A stretch of DNA of 64,000 bases from Polytrichum commune. Taxonomy: Eukaryota > Streptophyta > Polytrichopsida > Polytrichales > Polytrichaceae. The notes under the pieces are model-generated. The model was not told the origin of the DNA. It worked only from the letters and a program-made list of their open reading frames with translations, and searched no databases. The DNA lies in the NCBI GenBank assembly GCA_950295325.1, contig OX485805.1, positions 25,595,501 to 25,659,500 on the forward strand. Reading direction: 5' to 3'. The position numbers were made by a program, and so were the translations under genes. Positions within the stretch are counted from its first letter, which is position 1. The number at the start of each line of letters is the position of its first letter. This document shows, piece after piece, positions 1 through 64,000 of this stretch.

Positions 1-1364
1 TGAGAAAAGCTACCACAGTGACATAAAATACCATACGACACCAAATACAATATTTAGTGTACTATTTTCATGCCCAAATTTGTAATTGGTGGGCCACAAG
101 AAAATCGTCAATTTCGCCCATGAATGACCTAAAGGTGGGTGAGCCACTTATGAGCCGTCAACAAAGAGAGTGCAATAGTGCCATTGAGTAGGTCATGTAT
201 GAAAAGCAATAATATGTGACATTAAGTATAAAAGAATACCAGCTTGACCATTCTTGATACAGATGTAAGAAGGATGCAAGAATGCTTTAAGAAAAGCACC
301 AACTTTGCCCAATCACAAATGACTCATCAAAGATCTATCCACTCAACAAATTTGTGTAAGTGATTCACAAAGGAGACACAACACCTTCATTTGATAGAAA
401 ACTATCGCTCACAATAAGGCTGATTTTGTTATGATTTTCACCTAACAATCCAGCATCAATGGAAATCCCTAGTGAAGAGTGAAAAGCTCGTTTCTTTAAA
501 CAAATTTGCATATGGGTTGCATATGAATCTATTAATTTATTGATAAAAGAAACTGTAGAGCCAATCGTCTCAACGTAATCAACATCTGTCTACCCTAGAT
601 CTTCTCAAATTCTACATCATGCATACAAACTTTGAAACTCCACTTAGTATTGATAAGGCACCTCAGTATCATGGTTGACAGCTAAGCTATAAGATTGATA
701 GGATGTGAATGAAAAATACACATTTGTTAAACCAAGAAATTGGTATGTGAACCTTGTCGTCTACGTATATGCTTGAGCATGTTCACCAAGGATGCTTAGC
801 ACGGAGCTGAAAAGGACCCATCATAAACATATGGCAAGTATAGAGAAGAAAATGGCTGAGAATTGGAAACTAAAGCCTTCCGACTACTGAATCGTCTGCA
901 GGCATGATAAAAAAGAGCGTGCAGAAAACACATTATTGTATCACATGTCCAAAGGCATAAATATGTTGCTGCATCTTACTCTGTCCTGGTTGATTGGCCA
1001 GCCTACATATAGAAGGCCTCAACTTCTTACATACTACGGACACCTAACCAATATCGAATGCAAATGCAAATGCAACATTGCTAAGAGATTCACAACACAG
1101 ATGTGCAATATACGCTTGATGTTAATCACCCGAATAGCTCAGCTTACTGACAAAACCTCTAGAGCCTCAACATTTGTCCCAGTACCCAAAAACCTTAGGC
1201 CAGTATGACTGCCAATATTAGTAATTTCAAGAATAGTAGCCTAGAGGATATGACAGTAGAAGGTAGAACCTATTTATCTGGACCAAGCCAGATGTGCTCC
1301 ATGCACACAAACAACATAATAGTGACCTATGGAATGTACAGAAATGTTAAGGCATCACCCACAG
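1..1364. other. 3' flank of RAD23, non-coding with repeat remnants
   Basis: No convincing gene is visible. The part just below 1365 should contain the 3' UTR of the minus-strand RAD23 gene. Bases 18-61 belong to a dispersed AT-rich repeat with the core TGACAYYAAATACCAT that recurs near 15.0, 15.3, 15.8 and 28.3 kb. The open frames between 936 and 1516 on the plus strand lie antisense to the RAD23 end and have no recognisable protein features. Confidence 0.6.
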
Positions 1365-3817
1365 TTAGACATCATCATAATCACCTGCATGTTCCAAAAG
1401 ATAGTTGGCAGCTAGTTGCTCGTTTTTATCACACGCAAGGAATGCTTCAATTACAAGTGCCCGATCAAAGCCCATACCCTCCAACTGATCCAGCAAACAA
1501 CAACATCAGCTTTTGAATTCTGGACTTCCCAACAAAGATGAGGACCTGACATACATCTTCCACATGTCTGGTATAAGACACTCTGCAGATTTTACAGCAA
1601 AAAGATAAGACCCAGAAACACAGTTGCAAAGATAGTCATTCAGACAGATATTACAGGCAAACCATGGACACACACAAAGGGAGAGCTAAGTACCCGGTCA
1701 ATGGCTTCCCTTTCTTCAGGAGTAACATTGATTGACTGTGGCATCCCTCCAGCAAGTTGTCCCAAAATGTCCCTGTAATATCCACATCATGTGTACATCA
1801 AGTTCTAGCAAAGTGAACACCCATGCTGGTTACAAACTGAGACTATTAATTGTCTAGGCTTTGACCTCAACGTGAAAATCATAGTATACCTCAAACAAGA
1901 CATTCTTACTACTGAACGTAACCATGGACATTAGGATATTATTGGCAGTGAGCTGCACGTACCCTTCACCACCTTCACCACCAGCCTCATTGATGAGGCG
2001 TAGAAACTCAGCCTGGTTCTCATTAATAAGTCGCAAGAGAGCAGGATTTTGCTTTCCTAGCTCTTGTAGCATTGGCTGTTTTGATTCACCATTGACAAAA
2101 TAAATTCCTTAGTAAACAGTAAAGGACATAACACTATAAAGTTCCCTTCCCAGGACCCTTAAACATCTTCATGATAGTAAGTCAGCAGAAAGTTCACTAA
2201 CAAATTTTAAAAACCCAACATTCACAAGCGCTTGCAAGTATCATGTCAACCAAATGTGTCTGAAATGCCTACCTGAAGAATCTGAGGATTGGCTTGCACC
2301 ATTGTTCTCAATGCTTGGAACTGCATGGAAAAATCCGCAGGTTTGAATCAGTGGGCTCACAACATGGCAATTAGACATTGGCCAAAGAAAGATATGCAGG
2401 GTCTAAAAGCATGTACTTCAGATAACCAAACCTTTACAATGGAGAAAAATATATAAAATTTCCTTTGTCTATAGACCCTGCATGTCATCCCAATATATCA
2501 AGGTACTAACAGTAATGCCTTGCATGCTTAATGCAAGGCAATAAGGACATGACTGGACTTGACTGGACTGGAGTGTTCAAACCATCTGGATAGTAGTCCA
2601 TACTTGATCTAATATTTCACCTTTAGAACCTCTAATTTAAAAAAATTGCTAACTTAAACTGTCAACCAGACATTATAGAGGGCAAACCTGTGGGTTATTT
2701 CGCAAGAAGTCTAAAGCTCCTGCCCCAGCACCACCCCCGCCTAGGCCAGGCATTCCCTGCATGTTTAAAAGTAAACAACTCAGAATGCAATATCCAGAAA
2801 AATAGCTTTTACTAATCTTGGTGGACAAATCTAATGACATCCAGTATACACTTCATCAAACCTGAGGAAATAAGTCCAGCGGTGCAGCATTAGGTCCAGC
2901 CGGCGCTGCTGGAGCACCAAGTGGGGCTGCTGCTGGGGCTGCTGCTGGTGCACCAAGTGGTGCCGCTGCAGCAGGAGCACGGGCTACAGGTACTTCTGCT
3001 GCCTCAGGTATTCCCTGCAATAAAGGCCAAGACAAAAACAGCAAACAGTACGAAGTTAAGCTGGAGCCTCCCCAAGGAAATGAGAATTGAGGAGACAGGC
3101 CTACCCTCAAACATCTCGAAGTGGTTGTCTGCCCATACAAGTGATCCAAACCATAGACTATAAACATCTCTGAAACAAGTCAGTGCAAAATAAAGGAGGA
3201 GTGGAAGGACTAGAGCTCCATCTTACTTAGAAGTGTCCACGACCGCTGTTCTAAACATAAGCAAAGACCACTACAATATTAAACTGCAAAAGAGTCAAAT
3301 GAGGTAATCTATTGCACCAGATGGCTAGCCATGAATGGATATGAGCATTACAGAATAAAGATACTCCACAGCCCTTTCAGGATTGTTGAAAGCAGCACGC
3401 AATGCACGCACAACAGTGTCCCGATCCCAGCTGCCTCCACCCATATCAACAATCTGCTGAACAGTTTGCTCGAGGGCAGACCCAGCCACTAGGTTGGATG
3501 CTGCCTGACCATAACCATCTCCAGTAGATCTGTGCCACAAGATTTCAACTTGAGATTTCAACCATGACCATAAGGCAGATGTGGATGCCAATAAATCCCA
3601 CAGAAGTATGAAGACTCAATGGGGCATAAAACTCCTCCATACTCTTACATCATACATGGTAATCTTTCTATGAGTGATCAACAACATCATCAGCAAAAGT
3701 AGGTTGGTGCCACAAAGTGTAAGTACTCATGTTTCCTTCTGTTGAGTATTCTGCCCATGGCCACATGATTGTAACATACTATTAGCTTATGAAATAAATA
3801 ACATATCTATCTATCTA

Positions 3818-3865
<48 letters not shown>

Positions 3866-6449
3866 TATAGATAGTACATATCTTGCACAGATGTATGCCA
3901 CCTTCATAAATAAAATGGAGGGATAGAAAGATGTAACACGTACACTGGAACTCCAGCAACTGGAGCTGATGCTGGGGGTGGGGTAGCAGCTGGTGCTACA
4001 GCTCTGATATACAAGATTATGAATCAGAAAGTTAACTCTCATATCCTTACTGAATAAGGATAAAAACTCAAAGAGCTCCTAAGTGCAGCAAACTGGTCTC
4101 AGATTTAATCATCCCTTGGGTCTGAAGCAATAGACAGGACAATGGCAAGACAACAGGAATGAACCAAACTGTTTTTGAAACATCTACTTCCATTTTGCAG
4201 GTCAAACAAAGTAGGCACATACGGAGTAGGAGTAGGAGTAGGAGTAAGAGCAGGAGCAGGAGCAGGGCTAGGTGCGGCTGGTGGAGCAGCAACAACTGCA
4301 GGCGCCTGAAAGTATGTACAAAAAGCTTAGTACAATGCGTAGTACAATGCGTAGAATAATGCCTCTTAAACACCCACTGCTTTGTACTAGTGCATCATAG
4401 AAATCTTCACATTGCAACACAAAGCTTGATTATTAGAAAGTTCTATAAACTTGGAAGACAAGTTTACCGGGATAGATCCAGATGATGAGGGGGCTGCGCC
4501 AGATGGCGTGGCAGCTGCTGCCGGCGCTGGTGCTGGCGCTGCTTTTGTCTGAGTGGATAAGCCAGACACAAATGAACAAGGGAAGGTGGAAGACAAACGC
4601 TTGACAATAATTTGCAATTACTTGAACCTATGACCAAGATACATAACGATAGTGAACATAACACCAATTGCTTATTACAAGTGAACAAAACTCAGAACTA
4701 CCCTTGAATTCTTTGAGATGCAATACAAATACCAGGGATTGTAATGTAGTACCTTTGTCAACATAACGACAAGAAACCCATTTTCTGAAACCTTATTATC
4801 AGTCATTGTGGTGTCATCCTTGAGAACTTTCCCTTGATGAATAAGTAATTGTTGATGACAAGGAAATGCCTCCTTTCCTTGAGATTCTTCTATCTGTTGT
4901 TTCACAGAGATAACCTGCAGATCCAAAATGCATAGACAAAGTCTTAACTGTCAGCCCAAAAATGTACATGTCTATTCTTCATGAAAACAGTACTTACAGA
5001 TCAAGGTAACCAGGAAAGAAGAATTGGAGATCATAATTTCATAGATTGTAGAGTTACAGCATCAGTCAGCACCTACACGACAAACAAACTTATAAGAGAG
5101 ACTCTAATGATAAAGGTCAGGGTTGAGAAACCCTAGACTCGAGGCCTTCAAGTCACTGGCGACCCAAAACAACCAGAACTTGAGAGTCACAGCGATTACA
5201 ACTATGCAAATTTGCTAATCAGGATTCGGAACAGGGGCAGATAAGAGTATTTGATACGTGGAAGTGTGAAATTGACCTAGTCCACAACCTCCTACACAGC
5301 ATCAAGGAACAGAGATGCGAGTAACATTCTTAAATACTAGTACCTTGGAGATAGCCAAACCCACCCTATGTTCTACCTGAGTACAAGAGATCACTATCTA
5401 GCAATAAGTACCTATTGAATTTTTCTATCAAGACCTGCTTCATCTTTGTTGTAATCATCTAGCTCGAAACTATTCTTACTTATATGACAAAGTAGAGAGA
5501 CTAACCTAAAAACCAAAACAACGAGAGAGACAGTAAAAAAACTAAGCGGTGATTGAAGATTTATGGTTTCCCAAACAAGTCAAACCTACAGCAGTCGCAT
5601 CATGTTGTTTCTGACCAGGCAGAATATGCAGTCAGCACCCAAGGGCAGCTCCAAACATTATGAGGAACAAAAATTTAAGGCTACTAGCGTATATATATTA
5701 GTATCGAAATGGCTAACCCTAGCACGCAGAAATGGGAAAATTAATTTCTCAAGGACAAAAATCGAAATGAAACTGTTCGTCTCCGACAACTAAGCGAGAT
5801 TTTTTTCTTGTTCTAGAATCCAAGAAATGAAGGTGATACCTGCTCGTTCGTGTCCTAAACTTGGACGTCAGGCATAAAAGTCCACCTTAAGCAACTACTG
5901 AAGGCAACAGAAGGAGAACAACAGACTCGTGCCAACAGATTCGACTGAATCCGCCAAGTAATTATGCCCTCCGCAGTTAGAATTGGGATATACAACAAGA
6001 CAGGGACATGTTGTCGGTGACATGTACTCCAGGAACCTAAGGACTGATAACATAATATCGTCGTCACTAACAAGAACACCAGAGCTGGCTTGGTCACAAG
6101 GGAAGGAGTGCATTCGCGATGATGCACGAGATGAGGACATTTTCAAGAACTACTACTCAGAGGCAACGCGTCACGGACAATTCTGACACAGCTGAAGCAG
6201 CCAAGACACAAGCCATTTGAACACAACCAAGAGACGAGCCATTTGAGCTGCGATTAGGTCGAATTTTCTTTTTAAGCTCGGCAAGAGGTAGGCAGGGAGA
6301 CAGAAAAAGACAGAGACAGGGACAGAAAGCGAGAGAGAGAGAGAGAGAAAAAGAGCGAAAGGGAGAGAAAGGGAGGCACGTACAGTGTCATCGGGCTGGA
6401 CATTGAGATCAAAGTGGTTGCCCTTGAGAGTCTTCACCGAAATCTTCAT
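1365..6449 (-). CDS. RAD23: RAD23 ubiquitin receptor / NER factor, 12 exons
   Basis: Shuttle protein that carries ubiquitinated substrates to the 26S proteasome and partners XPC/RAD4 in nucleotide excision repair (family knowledge). Exons read on the minus strand: 6449-6384, 4914-4753, 4548-4468, 4305-4223, 4003-3944, 3529-3352, 3014-2862, 2756-2688, 2320-2273, 2075-1963, 1772-1694, 1484-1365. All junctions are GT-AG and keep frame, giving 1212 bp and 403 residues, normal for the family. Domains: N-terminal ubiquitin-like domain (about 1-76, starting [10 protein letters not shown]), an Ala/Pro/Thr-rich linker, UBA1 (about 160-205), an XPC-binding domain (about 285-335, with [20 protein letters not shown]) and C-terminal UBA2 (about 352-400, with [15 protein letters not shown]). 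The start is the Met that opens the UBL. The 1.47-kb first intron (4915-6383) holds no gene. All four domains look intact. Confidence 0.95.
3803..3863. repeat. compound microsatellite (CTAT)n(GT)n(AT)n
   Basis: Simple repeat of about 60 bp inside the RAD23 intron between the exons ending at 3944 and starting at 3529. The low-complexity open frame across it on the minus strand is an artefact of the repeat. Confidence 0.95.
6330..6347. repeat. (GA)n microsatellite in RAD23 intron 1
   Basis: A GA/CT-rich tract surrounds it (about 6300-6375), directly next to the first RAD23 splice donor at 6383. It is a pyrimidine-rich stretch on the coding strand just inside the intron. Confidence 0.9.
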
Positions 6450-6950
6450 CGTGCACGATACTGATCCTTTTTCTTCCCTAGAGGTTCGCCAAGCTGTGCA
6501 GACGGCCCGAAACCTTTCCGAATTGTTTTTCCGGAGACCTCCGCTGCCTGCGAGCCTAACTTCGGTGGTGCAATCAATCAAGGAAGGAAGCAAGGGAGAA
6601 AGGGTTTCTTCTGCGCTGGCTGTCTCCCCCCGAATGGTCTGCAGTGCCCTAGACGACGACCTTTCCACACCGATTCCACCTTGGGTTTGACGGAGCATCG
6701 ACACGAGGACCGTTCCAGAAGGGCCTCCCTTCTTCACCGTCGTCGACGAACGAACGAGAGTGGACGAAGATCTCCCCGCCGACGCAATGGCGCTCCGGTG
6801 ACGATGCTTCCGGAATGTGGCGGCACACGCCCCGACGAACGAAGAGTAATCCGTCCGTCCGTCCGTCCGTCCGTCGCAAAGCCCTCGCGCTAACGGAAAC
6901 GCCGCCTTTGGGGTTGAGGGTTTTAACCTTCCGTAAAAGCAACTCATTGT
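6450..6950 (-). promoter_or_regulatory. RAD23 5' UTR and promoter region
   Basis: Markedly more GC-rich than the DNA to its right, with many CpG. It lies immediately upstream of the RAD23 start codon (6449) on the minus strand and drops to AT-rich repeat-like DNA past about 6950. A (CCGT)n repeat at 6851-6876 may lie in the promoter or 5' leader. A long minus-strand open frame spans this region in the RAD23 exon 1 frame, but the family start is the UBL Met. No TATA box was clear. Role inferred from position. Confidence 0.55.
6851..6876. repeat. (CCGT)6 tetranucleotide repeat
   Basis: Six tandem CCGT units upstream of RAD23, likely in its promoter or 5' UTR. Confidence 0.95.
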
Positions 6951-9240
6951 AAAATGATACTCTCCTTTGGTTTTCAAGGTTATTTGGGCCAATGAAGCAC
7001 ACATAAAGTCCATATGTATCAAAAGCCTTCGTTCTCGATCGATCGTTATCAAGAGAGACACAACCTTCTAAATTCTTTGGACCATCATTTCACAAGGGTA
7101 GGAAGTGGTTTAGAGGGTTTCCATCTCTCACTAATTAGTGGGCAAATAAGGATGGTAAATTTTGGAGTTAGTGTGTGGGGAGGAGTCATGAGCATGTAGT
7201 GTTGACCTTCGAAAACCATTAAAAAAAAATGATGATTGTTGAGGGTGTCGTTTTCCAATGACCATAGGAATGGTTCTAAAACCTACCTCCCATGGTATGT
7301 CTCCTCTAGTAAAGGCTCGACAAGAAGGAAGATTATGAGTGTACCTCTTTAACATACAACAAAATTGCCTTGAAGTAGTATATAGTCCATAGATTATTAT
7401 TTATAAGGTTATATGGCATTGAAATTAGTTTCAAAAATCATGAATTTTGAGTCTAGTAAGACACATTTCAGATATATTGACCTCAAACCTATTAACATGG
7501 ATGGATGAGATGCACGCTCGTATACAACAATTGACATTGCTAGTATTGTTGCTCTTGGGATCATATATGACATGACTTGACCTATACAAAATGGGTTTAA
7601 TTTTTGTCTTGTCAAGTTGATGCGCCACCTTCATTTTGACATTCCTTTTTTAATTATTTGACATCCATATGAAAATGGGAGAAATGTATATGTGTTGTGA
7701 GTGAGGTTTTGGGCCATTCAGCAAGATCTTGTAAACCTAGTTGAACACATATGTTATTGTCTGCAGGTTAAAGTGTTTCAATTCCATCACAACACATAGA
7801 TGAGAAAAGCAATCCTCTTAGTACATATACATAACAATCCATAACTCTAAATGATAGACCACAATATTGGGTGTAAAAACCATAGTGGGCCAACAATTAA
7901 AGTGGGTGCTCATCGGGGTGTGTGTAATAGAAACTTAACGGCCAAGGTCCATAAACCCAAATTGTGTGGCCGTCCTATTTGCTCTTACAATGGCTAGGTA
8001 TGTGTTTGATCACGCCTCCAATTGACTACATTATAGCCCCATTTTATCTCCCCATCCTCTAACTAGGATATTTTCTTCTACATATGTAGTTCTTGAGCTT
8101 TCCACCATTCACACGACAATGTTTTCCCTATTTGCCATTGATGTGGAATTGCTTTAACCCTAGCAAATGCCACCAAAAAGCACCCAACTAAATATCGATG
8201 CTGACGTTGGAGATATTGCCATCCTCTTTGCCAACAAAAGGCTTTCATTGTAAGTTAGGCGAGCTACGATGCTACATCCTCGGGAATGGCTCACTCTTAA
8301 GCTTCATTAAACTACGTGTTTGGTTCTATTCCCAAAGGCAAAAGGGCTCACGGGAATGATTATCCTAAAACATTTCTTTTTTGGTTTAGTATTCTCTCCT
8401 TAGTTATTCTCAAAGTGGTCAAATATTCCACTCTCTACAACTGCCGCTACACGTATACTCCGGCTTAGGTAGCGTGACTTTAACTATTTGTCATGAACAC
8501 ACGTCAATGAACTTGTAACATGAGGATTAATGCATAGAAGGTGGCACAAACCACTTGTTGTTGCATGAAAAATCATGGAAGCCACTCTAAATTTGCATGG
8601 GGAGAGTGGAAATTATCATAAACAAATGTACTTTTATTTATTCATCCAACATCAAACCCCTCAAATAGTATGCAACCTAGAGGTTCTTTTTCCTAGTTGA
8701 TTTGACACCGAAATTAACTAAAAAAAACCTGGAATTCGTCTACTCAAGGTCAGTCGAGATCAATCAACCACAAAAAAAAACTATACAAGGTCAACTTTTT
8801 ATGTTTGCGTCAATTCCCTCTCTCCTGTCCACTGCCACATTACTAAATCAAATATATACATGTACATGATTCTTGCACTTACTTCTTACAAATGATTGTG
8901 TGTAAATCACAACAAAAAAACTCGTAATTTGTCAGATTTGGAAGGTGGGTCCGAACTTTGTGTGTAAAATTGGTGTTTGAGTGACTCAGTCTGTGTCAGT
9001 GCCGCTCTCTTGCTTGGATTTGGTATGCGGTGCAATCACAAGGCTTCTCGGAGAATTGCCTTGGAGTGTGTGCACAAATTGCAGGATATTGGATAAGTGA
9101 GTAGTGTAGAATCTATCATAGGCACAGGAGTTGCAACTTCAAGCACACATCTGCTGTTGTGGTTAAGCTATGTAAGTCGTACTGGCAGCTCATCGATATC
9201 AGTGCACATGTTTGATGGTTTTTCCTACTTTAAATAAATC
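6951..9240. other. intergenic region, no gene seen
   Basis: AT-rich DNA with only short unsupported open frames. Bases 8640-8870 belong to a dispersed repeat seen again at 33.80-34.20 kb (shared core TTGATTTGACACC preceded by a CATCCAACAT-like stretch). Confidence 0.6.
8640..8870 (+). repeat. dispersed repeat, TTGATTTGACACC family, copy 1
   Basis: Shares an ordered series of blocks with two copies near 33.8 and 34.07 kb: a CATCCAACAT-like block, a block like AGTATGCAACC, then TTGATTTGACACC, a CTACTCAAGGTCAG-like block and a TTTTTATGTT block. No coding capacity; class unknown. Confidence 0.6.
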
Positions 9241-9290
9241 CCTTAAGCTTGAGCTCGAAGATTCTCAGCTGTCTTGTCCTTGGCCCCTCG

Positions 9291-9298
9291 TATAAAAG
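9291..9298 (+). promoter_or_regulatory. TATA box of the WRN-like exonuclease gene
   Basis: TATAAAAG lies 418 bp upstream of the start codon at 9709, following AT-rich DNA and preceding a mixed-composition leader. This would give a transcription start near 9325 and an unspliced 5' UTR of about 380 bp. Inferred from motif and position. Confidence 0.5.
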
Positions 9299-9708
9299 CC
9301 TCTGGTGCATTACTTACGAAGTGTGGGATTGAAGAAGATTGTATTGACTTCACGTGATGGTGATGCTTGGCAGGGCAATGTGTTACCTGGGATTCTACGA
9401 GGTCGGGAGAGATTCCGGGGTGATTTTGAGTCCCTTTGGTCTGTGAATCGAAGCTCGGAGGTTAGAGGCTGCATGGTAGCAATGCAAAAGTGTGGGATAG
9501 GTGGCAGGAGAAGGAAACAAAAGATTTCCTCGACACAGTGTGCACGCGTTTTGTGATTCTATTCTTTAAACTTGAGGTGGAAGAAAGCGAGCGGAATTTG
9601 GGTACCTTGTCGTGTGCATTGAAGCTCGATGGCCCGATGTGTACAAGCGTGTTTGCGAAGTAATAACATTGGCGGAGTATAGTTTTGGACCAAAAAAATT
9701 GAAGTCAT

Positions 9709-12700
9709 ATGGAGGATAGGCAGGGGGAGGAGGAGGAGGAGGAAAGTGGGATCAAAGACTCAACGATCCCTGTGGAGTGGGTAGATGAAGATGAATGGGC
9801 AGCCATCGAGCAGGCTTTTGCTTCTGCCTGCTCAAACATTCATTTGATTTCGTCATCATCGTCTTCTTCAACAACCTCTCAATTGCCTGGGACCAGCAAC
9901 ATTGAGAAGAACGAGCTGCAACTCGCTTCAAAAGGTATTGCACATGGACCACCATTCCGGGCTCCGGACTTCAAATCGAAGTTGACGACTCGGTGATCAC
10001 TACTTCCTCTTGAATTCTTCTCTGTGTTGCAAATCAATCCAAATCTCATGAGGAAACCCTAGAAGTTTTTCGGAGTCCTCATTGCAAGCCTTACGTGATT
10101 GCTGCTGCTTTTGCAGAAGCACAACAAGCAATAGAGTTAAATCCTTATAACTCAATGGGAGTCTTTGTCGGGAGTTGGTGCCCTTTGATTCTCCTCCATT
10201 GGTTGTTTTTGCATACAATATCAATAATGCCTTTCCTCTTGTGATGGTACATGCTCGGAGATGGTGCTTGCATTTGAATCACGAGGAACTTATTTCGTGA
10301 GGTTTCATACAGGACCAAATTCATTTTAGCACCTCTTGGCATGCCATTACGAGTTTGACCCTCAATGAACCGATGTAGAATTTTCATCATCCAAACCTCC
10401 ACACTTACCGAACATGGAAGGTGTTCTATACATTACACTCAACTCCCAACCAAAAGTTACGTTGTGAGTGAGAGGGTAACTCTAATGTCATCGAAAGTCC
10501 AGTTACTAGAGTTCAGCTGCTAGGGTTTAGGGCAATGTTGCTGATCCTCAGTGTTGCAGGCCTTACATTGTAGGTGTGTTCATCATTGCCTCAATTCATG
10601 CGGTGGCCTATTTGACTCATTATTTTCTGACGACGTGTGTAATCAATATCACAGAATGCTGTTGATGCAGATTCCAAGGAAAGCAACACACTTGGAGGAA
10701 TCCAAGTTAACGGAAACCTAGACAGAGATGAACCTCCAAGGAAGCAGCTGCGCAGGACGTTGCCGGCTTGGTTCGAGAAAAATCGACTCAAAGTCCCAGA
10801 ATCAGAGTCTCTTTTGATCACAAGGCGATTTAAAACGGCCAAGGGAGATGATGTTCCTGTGGATGGATTACAAACATCTTTGGTTCAGACCAATTTAAGC
10901 CAGCTGACATGCACATGGCCAATGTCGCACTCTGCCTATCAAGGTATAGGCTCATCTATTTAGAATGATAGGTCGTTTGCAAAGACACATATGCAGATTT
11001 TGGGTAAAACTTGAAAAGTCTGATATTGGTCAGTACCATCAAATATGGAGAACATACTGTCTTGGAATCCCTAAACAGAGTTATAGTTTGTGCTTGAAGG
11101 TGAGGTGAAGCCAAAGATCCAATCTCTGCAATTCAAGGGTCAACTAAGATACAGCAAGACACAAGCAGAGGTTGATGCAAGTGTACATGACATTTGGAAG
11201 ATAGTTGCAGCAAAGAGATTGAGCTCATCAGGGAAGGTTCCAATGGGTTTTGACATGGAATGGAAAACCTCTTTCCAACGAGGTCTGTCTCTCTATTTGA
11301 CCCTTTGTTTGATGTAGTTAATTGGAATCAAAGAATCAGTCTATTACCTTGATTTTCGAAGTTAGCACATAATGTCTTCAGTAGAAACAGTTGTTTGATA
11401 TAAATCATACTAAGTTCCTTGAGAGGTAAGAATGAAACACAAATCTACACAATCTAGTAAAAGGGGAATTAACCGCAGTTGGAAGAGGATAATTGAAACT
11501 TGGGGCTGCTGACCAAATGTGCAAATTGTACATGACCAGATCATATTATGACAGAACATTGAGAAGACTGCCCTCTGATTCTTTTCTTCATCTCGTATTC
11601 TTCTGGATTTGTAATCAGGTGAGGCATCAGGGAAGGTAGCAGTCGTCCAGTTATGTCTGGAGAATGACAGGTGTGATGTGATGCACATTACAGAGTCGGG
11701 CGTTCCACCATCCCTTGCAAAACTTCTCGAAGATTCCTCCATTCTCAAGGTTAGTATGCAATATTTAAGCAGATGATGGATTTCAAGACAGCAATCGGTA
11801 TCACAGAGTTTATTGTTATGGAGTCTCACAAAGTTATTGTTCCATCACGGTCACTTTCTGATGGTTAGCTATCACATCACAGTCTCATTCCGTCATAAGT
11901 ATATGAGATACTTGTGTTGCAGTGTTGAACATTTGATTGTAAAGAGTCTAACTGTATGATGTTTTCTACGTACTTCTGTTCCTTCCTTTTTAAATTTATC
12001 TCGTCAGGCCTTTGTCGTAGTTTCGTAATAACAGGTTTTCAGACAGGAGTAGGAATCTATGGTGATGTAGCAAAACTGCATCATGATTACGGAGTTCGAA
12101 TACAAGGAATTGTTGACCTTTCTTCAATGGCCAACAAGAAGCTTGGAACAGACCGACATTCGGTTAGGCAGTGGAGCCTCTCCTCCCTCGCTCAAGAGCT
12201 CACAGGCAAACAGGTTTGACTTCTGAGCTTATCAATTTGTGACAAATGATTATACTGGCTGATTATGAATTGAACCTGATGCAAATCTCTGACCGAGGTT
12301 ATGTATAAGTTTCTGAGATCTGATGTTGTAACAGGTAGACAAAGTGAGGAGTGTACGCACAGGAGATTGGGAAGCATGTCCCCTCTCACAAGCACAACTT
12401 ATATATGCGGCCACCGACGCATTTGCATCCTTGTATTTATATCAGGTAGAGCTTCAAATCTAAAACTAAGGTCACTTTATTTTTTGGTTTGCCGAGGTGA
12501 CCGGTACATAGGTCAATGGATGGTATTAATAATCAACATTAGTAATGGTATTAAAGAAGCTACCCGTGGGTATCAAAATTGTAATACCAGTCAAATATTG
12601 ATATTCGGCGGATATGTCACAATGAGAGAATCTTTGTATGCCCCAGTTATTATTTGGGTCAATACCATTCTAAACCATATTGATACTAGGGCGATTTTGC

Positions 12701-13161
12701 CTAAGTATAAAGATTCTTGCCTGGTATATAGACCCAAATGGTATCAAAAACTATTGTGAAATCCTCACTTTAGATACCCCAATGTTATTCAAAAACACAC
12801 GATACCATTTCAACACAGGTGCTAACCTCCCTTTTTGGTTTACGGTGAGTTTAGGGTTAACCTGAAATTTGCACAACACTTTTGAATTTTGGGTGCCCTC
12901 TTTTGGAAGACCCTATTGACATATCTCCGTACCTTTTGAAAATCATCTACTTAAATCGGTCCTCTAATCCCATTCACTCAATTATCTTCTTGAGAACTTA
13001 GGACATGTATGTGACGTTTGAGTTCTTCCTCTTGACGTTGGAATTTTATTTGTCATTCTCAACTTGTCCTTGACGTAACTTCATTGCAGATTCTGGAATC
13101 ATTTCCCGGCCACGAGGACATGGATGAGCTGGACAGTAAAGAATTTATTAAACCCAATTAG
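9709..13161 (+). CDS. WEX: WRN-like 3'-5' exonuclease (DEDDy), 7 exons
   Basis: Stand-alone exonuclease of the Werner type; the Arabidopsis relative WEX acts in DNA metabolism and post-transcriptional silencing. Exons: 9709-9934, 10671-10943, 11100-11282, 11619-11749, 12043-12213, 12335-12445, 13090-13161; frame is kept through all junctions, giving 388 residues. The N-terminal 165 residues are acidic, then Ser-rich, and family-variable. The RNase D/WRN exonuclease fold follows, with Exo I (GFDMEW, catalytic D and E), Exo II (GIYGDVAKLHHDYGV, D) and Exo III (YAATDAFASLYLY, Y and D), so the DEDDy set is complete. The KFKGxxxYSK-like lead-in (QFKGQLRYSKT) also fits. The exon 3 acceptor at 11099 is the least certain boundary; nearby alternative AGs bring in stops. 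The 644-bp last intron (12446-13089) carries only repeats. Longer than Arabidopsis WEX (288 aa) because of the N-terminal extension. Confidence 0.92.
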
Positions 13162-14127
13162 CAAGAGACTTGAAAGACAGGGTATTTCCATTCTTCAAGC
13201 TACACCATGTATCCATTGATACGTGTTGAAAGCATGCCTAGTTTATTTGTTTGCAGTGTTCACCTTGGGGATTATTTTCGTGCACTCAACCAGGATTGGA
13301 ACTAAAGTAACAGTGCTTATTGAACAGTATGTAGAAACTTGAGAACACAAATTTAATTTTATGAGAACGATGTCGTGACTGCACAGCATGTCATCCATAA
13401 AGTCTCTGGGTCAGGCTCAGGGTGAGTTCGCTAAAAGCAGAGTTTGAGAGCTTATGCATAACGCGACCCAAGTTTTTGTTCAAGGGCTGAATCAACATCC
13501 TAAAAGAGTGGGGCTGGGGTTTTTTCTAGTTTGGTTAGACCTTGATTATCAGATGCTGAAGTTCTCCTAAAGTTCTTTGGATTGACACGGGAGGTCCAAG
13601 GAGTTTCACCCATGTTTCAGTATTATCCTCTTACACAAGATGCTCTAACGAGCTCTTTAACAAAAATTACAAATTACAGATTTAAAAAATTGAAACCCTC
13701 TTTGTTTCGTCAGTGGAAGGGAGCTGAAATCGTGGGTTTGATCCTTCTTCGAGAGAACTCTCCACTAAGAGCCCGTTAGCTTGTCATGTCTCTCACAGCC
13801 TATTTTGAAAGTTGGGTGAAACTCTTTGGACCTCCTCTCACCATCCCCAAAACTTCGAGAGAACTTTAGGATCTAAAGTAAGGTATATCCATGGGACTTG
13901 CCACCCTAACTTCCGCATTCTCCTATGCACCGCTAGCTTGACCACCCACTCCAGTAGCTAGAAAAGTCGGGTTCTAAAAAGCCCGGCACCACTCCTCAAA
14001 GTATGGTAATTTAAGCATCACGAAAACTTGGGTGACTTTGTGGATAAGCTCCGAAACTCACATATTACCTGACTCGGCAACAGATTCACTCCAAGACTCC
14101 CCACATAACGCGACTGGTGCAGTGAAC

Positions 14128-14192
14128 AGGGAGAGCCGGCTGCTAGATACAGATGAAGCCGTCGAGTTTGAGAAATACCACCTCAAAATCCA
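14128..14192. repeat. dispersed repeat shared with 21497-21562
   Basis: Both copies show, in order, GGGAGA, CCGGC, a block like TAGNTACAGATGAA and GAGTTTGAGAAATA. The class is unknown; it could be part of a long terminal repeat. Confidence 0.6.
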
Positions 14193-14271
14193 GTAAAGAA
14201 AACACCCAGAAATTTGCAGGAGGGTATAGCATGGCCCCATTTTATTTTACTGTGGGGACAGCCATAACTTA

Positions 14272-14294
14272 TACACACACACACACACACACAC
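14272..14294. repeat. (AC)n microsatellite
   Basis: About eleven AC dinucleotides. Confidence 0.95.
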
Positions 14295-14679
14295 GTGGAG
14301 AGTCATGAACCATCTCATTTCGCCGGGGAGTTGCGAGTGAGGAAGAAGATGGTTGAAAGCTGGCCCCCACCTGGACAAAGTACTCCTGCTTCCAAAGTAC
14401 TGTACCTGCTCGCTCCCTCATTGTCCTTCAAATATACATGTGGACAAAGCCACTTGTTTACCAATTTACCTACCGTCCTCAACTCTCTCCCTCCGTCCTT
14501 CTCTCAAACAAGCCTCCACTAGCTACACTATAAGGCTCCACTACATGTGGTTCGTTTCCTTTGTGTTCTCCAACTTCTACCGATATGTTGTACTAGGAGA
14601 TTTGCGATGAACGATTGCCAGAAATCGGACCTCCGCTTCTTTAGTAGGGTTTTTTTTTCGGGGGGAGGGGGCATAGGAG

Positions 14680-14815
14680 GCGCGTGGCCACATGGTTAGT
14701 TATTCTGTCAAGTTGAGAGAAGGTTTCATGGCTGAGAATCGAACTGCCAACAACTCCGTTCGGTTTTGGGTGTCTTTTCACTATCCTCCGGTAGTTTGGG
14801 GTCATTTCGGATCAC
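14680..14815 (-). mobile_element. tRNA-derived SINE family B, copy 1
   Basis: Read on the minus strand it carries an A-box-like TAGTGAAAAGAC followed by CACCCAAAACCGAA and a B-box GCAGTTCGATTCTC, the spacing expected of an internal pol III promoter. The same order of blocks recurs at 15375-15480 (minus) and 29690-29795 (plus), so it is a dispersed family. Element ends and target duplications were not determined. Confidence 0.6.
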
Positions 14816-14999
14816 CCCTTATTTAGTTGTGGTTGTTTGAAGTGCATGTTTGGTTGATGCCTTGGTTGAAGACATAAGTCTTTCCAGTCGTGTTCACTAT
14901 CTGAGTTTGGAGCAGCTGGTAAAACTTGAAGACATGTTGTAGTCGAGTCTTTGTGGTTTTGTTTGGTTTTGTTTTGGGAACACGTGAGGCACGTGGCCA

Positions 15000-15022
15000 C
15001 ACTAAATATGATATTTAGTGTC
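15000..15022. repeat. short perfect palindrome within dispersed repeat
   Basis: CACTAAATAT and ATATTTAGTG flank a single G, forming a 10-bp-arm hairpin. Related sequence occurs at 18-61, 15330-15371, 15786-15806, 27996-28015 and 28334-28375. Confidence 0.8.
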
Positions 15023-15374
15023 ACCAATTCTAATTGTCTTGCTTGATACTAGTTATAAACTGCAGTATAGCGCCTCCAAAATTAATTGTTAAACCCAACA
15101 TTATTTGTCACTCCTTGCAAACTTTTCGGGGGATTATAGATTTATAGTGTTGCAATCATTGTCACTTACAAAGTGAATGCTCATCCAGATTTCAATCATC
15201 CATGACAATATTTCATCACAGGTTGCTGACGAGAGAAGGTAGGGTTTTGGTCAACGGATGAACTTGTCCATCATCCATGACAATATTTGTTCACTTGCTC
15301 ATAATAAGTGTCATCTAGAAAGTTACCATAGTGACATCAAATACCATATGACATTAAATATCATAATTAGTGTG

Positions 15375-15480
15375 GTTTCATGTGTTTAGAGAGAAAATTT
15401 CACGGCCAAGTTTCGAACCGCCAACTACTCTATTCGATTTTGGGTATCTCTCCACTATCCTCCAATAATATAGGGTCTAC
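15375..15480 (-). mobile_element. tRNA-derived SINE family B, copy 2
   Basis: On the minus strand: TAGTGGAGAGATACCC (A-box-like), then AAAATCGAATAGAGT, then GGCGGTTCGAAACTTGG, a close match to the pol III B box GGTTCRANNCC. It is the best preserved of the three copies. The flanking repeat core TGACATCAAATACCAT at 15330-15371 may be part of the same element body. Confidence 0.65.
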
Positions 15481-15499
15481 AAGTTGACTAAAGTCTACA

Positions 15500-18190
15500 G
15501 AAATGACATTCATATGCTCGAGGATACCTTCTCGTGCATACTAAAATGTCAACACACGACACTTACCACCGATATGCTTAACAATATCTCCCCCTTGCAT
15601 ACTAAAATGCAAAACTATCATCTCCAACATCCCAACGTGATATGTTAAATGTCATAACAAAAATTAAAAATGTCACTTCAAAAAAAAATCACTTATGTTG
15701 ACAAATCGTACCATATTAGCCATCAGCAAATGTTCTGACACTTTGAAACCTCTATGCATCTAGTTTAGGCCCTTTGCAAATAGTGTATGTGACACTAAAT
15801 ACCATTAAATGGTGTAGTACGTAATCTTCATGTGTTTGAACATGTTTGTGATGATAATGGGGCCTTTGGGAGGGAGGGAGGGGGGGGGGGTTCCTCAAGT
15901 AGCTTGGAGTGAGCGTTGCTTGTCAAGTGGCCTAGTAGAACCTCGCGGAACACACCTATCGTATTTGGCCATGTGCCTCCATGGGTAAGATGCCACCTAA
16001 GACGATACCACAATTGACAAAAATAAGAGCTAGTGATGCATGAAAGGGGGGGTTAAAGTGGTGTGGCACCAACGGGGAAAAGGGGGGGGGGGGGGGGGAC
16101 GGACTTGTGGCATGCACGGGCGTACTTCTCATCCATCCAACATATAAAGCTTGACCCCTTTATAAGTGTGTGGTTGATTCATCTCATCTCATCTCAAGTG
16201 ACTTTATACTAGACTAATTTGGGGTCGTTTTAGTTGATTTGGGCATGAAATCAACTTTCATAAGAAGCTTTTAAATGGCATGTTACTTCAAGTTATTTTT
16301 TAAATACAAATATTGGATGAATGAGAGGTATATTTGTATGTCCCTCTCCTCCCCAAGGAGAAGACAACATTCACACTGAAGCATTGTATGATCCCGTGGA
16401 TTTTATTTTTAGTGAATTTGACTCTTAAATTAGGGTCGAATAATTTTGATACAATCTAGTTGGATTGATTTCATATGAATCAACAACAAACTTGGGAGTG
16501 ACAAACTTTCATGGCACAACCCCTCGTATGTGCCACGAAACAAAATCTTCAAAAGAAAGAAATATGATTATGATGTTGCCATTGACGTGAATTATGATGT
16601 TGCATCACACTTGAGTCAGTCTAAGTCTATATACAAATTTGAAACATACACTAGGAGAATCAGAGGGCCTTTTGTTGCCTACTACCTCCCTTCAAAGATG
16701 AATACTTTGAATGGCCGCAAACAAGCCGGCTGGCACCAATCTCCCCCCAAGGGCAAACCCCTGGATTTCCACATAATTGGTTGAAAATGTCCAGTTCACT
16801 CAAAATTCCCCCACTATTATTGGATGGACAATGCATGGTAGGGTGCACTAGAATTCAAGTGTTAGGAAGGTCAACCATATGAGTATTGTTCTGACCTTGG
16901 ATAGCTTAACCTTGGAGCTCCCATGGGGTCACTTAAGGCCTTGGGTTTGAGCCACCCTTGACACCTTCAAACATACACCTTGTGTAGCATTGCAATGAAT
17001 ATGGATTTACTTTTTTCTTTAAGTAGATGGTTCAAATATATAATAGCTACACTTTACATGTAATCAGGTGTGGTCCACATTATTCACCATTGACTCGTGT
17101 TAATGATAATGCAATTATTGGGTGGCAAGTTGCAACTAGAGAAGGGGGCATAGGAGACTTGTTGCTATTGACATGACAAGGTGTGGAGGTCATTATAACC
17201 AGTGTGACACACCAACTTTAATGCAACACTAAGCCAAATTTATATTGTAATGATGTGTCAAAATGTTTAGTTATGGTAACAACGTAATTTATTTGGATTT
17301 GTTGTACGTGGATGCCAATCATGCGGCTTGGATGCTTCCACCTTGCATCTACCTTGAGTGGACAGTTAAGTTTAGAGTTCAAGGTTGCACTTTATCTATT
17401 AGAACACCTTTCAACACACCAATCATGTAATTTGTTCACATCAATGATGGTGAGATCTACAATGAGCACATATTTAAGTAAAATTGGACTAAGTCAAAGT
17501 CTAGAGTTACAACATGTTGAATTCTATCATGGGATCATATAATAAGATTGTACGGTAAGTTCCTTCAATAGAATATGTAGTGTTGATTATGATAATATCG
17601 TAGTCGTTATTTTGATTGTATTTTCACTATTCAACATTTATTTCAAATATATGTAACATTGAAAATCATCATGTTTTATAGGATGACATTCAAGTAATCA
17701 CTAAGGATTCACACCTCTTCCATAATGTTTAGGTGTATGAGAAGTGTATTGCAAGATCCTTTGAAAGAATTGAAGCAACCAAAAGATCCAAATCTTCAAA
17801 ATATGTCAAAATCTACTTCAATACTACATTATGATATGTGCATATATCTCACAATTTCATGGTCACGGCTCTTGGTCCATGTGTGAAGTGGCCCTTAGTG
17901 TAGATGTGAAGGGTTTGGTATGTGCGGAAACTTACATGGGACGAGGTTTGTCCTAGTATAATATTAGCATTAACTTAAATTGAGCTAGTGGATTCAGTGG
18001 TCCATGCATGAGATTTTATTGACACATGGTCCATGCGTTTGCTTCATATTGAAATTAATCGGATGAAGATATGTCCACAAATAAAGAGTACACCAATTAT
18101 CCCATTTAGCATGTGTTACTATTTGGAGTTGCATAGTTCTATTAGTATTTAATGAGAATGTAATATAATACCGAGCAAAGTCATTTATGT
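15500..18190. other. intergenic region, no gene seen
   Basis: AT-rich DNA with short open frames that lack recognisable domains. It includes a 17-base poly-G run at 16082-16098 and a copy of the TGACACTAAATACCATTA motif at 15786-15806. Confidence 0.6.
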
Positions 18191-18194
18191 TCTA

Positions 18195-18553
18195 CACTCT
18201 AACCTCGTTAATATCACGCTTGTGGCAACCAAACTGCACGTGATATTAAGAGGCCTTTTACTGTTAACATGCATGCGTCATAAGAGATAGTTAGTGTAGC
18301 ATGTGACATTATGGAATAACACAAACTCAACATTGCGATAACGATAATAATGGCGACGATGACAACGTGATGCATGCAAGCGTGTGGTTTGAATGCCTCA
18401 GTGGACTATATTAATGTCAAAACTTGTGATGTACGGGAGGAAAAGTGTGACAACAAGGAGGGAGATTTGAACTGAGCACGTCTATTCTCTAGGGTTTTGG
18501 GATATAAGAGAGGAAGTGACATTACAGAGGGTGACATTACGGAGGTTAGGGTG
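18195..18553. mobile_element. Tigger/pogo-like MITE with TA target duplication
   Basis: A 359-bp element bounded by CACTCTAACCTCGTTAATAT on the left and the inverted copy CACCCTAACCTCCGTAATGT on the right, flanked on both sides by TA (18193-18194, 18554-18555). The AACCTCGTTAAT terminal motif is typical of pogo/Tigger elements of the Tc1-mariner superfamily. It has no coding capacity, so it is non-autonomous. Confidence 0.75.
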
Positions 18554-18721
18554 TATAATACCCGAACAACCTATTGAACTCTTGTGAGTACAAATTGAAT
18601 TCTCGAGCAAGACTTTATTGCATTGCGCGATTCCAAATAATAACATGCACTAAATGGGATCATCGGCGTAGTTCCCATGTAACACCTTTTGTGCGGGGCT
18701 CCACATGTACAAAACTCTAAT

Positions 18722-18781
18722 GATGAACTTGATGAACTTGATGAACTTGATGAACTTGATGTATTTGATGTATTTGATGTA
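18722..18781. repeat. 9-bp tandem repeat (GATGAACTT / GATGTATTT)
   Basis: About six and a half tandem units with two sequence variants. The Ser- or Ile/Lys-rich open frames across it are artefacts of the repeat. Confidence 0.95.
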
Positions 18782-18783
18782 CC

Positions 18784-20520
18784 AAGAAACAAGTGGTCGG
18801 CAAGTCGGGTCCAACCAATGACCACTATCTAAACTAATTTCCTTGGAGGAGAAACATAGCATTAAGTTAGTCCAAGGCCACGTTGAGTCGAGTGGGCCAT
18901 GAATCGGCCAAGTTTGGTGCAAGAACCTCAACATTTAACCTCTTGCACATGTGCTAAGTTACAATTTCAAGTGGACAAGCTCCAAAGGATGTTCCCCTAA
19001 CCAACATCCCGGCTCCATATACTCTCCTTTTCCCCCCGGGACCCATGCAGTTAGAATTTCATGAAGTAGAGTCAACAACACTATGATAATTCCTCCCCAA
19101 GTTATTTTTGGGCAAGGCATCCTTAAAGATTGTTGAATAATGTTATGGGTTTTACATGTTATTGAAGAACTTTGAAAACAATATGTTAGACCATGTGATG
19201 ATGTGTTGAATGAGGTGGATGTGTTTGAATGTGTGGTTCACTTTGAGAATTTTGTTGGGGTAGGTTTCACCTCTTCGTGATGGAAATTACACTCGGGACG
19301 ATCACACCCCTTTACGTTTCATAACCACGTGCGATAAAAGTTTGCTACCCTATATTATATGCCATAAATCATTTTTAAAATGATGATATTTTCCTACATA
19401 TACATAGTCATTGATAATATATTTTTTATATTTCTTGGAAATTTTTAGTCATCTTCATTTTGTGTAGTAAATGTTTTAGTTTAATTTTGCGTCATTCTAG
19501 TTAGAAACGGTATGTTGCATAATTATTATTTTAAAAAAAATCATCAAATTTGGTTATCAAAATTTTTATCATGTAATAGATACCATGTATATCTACTCAT
19601 GAAAAAAAATGGATAAAATTTTGACCCATTTTGGTGATGCTTTATGTAAAAAGTAGATCTTTTTTTATCATGTGTGGTATTCAACTTGACAATGGAGTCC
19701 ACCCCCTGGGAAATTACATAAAGAGATGGACTAAGAATGACCTAGTGACTACCTAATATGGCATTCAAGTTTAAGGACCGAAGCCACCATAGCAAGAGTT
19801 GACGTCAATTCCTTTCACCTTCTTGCCAATATTGACATTTTGGCCTTACTTGTGCTACATACCTACAACGATATGTGCAAATAGATTGACCCATGTTAAT
19901 TCATTGACACTCCACATTATTTTGAATATTCATGACCAACAATGAAAAAATTGCGTTATTCAACCATGTGGGTCGGTTTCATGACCCTAGAATATATCAA
20001 TTCTATTATGTGTCCCCTCAAACAAAGTAAGAATATTCGTTTGAAATTCATACACACAAAGGTGAGCTTGGAAATATGGGTGGAATTATACTCCCAACAC
20101 TATGTGCAAAGAAATCACTATTCATCCGGGTAATATTCACAAGAATCACTATTCACCTCATTATTATCCCCTCAAAATACTAGTCATAGCAACATTATCG
20201 TTGAAAATTACCGACTTTGTTCACGATATTCTTACTATTTATACTTGCATTGTTCATTATTCGTACCAACGTCAATTTCTTCTTATTTTCTAATTTTCTT
20301 CCCATGTAGGTAAGATAGTGGAGGCCCATGTCATATGCTAAATACAAAACGGAAGACAACGATGCAATTGGATAATAGTGTGTTGTTTTACTACGGTTGT
20401 GATACGGATGAATAAACAACATTGTAAGTTTTTGTGACATGGTTCTGACCCTAGGTAATTTGCTTGGATAAAGAGTCGAGTTGTTTGTGAGGTCAACCTA
20501 TTTGCACATATCACTTTAAG
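18784..20520. other. intergenic region, no gene seen
   Basis: AT-rich, with no recognisable coding region, RNA gene or clear element ends. Confidence 0.55.
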
Positions 20521-20523
20521 TTA

Positions 20524-21011
20524 GGGCCACTTCACACACGAGACTGAGAGCCCGTAACCATTGCGTTTCAAGCACTTCCATTGGTGGAAAAGGCGGAGCC
20601 GGTCCAAGTTCGCTTCACACTACGCTCGAGGGAACAACGGAGTATGTGAATGCAAGATGGATGTAAAGTCTGCATGGATGCCTACATGGCACTGATTGGA
20701 TCATGTTTCGTGGTCACTTGGACTATTTTCAAAGACCACGTCTTGGAGGTAGGCCTAATACAAAACCGATAGACCATGGCACTCCGAACGCTCACAACCA
20801 TTGATTTATTCTATTCTATTATGCGTGAGGATTCGCATGAATATAGATTCATTGAAATAGCATTTGGTTGAGGGCCCGGTCACATATGACTTCACACTAC
20901 ACTTGAAGGTTTGTTACCACACTACGCGATCTTGGGATGGCCTTTGGACACTTTCTCTCGGGCTTTCACAATTGCATGGTCACGGGTCTTGGCTCGTGTG
21001 TCAAGTGGCCC
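20524..21011 (-). mobile_element. TTA-target MITE family A (PIF/Harbinger-like), copy 1
   Basis: A 488-bp element with terminal inverted repeats GGGCCACTTCACACACGAG and GGGCCACTTGACACACGAG, flanked by TTA at 20521-20523 and 21012-21014. A 3-bp TTA duplication and GGGCC ends are the signature of Tourist-like MITEs. Relative to copy 28778-29277 it lies in the opposite orientation. No transposase is encoded. Confidence 0.85.
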
Positions 21012-21014
21012 TTA

Positions 21015-21445
21015 AGGCCCTCCCAAGACACCTCCAAAATCATGTAGTGTGTTCACGTACTCTCAAGTGTAGTGCGAAGTCATATGTGACCAAGTCCCCA
21101 ACCAAATGCTATTTCAATGAATTTTTATTCAGGTGGGTCCTCACGCATGATAAAATAGAATAAATCAACGGTTATGAGCATTCGGAGTGCCATGGTCTCC
21201 CGGTTTTATGTTCAGCCTACCTCCAAGAGGTGGTTTTTGAGAATAGTCCAAGTGACCATCAAACATGATCCATTTAATGTCACGTAGGAATCCATGTGGA
21301 ATTTACATCCATCTTGCATTCACATACTCCGTTGGTCCCTCAAGTGTAGTGTGAAGCGAACGTGAACCGTCTCCGCCTTTTCCACCAATGAGAGTGCTTG
21401 AAGTGCAATGGTCACGGCCTCGCAGTCTCGTGTGTGAAGTGGCCC
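21015..21445 (+). mobile_element. MITE family A, copy 2, left-truncated, inverted to copy 1
   Basis: It aligns to the 28778-29277 copy from about 65 bp inside the left end through the right terminus (CTCGTGTGTGAAGTGGCCC, then TTA at 21446-21448). It abuts copy 1 directly, in opposite orientation, so the two form a long inverted repeat with arms of roughly 430 bp. Confidence 0.8.
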
Positions 21446-21694
21446 TTAGTGCTTTCAAGTTTTCTTCCTGCAACTTATATATGGGGCCCTAGGATTGGGG
21501 AGAACCGGCAGTTAGTTACAGATGAACCGGTTGAGTTTGAGAAATAACCGGTTGAAGTTCAAGACTGTAGGAAAATGATTGATCGTTATAGAGGAATCTA
21601 TAGAATATACCCCAATTTAACAAAGGAAAACCGGAGGATGTCAACATGTAACCGGTTGGACATGCAAACACGAGGATGTCAACTGGTTATGCCC

Positions 21695-22063
21695 GGCACC
21701 ACGGGCCTTGGCTTGGTGGTTAGGGCTCATGACCCCCAATGAGGAGGTTGTGGGTTCCATTCCCCATGCCGGTGTGGTGCTCACCACCTTAGTCCACCCA
21801 ACTATGGTGGGGGGTCCTTGGACCTTGTTGTATGGGTACCTCAAAGCCCTTTGGGGGGATACCATGTCCGGTATCTTCAAGGCACTAGTGGCTAGCTAGG
21901 AACTAGTATAGTGTGTCACTATAGTGCCCATCCTCGAAAGGGGAGAGTAGTATTGCCCCAATGTCCCCTTGTCCGGTGGGCATCGGGTCATTGACATTAC
22001 GAACGGACACTTTATTCACGCCGGCCCCTTCAAAGGGACCGGAGTTTCTATCTATCTATCTAT
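21695..22063 (+). mobile_element. tRNA-derived SINE family A with exact 12-bp target duplication
   Basis: A 369-bp insertion flanked by identical copies of CTGGTTATGCCC (21683-21694 and 22064-22075). The head contains a pol III A box (TGGCTTGGTGG, 21709-21719) and B box (GGTTCCATTCC, 21753-21763) at tRNA-like spacing. The 3' end is a short (TATC)n tail. Target duplication, internal promoter and simple-repeat tail together define a SINE copied by a LINE machinery. The open frames across it are not coding. The perfect duplication suggests recent insertion. Confidence 0.9.
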
Positions 22064-22127
22064 CTGGTTATGCCCAAAAATCTCCCCGATCACTGCCTTG
22101 GGACCATAATGTCCACAAATTTTGTCC

Positions 22128-22464
22128 GCAAACGTTTCTTGGTCACCTAGACTATTGTCAAAAACAACCTCTTGGAGATAGACATGACACAAAACATGGA
22201 GACCATGGCACTCCGAACCTCACAACCGTTGATTTATTCTATTTCTACCATGCGGGAGGACGTTGCACATATAGAGATTCATCGAAACAACATTTGATTG
22301 AGGGCCCGGTCACATATGGCTTTACACTGCACTTGAAGGCCCGTGACCACACTACGTGGTCTTGGAGATGTTTTGGGACAGCCTTTGGGCACTTTCGCTT
22401 GGGCTCTCACAACTAAATGGTCACGGTCATGGTCACGGCAGTGGGCTCGTGTGTGAAGTGGCCC
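22128..22464 (-). mobile_element. MITE family A, copy 3, truncated
   Basis: Similar to the right two thirds of copy 1 (same orientation), including the blocks CATGGCACTCCGAAC and GAGGGCCCGGTCACATATG, and ending CTCGTGTGTGAAGTGGCCC at 22464. There is no TTA after the end, so the target duplication is lost. A small internal duplication of GGTCACGGTCAT is present near the right end. It begins about 50 bp past the SINE. Confidence 0.75.
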
Positions 22465-23087
22465 TGCATGCTTTCAAGTTTTCGTGGTGTGACTGTGGGC
22501 CCACAGCGTGTGCAAATTTTATCCACGAAGCCGTGTGGGCCCCAATTGAAGGCAGTGAAGTACTACTATCAGTTCTTCCCGCAGCCCGTACTTCTAAAAT
22601 GGTTTCAGTGGCACAGGCACATGCTGTCTGAGACTCACAACCGTGACCGGGTCATTTTGAGGGAATTAAAAAACAAGGAAATACTGAACCAATTATGAAC
22701 CAGCTCAACTAAATTCCCCGCGTTGTTGTAAGGAGAAAGACACCCTACGATCCGCTTTCTTAGGGCCGCTTCACACTATGGCCGTCCAAGTCGATTAACC
22801 GCAACCAATAGGAGATTAACACGTGGCAAAATAAACGAAAATAGGGGTACCATTAGCTTCTTGGCAAAAGAGATAGCCTTGCATAGTGTGCGGAGCAAAC
22901 TCTACAACGGGTCGAGTTTTAAATTACAATTGTGACGACTACATGTTCAAGCCATGTTTACGACAACCCTTATTAGAGCTCATTCTAGCTAGCTTGTTGT
23001 ATATGAGGCTTGTTAAGAGTCACTTCACTTGTCTTACTTTGCTAAAATTAAATGGAAACGTATTGAGTTAGGTGTAGGTGGGTATTA
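22465..23087. other. intergenic; contains one isolated MITE family C end
   Basis: No gene is visible. At 22763, after a TTA, the sequence GGGCCGCTTCACACTATGGC starts, which is the left terminus of the element at 23088-24408. No matching right end was found for this copy, so it is probably a truncated relative. Confidence 0.55.
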
Positions 23088-24408
23088 GAGCCGCTTCACA
23101 CTATGGCCGTCCAAGTCGAGAGGCCGTGGGATTGAGTGGCCAAACTTTGTTGAGAGTCTAAAGAAATGGGCTGAAAATAGATAGCCAATACAATGTAGGA
23201 AGTGGAGCCTTCGGCCGGGCATTGTGTGAAGCTTCCAAAGGCCAACCCCAAAGTCTAAACCCAAAGGAGCATCCCACTTTAATGACCTTTGTCCAAACAC
23301 AACCCCTCCAATCCAATGGCCAAGATCTTGTCAATGATTGATTTTTTGATGAAAAAAAACCGACGGCCTCTCGACCATACTTTGGGTTTCCATTCCTGTC
23401 TGACCCGAACTTCCTTTGAGAGTCCGTCGCCTTCTTCAAAAAGCAATCATTTAAAATTGCGACAGCCTTTGGACTTTGGCTCGGGGGGGGGGCACTCCCT
23501 TGTATATTTTGCATACACCTGCGATAATGACCTATTAAAATGGGGGCTATTTACCTATGAGAAAGGATTATAAGGGATGCTAATTTTTGAAATAATGGTA
23601 AATTGTTGTGATTATTTGCACCCTATCGGTAATTATAAATTATTGGATGGTTGATTTTATGGTACCCTATATTACTTATATGTCCAGGCTCCCGGTGGTG
23701 ATTGCTTGATTGTTTACAATTGTTTGGAAGCCGAATCCTCCGATTGTTCCAGGGCCTCGGAGAAGCAGAGTGCCAATCTTGCATCAAGTTGAGGTCTGCC
23801 AACTAGGGTTGATGGAGGCGGGGGCGAGAGAAGGCGGGAGCAGAGTCCGGGGAGTTCTGTAGAGGAAACAGCTAATTGCCGAGCTTTCTGGAGGTGGCTT
23901 GGATTTTTCAATTTTTACCCGAGAGTGGGCCTAGAGAGTGCAAAATTTATCGGTTGATAGCCCCCATTTCCTAATGTATTTAGGCAATTAGCCGGCATTT
24001 TTTTTCATTTATGCAATTTCCGAAAGGTCTAAAGTGGGGCTGGTTTTATATTTTGGTGGCAAAGTATTTAATTTTTGAAACAATCGTTTTTTCTCCATGC
24101 TATTTTATATGTACCACTTAGGTAATTTAATCATGTTTTGTCAAATGCTATATTACATATAATCATGTTTCACAATCCCAGAGCACCCTATACTACATCT
24201 AATAATTTTACAAATTTTACGCCAAATTTTTATACAAGACCCTATATTTTATCGCACGTAATTCCTACGTTTTTCGCCAGTGCCCCCCCCCCCCCCGAGG
24301 ACTTTGGCCATAGTGTGAAGGGTCGAGAGGCCGAACTCTTGGTCTCTTGCAAATTAATTGGTGCAAATCGACGGCCTCTTGACCTTCGGCCATAGTGTGA
24401 AGTGCCCC
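23088..24408. mobile_element. MITE family C (TTA-type), about 1.3 kb
   Basis: Left end GAGCCGCTTCACACTATGGC (preceded by TTA at 23085-23087) and inverted right end GGGGCACTTCACACTATGGC, both continuing into matching AGAGGCCGT blocks about 35 bp in. The right flank is TTG, so the target duplication is imperfect. Internal fragments resembling the right end near 24297-24340 suggest a nested or rearranged copy. No transposase was recognised; poly-G and poly-C runs occur inside. Confidence 0.6.
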
Positions 24409-26130
24409 TTGATTTCAATCAACTTGTACTTATTCAAACAAATGTTCCAAGAGATTTTTGGGCATATTCGATCAACATTTGAGTGTTTTGAAGTCCAATT
24501 TACAGCTACGTGTTGTGATCTTCCGGTTTTTTCTTTACTAATTTGAGGTATATTCCATAGATTCCTTTCAAATGATGCGAAGTTTTCCAAAATCTTGAGC
24601 TTCAACCAAATTATTTCTCAAACTCAAACTAGCGGGCAGTTCTCCCTATTCGTTGTACGGCATCATGTGTTGATAAGTAGTGCAATGTATTTCTAAAACA
24701 TGTCTTTTGGTGCATGTTCTTCGATTCACATCAAACCACATATCAATCTAATCATAGGTGTCCGTTCATGGTTAGATGATGGATTAGCCATGTTTATTGT
24801 TTTAGGAGGATCTCTCTCTCATGAGGGTCATGCACTTTGAGGAAAACAATCTCCCATCTATCTTACGTATCATAATTGGAAAATGTGAGAATATTAGAAT
24901 TTGTATTGAATGGTTTGAGCATCAATCCACGTTTATTATGTGGGCCTTGTATCACACATACATTGGTTTAAACTCCTAGTGGTAAAAGCAAAATTCTTCC
25001 CCATAAACCCCTAAAACATTCAAGACCAATCCAACAACATGTTTGAAGTACATTGTCATTTTTGATGTACATCTAACTGTACGGATGGCATCTTTGTAAG
25101 TTTATCATTGCTCACACAATTTTTTCAGGTGTCCACGTGTTTATAATCATAAAATTAGAATGAACAATTTAAATGAACAATTGTTGAAACAAATATACAC
25201 ATAAACTGAAAAATGCATTACCAACATATAAGTCCCATGTCACATGTCACGTACAAACTTGAGGGTTCCTTATGTACACCATGTTTTGGGACTAAGGAAT
25301 TTTCATGGTATGGTGAAGAAACGGCCAACGAAAAATTGCAATCAATCATACGAAGCGACACCATAGTTTCCTTCCATTCATCCAAATGTCAAAGGAGGGA
25401 TGCACAAAAAGGGCATCATTCAATGTAATCATCTTTTACTCTGCTTACCCATAAATTGACTATGCTACTTACTGTTGTTAAAATTGATGAAATTATGTTT
25501 TGTGTTTCCCCACATGTACATTAAGTGCTCACTCGGCTTAGCCAACTCAACCACAAAAACACGCATAATTTAGCTACCTCGTATGCCTTTTAAACATACA
25601 TAGTAGCCGTGCATCCCAATATTGCCAATCCAATCTTGCCCTGGATTTATCATGTAGCCGTCACTTTTTGCATCATGCAACATGGGTGTCCACCTACCTC
25701 CCACCATCACTTTGCAGCCATTGTCAATATTTTCCTACTTTGTGGTTGTAGTCATTGCAGTTCCGTTGCATCATACGTTAGCCAACAAATGGTGCTCCCT
25801 ATAATCCCCTACAATAATATTTGTTTGTCGCAATGTATATGGCTTAGTTTGCAATTCATGTAGATTGTAGCATGCTGAGTGTTAGTTCTACTTATGTTTG
25901 TGGAATTAGTAGGGAGATGGCGATGCCATCAGTTGGTGAGGAGCACCATTATTATGTTCAAAATTTGTTGCTCGGCAACAATTCAATCCTCCACGGTCAT
26001 GTTAAGGGGGTTACTTGACATGCGCATCCTTGTTCATTTCAATTCATGCTCATTGTTGAGTGTGTGCGCATGTGTTGTGCAATTATGTGTGGGCTCTCTG
26101 CTTTTGGTTGGAGGTTGTTTAGTCAGCTTG
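24409..26130. other. intergenic region, no gene seen
   Basis: AT-rich DNA with no convincing coding potential or element ends. Confidence 0.55.
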
Positions 26131-26149
26131 ACCATGTTGAGCCAACACT

Positions 26150-26770
26150 CAAGCATTCACTTTCCCAAGATTGTGGTGGAATCACCCGAAAATTCAAAGA
26201 AAAGGAAAGTAACCTACGAGATGAACCGTCATTTCTAGGATGTGTGGGCAACCAAACTACCTTATGTAGAGTCAAGTGTTCTTCAAGTTTGGGAAGGTGC
26301 ATTAGATGAAAAACACTATTTGTTCAATTCCAAAGTTGGAAAACCTTTATAAACACTACGGGGAGGCCAAAGGAGTGTTGTGGAGATTCTAGGTGTTTGG
26401 AAGGCTAGTGGTTTCTACATCAACAAGGAATATGCTCATGTAAATAAGTAAAATTTGTTCTTGTTAGGCTCCATGACACAAAAATGGTGGTTGGTGGGGT
26501 GGACGTGGACATTGACATTGCCAAGAAGAGAAATTAGAGAATCCAATCTGGTGTGATATACAATATGTCAAAGTTGGGGAAGTCAATCATGGATGATTGT
26601 GCCAAACCAACCCTTGATGCATTGGTGTGCCACTTTGGGTTGGGTAGTGCCAGAATTATGTACCAACAAGTGCAAAACAAAGTGAGGAAGGAGGTGATGG
26701 CAACAAAAGTATGCAGCATAGTCGTGACAAAGTCAAAACGTATGATAACCAAACATGCATTTCCATGAAT
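26150..26770 (+). pseudogene. decayed transposon-like ORF (hAT/BED-like), several stops
   Basis: Translation around 26190-26340 reads KKRKVTYEMNRHF, a TAG, then DVWATKLPYVESSV and, further on, KVGKPL and another stop. This resembles the N-terminal block of a repetitive plant protein family with the pattern F-Q-D-x-W-A-A-K-L-P-W-A-E, associated with BED-finger/hAT-type elements. A later segment (26553-26768) reads MSKLGKSIMDDCAKPTL. The frame is broken several times, so it cannot be functional. The family link is a judgement from pattern memory, and the element ends were not found. Confidence 0.3.
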
Positions 26771-27323
26771 ATCGGGTCTTTCTTTTTATGGTGATTGAGA
26801 GTTTCGGAATCAAAATGGCACCCCCCCCAAACCTCCATGCAATGTATTTTTGTTCATATCTTTGTGTGCATATTTTTTTTCCCTTTCAAACTGTTTGAGT
26901 GGGTTCAATGTTGGCCCAAGGTCCATAGTGCATTTTATTTCATGTTCTCAACTTTGACTATTATAGAGATGAACTTCAACTTGTTGCTCAATTGCTAACA
27001 TGGAATGCATGTACTTGTTCTTGAGGGTTGGGTTGCTTGAGTGATATTGTGTGCAAGTTCTAAGGCTTGAAGGTTGACGATGCATCTTGAAGACTTGGAG
27101 CTAATGCATTTGTGGTGAAGCTTGAAGACAACTTGGGGTGTAGATTATCAAATGCATGCAATGAAGTGCAAGCTCTTTAGTTGAGGATCGAACTTGAAGT
27201 TGTTATCACAACAAAGTTGTGTGAAGACTTACCATAGGCTACTTAATGGAATCAATGTTTTTTTTCATAAGGAATTTTCCCATAGGGTTTACCTTATGAA
27301 GTTTTTAGTGCATGTTTCAGGCG

Positions 27324-27428
27324 AAGAGACTTAAAGTTTATAAGCCAATAGCACAATAGGTGTTTGATGACATGCTAAGAGACTTGAAGTTTATAAGCTA
27401 AAAGCACAATAGGCATTTGATGACATTA
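27324..27428. repeat. two-copy tandem repeat, 53-bp unit
   Basis: 27324-27376 and 27377-27428 share AAGAGACTTRAAGTTTATAA, GCACAATAGG and TTTGATGACAT with a few substitutions, showing an older tandem duplication. Confidence 0.85.
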
Positions 27429-28774
27429 ACCAATTGTGCACAAAGGACAACATTCAAAGGCCTCAAACTATAACTCCAAGATATTAACTTAGCCAATTTT
27501 GCTATTCAACCCTAGCAAGAGTTGTCATAAACTTGTATAATCAACAATTTACCAACCAACTTTTTTAATACTAAAATTTTACATTTTACCATAGAGAGAG
27601 AGACGACGCCATCCTCTAGGACTAGTGTGAATGAGGGACATTTCACGTTGATCACATTTGTGAGCTCATATGTGAACCCGGTACTAAGCAAGACTATGGG
27701 ACAAGTGCTCATTTTGGCATATATTTGTCGCCACTTTTACATCTTGTAGCCTTTTACACTTGTGGAAAAAAAACAATTATGCCAATTTTGGCCACTAAAA
27801 AGTTGTCCAAGTGGCCAGGATCCACACAAAGTTCATTCACAATTGACATGCCACCATGCCTTCATTTCCTAGATGAATGTGAGAACATTGGTATCATCAA
27901 CCCACAAATAGTTATAATTGTATATTTGTCTATGGCCGTAACCACAAAATTGCTCCTACAAGCAATTAACCTTTTGGGACAAATGAGTACATTTTTTATG
28001 ACATTTAGTGTCAGGTACGATATATGCGAAGGGCCTTAACTAGATGCCTAGTGGTCTCAAAGTGTCATGTCCGATAATTTTCACTATGATTCTATTCACT
28101 GCCACATTTTAGAAATGAAAAAATATTTACATTATGGCATCTAGTGCAGCACATTGGAACACTTGAGATAATAGTTTTGAGTTCCAGTATGCAAGGGGAA
28201 TATCTCATTGAGCATACTGATGGCAAGTGTCATTTGTGTACACTTATAATCAACTTGTAGACCATTCTGCAACCTCATAACATTATTGAAGTTGTTGGTC
28301 ATTAGTGTAACCTAGCGTGCGTCTCAAAATAGGAAAAGTGACACTATGACGCACGTGACACTAAATACCATATAAACGTTGTAGCTCAAGGCACGGGTGA
28401 AGAAAAGGCCTATAAAATTAGCATATGACGAGTCAGACGAAGGCACGACCCGCACATATGTGCATATATATATTTCATCCATCCAAATTGGGGGGGGGGA
28501 GGAGGGATGTACGGAAGCGGGCATCATGGAGTCTTGCACGATAGGTGCATTAGTACGGGGCTTGAGACAAAAACCTCCACAGCAATGACTTTGGGGTGGG
28601 TCTCGAGACTAAGGCCACGCGGGCCCAATGTTCGTGCCCACCGCAAAGACGAATGTGTCCTTTTGAGTGGCTCCGACTTTGCGACCACCCATTAAAAGTT
28701 CAAGGTAGACGGGTCTTATATGGTTACTTTTCCCCCACCGAGCCCACTCTTTTTCTAGGGTATGAAACAAGCAA
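27429..28774. other. intergenic region, no gene seen
   Basis: Contains copies of the dispersed TGACACTAAATACCAT motif at 27996-28015 (reverse) and 28334-28375. No gene is recognised. Confidence 0.55.
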
Positions 28775-28777
28775 TTA

Positions 28778-29277
28778 GGGCCACTTCACACACGGGCCAA
28801 GAGCCGTGACCACGACGTTGTGAGAGCCCAAAAGAAAGTGTCCAAAGGCCGTCCCAACACACCTCCCAAATCACGTAGTGTGGTCACGGACCCTCAAGTG
28901 TAGTGTGAAGTAGTATGTGACCGGGCCCTCAATCGAATGCTATTTCAATGAATTTCTATTCATGCGGATCCTCACTCATGATGAAATAGAATAAGTTGAC
29001 GGTTTCTGAGCGTTCGGAGTGCCGTGGTCTCCTGGTTTTGTGTTAGGCCTACGTCCAAGAGGTGGTTTTAGAAAATTGTCCAAGCGACCATGGAACATGA
29101 TCCATTTAATGCCATGTAGGAATCCATGTGGACTTTACATCCATCTTGCATTCACATACTCTGCCGGTCCCTCAAGCGTAGTGTAAAGCGAACTTGGACT
29201 GGCTCCACCTTTTCCACCAATGACAGTGCTTGGAGTGTAATGGTCACGGGCTCTCAATCTCATGTGTGAAGCTGCCC
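28778..29277 (+). mobile_element. MITE family A, copy 4, full length
   Basis: A 500-bp element with TTA at 28775-28777 and 29278-29280. The left end is GGGCCACTTCACACACGGG and the right end (inverted) GGGCAGCTTCACACATGAG. It is the most complete reference copy of the family in this window; copies 1 to 3 near 20.5-22.5 kb and the diverged copy at 62778-63120 align to it. Confidence 0.85.
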
Positions 29278-29280
29278 TTA

Positions 29281-29620
29281 GTACAAGATGGCAAGCAACT
29301 CCAAATCAAGGGCATAACCACTTTCATCATAATTTTGAAGCTCATATGAATTTCTATTCATTATCAATGCGAAGGTTCGTGGGCTCATTAAATGGTCATA
29401 TAGGTCTCTCTCTCCCCATCCCCTCCCCCACTCTCTACAAATAATGTTGATTGTCGAACTAGAATGATTATTATATATGAGAATGCAATCCGATCTATTT
29501 TAAACACATGTTCTTTCGATGTCCGTTTTTGGGGACACACTACTCAGATATAGGTGTACGAATAAGGAAAATAATTGGATAAGGGTTGTCTATCTTATCT
29601 TACTAGGCTCTTATGAAGCA
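29281..29620 (+). repeat. dispersed repeat, copy 1 of the 35.5-36.2 kb family
   Basis: Shares the ordered blocks GAAGCTCATATGAA-like, GCTCATTAAATGGTCATATA and AATAAGGAAAAT...GGATAAGGGTTGTC with the two adjacent units at 35.56-36.17 kb. It directly follows the full-length MITE. Class unknown. Confidence 0.6.
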
Positions 29621-29689
29621 AACACCAAAGACAAGTTTGTGCCAATTAAACATCAGTTGAAGGCAACATCGCCCATTATGAATTGGCCA

Positions 29690-29795
29690 CAGTCCGAGAT
29701 GACCCCAAACTACCGGGTGATAATGGAGATATACCCATTTCCGAATGGGGTTGTTGGCGGTTCAATTCCCGCTGTGAAATCTTCTCTCCACTTGA
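29690..29795 (+). mobile_element. tRNA-derived SINE family B, copy 3
   Basis: Plus-strand copy with GATAATGGAGATATACCC, then CCGAATGGGGTTG, then GGCGGTTCAATTCCCG (B box) and GTGAAATCTTCTCTCC. The same blocks in the same order occur in the minus-strand copies at 14680-14815 and 15375-15480. Confidence 0.6.
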
Positions 29796-30234
29796 TGAAA
29801 AATAAACTAGTTAAGTAGGTAGAAAGCCAAGAACCCACCCACCACAAGGTATGCAATAAACCCCACCATGCATCAAGAGCATTCTTGAGCAGGGTAAAAC
29901 CAACGGGCTCAAATTCACGTCGGATTGCCCGACATTGGTTATTTATTTAATTATTTATTTATGAATTGGCCACGTCTCAATTTCATCTTGAGAAGCTCAT
30001 CACAAGCTATTTCGAGCTTGAGAAACAGGAAGAAGAAAAAAGGAAAGCAACATGCAGATTGTCACTTACCAAATTCAGAAGCTATAACTTATTATTTACA
30101 ATAACTTTAGTAAGAAGAAGAATGAACACCAATATGTTTTTTTACATGTGCAATGTCCGTTGACTATCTCTTATGCATGTCCGTGTGGGCATGGGGCAGA
30201 GGTAGCTATTTTGAAATAGGCGGACCATGAGTAA

Positions 30235-30365
30235 CACTAGAAGAAAATGTGTTCATTACAACCATTGCGACTTATGGTGAGAAAATGCATAAAATTGTTT
30301 ATTTTATGTATTCTCTCGTCATAGATCACAATGGATGGTTGTAATGGACAAATTTTCTTCTATTC
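30235..30365. mobile_element. 131-bp hairpin MITE (CACTA-like ends), TAA target duplication
   Basis: The element is a near-complete imperfect inverted repeat: left half CACTAGAAGAAAATGTGTTC, right half (inverted) GAATAGAAGAAAATTTGTCC, both continuing into ATTACAACCAT and ATGCATAAA/ATACATAAA. It is flanked by TAA at 30232-30234 and 30366-30368. The left terminus and 3-bp duplication resemble CACTA (En/Spm) elements, but the right terminus has diverged, so the superfamily is uncertain. Transcripts would fold into a long hairpin. Confidence 0.7.
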
Positions 30366-30368
30366 TAA

Positions 30369-31986
30369 GTTGAAAGCATTGAAGTTTCAAAAACTTTAAT
30401 ACTTCTTGAAGGAGTATCCGGAAGTCTTCAATGTGTAGCTCTACCACCTCAATCGTCAACCAATTTGAGTTCAATCAACATAAGATGAAATGCAAAAGTA
30501 TCTCTTCAACTTCAAACTAGTCAAGTTCAAGGACTTTAGAGCTTTCAAAACATTGTTAGTTGTAGGTCTAGACGAGCTGCGATTGTCAATCCTTCAAGCA
30601 TGTACTATGAACTAGATAACCTATGAGAGGATAGTGGATGACACGCTGCAAGAATTACTCAAGTGGGTTATCACCCGTCATTGATATGATGTATTGAAAA
30701 TGGATTTGTTATTCAACAATTTGTCAAAACTGCCTTAGGACTACAATATTACCGTTTTGAAACTCTTTGGTTCCTTTTTGCAACTTCACCAAAACCCCAG
30801 CTAGCTCTTTGACTTGAGTCCCATTGCAATCTGCTATGCCAACACATTGAACCATATAACTTATGTGTGCGATTTTTGATGAATGTCGTGTACTAGAATA
30901 AGGTAACTTCAGTCATGAATGGCAAATTTCAATACTTGTGTACACATTTATCCCACTTTCGCTTGTAAAGTACAAACGATCAGCCAAGGCAAATCACACA
31001 CTTCAATACAATAAGTATTTTAATTATTTGTGGCATTTAAACTAGTGTGCCATGTTAATTAGAGTGGTTTTCATGACTTGTCATATGACATCTTCTTTGG
31101 ATGTTACCAAACGATTGCAAGACAACCTAAGTGACTTGACGTTGAATGGTGTGGACTACACTCAATCACATGTCTAATATAGTATGTAAAATTTTCTATA
31201 AATAAGTACACGTATCATTAGGAAGTAGCCAATTACCCAGTCTCGGGGAGCTTATTACTGCACATTCGTATGCTAACAACAACAACATGTAAGCGGAGGG
31301 GAAACACAATATTCAAGTTATTTGCTAATTTTGTATTTTAAAATCCGATTTCAACATGTTTAATGGATGTCAAGTTTCGTTGTGAATATATTGAACATGT
31401 GCATATGGCAGTGTTTTATTTTCCTTGTGCATGTTTGTTACGATTATCGCACACCACTATATCATGTAACCCTACATGGCGCATGGGATTTTAGGTCCAA
31501 AATAGGTGAAAGTTTCATGAAGGTCAAGATAGGCTGCCTTTGTTTGGTGAGCCATACTTTGTAAAGAGAGGCTCATGATTCTAGGCAAATCATGAGTCTC
31601 TCGACTATCCATTTGTCATATTGTGGGTGGGGGGCAATAATGGGTAGAAGCGAGGGGTTGCCTTTGGACAATATTGGATGTCAAAACGAGGCCGAGGGCG
31701 TCATACATCATTCAAGCCGCTCTTACCCTTGCCCAAACTTGTAATGGAGGACGGTGTGATGTGGCCAACCAAACCACCTCATGTTACCGACCAAGTTCCC
31801 CGGGTCTACGTTGAGGGTGTTATGACAAGTACATTGATGATGATGATGTTGTTGTTATTGTTGTTGTTGTTTTTAGCACGAACTGAAAAATCAATTGCAA
31901 GAAGAAAATAACATGCAACCATCTTGGGAGAATCAACGCAGCTCGAGGGGAAAACGAAAGATAATGTCCATATGAGGTCTAACCTT
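30369..31986. other. intergenic region, no gene seen
   Basis: AT-rich, with short unsupported open frames and a (TTG)n tract near 31850-31872. Confidence 0.55.
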
Positions 31987-32421
31987 TCAATTACCCACTA
32001 AATTGCTACGAGTCACAACAAGACCTTTGATGCCCCAAATCGAGTCAAATTCTTTGAGGATATCGTGGTAGGCAACATCCATGGCTTTTTCCAGGTTCGA
32101 GAAGGTACGTTTCCACTCGATCCTACCATAATCATGCAAGGCGTCCCAAATGACTTGGTGTGTTTTCTCAATGGGCCATTGTAAAGCGTTGAAAACCATA
32201 TCATTCCTTTGCCGCCAAATAATCCACCGAAGACCACTTCTTAAGGAGAACCATATACGACTGAACCGTTTCCATGACTTGCAGAGAGGTTGATCAACGA
32301 GGCATTGCATCACAAAAAAAGGATTTCCTTGGGCCAAGGTTCCCTCTTTTGGCAAAAAGTTGCCAAATGACATTAGCAACATACCGCCACCCATGTTGAG
32401 CAAGTGGACAACTAAAGACAA
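31987..32421 (-). pseudogene. LINE-derived fragment (C-terminal to reverse transcriptase)
   Basis: An uninterrupted minus-strand frame of 144 codons contains W-x-I-W-R-Q-R-N-D-M-V-F, a pattern common in the zinc-binding region after the reverse transcriptase of plant non-LTR retrotransposons (compare W-x-x-W-x-x-R-N-x-x-V/I-F). No reverse transcriptase or endonuclease domain is visible on either side, so this is an isolated fragment. It could instead be an unrelated hypothetical protein. Initiation and expression are doubtful. Confidence 0.45.
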
Positions 32422-33794
32422 CTAGTACATTATTGTTATGATTGTGATTATGATTAGCTTTATGGTAATGTTACTGCCAACATACAAGTCCTAAGCAATT
32501 GTCATGTGTCACTAAAAGAACAGTACAAATATATCATTGTGATAGATTTGTAGCGACACGGGACAAGTTTTTTAATAACACATGACAATTGTCCATGACT
32601 CATATGCTTGTAGCAAGGTGACTTGTTACAATAAGGTTATAAATGAGATTATGGGATAGGGTTGGGATTCTAATGACAAGGCCATAACAAGTGACAGGCA
32701 CAAGAATATGCTATTATGATGGTGCAACAACAACAACAACAACATAGATTGAACCACATTATATTGTACGTTTTAGCATTGTCCCAAATATGCTAGTGTG
32801 AAACAACGTCGACATGGTTTCTGCATGATTTAGGTTGTTCCACTCAACTTCCAAGTGGTATGTTTCTACCATTAATTTTTCGGTTGCGTACACAATTCTT
32901 CGTTTATATATACACGTATACATATAACTCATTCATGGTGGCGTTCCTATGATGTTTCCCCATGTAAACTCGTACTCGAGTCGAAAGTGGACTTCTTATC
33001 AAAACGTGGATTTTCTTGTTACCTCGATCCTTTGGATGGATTCATCGATGCAATTTCATCATAGATAAATTACACGAGAGATATGCGAGTATTTGAACGT
33101 TATGATATAGAAATATGATGGGTTTTACGTTATGAATGTCGGAGCTTTGGTTGGCTAAAACCCCGCCATTTTCCTCTTATATTTTGCATCTCGACTTCAG
33201 TTCTAGAACTTTGAAACGATACTTGCCAAGTGGACGAGAGACAATTCCTTATCCGATCCAATGGCCCAAATGGTGTGTCCCCCCCCCCCCCCCCTCCCCT
33301 CCTTCCCCTCAAGGCACTAGGGGGGCCACGTATGTACCATGTGGTTTTGTGCCGGATTGGCTTGGAATATTCCGGTGTGGAAGAAATGCGCCTACTAACT
33401 TATTAAATTAAGGTATGTCGCTCGCGGAGGCTTCCTCTCCGACCGCCACATGTACGCACGCCATTGGCCGTGCACTAACTTAACTCTTTGCACGAGATCC
33501 CGAGATGCCTTGTTTGAAGGGTGCAAGAGCGAGAGCGTTCGAGTGCCACGAGAAAGAAGGAAGAAAGAAAACGTCGACAGCTGGCCTGCCACCATTGGCC
33601 GGAATTAGACACCTCACCACTTTGGGTCGGCCCCCACCGCTATTTGCCCAAGGTGAAAACGCAGTCAATTGTGTTGTGGTCCTTGTTTTGAGAACAACCA
33701 ACTTTGGAATTAGGATCAAAGACCCATAATTAGATCGAACGAAACCACTTGAGATGAACTAACCACACATACGAAAGAGAGAGAGAGAGCGTAT
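32422..33794. other. intergenic region, no gene seen
   Basis: Contains a (CAA)n tract near 32725-32741, a long poly-C run near 33279-33294 and a locally GC-richer patch at 33.4-33.7 kb with open frames on both strands but no recognisable protein. A (GA)n tract lies near 33776-33790. Confidence 0.5.
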
Positions 33795-34200
33795 CTCTCA
33801 TCCACCCAACATAAAAGCCCTAAAATAGTGTGCAATCCGATGGTCTCATTTTAAAGTTGATTTGACACCAAAAGAAATTTATAAGACCTTGGGTTAGTGT
33901 ACTCACAAAGTCAGTTGAGATGAATCGGCAACGGACTTATAGGAGGTAAGTTTTTATGTTGGATGGATGATAGGTATGTTTGTTTTCCTTCTCTTCATAT
34001 ATACATGTTTACTACATTTTTCGACTGTGGTGAATAGCGATGGGGGTCTGAATCACGAGCTCATTTTTTTAAAGTTGATTTGACACCAGAAGTATCTTTA
34101 AAGACTACGAGCTACCCTACTCGAAGTCATTTGAGAAAAACATGCAACAAAGCCTATGAGAGATCGAGATTTTATGTTGAATGGATGAGAGGGACGCCCA
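33795..34200 (+). repeat. two adjacent copies of the TTGATTTGACACC repeat
   Basis: Copies start near 33795 and 34060 and share with 8640-8870 the blocks AAAGTTGATTTGACACCA, a CTACTC/GTACTCA-rAGTCA block and TTTTATGTTG-ATGGATGA. The second copy is shorter. Class unknown. Confidence 0.6.
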
Positions 34201-34239
34201 GACACGACAATTCCCTCTCTCCCCCGTGTACGGAAGTCG

Positions 34240-34550
34240 TTTCCTACGACCGGGGCGAACCGACCCGTACACTGGTTCCGTGGAGGCAAGGGTTTAGGCA
34301 TCCAACAAGGGACGAGTGTATGGGTTGGTTCACCCAACCCCGTTCCTTACTCGACCCCCTTGTGCCTCGGTAAATAATGGTATAAGGGGGGGGGGGGCAA
34401 TGAACTCCAAGAGGTCGGGTGTTCAAACCCCGGCCCCACCGTGGAGGAATGATTGACCTGGCGGTTACATCCCTCCTAAATTTTCTTTCCGCGTGTAGGT
34501 GAAGTTAGTCAACTCGTGAGGATGGGTTTTCTTCTATCCGGATGCCACCA
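34240..34550 (+). repeat. dispersed repeat with tRNA-like B box
   Basis: Bases 34250-34340 (GTACACTGGTTCC, GGCAAGGGTTTAGGCATCCA, ACGAGTGTATGGGTTGG) recur inverted at 49705-49800. Shortly downstream, GGTCGGGTGTTCAAACCCCG contains a pol III B-box-like GTTCAAACC, so this may be the remnant of another SINE. A poly-G run interrupts it near 34386-34397. Confidence 0.5.
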
Positions 34551-35559
34551 TTCGATCTTGCATGTGGTGCAATGCATGGGTGGATTGTTGATATTTGCCT
34601 TGCATGGTATGTTAAGTTTCTAGGAACTTCCATGGATGAGGAAAGAGCGCCAACATGAGGGGCGAGGAGCCTTACCTTACCGGGTGTGTGCTAGAGGCAC
34701 CTTTGAAAGCAAATAGGAGGTGGGTCTTAGAGCATCCCCACCAGAATACACAAACGCCAAACATGATTTACAATATTTATATGTGTTTCGGAGGCTGTCA
34801 ACTTGGGTGGGATTGTTCATCGCGAGTCAAAGTCCATCAATAGTCAGGTATGTCTCGTCATAAATGAGTGCTTAACCCAATAATATGTTGCCACCTCGTT
34901 TTTTTATAGGAATAAAGCAGTGCACAATAGTCATTAGTATCAAGTGTTATCAAAATAAGTTCCTTGCGGGGCCAGGGGAGGCACGCCATACAAGTCATTT
35001 GTGGCGGCGGTTCGCTCCCATTATACCTGCAACGGTACAAATTTATGATGGGCAACCATTGGTGGGCCTCGGTATACCTACATACCTCGAATACTATGGA
35101 TTCTTCTTTTGTTGTGTTTGGTGGGGATGTTCTTAGAGTAGAGGCACCCATGACCAAAAACTTCAGAGATTTCGCGCTAGATTTGAAAAAGTATAAGGCG
35201 GTGCAAAAATTTCCCATGTAGGAAGATAGAAATTTGGAAGATTACAATTCTCTCCATAATTTTAGTCCTTAAATTGAATTACTATGAATTTTTGAAGCCA
35301 AAAGGTGGCCTGAACATGTTACCAACTTCTAGATTTTGCCACAAGCGCTCATTTCAATTTCTAATTCCTCCTCGCTTTAGCACTCATAACCATGACATGT
35401 GTCATGGCACTCTTGGTGTCGGCAAGATCGAAATTCAATCCCAACCTGATCGAAATTATGGCACCCTATGACTTGCTGATGGGGTCTTGATTGGGAATAG
35501 GTGTCCCCACTATAAATGGTTGCTTCTTGCAGCTATCCCACTTCTTCATAGGGTTTAAA
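34551..35559. other. intergenic region, no gene seen
   Basis: Overlapping open frames on both strands at 34858-35221 lack family features and are judged non-coding. Confidence 0.5.
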
Positions 35560-36170
35560 ACCACACAATTAGTACAAGATTATTAGCATATCCATATTGA
35601 GGCCGTAGTCACTTTCCTTGTAAATTTTTGAGCTTATATGCATATTTTATCATTGTCAAAGTGAAGATCCCTATGCTCGTTAAATGGTCATATAGATGAC
35701 CCTCCAATTATGTTGGCTATTTGAGCATAGTAGAATGGTTACTATGTTTTGAGCACGTAGTTCAATCTCTTTGAACCACATGTATTTTTGGCATTGGTTC
35801 TTAGTGCCACACCTAACCACATACCACTCACATATATGTGTCCGGTTTTGATAAGTTACCCAATCATCCACATCTAACTTAATACGAGATGGTTAGCAAT
35901 CCAAATCGAGGTCACACCGACTTCCCTCATAAATTTCAGAGATCATTTGAAATTCTCATATTCATTGTATAATGAAATGTCTTGTGCTCATTAATTAGTC
36001 ATACATGTTCCTTCGGTTGTGAGCATATTTCAACATGTCATCCATTATCTTTTATACACGTGTCTATTTGGTATTCGTTCTTGAAGCCACACCAAACCAC
36101 ATACCACTCGAATGTAGGTGTACTAATAAGAAAAGTACATGAATAAGGATTGTCCTCCTACATTGCAAAC
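35560..36170 (+). repeat. two tandem divergent units of about 310 bp
   Basis: The block GCTCGTTAAATGGTCATATA at about 35678 recurs as GCTCATTAATTAGTCATACA about 307 bp further on, and both units share upstream (GAGGTCAYACCGACTTCC-like) and downstream (CACACYWAACCACATACCAC) blocks. A third copy lies at 29281-29620. Confidence 0.65.
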
Positions 36171-37199
36171 TTATGGAGATGGAAATAATAAGTTGTTAAA
36201 CTACTATCCTAAGTTAACATAACATTCCTTGACGTGGAGCTCTTGTTCCGTGGGCCCTCAATACAATAATCATATGTTTGAAAAGTTGCACAAAGTGTCT
36301 TAGATTTAGACAAAACTCCCACCATCCAACTGTTATATTCTGAAGGCCCACATCGCTAAGCAATGTTATGGACTTCAATCGATGTTGTACTAGATTAGTG
36401 TAGTTTTCTGCTTCCAATGTTCTACGTGCCATGTCATTGCCATATCATAGTACAAAGCAACTTGTTCCATACCATAATGGACATGCTACAAGATAATTAC
36501 ATGACACAACCATCCTTTGGAAGTTTGTGATGTATTCACGAAATGAAATGCAATTGAGCGTACATTTAGACATGGAATCAACGGAATCCAAATCTGCGCC
36601 GTATATTATTTACGCACCATCTTTTGAAAACTGAAAGCCAATAAGGACCATAATCACACTCATACATTTAAAAAAATTACAATTCCCATCTCAAATCACG
36701 CTCAAAAGAAGCTCCCACATAGTGCACAACACTCCAACATAGTGTGTGGTCATATGAAAAGTATGATCCAACATGGGGTCATGTGCTTAACCCATGATCA
36801 GGGTGCCATCCCCCCTCCTTCCCATACATGATAACACACATATTTTGGTTCACAACAACTACCATGGAGGGTGTGGTAAAAAAAATGGCCCTCCCATAAT
36901 TGTTGTTAATTTATTGTAATTGAATCCCATTGGAGTAAATTGAAATCGTTAACCCCAAATCAAGGATGAATGTGGGTAGAAATGGGAACGACCGGGGTAT
37001 TTTAATCGGCAATTTTACCCTCTCCCATGGTAGGTGTTATGAAAGTTCACCTTGGAAATAGGATGAATGTATTTAGCAACACATTGCTCCATTTTCCGGT
37101 CATCCATACGGCCAGCCCCTTTGCAGCTTTTTAATGTACTATTATTGGGAGGCCCCTGCATGGGCCGGCCAGGTACATACCCGGGAACCTAGGTGTCCA
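36171..37199. other. intergenic region, no gene seen
   Basis: AT-rich with no recognised gene or element. Confidence 0.5.
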
Positions 37200-37425
37200 T
37201 ACCCGGACTTTACGAGAGGTGCAGCGCAGCGGCACCAAGAGCGCTTGGTGCGTACACATGGATGAACGTGCGATGAACGCGAGTCCTCATCCTCCTCTCC
37301 AAGACAAACGTTCATCCGAAAGGTCATCTCTCTTTCGCGACGAGTCCGGCCCTGAGTGCGCCCGGCCTTGCATGTGCTCTGCTTCTCCGATCCCTTGCCC
37401 TGCACCAATGTTTGACTCATCTCAG
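37200..37425 (+). promoter_or_regulatory. candidate first 5' UTR exon of the SPL gene
   Basis: A sharp switch to GC- and CpG-richer sequence occurs near 37.15-37.55 kb, upstream of the plus-strand SPL gene. It contains a possible splice donor (ATCTCAG followed by GTATCC at 37426). From here to 39.6 kb the DNA is T-rich, as expected of a long plant 5' UTR intron. The open frames on both strands show no known domain. Inference from composition and position only. Confidence 0.3.
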
Positions 37426-37845
37426 GTATCCATCGCCTGCTTGTCGTTGTGTAACCTAGTTAGTGTTTGTGGCGGATTTCCCCGTCGATTGAGTCGAATT
37501 TCGTTGAGTTTGAGCCCGTATTGGGCTCACAAGGGTTTCGTCTAGGAAAGAAGAGCACGAGAGTGCTCTGTGTTTCACTTTCTTATGAAGAAATATCACC
37601 ATAGTAGGCTTGGATTGCTTCTTAAGGCTTGGAATCCAAACTCATTGCATGCTGCCGCTCCCTTTCCACTTAACAGAATAGGTATGCTGCCTTTATGGTG
37701 TTTGGAGGCATGTGAAGATGTTCGTATACATGTCGGGAATCATCATGTGCTACTCGTTAGCATGGCAGAGATGTATTAGGAGCCTTGAAGCTATGTGTAG
37801 GAAAGTAGGAATTTGATTTTGGTGATTTTGGCCATTTTGAGTCAT

Positions 37846-37917
37846 GGAGGGAGGTTCGGAGGACTCGAACACTTGACTCTGTTTTATGTGGCAGATGGCT
37901 CTACCAATTCGACCTAG
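37846..37917 (-). ncRNA. tRNA-like sequence, probably pseudogene or SINE head
   Basis: On the minus strand, AATTGGTAGAGCCATCTGCC resembles a tRNA D-arm/A-box region and AGTGTTCGAGTCCTCC matches the T-arm B box, about 36 bp apart. The cloverleaf is not clean (acceptor pairing and anticodon stem are unclear), so an active tRNA gene is unlikely. It lies within the presumed SPL 5' UTR intron, antisense to it. Confidence 0.4.
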
Positions 37918-39678
37918 GATTTGTTACTAGGAGAGAGAGAGAGACAGTGGTTATGTGTACATTACTCGCGGAGTTGCATTTGTGGATTTTGTGTCAGGGT
38001 TTCTTCCTAAATGGTACTTTTGAAGCTTTAAGGCTTGTTGTCAGGGTTTGAAGTGATATTCTGCTGTCATTTTCTCGTTTGGATGGGACCATCTTGTGCA
38101 CTGTGTAATATTTTTTTTGGAGTTAGAGACCCGTGTTCCGAGGGCTTCCGCTGGACGTAGTTTGGAAATATACGATTGTGAATCAGTTCGGTGTTGAAGA
38201 CTTTATATTTGATTTTTCTGTTTTGAACTTAGACTGCTGGCATTTCTGGTATGATATGCTTGAGATGAGGTTGATTCATGGAGTCCTAGGTTTTCCTCGG
38301 ATTGTGGTGCATTGTGGAGAGAGCAGTGTTATTTCTGGAGCCCTTATCCTGTGGGTGTGGATGTGCAGGTACAGGTGCAGGCAAGGTTCTTATTGCGTGA
38401 TGGGAGGTCATTTGCTGATAATTGGCGGAGATTTTTCTAGACTGGTTAAATTTTATGTTGCACACGTGTCAGATCTCTGCCATCCATGATTGACATGTAC
38501 GGAATGAAGAAAAGAGAATTGCCTTGCGATGAGTTTCTCTTGTTAAAGATGATGATGGACGAAGGATGTATACTATTATGAAGTGAAGCCGATGCACCGT
38601 AGAACCTGGGCTGTTTGACGTTCTTAAATTCGAATTTGGCAGGATTATCATATGGACAGAGTGGCATGCTCTCTTGGAATTTTCCTGCAACACCTCACGG
38701 AAATCAGGTCCGTTTGTTGAGATCCAAAGAAAGGTAACCTAAAATCAGGTCGAACTTGGTCCTTTTGTACGTCCTGTATATCAAACATGTTGGGGCGCAT
38801 TTCTTTTCAACAGGACCAGGATGTCCTGGCCTGTGTATTGCTCTAGTCTGAAGCTCACGAACTTCCAACGATATGATATGACAGGTGTACTGTGTGGAAG
38901 GGCCGTCAGTTGAGTATTACTATTATTATATGGTAGCTGAAGTGCTCATGCTGAGTTTATTTGACTTACACAAGAGATATATTAGGTTGGATATGCAACG
39001 GACGTTGATATCTAGGAGTTTAGTGATTTAATCATCTAGAAGTACGAATACCGAGGGATACTATGTCTGAACTGGAGGAAGGAACTATGTCTCAGGAGGC
39101 ACCTACTCAATGTTATATGCTATGAAAGTCCTTGTCAACGTTCTTGGGAAGCTGTGAAGGGAAGGTTACTGCAATGAGTTGCAGAAGTATGGGTGGAAAG
39201 TGCAAGAAATTAAGCACTTGTTCAATTTGTTCCTTCTATCGGGTCTACTATTGGATCAAAGGTTGACCCTACAACGGCAGGCGTTTCTTGTTTCTCTTAT
39301 TATATCAGGATAGGAAAGGATTGGGTACCCTGTTCATTTTTATGGAACTGTCTTCCCTTCTGCCGGACCAAGAAAAGAAAATTGTGGTTTAGGAGCTGGT
39401 GCCATCTATCACCAGTTTAAAAGGTGTTTGACTGCATTGGACGCCTATAGATGGGAATGCTACTGAAGTATCCACCTGGGCACCTCAAGCTTATTGCCAA
39501 CTGTCTGCATATAGGCAGGAGCAGTCCACTTGCAAATTGAAGGGAGCAGGACAGCTGACGGAGATCTCAGGATACAGTCCTTGTATCTGTTTTAGTTCAT
39601 GTGTACTTGTATCTACACTGGCCTTCGCTGCGAATATTTGTGGGTTCTGGTCGAGGGGGAGGTCCAAAAGGAGACCAG

Positions 39679-42600
39679 ATGGAGAGGGAGATGGGTCAAC
39701 CTGGGGTTGACACCATCAGCCGCAGCAGTCCTCCTTTCTTTCAGCACCAATTCTTTCCAGGAGGTTCGATTTCTGTTGCTTAAATATGTGATTAGGATGG
39801 GATAGTTTCTTCCTTTTTGAAGAATTGCAGTTCTGGGTGGGACCTAAAAGTAGAAGGGAGAAAGAAAAGTTAACGGTGGGTTTTTCCTAAGGTTTTCTAT
39901 TTTCATATTTTGTTGTAACACCAGTATCAGTCTAAGAGAATAGCTCAGATTGGACATAACATGGAAGGATATCTGATGTTGTCCATGTTGGCAGTTTGTT
40001 ATTGTAATACTTTCAACCTCTCAGTTCCATGAATGGAACAGAACTTCTCTGTTTGCAGCTCATACAGGACTAAAGCCCTGTTCAATCAAAGAAGGAAAAT
40101 AGAGTGTGCATTCATTTCATGAACGGTAATATAGACCTCCAAAATGAAATACTTCACCAGAGGATGGATGATAAAATGTATCATATTTTTCAGAGTATGA
40201 TTTCTGAAACTACGATCTATGTTTTGCAGCTGGTGGAATGCAGCCCACTCACTCAAATAATACAGAGCACATGCACGGAAATCTGTCTCCAACAACTTGG
40301 GATCACAATCCTTTGCAACGGGGGTCTCATTGGGATATGAAAGCCTGGAAATATGACAATGCCAGGTTTGTTGCTGAGCGTGCAGCTGAGGAGGGTGGGA
40401 ATTCATGTGCAGGTGGTAGAAATGACGTCAGAAATGAGAATGGAGAGACCCAAAGAGTATCAGAATTTTCTTTCCAGTTAGACAGATCACTAGATCCTGA
40501 AGAACATGGTAACTACAATGAAGGCGATGAACAAGAGCAGAGAGGCAGATCCTTTCTTAGAAGGGAGACTCCCTCTCCTTTGCTTAATGATGGACAAAGC
40601 CTGCCCGGAAATGGTGATTCACTGGAAGAAGCTGGTGGCCTTTGCCTCAAGCTTGGAGGAGAATCATATGCCTATGCTGAAGAGAATGGGAATGGCTCTC
40701 GAAATGGAAAACGAAACCGGTCTTTGTCACCCCAGTCTCAAGTTCCAACTTGTCAAGTTGATGGATGCAAGGCAGATCTGAGCAGGGCTAAAGACTATCA
40801 TCGAAGGCACAAAGTTTGTGAAGTGCATTCGAAAGCTGGAAAGGCACCAGTATCTCGTCTCATGCAGCGATTCTGTCAGCAATGTAGCAGGTTTGTTTTG
40901 TTTGTTTCAGAACAACTATGTTGGAAGGTGCTCAGATCACAGTTAGATAGGTTTATTCAGAGATTCAAGTAATCAAGGAATCCATGTAGCACGTTCCACT
41001 CCCTAGCAATCACACTTTTGCACTAGTTTTCCATGGGCTGAAAAAATTCATGTTGCAGATTCCATCCATTGCAAGAGTTTGATGAAGACAAAAGAAGTTG
41101 TCGAAGACGTCTGGCTGGGCATAATAGACGGAGGAGAAAGACACAACCTGATGCAGCTGCTGCCCGAGCACTATTGTTGGCTGAAGAAGAGCGTCTCAGT
41201 AAAGGAGGGTCAGGATTGATTGGAAGCCTACTCAACATTTTGTCCCAGCTGACAGGTGTGGTGCTCATTACATATTTTTGCAGAACCTTTTAGAGAAGAA
41301 TATCGCTTTTGACAGGGAATGTGAAGGAAAATAAATGTTGCATTTTGCTAATTCTTTTGTATCTACTAATGAGTACATGAGAAAAAAGTGCAGTCAACCT
41401 TGTTTCTTCTAATTCTCTCAGGTGTTTCTTTTGGCAGGGTCAGCAGCTCTTGAGCATGTAAATAATCCTGTACTGGACAGGGAGGCTCTTTATAGGAAAG
41501 CGATTTCAGCATCATTGAATCGAACCACACCCTTATGGAACCAATTACTACCAAATCCAAATCAGTTTTTACCTGGATTTGGTCAGCAGGTGCCCCAGTT
41601 ACCAACTGCCAATAGGCAAGCTGACCTGGATCTAGAGACCCAGCATCTTCTGTCCAGACTGGCAGGCCCATCACCAGAGTCCCTTCTTCTACTTCTCCAA
41701 AACAGTCTGAGTGCCCAGATAGCAGCAGCATCGATGAATGCCCAGAATATCTCAGGCCCCCAGGTCAATGGAGGAAATGGTCTAGGGCAAGGACAGGGAA
41801 CCTATGCATCTACTTCACAAATCCATAGTGATTCAACAATTGCAGGACTTGCTCACTCTTTACTTCCTTCTTCTTTCCCACAGATGGCACCTACAAACTC
41901 ACAGGTTGTAAGACCGACTTCAACTCAGCCAATGCCATTGCCCCACTTAAACCCTGTGCAGGCAGCACCACACGGTGAGTGATTTTAACATCCACAGTGG
42001 ATGTTTTTTTCTTGATGATTATCTGCTGAAACAAACTTGGCAAGCACATAATTCTAGATTAAGCAGCTGGAACCAGATATGGTATTTATAATGGCTACTC
42101 TCTAAATTCCTGTCAGAAATCTTCTGCATTAGACTCTCAATAATAAATTGTAGACTATGCAGGTATTACATCGAGTGCTGAAAGAATGCTCTCTCAAAAT
42201 CCACCTGGTATGAAATGGCCTCAAACTAAGGAGCATCTCAGGAATGGTCAGGAGGCTACAGCTATAGGTCAGGTTTCCATTGATGTAGGAGCACCCTCAA
42301 TGCCTCCTTTTTCAAGGGGGAGTGATTGGCAGTCATCTTACAGGGCTTCTGCACATGGTGCTCGCCCAAACATCGATCTTCAGCAACAACCTGTGTATCA
42401 AATAAGTGATAACTCGCAATCAGGATCCGATGAGCAATCACCGACTAGCTCAAATGCTCATATTGAGGTATTTGATATCAAATGCAAATGCTAAAATGCT
42501 ATATGATATTAAAGCAAAGATGTTCTAATAACATCATGATTGTCTCTGTTGTTATATGTGGAAAAGATGAAGTTGTGTGAGTACAATTTCTACAAATTTC

Positions 42601-45600
42601 TCTGAGGCATCTCTTTGTAGTTCTTTTATAAAAGCGTTTTTAGTCACCTCATAGGAGTCAGCTGGAATGACTTGCTTGAGCTCTGGTTTTTGGTTTCGGC
42701 AACAGTGGAGAGAGCGAACACGTCGCATATCAGTCAAGCTGTTTGAGCGGACGCCTGAAGACCTACCCACTAATCTCCGTTTTCAGGTCAGTATTTTTCT
42801 TAGCCTCTATTTTCTCATATATCCTTGCAATTGTAGGTTGTAGCTTGAAGTTTTGTAGGTGCAGCAGATACACTTCGCATACTGGCAGCTGCATGGTTGC
42901 AGACTTTTGAGAGTTCCTGAACAGGACAGAAATGTGATGTATATTTGCACTGTGCAGATTGATTCGTGGCTGGAGTCTCTTCCTTCAGACATGGAGAGTT
43001 ATATCAGACCTGGATGTCTTGTTCTGACAATTTTTGTTACTATGCCAAGTGTTGGATGGATGGAGGTAAACAGGACATACATAATATCTTCGTGTTATTT
43101 TATGTTTAAAGGCTGTAGCTCATTGATTTGAGCTGTTTTTTACAAAAAGTAGTTTATCCTTCCAAGGCATTCAGGGTTATTGACTTTTGTTGTTTCATTA
43201 TGCTAACTTTAATGTTTTCTTGTTGCAAACAGTTAGACAAAGATTTACACGCAAGTGTAAGAAAGCTGCTGAGTCTGTGCAGTGACGATTTTTGGCACAA
43301 AGGTCGCATCCTGGTTCAAGTAGAGCATCAGACGGTCTTTATTTCTGATGGTTAGTCTATTTCACAAGTACTTGGTTTTGGGGTTGACTCTGCCTTTAAT
43401 CAACACTTTTAGTCAGAGGGTTACATACACTTTTTACTTTTTGGCTACAAGACATTTGACCTAGTTACAGGGATGGTTGACAGGTTACCATAATAGAGAT
43501 AATTGTTTCAGTTACCAGGTTTGGATATTCTTGGTTTTTGCATTGAGTATTACTGTCCCAATTGTATGGACGGAAATGTAGGGATGAATTGATGAAAGTA
43601 TACACTCTCCTTTTTTGGTTCACTCTGGGTTTGTTTTTTGCACTCCCTGTATTATTTCCTTTCCTTTTACTCACAGTGTTTCATGCATTGTGTCTGAAGG
43701 TGAGGTTCAGGAGAGGAGAAACCTGCAACCTTGGAGTTTTCCCTATATTCAGTCTGTCAGGCCCCTTGCAATAGAAGCTGGTGAATCAACCAACATCACT
43801 TTGAAAGGATTTAACCTGACCCTTCCTGATACAAGGTATTTTGGTCAATGTCCACTGGAAGATGGCATATTCAAGTCTGCAGGATATTCTCACCTATTCC
43901 CCTCTTTCAATTTGACATTTATATTCATTTTATGTCAGAAAAGCCAAGTGTTGGTTTTTTTTACTTCATAGGTATGTCAATGCTTACCTTTTATCTAAAG
44001 ATTACTGGTTCCTGGACATTCTTTGTTTGCAGGGCAATATGTGCCTATCAAGGAAATTTCTTGCTGCAAGATGTTTTGGTTGGGGAACATGCAGAAGCTG
44101 ATTTCTCAGCTTCTGGGAGTGGAGATGACAAGGATATTAACAATAATGAGGAGTCTGTTGATGACCCTGTCATTGGAAGACTTGATAGCATCTCAATGTG
44201 CATGGATCCCAACTTTACCTTGTGTGGGGAATCACCCATCACAGTTGGTCGTTGTTTCATGGAGGTTTGTATCTTCAGCACTTCCATAGCCGACCAGAGT
44301 ACATGCGCAGGATTATACTTTCTACTTTCTTCATGAGATGTACAGGCACCTTTTTATTCATCTGATGAGGACGGCTCAAAGATTGACATCTCAACCTTGT
44401 ACTATATATTTGACAAGGAAATGGGTTTTAGGCTGTGCGCATGTTCAGAGGTATCGGATCTGAATATTGTGTTGACAGTTCACAGCATGTAGATAAGGTC
44501 CCACGCACTTATGTATAATGTTGGTACCTGTCAGGTGGAGCATCAAATATTTGGAGCAAATACAAGGCCTGTCATAGTTGCAGATAAAGACATGTGCTCT
44601 GAGCTGCGAAAGCTTGAAGAGGAGATTGACATGGCAGCCATTTTTACAGCCCAAACAGCTGAGCTGCAGGGTCTTGAACCGGTTGAAGTTCTTGGCTGCA
44701 GTGAAGTAGCACGCTTGATTGTTGAGGAGGACAGAACATGCTTCCTGCATGAGCTGGGATGGTTTTTCCAAAGTAGCAGCTACCGGCAACAAGGAGTTCC
44801 TGCTTCGCTTGATAGGGTAAGTACCATGTTTTGTCACCTGTGTTTCTCAAGGCTGAGGAAGTCCTTGATACTTTGTCGCACTTCTCTATTGGATAATCTA
44901 TTCTGAAATTTAGTTTTCTTAAGAAGAAAGTGAATGTGGATTTTGTTTTCAGCCTCTTCAAAGGCCAAAAGTTATCATTACATTATGGAAAGGTCGTGTG
45001 GAGTACTTTACACTTAAGGAAGTGGGTCTGGAGTCTAGCACGGAAGCAGAGAGGTCATTAGTCTAATGGTCATGTTTAACTCGAAATGTAACTTTGTAGT
45101 ATGGTTGGAATTTGCATGATGTATAGATTTCAATGGGATCCAAGCAATTTCAACAACTTCATGCAATAAAGTTCCATGCAATATTAAGGAGCACATGACT
45201 TTTTCTTAGTTGACTTTCCAAGGGAGTTAATGGAAGTGTTTTTGATTGTTACTTCATGCCTCCTATCACATAGTTCTTACAGTCTTGTAATTGACATTCT
45301 CGTTGTCATATGCAAAGTGAGTCTGTAGCAACCTGGTTAACAAGCAGTAATAAGTGGCAAAGGCCTTAACTTTTGACAAATTGATCATGTTATGCCATGT
45401 TATAAAGGATAAATCTAGTTGTATCATGTGCAACTATTTTAAATGCTATCCATGTCTAACATGCAAGTGGATTGGTTTCCAGGTACATGCAGTCAAGTTG
45501 AAATGCCTCTTGATCTTCTCAGTGGAACGCAACTGGTGTACTGTGGTCCGGAAACTCTTAGATGTTGCCTGTGGACACAGGAACATTGAAAGTGGTGTAT

Positions 45601-46676
45601 CCAGACTATCTCAGGTTCTAAAAGATGATGTAAGCTTATTGCACAGAGCTGTCCGCAATAAGGATAGGTGCATGGTGGAGCTTCTACTAGCTTATGTGCC
45701 TCCTTTTGTTTCATCTGAAAACCATGCAAACTCAGATGGTCTGGACCAATTCAGTAAGGTAATGCAGTTCAAGTTACAGTGGGGCAACCTTTTCCGACCT
45801 GACATGTCTGGACCAGCTGGTCTGACACCTTTGCACATTGCAGCTAGTCTGCAAGATGCTGAAGCTGTTGTTGATGCACTCACTAGTGACCCATTTCAGG
45901 TGTGTACTGTTCTGAAAGCCAACTCTTGTGTGTCTAGTGAATTATCACATTTTGTGTATGGGTGTTATTTTGTGAAGAGACATGGTCTTGTTTAGAGAGG
46001 AAGACACAGATGATGTTCTAGGGGGGGGGGGGGGGGGGTTGTGTAAACATAAATAAGAGCTTTTACCTCTTCAAGTCTTCTTAAAGGAGGCTTGTGAGGA
46101 ATGTGACTTGTTTTCTAAGCATTTTGAAGTGAATTGCAGATTCAAAAGAGCTCTCTAACCAGGTTCTGGTGGGTTGTTTTCCAGGTTGGTTTACATGCTT
46201 GGTTGAATAGAAGGGATGATAATGGGGAGACACCCCTCACATGTGCAGTGGCCTGTAAAAATTTTAAGGCTGTAAATTTGGTAAGGGACAAGTTAGCTCG
46301 CCTTCAAGGAACTCCTGGAGAAGTGCGCAACAACATGCTGTTGGAATCTCTCCCTCAATCTTGGATACAAAAACCTGTGGGTGATTTGGAATCTGGGACA
46401 GGAGGTTCATCTGTGCAACTTTCAGTTTTTGACAATGGAGTGAGAGGGAAGAAGTCAAACACCAAGAAGGTTGGATCTTCAACCTGCAGAGTTCCCTCAA
46501 GGCGTGGTAACCATTTTGGTGGCATCATTGGCCCAGCATTCAGACCATTCTTGCTCTCGCTGGTGGCCATAGCTGCAGTTTGTGTATGTGTTTGCATTGT
46601 CTTCAAGGGACCTCCTCAAGTAAGGTTTGTTGTGTCACCCTTCCGATGGGAGGGCCTGGATAGTGGCCCCAAGTAG
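39679..46676 (+). CDS. SPL: SBP-box transcription factor, large ankyrin/TM class (SPL1/12/14-like), 13 coding exons
   Basis: DNA-binding regulator recognising GTAC-core sites. Coding exons: 39679-39763, 40230-40890, 41059-41255, 41438-41974, 42163-42467, 42706-42786, 42958-43065, 43233-43350, 43700-43835, 44033-44264, 44535-44816, 45483-45899, 46185-46676. Frame is kept throughout, giving about 1216 residues. The SBP domain (about 202-278; split between exons 2 and 3 as usual) has both zinc sites (CQVDGC, HKVCEVH, CQQCSRFH) and the [16 protein letters not shown]. The C-terminal half has the conserved plant region (SYIRPGC), ankyrin-like repeats ([29 protein letters not shown]) and a hydrophobic segment [18 protein letters not shown] (about 1173-1195). 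Exon 1 is inferred: [10 protein letters not shown] joins in frame to the exon 2 acceptor at 40229. No miR156 site was seen, as typical for this class. Confidence 0.92.
46021..46038. repeat. poly-G run (18 bases) in SPL intron 12
   Basis: Uninterrupted G tract between the exons ending at 45899 and starting at 46185; able to form a G-quadruplex in principle. Confidence 0.95.
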
Positions 46677-48266
46677 CGGAATTCCCCAGCTTAATTCAAT
46701 CTCTGGGTTCCTGTCATGACTGCCTTGTGCGGTCCAGGAGATGGCTGCCAAAGAACGTCTTTATTTGTCTACTATCTTGACAATCTTCGAGCAGAAGTTT
46801 TCACGCCATTGTGAGTGCATCAGCTGGCATCATACTTGGAGCTTCTTGCTGTTCGTGATTCAACTTACCATACATTACTGAAGCGGATGTGTGCAATCGC
46901 ATCCAACATGTAATCACCATCAGCTCAATCAGTTGTTCTCAGGTATTGTTTTTCAAAGCCGATGCCTCCAATCCTTCAGGGAATCGGAGAGAGTGAATCT
47001 GATGCTATCTGTGGAGGGCAAACAACTTGCCAGTCTCTACTGGCATCACACATGTAGAGAGACGCATGTAGTCATGGCAACCTTTTGTAATCACCTGGCT
47101 GCATGAAATCTATTTTTCTAGTGTATTAAACGAATCTGCTCAGAGAGGTAGGATAAAGAGCAAAGGCAGATGTGCTTGGGAAGGACAACACGAGAGTCTT
47201 GTGTTACAACTGCTTTTAGCTGGGCCTCTCTTCTGCACTGTAAGCTGGGACTTATTGTCTCTTTCTGACACAAATTATCTGAATTTGATGTTTAATATTG
47301 ATGGCATGGATTGATGTAGGTTTCAATCTTACTCAGTTCTCTGTTCATGAGGCTGGGGTAGCTTAACTAATTTGTACCGGATGGTTCTGTGTCAAGCCCT
47401 GTTGCATTTTGGTCTTTGATTCCATATGACATTAAAAATATGCTCTCGCAAAACTTGTCTATGTACAAATAACGTCAGTAGATTAGGAGGGTGGAGAACT
47501 TTCTGTAAAAACATTGAGGAGCAAAACCATCATAGTTTATTCGGGTACTTACTAGTGACACTTCAGATCTGGCAAGATAAAAGCTTGGCAGAAGTTTTCA
47601 TAAGGTTGCAGGCCTGTCTGTCATTGGTTGGCCGTGTGTTTTGCTGCTGTGCACGGGCCTTACCTGGTTGCAGCAAGTGGTTCCACCTTCCATGAACATT
47701 CCATAAATCAGTCAGGGATCATTTTCCTTATATTACGCAGATTTGGTATTTTGAATTTCATTAAATTTTTCCCAGCACTGTCCTCTGCACCAGGTACAGG
47801 ATAGACTTGATTATTTTCAAATGCATGACTGTATGCCTAGGTCTGTTGGCTGTGCATAGCTATGAGCCAGTAAGACCATTTTTGCATTTAGATCCCCAAA
47901 TAACGTCACTCGGTGTTAATGACCTCTTCATCAATCACTTGACAAATCTGTTGAACCTGTTTTGTCTTGGCAACAATTGTCTGTTGCGTAAGCCTGCTTG
48001 ACCTGAAAGATCATGGCTGTATAGAACTGCTCACGTTTGGCCATACTTTTCAGTGGTTTCCATCAGTAACCAAACTATAATGACGCGTGGTTCCTTACAA
48101 AAGGTTACTGAGCTGTCTATGAACGTGCTTGTATTTTTAGTCACAACCTACAACAGGCATTTACATCGAAGGCTGTTTAGTATAAAAAATAGAGTTTGTT
48201 ACAGTGCTGGAATCTTCCTTTAGTCTTTATGTGCTATATAGTTGCTTTTAGTAAACACACCCAGCC

Positions 48267-48319
<53 letters not shown>

Positions 48320-48930
48320 ACTAGCTGTAATTGCTTGAGATAAGACCTTCATGGAATTAGTATCAGATAATGGCCCCAGTATGTGTCCTTCATCAGTTAG
48401 CTTATTTAAGACCAGGCTAATTTCTTCTGATAAGCTGACCTTAAGGACTGCTGGGCTTCGTCCAGGATGCTGCCACTTGCGCTTGGGGTGTTTCCTGAGG
48501 TACCCTGATTTATTATCTTCATGATCGGGAAACGCTACAATATTGAGTATTAATTTATAAGGTATGGCATTACTGGGCAAACTTACTTCTTAAAATGGCT
48601 CTCCTTTTTGGACCTTACTCTCATTATCTTCTTGGCATTTCACTTGGCTTGTAGGTGTGTTTCTGGTGCCGGATATTTGATTCTCATTGTTTCAAAAATT
48701 CCGTCGAAATCGTCAGTATTTTGTGCATGGTCATTATGGATCTTGTCTTGATGTACTTAAAATGGAGGTCTGCCACAATTTGGAGCCATGTTAGGCTGGC
48801 AGATAAGCGGTTTGTGGCCGTCTTACTGGAGAGGAGATTTTGTTGAAAAAAAGGTGAACTTTACAGCGTTCAGGAGACCTGAGTTTAGAGTTCAGTGGTT
48901 TGCATAATATAACATAACCCAAAAAAAATG
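46677..48930 (+). other. SPL 3' UTR and downstream intergenic DNA
   Basis: The first several hundred bases after the stop are likely 3' UTR. No second gene is recognised; open frames at 47426-48001 and 48248-48580 lack domains. A compound (AT)n(AG)n microsatellite is at 48265-48319. Confidence 0.5.
48265..48319. repeat. compound microsatellite (AT)n(AG)n
   Basis: About 16 bp of AT followed by about 38 bp of AG. Confidence 0.95.
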
Positions 48931-48934
48931 TGTG

Positions 48935-49518
48935 CAGTCTGACCTTGTTAATATCATGCTCGTTTATACGACACCCTCGATATTACGACACATTTTTTGC
49001 GAGACCAAACGTTTTAGTCCAAAGCTCTCTCTTTCATACAACTACGACACTTGATAATGCAACATTTGGAATCTCCATTTTGTCGTGTTAAAGATGTAGT
49101 TAATGTTAAAAAATTCCTTTCATCTATGTTATGTACATCTAAAATACGTCCATTTTCACCTAGGAGCTACTTGCGAACTTCACTTATCATTGGGAACTTA
49201 ATGATAATTAGGGTGACTAGTGTAGAATGGACATGGTTAGGGTTAGAGTGGCCTGCAACATCAGAGATCTTTGGACTCCTATTTCAAAAGTTCTTGAGAA
49301 TGTTTGTATATATTTGGAGTTATAAGTTATTATTTCATACCATCTATATTGCTTAAACTCGTTGTATATATATCTTTAAGCTCATATTTACTTATGCTTC
49401 CGTATTCCCTCGATTCAACGACAATTTTACGTCATTTGTCATATTAATGAGAAGACGAAACCTTGATAATACGATTTTTGTGTGTTTCCCAAACGTGTCA
49501 TACTAAGAGGGAGAACAA
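48935..49518 (+). mobile_element. Tigger/pogo-like non-autonomous element, about 0.58 kb
   Basis: The left terminus CAGTCTGACCTTGTTAATAT followed by ATACGACACCCTCGATATTACGA is the standard terminal pattern of pogo/Tigger elements. The right end (inverted) reads TTGTTCTCCCTCTTAGTATGAC, a diverged counterpart. No transposase domain is readable inside and the flanking TA is not clear on the left, so this is an old, non-autonomous copy. Related to the 359-bp element at 18195. Confidence 0.55.
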
Positions 49519-49704
49519 TATGAGCAAACCAGTTTTGCCCCATAAACGGTTCAAGTAGGTGGAGTTCTCATTGTTACCACAGTTGATCATGAACTCTCTC
49601 TCTCACTACAATACTTAACAATCTCCTATCAATTGGGTTCAAAGGTTTGGTGAAATGACCGTGTTTATGAAACATGTAAAATTGTAGTGGATAATAGAGT
49701 TTTA

Positions 49705-49800
49705 TGTGATTTGGGCGAACTAACCCATACACTCGTCCTTGTTGAATGCCTAAACCCTTGCCTCCAAGGAACCAATGTACAGGTTGGTTGCCCCAGCTAG
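49705..49800 (-). repeat. inverted copy of the 34250-34340 repeat
   Basis: On the minus strand it shows GGTTCCTTGGAGGCAAGGGT, TTAGGCATTCAACAAGGACG and AGTGTATGGGTTAGTTCGCC in the order found at 34.25 kb. Confidence 0.75.
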
Positions 49801-49805
49801 TTATC

Positions 49806-52800
49806 CGTAAAGTCCTCAAAGAGGGATGAAACCACCAAACCAAAATGTCTTCATTGCACGTTCACTATGACGATTGCTATTCAAGTTTACATATTCTTGG
49901 TTTTTTTTAAGCATGATTGCTTAATCCTTAGTATCGGCATCAAACGTATGGTGGAGTCACAGAGTGTTGTTGGTTGTTATGTGAATTAGCAAACCCCAAC
50001 TAAAACCTCCTATCAGATCCCTACATATATTTTAGCATAGTTATTACAAGCAAAATGGGAACTCAAGGCAAGCCTGCCCTTTCTCAATCAAAAAGTGTTT
50101 ACAACACATGCATAAACGCTCATCTTTATTTAAAGACGCTCATCTTTGGGTAAAATATTTGCTCTCTTGACACTTACTTCCTCCATTTGAATGTGCTAAT
50201 GTTCTTATTAACTTTTTACTTTGTTCTTGAAATATTGGAAGTAACAAGCATAGGCTCATCCCCCTTACATTGGGTTCTAATTTAGTCTCTTCAATTTTCT
50301 TGGGACCTTTCCATTGAATTTGAGCACTCAAAATAGAGTGCCTTCATCATTTTGGTCCCACTAAATCTACATTGACCAGTGTGGAGAAAGTCTACCGTGG
50401 GATGCCAATGTTGATCATTATGCCTCTACTCCCTCTAAAGTATTGTTACATTTGAGTGAGGCCCCACAAGAGAACGCCACTCATTGCAATCACGAATCAT
50501 TCATGTGATAGGTGGGTAGTACCCGAATGCTCGAATTGCTTTCTTCAACATGTGATTAGGTTGCCCGCTTTATGCACACCTTGTAAGTTATTCAAATTCA
50601 ATGCTAGATATTGCCTTCTAGAGTATAAATAATAAATTCTTAACTTACATATCAAACCAACTAGGTATTGAATTTTTAAGTTGAAAAACTAAGTATCAAT
50701 CAATCTTAAAAAAAAAATTCCAAACTAATTTTAATGAACATAGAATCATTGTTTGCATCATTGGTACATGCACATTGCAAGTGCAAGGTATTTTAGAGGC
50801 ACTACATGAGAGTAGACTATGTGCATAACATATGCATTGCACCAAAATTAGAAACTAAACCCAACAATGCACCGATGTTGACCAAATCAACAACATTTTT
50901 TCTTTAGTAATATCGGACAAAATGTTTGTACATAGTACCATCAATACAAAACACATTGCAAACACAAATTGTTTAGGGGAAGCAAACTATCACGGATAAC
51001 CATAATTGTATACTGAGGTCGGGCTCAGATTCATGTTGGTGCAAATCAATAAGGTATTACCTAATCAACAATAAACAAGAATATTATATTTATCAACAAA
51101 AAAATTCATGACTTTGAAATTTTGGAAATGACAACCCTGGAGAACCGATTATCATTCGTCACTCATTTCACATGATTGTCAATGGGCCTTGATCTATTTC
51201 TAATTAGGCAGAAGCGCAATCTTATGTTTTTATACGAATGCATCCTATCATTCCCATATTGATGTGCACCCCATCACTTTGTTAAACTTGTACTACCATA
51301 AGATGCTTCATGATTCATCTTTGTGGATGTTGAAACATAAAATGCACGTGGGATTTGAATAGGTTTCATGTCACAAAACTCAAGAATAATTTTTTTATTT
51401 ATTTTAAAAACAACACCAACGCATGTTGCAATCTACAACATTTGAATGCTCAAGCAATCCATGTGCATAATTTGGGTGGCACAAATATTCTTCACAAAAC
51501 CCCTTCAACAATTTGCTTCTCTCAAATGAGACCCATAACGTCAAATGCATAGATCTTGCTCACAAATAGGTAGTTTTAGCGAGTTATTCTTCACGTGTAA
51601 CTCTTTGAATTCATCTATCACCTCCAAAAGCTCCATCTTATGAATGATCGGTGCTTATTTTCCACGGACCTCTTCAAGTGATTGCATCTTGCAATACGTT
51701 TTGACAATGAACTTACCACTTGAAGAACATCTATAGTCTTTGTAAGTTCATGTAATCTATGTACGTGCATGATCCTTCTCTATGCCCCACAAGTTCTCAT
51801 GCATGGCAATTCTCAAAAGACCCTTAACATGGTTGTATACCACCTCTTAGAATAATGTGTAATACCCCTCATCATGCACGATTTAAGATTAACCCATTCT
51901 TATTCATCATGTAGCTCATTGTATATACAATATACCAATTCACATACATTAGACAATATCCCGTTTAATGTTTCATAACATACAAAGTCTCTCATTGATG
52001 CCACCCTCTCAAATTGGGGTATGCATGGTGAGGGATTGGCAGACCTGCACAATTGCCGGGCTTACTGGATTCTTGGCCCTCATCTAAGCTTATTCATGGG
52101 GCTCATACTTAAGCAACATGTAAAATGGCATACGCGGGGCCCTCAACAACAGCCACACAACATGTCATCCACTCATGCCACTTTCTTGAGCTAATTATTG
52201 ATGTTATATTATGCATGTCCAGTGAGGCAAGGACATGTGCCACAAGCTAGCCATTCACCCTTACAAAATGAACAATACTCAAGTTGAGTACAATTCATTT
52301 GTAAAGATGATCCTGACATAAATAAATAATTATTCTCACAAAATTCTCGGCCCCACTTTGTAGCAGTATCTTGCTATGTAGTGTTATGTTGCGTATAAGA
52401 TCCATACTCCTTTTAATTAATTGATTGATTAATTTATTTATTTTTTTCAAAGAGAGATCCACTTCTAATCAAAGGGCATTCCACATGTATTGTAGAGGGC
52501 ACTCTGTTTCAACTTCACTAGTGCTAGAATGTAGTTTCCACGTTGGTTACAAGAGGGCCAAAGCCCATGTGATCACAACATGTGGCAAAATCTCAAGGAC
52601 GAATAGTTTTATTTCCAAAAATAGAGAGCCCTACGGTGTTTCTCTAACATGGGAAATCCACAAACGAAGTTGACCACCATGCACTTATGATTCACAGTTT
52701 TGACAAACACCAATATATATAATCTTTGAAACATTTGTGCTTCAAATGGTCCTCAATTTATATTGTTTGGTAAGGTTCATAAGGGCTGATTTAGACTACT

Positions 52801-53540
52801 ATGAAGAAGTGCACCAATCAGTCAAGAATTTCAACCCAAGACAAGGCTATTTGAAGCAATGGTTGGTATGATGGACAAGATGAAAAAACAATATAATTTT
52901 TTTTTTGCCTCAAGTTGGATTTCTCCGGAGACCAACTTCATTGTCCAAGGGTTTGAAATTGCCCAAGAAACTTGACCTCCACATAACATCCCTAACAAAG
53001 AGGGTTGCAATGTTGCCAACCATGTCAATTTGTCATCCATACTTAAAAATCCTTCACCGGAAAAGTCTTGGCCGCAGCATAAACCTAGGTCGACGAAAAA
53101 CCCATCTCATAACCAATCACATTGCTCCAAACCCCTAATTCTTTTTTGGACCGGTGCACTACTACTCCACTTAATCAAAACCAAAACCGGCCCTAAGTGC
53201 ATGTTGCCAATAAGTTTGGCACCGATAATTTATGTAACATTGAGAACGGGATAGAGCGCACTCATTAGGAAACACAACTGTCTTTCACGGTGGGGCATGG
53301 TCATTGGTCTCTCTTAAGGCCATTGGGATGCTTCAACATGAATCGCGATGTGCTAAGTCAACAACATTCCATGGCGCCGACGTATTTGGGACTCCATGCT
53401 AGGAAGCGGTTGCATTGCCTAGTCCCAAACGTTGGGAGAAGCAATAGCTATCCCAATGCACATTTGAGGCCCGTCATCTTCCTTGCACAATAAGTTCATT
53501 TGTCATTTGTAAAGCAAAGTGGATGAAACCATGGGTTTAG
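49806..53540. other. intergenic region, no gene seen
   Basis: AT-rich DNA of 3.7 kb. Only short open frames without known domains are present; no clear element ends were recognised. Confidence 0.5.
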
Positions 53541-53543
53541 TTA

Positions 53544-54092
53544 GGGGTTGTTTACATCATGGATCATGAGCTCGTTCCAAGGCCATGTAAAAATTGTGAT
53601 TGGTTGTTGAATTCGTCTTGGGACCACTTCGGTTTACATCAAGGAAAACAAAAAATGTAAGAGTGAGCATGGAGTTCGAGGTCCCCACAAGACATGTTTT
53701 AAGGCCTACATTATCCACTGACATGGTCCAACGGATTTTGCGGTGGGAGAGGAAAAAGAGGTGTTCTAGTAGAAAAAGGCAAAGGCCCATGACAGAGAAA
53801 TGTTGTTCTAATAAAAATTTAATGATTTTTTTTCTTAATGGGGAAGAGAAGATGAAGACAAGAGAATGATCAAACTTGAATATTTAAAAAATAAAAAATG
53901 TTTTTTTGGGTATATAATAAAAAAAAGCAACACATTCACTACTTGGTGCATGATCATTCCTCTTGGTCCACATTCGGTTTACACCTAGCGAGGGGCCCAA
54001 AGGCTTTGTGAATTGCTCTTTGAAGAAATCAGACCATGGACAAAGGCCATCTTCCATGGTCCAACTTCATGGTCCATGGTGTAAACCGGCCC
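53544..54092. mobile_element. TTA-target MITE family D, 549 bp
   Basis: Left end GGGGTTGTTTACATCATGGA, inverted right end GGGCCGGTTTACACCATGGA, with TTA at 53541-53543 and 54093-54095. The ends continue into matching TCATGA/CCATGA blocks. PIF/Harbinger-like by target and terminal GGG. Short open frames inside are not recognised as transposase. Confidence 0.7.
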
Positions 54093-54368
54093 TTAGTCCC
54101 AAACCACGAGTTTACGAGAATGAACACAAAGTTACCCAAGTTTTTTCAATTATTAAATTATCATACACAAAGAGTGGTGTCGGGTTATAAAAATTGCCTT
54201 TCTAGCTTGTCCTACTAGGATGGTGTAAACCGGCCCTTAGTCCCAAACCATGAGTTTACGAGAATGAACACAAAGTTACCCAAGTTTTTTCAATTATTAA
54301 ATTATCATACACAAAGAGTGGTGTCGGGTTATAAAAATTGCCTTTCTAGCTTGTCCTACTAGGATGGG
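54081..54368 (+). repeat. 144-bp tandem duplication starting in the MITE terminus
   Basis: Copy 1 is 54081-54224 and copy 2 is 54225-54368. Both start GTAAACCGGCCCTTAGTCCC, run through TTTCAATTATTAAATTATCA and end at CTACTAGGATGG. Only about two differences were seen (for example ACCACGAG versus ACCATGAG), so the duplication is recent. Its left boundary lies 12 bp inside the right end of the family D MITE, so a second, isolated MITE end was created. Confidence 0.9.
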
Positions 54369-55877
54369 TGGGCCAAGCTAGCCTTGTATAAGTTGATATG
54401 AGATTTAGGATAGTGGGTCCCATGCGCATAGCCTATTTTAGATCCTAAAATTTTCTCAAATTTGACAAATGAAAAAAAGAAGTCCCAAAAACTCACCCAG
54501 CTTTCAAAATTGGCTCCAATACACAACAAGCAAACGACATATCAATAGAAAGTCATTCCGAGTAAGGACCAAACCTACGGTTTTGTCCTTCTTTGAGGGA
54601 ACTTTATGGATAACTCTATTGGTTACCCTTAAACACCAAATATCATGTTATGTCATATCGGGGTAGCAATCGATTGCTAAGGGCCTACTTTCCTTATTGC
54701 CATAGGTTGTGCTTATACTTGTGGAAACCTTCAAATATATCATTTGGATTGCTTTGCATGGAGAGGTAAGAGTGATTCAAAAATGAACTCCATTGTAGTG
54801 ACTATGGAGTATGGCAATAAGTTGTGGTCTCTATGTGATTACTTTGTTGAGTGACTTGCTAGTAGAGCATAACAACATGTCATTCACTTTATACTTCACT
54901 CCCGAGGAACTCTTCAAAAAAGAGGCCCTCATGTCCAAATGTTAGTTGTCAAAATGATGTTTCTTTGAGTAGATAGGCATTTTTATAGAAGACATTTGTG
55001 CAATTTTTTGAATGGCTTGGACTTTGTAATGTGTCAAGATTCATAGTTTTGTTTGATTCAATTTATATTCGATATTAAGTGCATATTACAACACAATGGA
55101 ATGAAAGTAGACACATAAACATTTAGCGTCATTAGGGATACCATATTACAAATCTAAAACAAATCATTCTTTTAAAAAAAGTATTATATCGTGCATAGAT
55201 AATCATTTAAAGTTGTTGTTTGTTTAGGCATCACACACCTACATGTGTTTTGTGCACGTAAAAGAGTTTCAACGAATAGCTTAACCCTTTATTGTCATGG
55301 GGGTGCATTCCAACGAACTTGGAGATTTCATACCGCCCTTGATGTTAGGGACATTTGAGACCACCATTGTCACAATTTGTATTGATTTGCCACTTACATG
55401 TACAAGTCAACTTCACAATAAAGGGGTGGGGACAAAGATGACATCATTCCAACCAGATTTGAGAAGATCCAATGGTCAAACATGTTGGGGCAACTAGGAA
55501 ATTTTGTTCAAAATTTGGATAATGTGATGGATGTGGTCATTGGGTTGAAACATATACACACATTTAATTTTGGTAAACATATACATGAGAATTTGAATTT
55601 TCAAATTTGGAGCTCGTATGCATCTTCTAGGGCAATCAACATTCCTTGACCAAATGATGGGTGTCTCTCATATTGAACTTGGAGCTTCTTTGGTTAAGGG
55701 TGTTGCAAATTGCTGAAAGATAGTTGGTTGTTACAATGAGTAACAACAACATGCAAGAAAACTTGGCTCCTTGCTCAAGTTGCAAGGAATTGTTTAAAAA
55801 TTTTGAGCTTTAAAATGCTTACATGTGGCGCCAATTTATTTGAAGAGATGGGCCAAATTGCATTGATGCGACTTGTA
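54369..55877. other. intergenic region, no gene seen
   Basis: AT-rich sequence up to the left end of the Pack-type transposon; its TA target base pair is 55876-55877. Confidence 0.55.
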
Positions 55878-55903
55878 TACCGTACGTGATAGGCCAGTTC
55901 GAC
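55878..55903 (+). repeat. left terminal inverted repeat of Pack-pogo element
   Basis: 26 bp, 25 of which match the inverted right end at 62030-62055. Preceded by TA. Confidence 0.95.
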
Positions 55904-55911
55904 AGTAGGGT

Positions 55912-56013
55912 GTCGAATAATTAATTTAATTTTCATTTTTTACATTCGACGGATGAAACAATATTTTCATCAAAATTCGACGGATGTAGGTAGTAATTTC
56001 TCATTCATTCGAC
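55912..56013 (+). promoter_or_regulatory. left subterminal TTCGAC array
   Basis: After the TTCGAC inside the terminal repeat (55898-55903), the hexamer recurs inverted at 55912-55917 and direct at 55945-55950, 55976-55981 and 56008-56013, spaced about 30 bp apart. The right side has a matching cluster. Repeated subterminal hexamers are usually transposase binding sites; that role is inferred here. Confidence 0.6.
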
Positions 56014-56218
56014 TGTTACTAACAAACTGTAACGGAATTACACGTTTCATGATCATAATTGGTTTGTTACAAAAATCTACTCAAGAAATTCTAAACCTTT
56101 GAGAGCATTTCTTGTATTTGCTTAGGGTTTTAAACACAAACTCTCTATTGTAGTGTTTCTCCTCCTTTTGCTGTAGGAAGTCATAGCTTCATAGTCTTGT
56201 GTATGCCAAGTAGGAGCA

Positions 56219-56401
56219 ATGGCGCTTGGTGAAAAGAAGCAAACTATATTGACTTCTATGTTTACTAAGATCTCTCATGAGGAGAGATAGTGTATTGTTG
56301 CAAAAGAGTTTGATCAATTAAAAGCCATAGCTGCAGCTGAGAGGGAGATTCAAGGAGAAATTGTAGAGAAACGCCAAGTTGGACGTCCAAAGAAAAACAC
56401 C
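56219..56401 (+). pseudogene. 5' extension of the transposase frame, interrupted by one TAG
   Basis: An upstream ATG at 56219 is in frame with the transposase and the 61 codons between are open except for a TAG at 56288-56290. The extension encodes a Gln-x-x-Leu motif with trailing Met-Phe (QTILTSMF) resembling a PCNA-interacting box, and an AT-hook-like GRPKK just before the downstream Met. Both make sense as part of a pogo-type transposase N terminus. The TAG could be a CAG-to-TAG change; it would force use of the Met at 56402. Confidence 0.65.
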
Positions 56402-58063
56402 ATGCTTATATGCCCAAGCACAATCAAACAAGAGGAGGAGGAGCATGATGCAAGGAGGAAGAAATCTCAACATTTACAAAAGAAGAGGCATTCATACAAC
56501 ATGTGGTTCACCACGGACCTCTTTCCACCAATTCAAGAGGCAGTTAAGAGGTATGGAAGGACACAAGCTGCAATTCACTACTTGGAAATTGCTTTTAGAA
56601 CACCTGGAGGTCCTAGTCCTTACAAAAAACTAGGAAGATCAAGCTTGTATGACTGGTTTGATAAAAAAGGAGAATTACAAGCTAATTACAGGGAAGCAGC
56701 AAACCTAGGACATCACCCAAAGAAACAAGATCAAAATTTGCCAATCCTAGAGAATTATCCCCATGTTCGTGATCAACTTGTATCCAAGTTGCAAAAAATG
56801 AGAGAAGCTGGACAAACTCTCCTCATTTCTATTGTACAATCTATTCTTAGAGGAATGTTTGAGGCCCTTGCTCCTCAACTTCTTGATGATAGACCTGGAG
56901 GTTTCACAGTGTCAAGACAATGGACAAATGAATTCATGAAAGTTTACATGAATTGGACAATTAGAAAAGGTACTACTGCTGCAAGTAAATTACCATTAGA
57001 GTGGATGGAGCAAGGACTTAACATGAATTACAGGGTAGCTTACCTTGCTAAAGTTTATGGCATCCCATCATCTCTTGTGGTCAATTCAGACCAAACGGGT
57101 ATCCATTTGGTACCTGCAGCAGGGGGCAAAATATGGGATGCAAAAGGTACAAAAGATGTCAAAATTTTAGGCATGGAAGACAAAAGGCAGATCACATGTG
57201 TTATGTCCTCTAGTGCTAGTGGAGAGCTTTTGCCAATTCAAGCAATATTCACAGGGAAAACAATAAGATGCTTACCAAAACAAAGTGATGAAAAAATTAA
57301 ATGCATAGAGGCAGGATGGCATTTTACCTTTTCTCCAAATCATTGGAGTACACTCCATACCTCTCAACAATTTGTTGAAGAGATTTTAGAGCCCTATTTG
57401 GCTTCCAAGATTGCCATGCACAATCTCCCAAAAGACCAGAAGTTAATATGGTTGATTGACTCATGGTCTGTGCACAAAAGTTCAGAATTTTTGAATTGGA
57501 TTAAGTCCAAGCATGCAAATATCCTAGTGATATTTGTTCCTGCCAATTGTACTTCTAAGCTACAGCCAGCTGATGTCATTTTGCAAAGGCCATTTAAGCA
57601 TGCATTTAAGTTAGAATTTCACAATTGGACAGCAACAGAGGTGAAATTACAAATTGAAGCTAATGGAGAACTTGAAGTTGATCTAAGCATGAGTAACTTG
57701 AAACCACGCATCCCTGCATGGTTGTTCTCAGCTTGGGCACAAGTCAAAAAGATGGAAGCTATGATACAGAAAGGGTGGCAGAAATGTGGGTTTGAGAGAG
57801 CTTTCTTACCTACATTTCAATTGAAGGCAATGGAGGTGAATGCTGAATCTCCTCTCTTTACTGTAAACCATGACTTGGAGGAGAATGTTGAAGAAGAAGA
57901 TGTTTCTGATCCAACCATACCACTCATGAATGTGGTTGAGGAATGCTTGGATGCAAATATTGAAGCACCAACATCATCATTTGTACATGGAGCAACAACA
58001 AAGAAGAGAAAGAGTACATCTAAGAAGATTGACAAGAGAGGTAAACAAAAAACCTTAACCTAG
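56402..58063 (+). CDS. pogo/Tigger-like DDE-superfamily transposase
   Basis: 553 residues, cut-and-paste transposase of the Tc1/mariner superfamily (DDE_1 type). The N-terminal part is basic, followed by a helix-turn-helix-like DNA-binding region (about 45-90, with KRYGRTQAAIHYLE and GRSSLYDWFDKKG). The catalytic domain has D230 (VVNSDQTGIHLVP), D353 (IWLIDSWSVHKS) and D391 (CTSKLQPADVI), the last in the LQPxD context typical of pogo/Tigger/jerky proteins; spacing between the last two is 37 residues. The C terminus is acidic, then Lys-rich. All three catalytic acids are present and there is no internal stop or frameshift. The true start may be 56219, lost to a TAG. The leading 180 bp of the element would be the promoter and 5' UTR. 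Confidence 0.88.
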   Translation: MLICPSTIKQEEEEHDARRKKSQHLQKKRHSYNMWFTTDLFPPIQEAVKRYGRTQAAIHYLEIAFRTPGGPSPYKKLGRSSLYDWFDKKGELQANYREAANLGHHPKKQDQNLPILENYPHVRDQLVSKLQKMREAGQTLLISIVQSILRGMFEALAPQLLDDRPGGFTVSRQWTNEFMKVYMNWTIRKGTTAASKLPLEWMEQGLNMNYRVAYLAKVYGIPSSLVVNSDQTGIHLVPAAGGKIWDAKGTKDVKILGMEDKRQITCVMSSSASGELLPIQAIFTGKTIRCLPKQSDEKIKCIEAGWHFTFSPNHWSTLHTSQQFVEEILEPYLASKIAMHNLPKDQKLIWLIDSWSVHKSSEFLNWIKSKHANILVIFVPANCTSKLQPADVILQRPFKHAFKLEFHNWTATEVKLQIEANGELEVDLSMSNLKPRIPAWLFSAWAQVKKMEAMIQKGWQKCGFERAFLPTFQLKAMEVNAESPLFTVNHDLEENVEEEDVSDPTIPLMNVVEECLDANIEAPTSSFVHGATTKKRKSTSKKIDKRGKQKTLT

Positions 58064-59435
58064 TGAGTTTTAAGGTAGACATACTTCATAAAATAGTTCA
58101 TTTAGATGTACTATCAAGGTCTAAAAATGGATTGATGGACCATGGAGTTATGTAAATGTGACAAGTAATGAAACATACCTTTGGAGTTGATGTCTGCCAT
58201 GCTTATTGTGAATGTGCTACTCATTTTACTAGTCTGAATGAAGGCACTAGGTGAACAAATTGTGCAGCAATTTAGCAATGTAGCAAAGGTTAGATACAAG
58301 ACCAAATTTATACCTGCAATACAAAGGGTTTGGCATCTAAATCAAAAATCAGCCAGATGGGTAAAAGGAGACCTGATTGAAGATCCCCTTACTAAGATGT
58401 GGGGCTGCATTGTTGCGAACTCACACATTGCAAGAAGAACAAAACTTCCTTCTACACCATCATTTTGCAAGACAGAACTCACACAAGCATCGCATCCTCT
58501 GTTGTGGCTGCGATAGGACCACATGACTCCATAGACCATCCCACACAAAACAACCTGCATGCCAGAACATAGAAACAATCAATTTCAGCGAATCCCCAGA
58601 TTATTTTTTGTTAGTTCACCTTGGATTCTGCTACTACTACAACAATTATAAGTTGCATTATGTAAGACAAACTCATATTGCATCTATCACAATGTGCAAA
58701 TTTGCAAGAGGGCACCCAACCACCTGAAGTTTAATCTTCTATGAACTCTTGCAAGCCTATACAACAGTCTCAGTAGATTTACAATGGCCTGAAAATTACA
58801 TATTGGAGGGAAAACATCAATAAGGGGTTGAGCTAAGTGATCACAGATTCAGGTGCCAAGCTAAATCATCACGTGCATGTACGACAATGATTCATTCCTT
58901 GTATCTCAAGTTTTGGCCATTACATAAACTTCATGATGTAACATGCCCAAGAGATAGTGACAGTATACATGCCTTAAGTTCCATATTTCCATTAGTCTCT
59001 CCATTGCGCCTTCAACTAATTGGCTTTAACTTGATACACAAAACGTTGTCCTAAATCTCCAAAATTGAAGTTGAAATGGAGCAGCAAAATATTTCTTTAT
59101 CACCTCTGGGTTGTATTTCACATACAACACATAGTGCGTGTATCTTGACATGCCTTTGCACAGAGATCTGCATGTTTAGAACTTCCCTAAAGTGTTGTTC
59201 CAGAAACATTGGCTCCTCCTACTGCCATCACAGTCCAGACACAAATCATCGAGACAGCATGAAGTCATTTATCATTGACCATTCATCCTATTTTACTTGG
59301 CCACCAGATGGAATACTTGAATGCCCGGAGACATTTATGCCCCATCCTCTGAAAGATGATTAGAATTGATTCCTACATATCGTACATGCCAAAGAATACA
59401 AACAGTATGTGGAATATCCTGGATGGGAATGTGAT
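58064..59435. other. transposon interior, no gene recognised
   Basis: Between the transposase stop and the aminopeptidase fragment. A plus-strand open frame (58238-58516) has no known domain; it may be 3' UTR or another captured piece of unknown origin. Sequence just above 59000 on the minus strand could be the 3' flank that came with the aminopeptidase exons. Confidence 0.5.
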
Positions 59436-60490
59436 CTATCCAATAGCTTGTGTCTGATTACTTGAAGGTGCCCATTGTGAGGACTCCCCTACTTTTGAGA
59501 TTGGTCTTGTGTTTCTTTGCAACCATGTCCAGGCATCTCCTTTCACGAGTGGGGAAACCTGCACCATATGAATTTGACGATTGCTTAGTACAAGTGTATC
59601 CTTGAAGGCAAATGCTCTCAAGAAACAAACAAGTTGAACAAGGTGAAGCAGTGTATGCATGCAACAATCAGCTCATACCTTGTTCCAAACTTCAGAGTGG
59701 TAGTCATTGACCCATTTGATTTCATTCTCCGACATCAAATTCAGATCCAATAGACTTGTCTGCAAGCCAATAAAAACACAGGACCCATGTCCAACATTTC
59801 AACAAATCAAACTCCAGTTAGAAGTGGAAGTCCTTGGAGTATGGTATTAAAGTGTGTTACTCACAGAAAATGCTGCCTCTGATGCTCCAAACATGCATCC
59901 GCATTACTCTCTGGAGCTAATGGCTGCAAACTCTCACTGAGCCTGTGAGGTGATAAATAGGAAAATATGAGAATCTCACCTGGATGGGTACAAATGTGAG
60001 TCGCTCAAATCCAAGAAATGTAACTCCTCCAAAACGGTTTGCTGTTTCTACCTCTTTTATAATAAGCAGATTCTGCACACATACATGATAAGAATGAAAG
60101 GTCGGCAAATACTATCAAACTGCTGCTGACAACACATCCAATCTTACATGGACTGCAACAGGAGTATTAGCATGTACTAAGTAATGACATAATATTTGGT
60201 TTGATCAGTTTTCTCAATAACCTACAAGGATATCAAACATTCTACTGATGGGCACTTCAAATGATGCTTGATTTCAACCAGCCCTCAACCTCTGCATTTT
60301 AAAATCCATTTGTGCCTGCCAGAGGTCCATACCTCTATGCGGATGCCAAAAGCACGATCTTCATAGTAACCTGGTTCATTGCTGATAATCATCCCTGCTT
60401 GCAACCCTGTCATGTTGCCAAATCGCGCACTCACACTCTGGGGCCCTTCATGAACATTCAATGCCGCTCCCACTCCATGACCCGTTCATG
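59436..60490 (-). pseudogene. captured 3' part of an aminopeptidase P gene (four exons with introns)
   Basis: Minus-strand exons, in order: about 60487-60333, 60072-59980, 59759-59679, 59558-59436. They encode TGHGVGAALNVHEGPQ, NEPGYYEDRAFGIRIE, NRFGGVTFLGFERLTFVPIQ, NEIKWVNDYHSEVWNKVSP and a C-terminal WLQRNTRPIS, then TAG. This is the C-terminal pita-bread catalytic fold of cytosolic aminopeptidase P (removes an N-terminal residue before proline), including a metal-site His (in GHGVG) and a metal-site Glu (in NEPGYY). GT-AG introns of 200-300 bp remain, so capture was from genomic DNA. The N-terminal two thirds are absent, hence non-functional as an enzyme. The frame within the kept exons is intact, indicating recent capture or a donor under constraint until then. 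Confidence 0.88.
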
Positions 60491-60522
60491 CAGTGGTAAC
60501 AAGAAAAAAACGATCGTTCCAC

Positions 60523-60576
60523 GGTGTGTAATAGGTTACCCACATCACGTCCAAGTTGGAGAGAGTGAGCCATTCC
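60523..60576 (-). repeat. 54-bp duplicate of BAHD exon segment
   Basis: Identical to 61245-61298, which lies in the captured BAHD exon. Here it stands alone, just upstream (on the minus strand) of the aminopeptidase fragment, with unrelated sequence on both sides. Confidence 0.9.
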
Positions 60577-60888
60577 CTTTCCAATCTGTTCAAACATTAT
60601 AAAACATTCAGGATCTCGGGGGGCAGCAAGTATCACAAATAGTGCAAGACATCATAGTTTGCGTGGTGATAATGAGCACGATGAGCAAACGTGATGGGGT
60701 CTGACCTCAAGAGGAACGCCCCTGTAATTTCTAATCTAACAGTTCTCTAAAATTGAAGACCAATCTAACAGTGAAGACTGATCTCTACTGCAGTAAACCA
60801 TAGCAAAGTAATGTATCGACAAGCAGGTCTCAATTGCGGACAACAGTCATGCATATTTTGGATTTATTGTCAGGAAAATTGGCATACC
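60577..60888. other. transposon interior of unknown origin
   Basis: A minus-strand frame reading LAAPRDPECFIMFEQIGKG is open near 60577-60636 and could come from a fourth captured gene, but it was not recognised. The remainder next to the DXS exon is probably its native intron. Confidence 0.4.
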
Positions 60889-61052
60889 TGGTCATAGCCT
60901 TGTTGAAGAAAGGATGAATATATTGCACAAAAGGGCCGCATTCCCTCAGTTGCCAACCCAGCTGCAAAGGTCACTGCATGCTGTTCAGCGATACCGACAT
61001 CGAAGGTCCGCTCTGGGAAAAGTTTCTGGAAGTGGTTCAGTCCAGTACCACC
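60889..61052 (-). pseudogene. captured exon of 1-deoxy-D-xylulose-5-phosphate synthase (DXS)
   Basis: The minus strand encodes [20 protein letters not shown] followed by [17 protein letters not shown] and [14 protein letters not shown], ending at a splice donor (GACCAG then GTATGC). This is the transketolase-type central (pyrimidine-binding) region of DXS, first enzyme of the plastid MEP isoprenoid pathway; the Glu of IAEQH activates thiamine diphosphate. Only this one exon and part of the following intron are present. On the other side it is fused to the BAHD fragment in a different reading frame. Not functional. Confidence 0.9.
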
Positions 61053-61438
61053 TCCGTGAACACAGTTCCCGCATCGTTGCAATGCAGAATCGTCGTGGCT
61101 CTTTCATCTCCTCCATCACGCATCGCCACCCGCCCGGCCAGAGGATAGAACAACACCAAGGCGTCCGCCAAGGAGTCCTTCAGATGTTGCACGACGGAGG
61201 AGAGGGGTGACGAGATTTGGTCGGCTGTGTAGATGCAAAGCAGGGGTGTGTAATAGGTTACCCACATCACGTCCAAGTTGGAGAGAGTGAGCCATTCCTT
61301 CTCGGCTGGCGTCGCTACAGAAGGTTTGACGAAGCTTGTGGTAATGTTCTTCAACTCCTTCCCCAACAGTCGATCTTCAAATATGAGACTGCTGTCTTCG
61401 GTGCTGGCCTTATCCTGCTTCTCCACCTCGCCCTCCAT
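61053..61438 (-). pseudogene. captured 5' exon of a BAHD acyltransferase
   Basis: Begins at the Met at 61438 on the minus strand and encodes VKPSVATPAEKEWLTLSNLD, MWVTYYTPLLCIY and ADALVLFYPLAGRVAMRDGG, the N-terminal landmarks of plant BAHD enzymes (CoA-dependent acyl transfer to alcohols or amines). The catalytic HxxxD and the DFGWG motif would lie downstream and are missing: the frame runs into the DXS fragment and stops four codons later. As the fragment keeps the start codon and probably the 5' leader, a captured promoter could drive a chimeric transcript. Confidence 0.85.
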
Positions 61439-62029
61439 GCTTGCTGAGTCACTTTGTCGGGAATGCTTCCAACTTGCTCCCTCTCACAGCAGCTTCGCAC
61501 CTTCACAGCGGGCATCGATTAAGGGTTAACTTCAGCAAAAACATGGCCACTGTCTCTTTCATCAGATCCACATACATACTCACTCTCATCCGATCCCGAA
61601 GTACAGAGATTTGGACATTGAGACAATCAATCAACGTCCAGATCCACACAACAATTTCAAACAAAAAAACAGGGTCACAGGAGAAATCTCGGTGAAGAGG
61701 GTTCAGTGAAGGGTTCAGAACGGTGTCTCTCTCGCTTCCCGTTGAAGGCGTTGAGCTCTCGCTTCCTGCTGCTGCTCCTAGACCTTGATCTGACCCATTC
61801 GAGCTTGCCTTCACATGTCGACTCTCCACCTCCGCCCATGGTGATGTCGAGGAGCTCCGCAGGGGTTTCGGAAGGAAGCGGAGGCGGGGGCTAGAGAGGG
61901 CGGGGGTGAGAGAGGGCGGGAGCGGAACGGACAGATTTCGACGAGTCTGTCAACCATTTTTTCGCTTTTCGACAGCTGGGCCTTTTAATAATAATAAAAT
62001 TCGACAATTATTTAAAAATTTTAATTATC
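61439..62029. other. right interior of the transposon, likely captured 5' flank
   Basis: GC-richer DNA on the 5' side of the BAHD start; probably its leader and promoter or another captured segment, with no recognised protein. A GGAGGCGGGGGC-rich stretch (61.86-61.92 kb) resembles 23.81-23.84 kb. TTCGAC motifs occur at 61937-61942, 61968-61973 and 62000-62005, forming the right subterminal cluster. Confidence 0.5.
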
Positions 62030-62055
62030 GTCGAACTGGCCTATCACATACGGTA
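62030..62055 (-). repeat. right terminal inverted repeat of Pack-pogo element
   Basis: Inverted match to 55878-55903 with one mismatch, followed by TA at 62056-62057. Confidence 0.95.
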
Positions 62056-62057
62056 TA

Positions 62058-62774
62058 TGACAATCATTATATTCAATATCAAAAAAAATGTTTTGAAATG
62101 TTCTTACTTTCTAACCTTGCAACTTTTAATTTCAAATGGACAATGCTAATTTCCATGTGAAAAAAAGGTTGGAGCCTAATATAGGGGTTAATAACTACAA
62201 ATGGGGAAAACTATTAAACTCCTTACACCTAAACATCCAAGAGGCCGATTATGAACCTCGGGATTTCGTATAAAGGGAGTTTAAGATTACTTATGAATAT
62301 TTTAAGCTTTGTAATGTCAAAAGTTATCATATCTAAACTTAAACCCAATTATCATAGACATCGTTTCAAATGGAGCAGAATAAACATAGTTTAAAACGAA
62401 TCATAAAACATATTGAGCTCACATATGCAATCTAGACTCAAATACATACCATGTACATTCAATCACCTACATGCGGCCTGAACACGTTGTGCCCTGGCCA
62501 AAGGCCGAAGGGTTTGTGTTCAGATTACAATCCAGGATCTATAAGGCTTCGTATATGATTTCACATATGATTTCACATATGATTTCACATATGATTTCAC
62601 ATATGACTTCACTTCACTTTTGTGTTTTCAATAAGTTCCACTAAGAATGAACTCTATACCTTAAAACAAATTGAATAGTATTATTTCAACACTTGTATAC
62701 CGAGTGCACAAACAGTCACATTTCCCATGTAGAAGCACCCTTGATCCTTTAAGGGTTAGTAAAAACACGATGAT
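62058..62774. other. intergenic region, no gene seen
   Basis: AT-rich; contains the 12-bp tandem repeat at 62553-62612. Confidence 0.55.
62553..62612. repeat. 12-bp tandem repeat ATATGATTTCAC, five copies
   Basis: Four exact copies and a fifth with one change (ATATGACTTCAC). Confidence 0.95.
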
Positions 62775-62777
62775 TTA

Positions 62778-63120
62778 AGGGTCACTTTACACACGGCCCA
62801 AGGGCCGTGACCATGTAATTTTGAGGGCCCATGATTCTCATACAAAGACCGTACCACTGACATGGTTTGCGGATATTTGTGTCAAACCTACCCTTTGAAA
62901 GTGGACCTGACACAAATTCTAACAGACCATGAAACATTCTTTAGTCTGCCATGTAAGAATCCATGTAGACTTTCCCAGTTGTGATAATTTCTTTGGGCCC
63001 TTACGCCTTCACCTTCTAGTGTGAAGTGAACTTAGATGGTTTCGGCCTTTTCAATCGGTGAGAGATCTTATTAGAATGCTATGGTCACGGGCATTCAGTC
63101 TCGTGTGTGAAGTGCCTCTT
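62778..63120 (+). mobile_element. MITE family A relative, diverged 343-bp copy
   Basis: The ends AGGGTCACTTTACACACGG and (inverted) AGAGGCACTTCACACACGAG are flanked by TTA at 62775-62777 and 63121-63123. Internal blocks (CGTGACCATG, AAGAATCCATGTAGACTTT, AGTGTGAAGTGAACTT) match the full-length copy at 28778-29277, with large internal deletions. Confidence 0.75.
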
Positions 63121-63233
63121 TTAAAATGGCATAAAAATTAGACAAGCCATTTTCAGTTGTAAAGGACTATAGAAACACGTGGCATGTTGGTCTCTAAATT
63201 AGCAAGCCCCCTAAATGATAACCAGAAAAAGTG

Positions 63234-63240
63234 TATAAAT
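63234..63240 (+). promoter_or_regulatory. TATA box of a gene leaving the window on the right
   Basis: TATAAAT followed within about 30 bp by a shift to GC-richer, gene-like sequence that continues to the window end. Telo-box-like motifs lie downstream (GAACCCTAG at 63641, AAACCCTA at 63930), common in plant 5' leaders. Inferred. Confidence 0.4.
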
Positions 63241-63373
63241 AATGGGTGGTGGGGGCCCACCACACCCAACGTTTCAACGCTGCCGGGAGCGCACGGGGAA
63301 CGCATGAGAACCCGTGGAGAACGCAAATCGAACCCATAAGGAACAGGATGGGAACACATTGGGAACGACAATC

Positions 63374-64000
63374 ATGAGCGTCAGAGGAGCTTGGTTTCTG
63401 CACTTCGCCTTCGCAGTTTCTTCTTCAGAGAGCTCGTCGCAAGGCTCGCAAGCGAACCACTCACCGTCATTGCCACGCGCTTCCCGGCCTCTCGATCTTG
63501 TACAGCTTAACGGACTCGCCTACATCAGAAAGCATTCGACGCATCATCTAACGAGCATTTTTTTCATCTATTTCTGACCGAATACCGTCCAGTATTGACT
63601 GCGTAGGCACCTAAGAGAGAACCCTCGGGGTGTGGTGACCGAACCCTAGCATCGTTCGCATCGCATGTTACTTGCGTCTCAACATCGAGATTGAGCTTTC
63701 GGGGTGGGTTTATCATCATTTTCTGAACCTACGCCTACGCGTCTGGAGTTTCGTTTCTGATGAGCAAGCTCCGGTTGCTGCCACTTGTGCACCGCGATCT
63801 TGGATGGTTGCACAGGGCGAGGGTTTCCTTCTTGGGCTGGGACACAGATTTGGTTGTTAACGACGTAACGGTGTCGAGAGGAATTTGAGAGGTGGCAGAG
63901 AATCGCAGTGGGTCTTGGAGGAGAGGATGAAACCCTAGGCCATGCGTTCACTCCTCGTTGACATCAGTCTTCCTGCGAGGACGGGGGTCTTGAGAGTGGT
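63374..64000 (+). other. probable 5' region of a partial gene, product unknown
   Basis: Two possible starts are visible: an ATG at 63374 opening 68 codons (MSVRGAWFLHFAFAVSS, possibly a signal peptide), and an ATG at 63942, just after a telo-box, that stays open to the end of the window (19 codons, MRSLLVDISLPARTG). No domain is recognisable. The segment may be largely 5' UTR. The call rests on composition and promoter-like motifs, so it is weak. Confidence 0.3.

Follow-up and report, generated by a model that had tools for sequence, protein, structure and literature searches.

Within the window, the 64,000-nucleotide stretch of Polytrichum commune DNA that we analyzed (contig OX485805.1, positions 25,595,501 to 25,659,500), one pair of inverted ends encloses a transposase region and a series of host-gene fragments. 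The features, in window coordinates, are as follows.

55880-62053: whole element (55878-62055 with the TA on both sides)
55878-55879: left TA target-site duplication, recognized as the TA beyond the constant end in differently flanked copies
55880-55903, + strand: left terminal inverted repeat, 24 bp
55880-58192, + strand: left core, made up of the end and the transposase; 8 further copies align to it at 93-99% identity
56219-56290, + strand: broken N-terminal part of the transposase, in which the ATG of the frame leads after 23 codons to an in-frame stop at 56288-56290
56291-58063, + strand: open 590-codon transposase frame, DDE_1, DD37D (D267, D390 and D428 of this frame)
58193-58334, - strand: EF-G gene fragment in two pieces; donor C2:48469688-48469900, 96-97%
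58343-58427, no strand assigned: fragment of an unnamed locus; donor C1:42615030-42615114, 94%
58429-58964, - strand: amidase gene region in two pieces; donor C2:33374852-33375497, 98%
58973-60522, - strand: aminopeptidase P gene stretch with introns, in two pieces; donor C6:12179590-12181544, 98-99%
60523-60576, - strand: BAHD piece of 54 bp that recurs at about 61245-61298
60575-61055, - strand: DXS gene stretch in two pieces; donor C1:19006947-19007861, 97-99%
61051-61611, - strand: 5' portion of the BAHD gene, including its start codon and the leader upstream of it; donor C2:55342133-55342696, 99%
61625-61823, - strand: RS-rich gene fragment; donor C2:64044197-64044654, one piece 97.5% and one gapped piece 85%
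61863-62053: right core, common to the right ends found
62030-62053, - strand: right terminal inverted repeat, 24 bp
62054-62055: right TA target-site duplication, recognized as on the left

The top inverted pair in the window is 55876-55903 / 62030-62057, with 27 of 28 positions matching, and the end that stays constant across differently flanked copies is the 24-bp CCGTACGTGATAGGCCAGTTCGAC, which the window ends match at 23 of 24 positions. The 26-bp inverted ends of the preliminary description thus consist of the 24-bp repeat with the TA duplication added; its ends, TA and DDD transposase were all recovered. Searching 408 Mb with the 26-base end pattern at up to three mismatches gave 16 matches, against none for the reversed control. 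Among the six copies in which both ends were detected within one fetched locus, five (the window copy and L001-L004) have TA outside both ends, while L005 has TA on the left and AA on the right. A TA target-site duplication is characteristic of pogo elements outside the Fot types, and 24 bp lies within the short terminal inverted repeats (up to 40 bp) of type 1. The single-TA empty site proposed as a check did not turn up in this one assembly: none of the 36 matches listed for the joined flanks spans the joint, and apart from the window itself on each side they mostly reflect a diffuse repeat within the opening ~100 bases.

The frame at 56291-58063 matches Pfam DDE_1 at 2.9e-13 (50.2 bits against a cut-off of 22), and its three aspartates are invariant in an alignment of five sequences, giving the DDE_1-type catalytic domain with a variably spaced DDxD motif seen in pogo transposases. 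The CENP-B/HTH_Tnp_Tc5-type domain also expected of pogo scored 14.5 bits on the N-terminal side, below the cut-off of 22.2. Because the predicted model is of low confidence (mean pLDDT 59), only a fold class was taken from it: the strand order is RNase-H-like, and the best structural matches are Mos1, SETMAR and Sleeping Beauty, with the caution that Z scores of 7 to 8 are common in such alignments; Foldseek with this model gave no match at E 0.001. The short ends, the TA target and the DDE_1 domain support a probable pogo/Tigger-like element with a DDD transposase. The preliminary view that it is self-sufficient is not supported, since the ATG at 56219 is followed by the in-frame stop, and the window copy therefore lacks the uninterrupted transposase, read from a start codon, of an autonomous element. 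Stops are present in 13 of 14 transposase rows at ≥75% identity, the fourteenth being the window stretch downstream of the window's own stop. With its transposase interrupted, this copy could move today only with help or via a downstream start.

Between the cores, 97% of 58193-61862 is accounted for by fragments from seven loci, all on three other chromosomes, and identity to the donors is mostly 94-100%. The loci are EF-G, the unnamed locus, amidase, aminopeptidase P, DXS, BAHD (two pieces) and the RS-rich gene. Domain matches show that fragments of M24 peptidase, transketolase/DXS and BAHD lie on the - strand and, with the donor matches, bear out the earlier claim of opposite-strand aminopeptidase P, DXS and BAHD fragments within one pair of ends. 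That exons had been captured also stood, but the count of at least three host genes was low, with at least seven donors now identified. Nor are these three genes neighbors in the host genome, an arrangement that had been named as an alternative: aminopeptidase P lies on C6, DXS on C1 and BAHD on C2. The donor genes are still at their original loci, and a family core or end was found at none of 12 donor loci, indicating that sequence passed from host to element.

The suggested search for copies with different cargo was positive. Host DNA occupies the cargo region of all six copies whose middle was searched; the donor search took in L008 only as far as its sequence is shared with L006, and did not extend to the middle of L007 or of L009/L010. 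The window copy and L001 have their older pieces in common and differ in others. The oldest of the pieces interpreted as captures has 83% identity, and the youngest piece of L001 is 99.9% identical to its donor (1 difference in 1283 bp). Three pairs of copies at unrelated sites (window/L001, L003/L005 and L006/L008) have cargo in common, with no flank match found within the latter two, indicating that loaded elements moved. L003 and L005 are 93.1% identical in the core versus 98.3% in the cargo, which looked like cargo exchange between their transposase cores; the same disparity (95.1% versus 98.2%) occurs between L005 and L024/L025/L040, copies that probably stem from a single duplicated insertion, since their left flanks agree. 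An AU test did not reject a single clade for L003+L005+L040 (p 0.488) or for L006+L008 (p 0.383).

The family thus has defined ends with TA, a DDD-core frame, a host-derived middle drawn in the window from seven loci, cargo that differs from copy to copy, and loaded elements that moved, so a pogo-type family repeatedly captures and moves host-gene pieces. We consider it likely that this is a pogo-type transposon lineage carrying a transposase together with a growing and changing patchwork of host gene fragments. Cargo joints show 0-5 bp of overlap or 1-18 bp of filler, which at the L001 joint between C1:56.6 and BAHD is repeated locally, and intron DNA is retained; together, these features indicate capture from DNA. 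We infer that template-switching break repair is the best mechanism for it. A break arising after excision or at a stalled fork, somewhere between transposase and right end, would be repaired by a copying process that switches to unrelated templates where 0-5 bp of homology or a short filler bridges the junction, and the transposase would subsequently move the repaired product. Copies that lost the transposase during repair may ride on others; L004, for example, retains roughly 270 bp of the left core, which stops short of the transposase ATG. Template switching with a median homology of 2 bp has been proposed for animal Pack-TIRs (PMC8277862).

A composite route, proposed for Pack-TYPE elements (PMC8903248), would have two neighboring or nested copies flank host DNA and move jointly, with decay of the inner ends. 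The structure of L002 fits it: the outer transposase core is cut at a TA, followed by a 65-bp inner left end, 2.0 kb of C1:24273 DNA and a right end. This copy shows a nested-insertion capture route unlike break repair, and its inner left end, placed at a TA within the core, runs counter to that mechanism. As a general explanation, we regard composite mobilization as unlikely. The cargo of the window element combines seven source loci on three other chromosomes and has lost internal stretches, the donor loci lack ends, and many rounds would be needed; moreover, an inner end with up to three substitutions is absent from the window copy, L001, L003, L004 and L006 (where the copy's own left end also went undetected). 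Capture through spliced RNA would explain why five window donors each give two pieces with the intervening stretch missing, if these gaps were introns and the fragments had been copied from mRNA; this highly improbable reading is contradicted by the retained introns and by gaps without splice borders, GT-AG being readable at none of three filler-free gaps within a donor, while the other five carry filler. An origin of the two ends from different elements, or an assembly error behind the mosaic, found no support and is scarcely credible, since both ends belong to one family and L001, on C5 with different flanks, repeats the EF-G/C1:42615 and the BAHD/RS-rich/right-core joints.

Capture by transposase-bearing elements and capture by Tc1/mariner-type elements are each known separately; here they are combined in a pogo-type family. 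The proposal of an unusual vehicle is accordingly softened, as both hAT and PIF elements with a transposase and variable cargo (PMC2528002) and Tc1/mariner-type capture (PMC8277862, PMC8903248) have been published. Rice and maize Pack-Mariner elements likewise hold host gene fragments between Tc1/mariner-type ends, and fused elements are described, but PMC8903248 treats them as non-autonomous by definition and looked for them using Stowaway-type ends, whereas copies here have retained a transposase frame of 1.8 kb and the window element draws on seven donors. With coding-gene fragments between transposon ends, the window element resembles Pack-TYPE elements, which that work defines as lacking a transposase; the window copy and L001 carry 1.77 kb of it, and L004 would qualify. 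Capture here did not depend on loss of the transposase region. In grapevine, Hatvine-6 (hAT) combines a common transposase and ends with a variable, host-derived remainder, and the remaining sequence of Pifvine-3 (PIF) is similarly variable and host-derived; both belong to other superfamilies, and that study, which reports one captured piece downstream of a transposase in opposite orientation, found no Tc1-Mariner elements in grapevine (PMC2528002). Animal Pack-TIRs of the TcMariner superfamily include Pack-Tigger1, Tigger being a pogo family, and share short joint microhomology, for which template switching was proposed; nearly all are single-copy (four multicopy, 1.4%; PMC8277862), whereas the elements here are multi-donor and occupy more than one site. 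Plant pogo elements, whose distribution in land plants one study of pogo calls restricted, include Lemi, with TA, short ends and variable DDxD spacing (PMC7386202), and a Selaginella clade (PMC7325037); unlike the window family, neither is described with cargo in the available text of these sources. DD37D falls inside the Lemi range of DD29-42D (PMC7386202), a range that is not diagnostic. Because the donors persist and the captures differ in age, acquisition, replacement and re-mobilization of host fragments by a transposase-bearing pogo-type family can be traced step by step.

Within the family of the window element, the orientable fragments lie antisense to the transposase (10 of 10 orientable donor genes, 12 in all), six of them on firm domain evidence. 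Such consistency in orientation is a specific anomaly and can be tested. A universal antisense rule does not agree with the sister family L031, where five small host matches in the 3' part, putative captures, divide into three antisense and two sense, two of the five being oriented by long frame alone and one by a Sec5 match below the cut-off. The right end might act as an exon trap: it would carry an old captured leader and first exon, presumably cyclophilin-like and ending at a GT splice donor, with captured genes persisting only where they point away from this end, giving chimeric host-exon transcripts on one strand and the transposase on the opposite one. We consider this doubtful. The cyclophilin-like match of the exon is non-significant (E 0.61). 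PDB searches with single exons of L021 and L020 and with the cyclophilin exon gave no hits, and joining three L021 frames gave a weak palmitoyl-protein thioesterase match (Pfam 0.012, PDB 0.0088).

Inverted-repeat comparison within the window (G000:C3:25595501-25659500) recovered the inverted ends proposed in the preliminary description. Comparing copies with different flanks set the boundary of the constant end, CCGTACGTGATAGGCCAGTTCGAC, and because TA lies outside it, we place the element at 55880-62053 (6174 bp). This copy (W) and copies L001, L002, L003 and L004 have TA on both sides; L005 has it at one end only. Across the searched genome (408 Mb, 64 contigs), in which the DXS, BAHD and EamA donor genes indicate a plant, the end pattern with up to three mismatches gave 16 matches and its reversed control 0; at least 12 matches were returned for the left 91 bp and at least 10 for the right 161 bp. 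Outside the element, the window also holds a 144-bp unit twice in tandem at 99% (54076-54367) and a 12-bp unit five times (62553-62612).

The left part of the element carries one long open frame:

56291-58063, open transposase frame of 590 codons (Pfam DDE_1, 2.9e-13)

HTH_Tnp_Tc5 scored 14.5 bits in this frame, below the cut-off. Three aspartates, D267, D390 and D428, are invariant across five aligned sequences with DD37D spacing. An AlphaFold model (mean pLDDT 59, poor) has the strand order of a predicted RNase-H-like core, and its best structural matches were Mos1, SETMAR and Sleeping Beauty (Z 8.4-9.0), with listed retroviral integrases at Z 7.3 or below. With TA, 24-bp ends, DDE_1 and DDxD, the element fits the PMC7386202 description of the pogo superfamily, although its cargo takes it, at 6.2 kb, beyond the 1.2-5.2 kb range described there. 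The earlier view of the element as self-sufficient is not supported: from the ATG at 56219 the frame runs 23 codons to a stop (56288-56290), and 13 of the 14 transposase matches with at least 75% identity are interrupted by stops, the one exception being the stretch from the window itself. Of the eight other aligned copies, seven read a sense codon at the position of the early stop, while in L009 two bases are inserted immediately upstream of it. Between W and L001, the transposases show 9 synonymous and 13 replacement codon differences plus 1 stop (dN 0.009, dS 0.025), a hint of past constraint.

Between the left and right cores, 3560 of 3670 bases are donor DNA, eight gaps without donor totaling 110. 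Genome comparison of 58070-62030 returned donor loci at 94-99% identity, one gapped piece at 83%, and weaker DXS and aminopeptidase P paralogues at 78-85%. A more detailed alignment resolved the cargo into this left-to-right order:

Piece 1 (leftmost), EF-G, donor L018
Piece 2, unnamed locus, donor L017
Piece 3, amidase, donor L012
Piece 4, aminopeptidase P, donor L011
Piece 5, BAHD (54 bp), donor L013
Piece 6, DXS, donor L014
Piece 7, BAHD, donor L013
Piece 8 (rightmost), RS-rich gene, donor L016

The opposite-strand aminopeptidase P, DXS and BAHD fragments described earlier within one pair of ends are thus matched to donors by alignment. Donor names rest on single exons and hence fall below whole-protein NCBIfam cut-offs: EF-G (TIGR00484, 8.5e-58), DXS (TIGR00204, 1.1e-39), BAHD (PF02458), amidase (PF01425, 3.4e-12) and aminopeptidase P (M24, PF00557; best PDB match Xaa-Pro aminopeptidase 1); the RS-rich gene is named from composition only. 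Left core, right core and family end were absent from all 12 donor loci of the family, and gene frames extend past the captured part at L011, L013, L014 and L012. The host loci are therefore the sources, and sequence comparison indicates capture from host loci into the element.

Ten loci were fetched, and the middles of W, L001, L002, L003, L004 and L006 were searched for donors; all six yielded donor loci elsewhere in the genome. The proposed search for copies with different cargo was thus borne out, the five other copies all carrying other host DNA:

L001, further amidase-region DNA and C1:56600403-56601685 (1283 bp, 1 difference to donor)
L002, donor C1:24273089-24275141, placed behind an inner left end
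L003 (also L005 and L024), donor C5:43758323-43760664
L004, donor C3:6037031-6038600, transposase lost
L006 (and L008 for part), donor C2:6320114-6322533

Transposase-bearing copies have their left 2.2-2.4 kb in common, and the right ends found agree over 0.2-0.35 kb, with a departure point from the core that varies between copies. The right core of L002, L003, L005, L006 and L010 holds a leader and first-exon-like stretch, 83% identical over 53 bp to C1:47898515-47898567; on a non-significant match, we tentatively take it to be a cyclophilin first exon, and read it as an older capture. High-copy repeats (more than 30 matches each, 94-98%) occur in the cargo of L006 (~4984-5495, ~513 bp) and L004 (~1961-2362, ~395 bp); they arrived after capture, since the donors lack them.

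W and L001 share the EF-G/L017 and BAHD/RS-rich/right-core joints, and their flanks are unrelated, so the element was already loaded when it moved. Cargo is likewise common to L003/L005 and to L006/L008 at different sites; L005 and L024/L025 share a left flank and were counted as one insertion. L001 has 564 bp of the amidase region missing from W, where the joint has a single ambiguous base, and carries the C1:56600403-56601685 piece at the place occupied in W by its remaining amidase DNA, the aminopeptidase P and DXS pieces and some of BAHD. Because that piece is 99.9% identical to its donor and most others are 97-99%, the simpler reading is that it replaced older cargo. Within the pairs L003/L005, L005/L040, L006/L008 and W/L001, the core is more diverged than the cargo (ratio ~1.8 to 4.3). 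The commonest single-copy changes are C-to-T and G-to-A, and core decay may possibly be driven by methylation.

Cargo joints show 0-5 bp of overlap or 1-18 bp of filler, and donor introns are kept in the cargo. Eight gaps inside donors were checked for splicing, a set excluding the out-of-order L021 joint in L006; five have filler, and none of the three filler-free gaps has a GT-AG reading. Repair of breaks by template switching, as proposed for animal Pack-TIRs (PMC8277862), explains the multiple donors, the retained introns, the internal losses, the filler and the replacement of cargo; for the window we give it most of the weight. Capture of host DNA between adjacent copies, the neighboring-insertion model of PMC8903248, accounts for L002 and carries less weight for the window. 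Plant hAT and PIF elements with transposase plus variable host cargo have been published (PMC2528002), Pack-Mariner is on record in rice and maize (PMC8903248), and TcMariner makes up 115 of 370 animal Pack-TIRs (PMC8277862); among the open-access titles and abstract openings returned by our searches, none describes a multi-donor, transposase-bearing pogo family.

Gene direction could be assigned for 10 of 12 donors (all but L015 and L017), taking L004, which lacks the transposase, against the family's left-to-right order. All ten are antisense to the transposase (two-sided sign p 0.002), six on domain matches that exceed the cut-off (aminopeptidase P, DXS, BAHD, amidase, EF-G and EamA; p 0.03 by the same calculation), both p-values being rough since pieces within one element are possibly non-independent. 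The four weaker calls are L016 and L023 (long frames), L020 (PUA_4, 0.041) and L021 (thioesterase, 0.012). Because the sister family L031 (C2:17014400-17020400) has three antisense and two sense pieces, the bias belongs to the window's family, not the wider group.

The 3′ part of L031 (3500-4700) recurs in other copies of that family at 88-93%, and small pieces of it match HSP20, PrmA, Sec5-like and two other loci; short relatives of its last ~134 bp occur at many sites. Another sister family, L026/L029/L030, with ends TACCCTACCTCAACGGCAGGTCCGGC, has unbroken transposase frames, 613 aa long in both L026 and L029, and was probably active recently. Four equal-scoring matches to it span less than 80 kb close to an end of C2 (668428, 725645, 739706 and 745805), and L029 and L030 are 99.8% identical over 3.28 kb.
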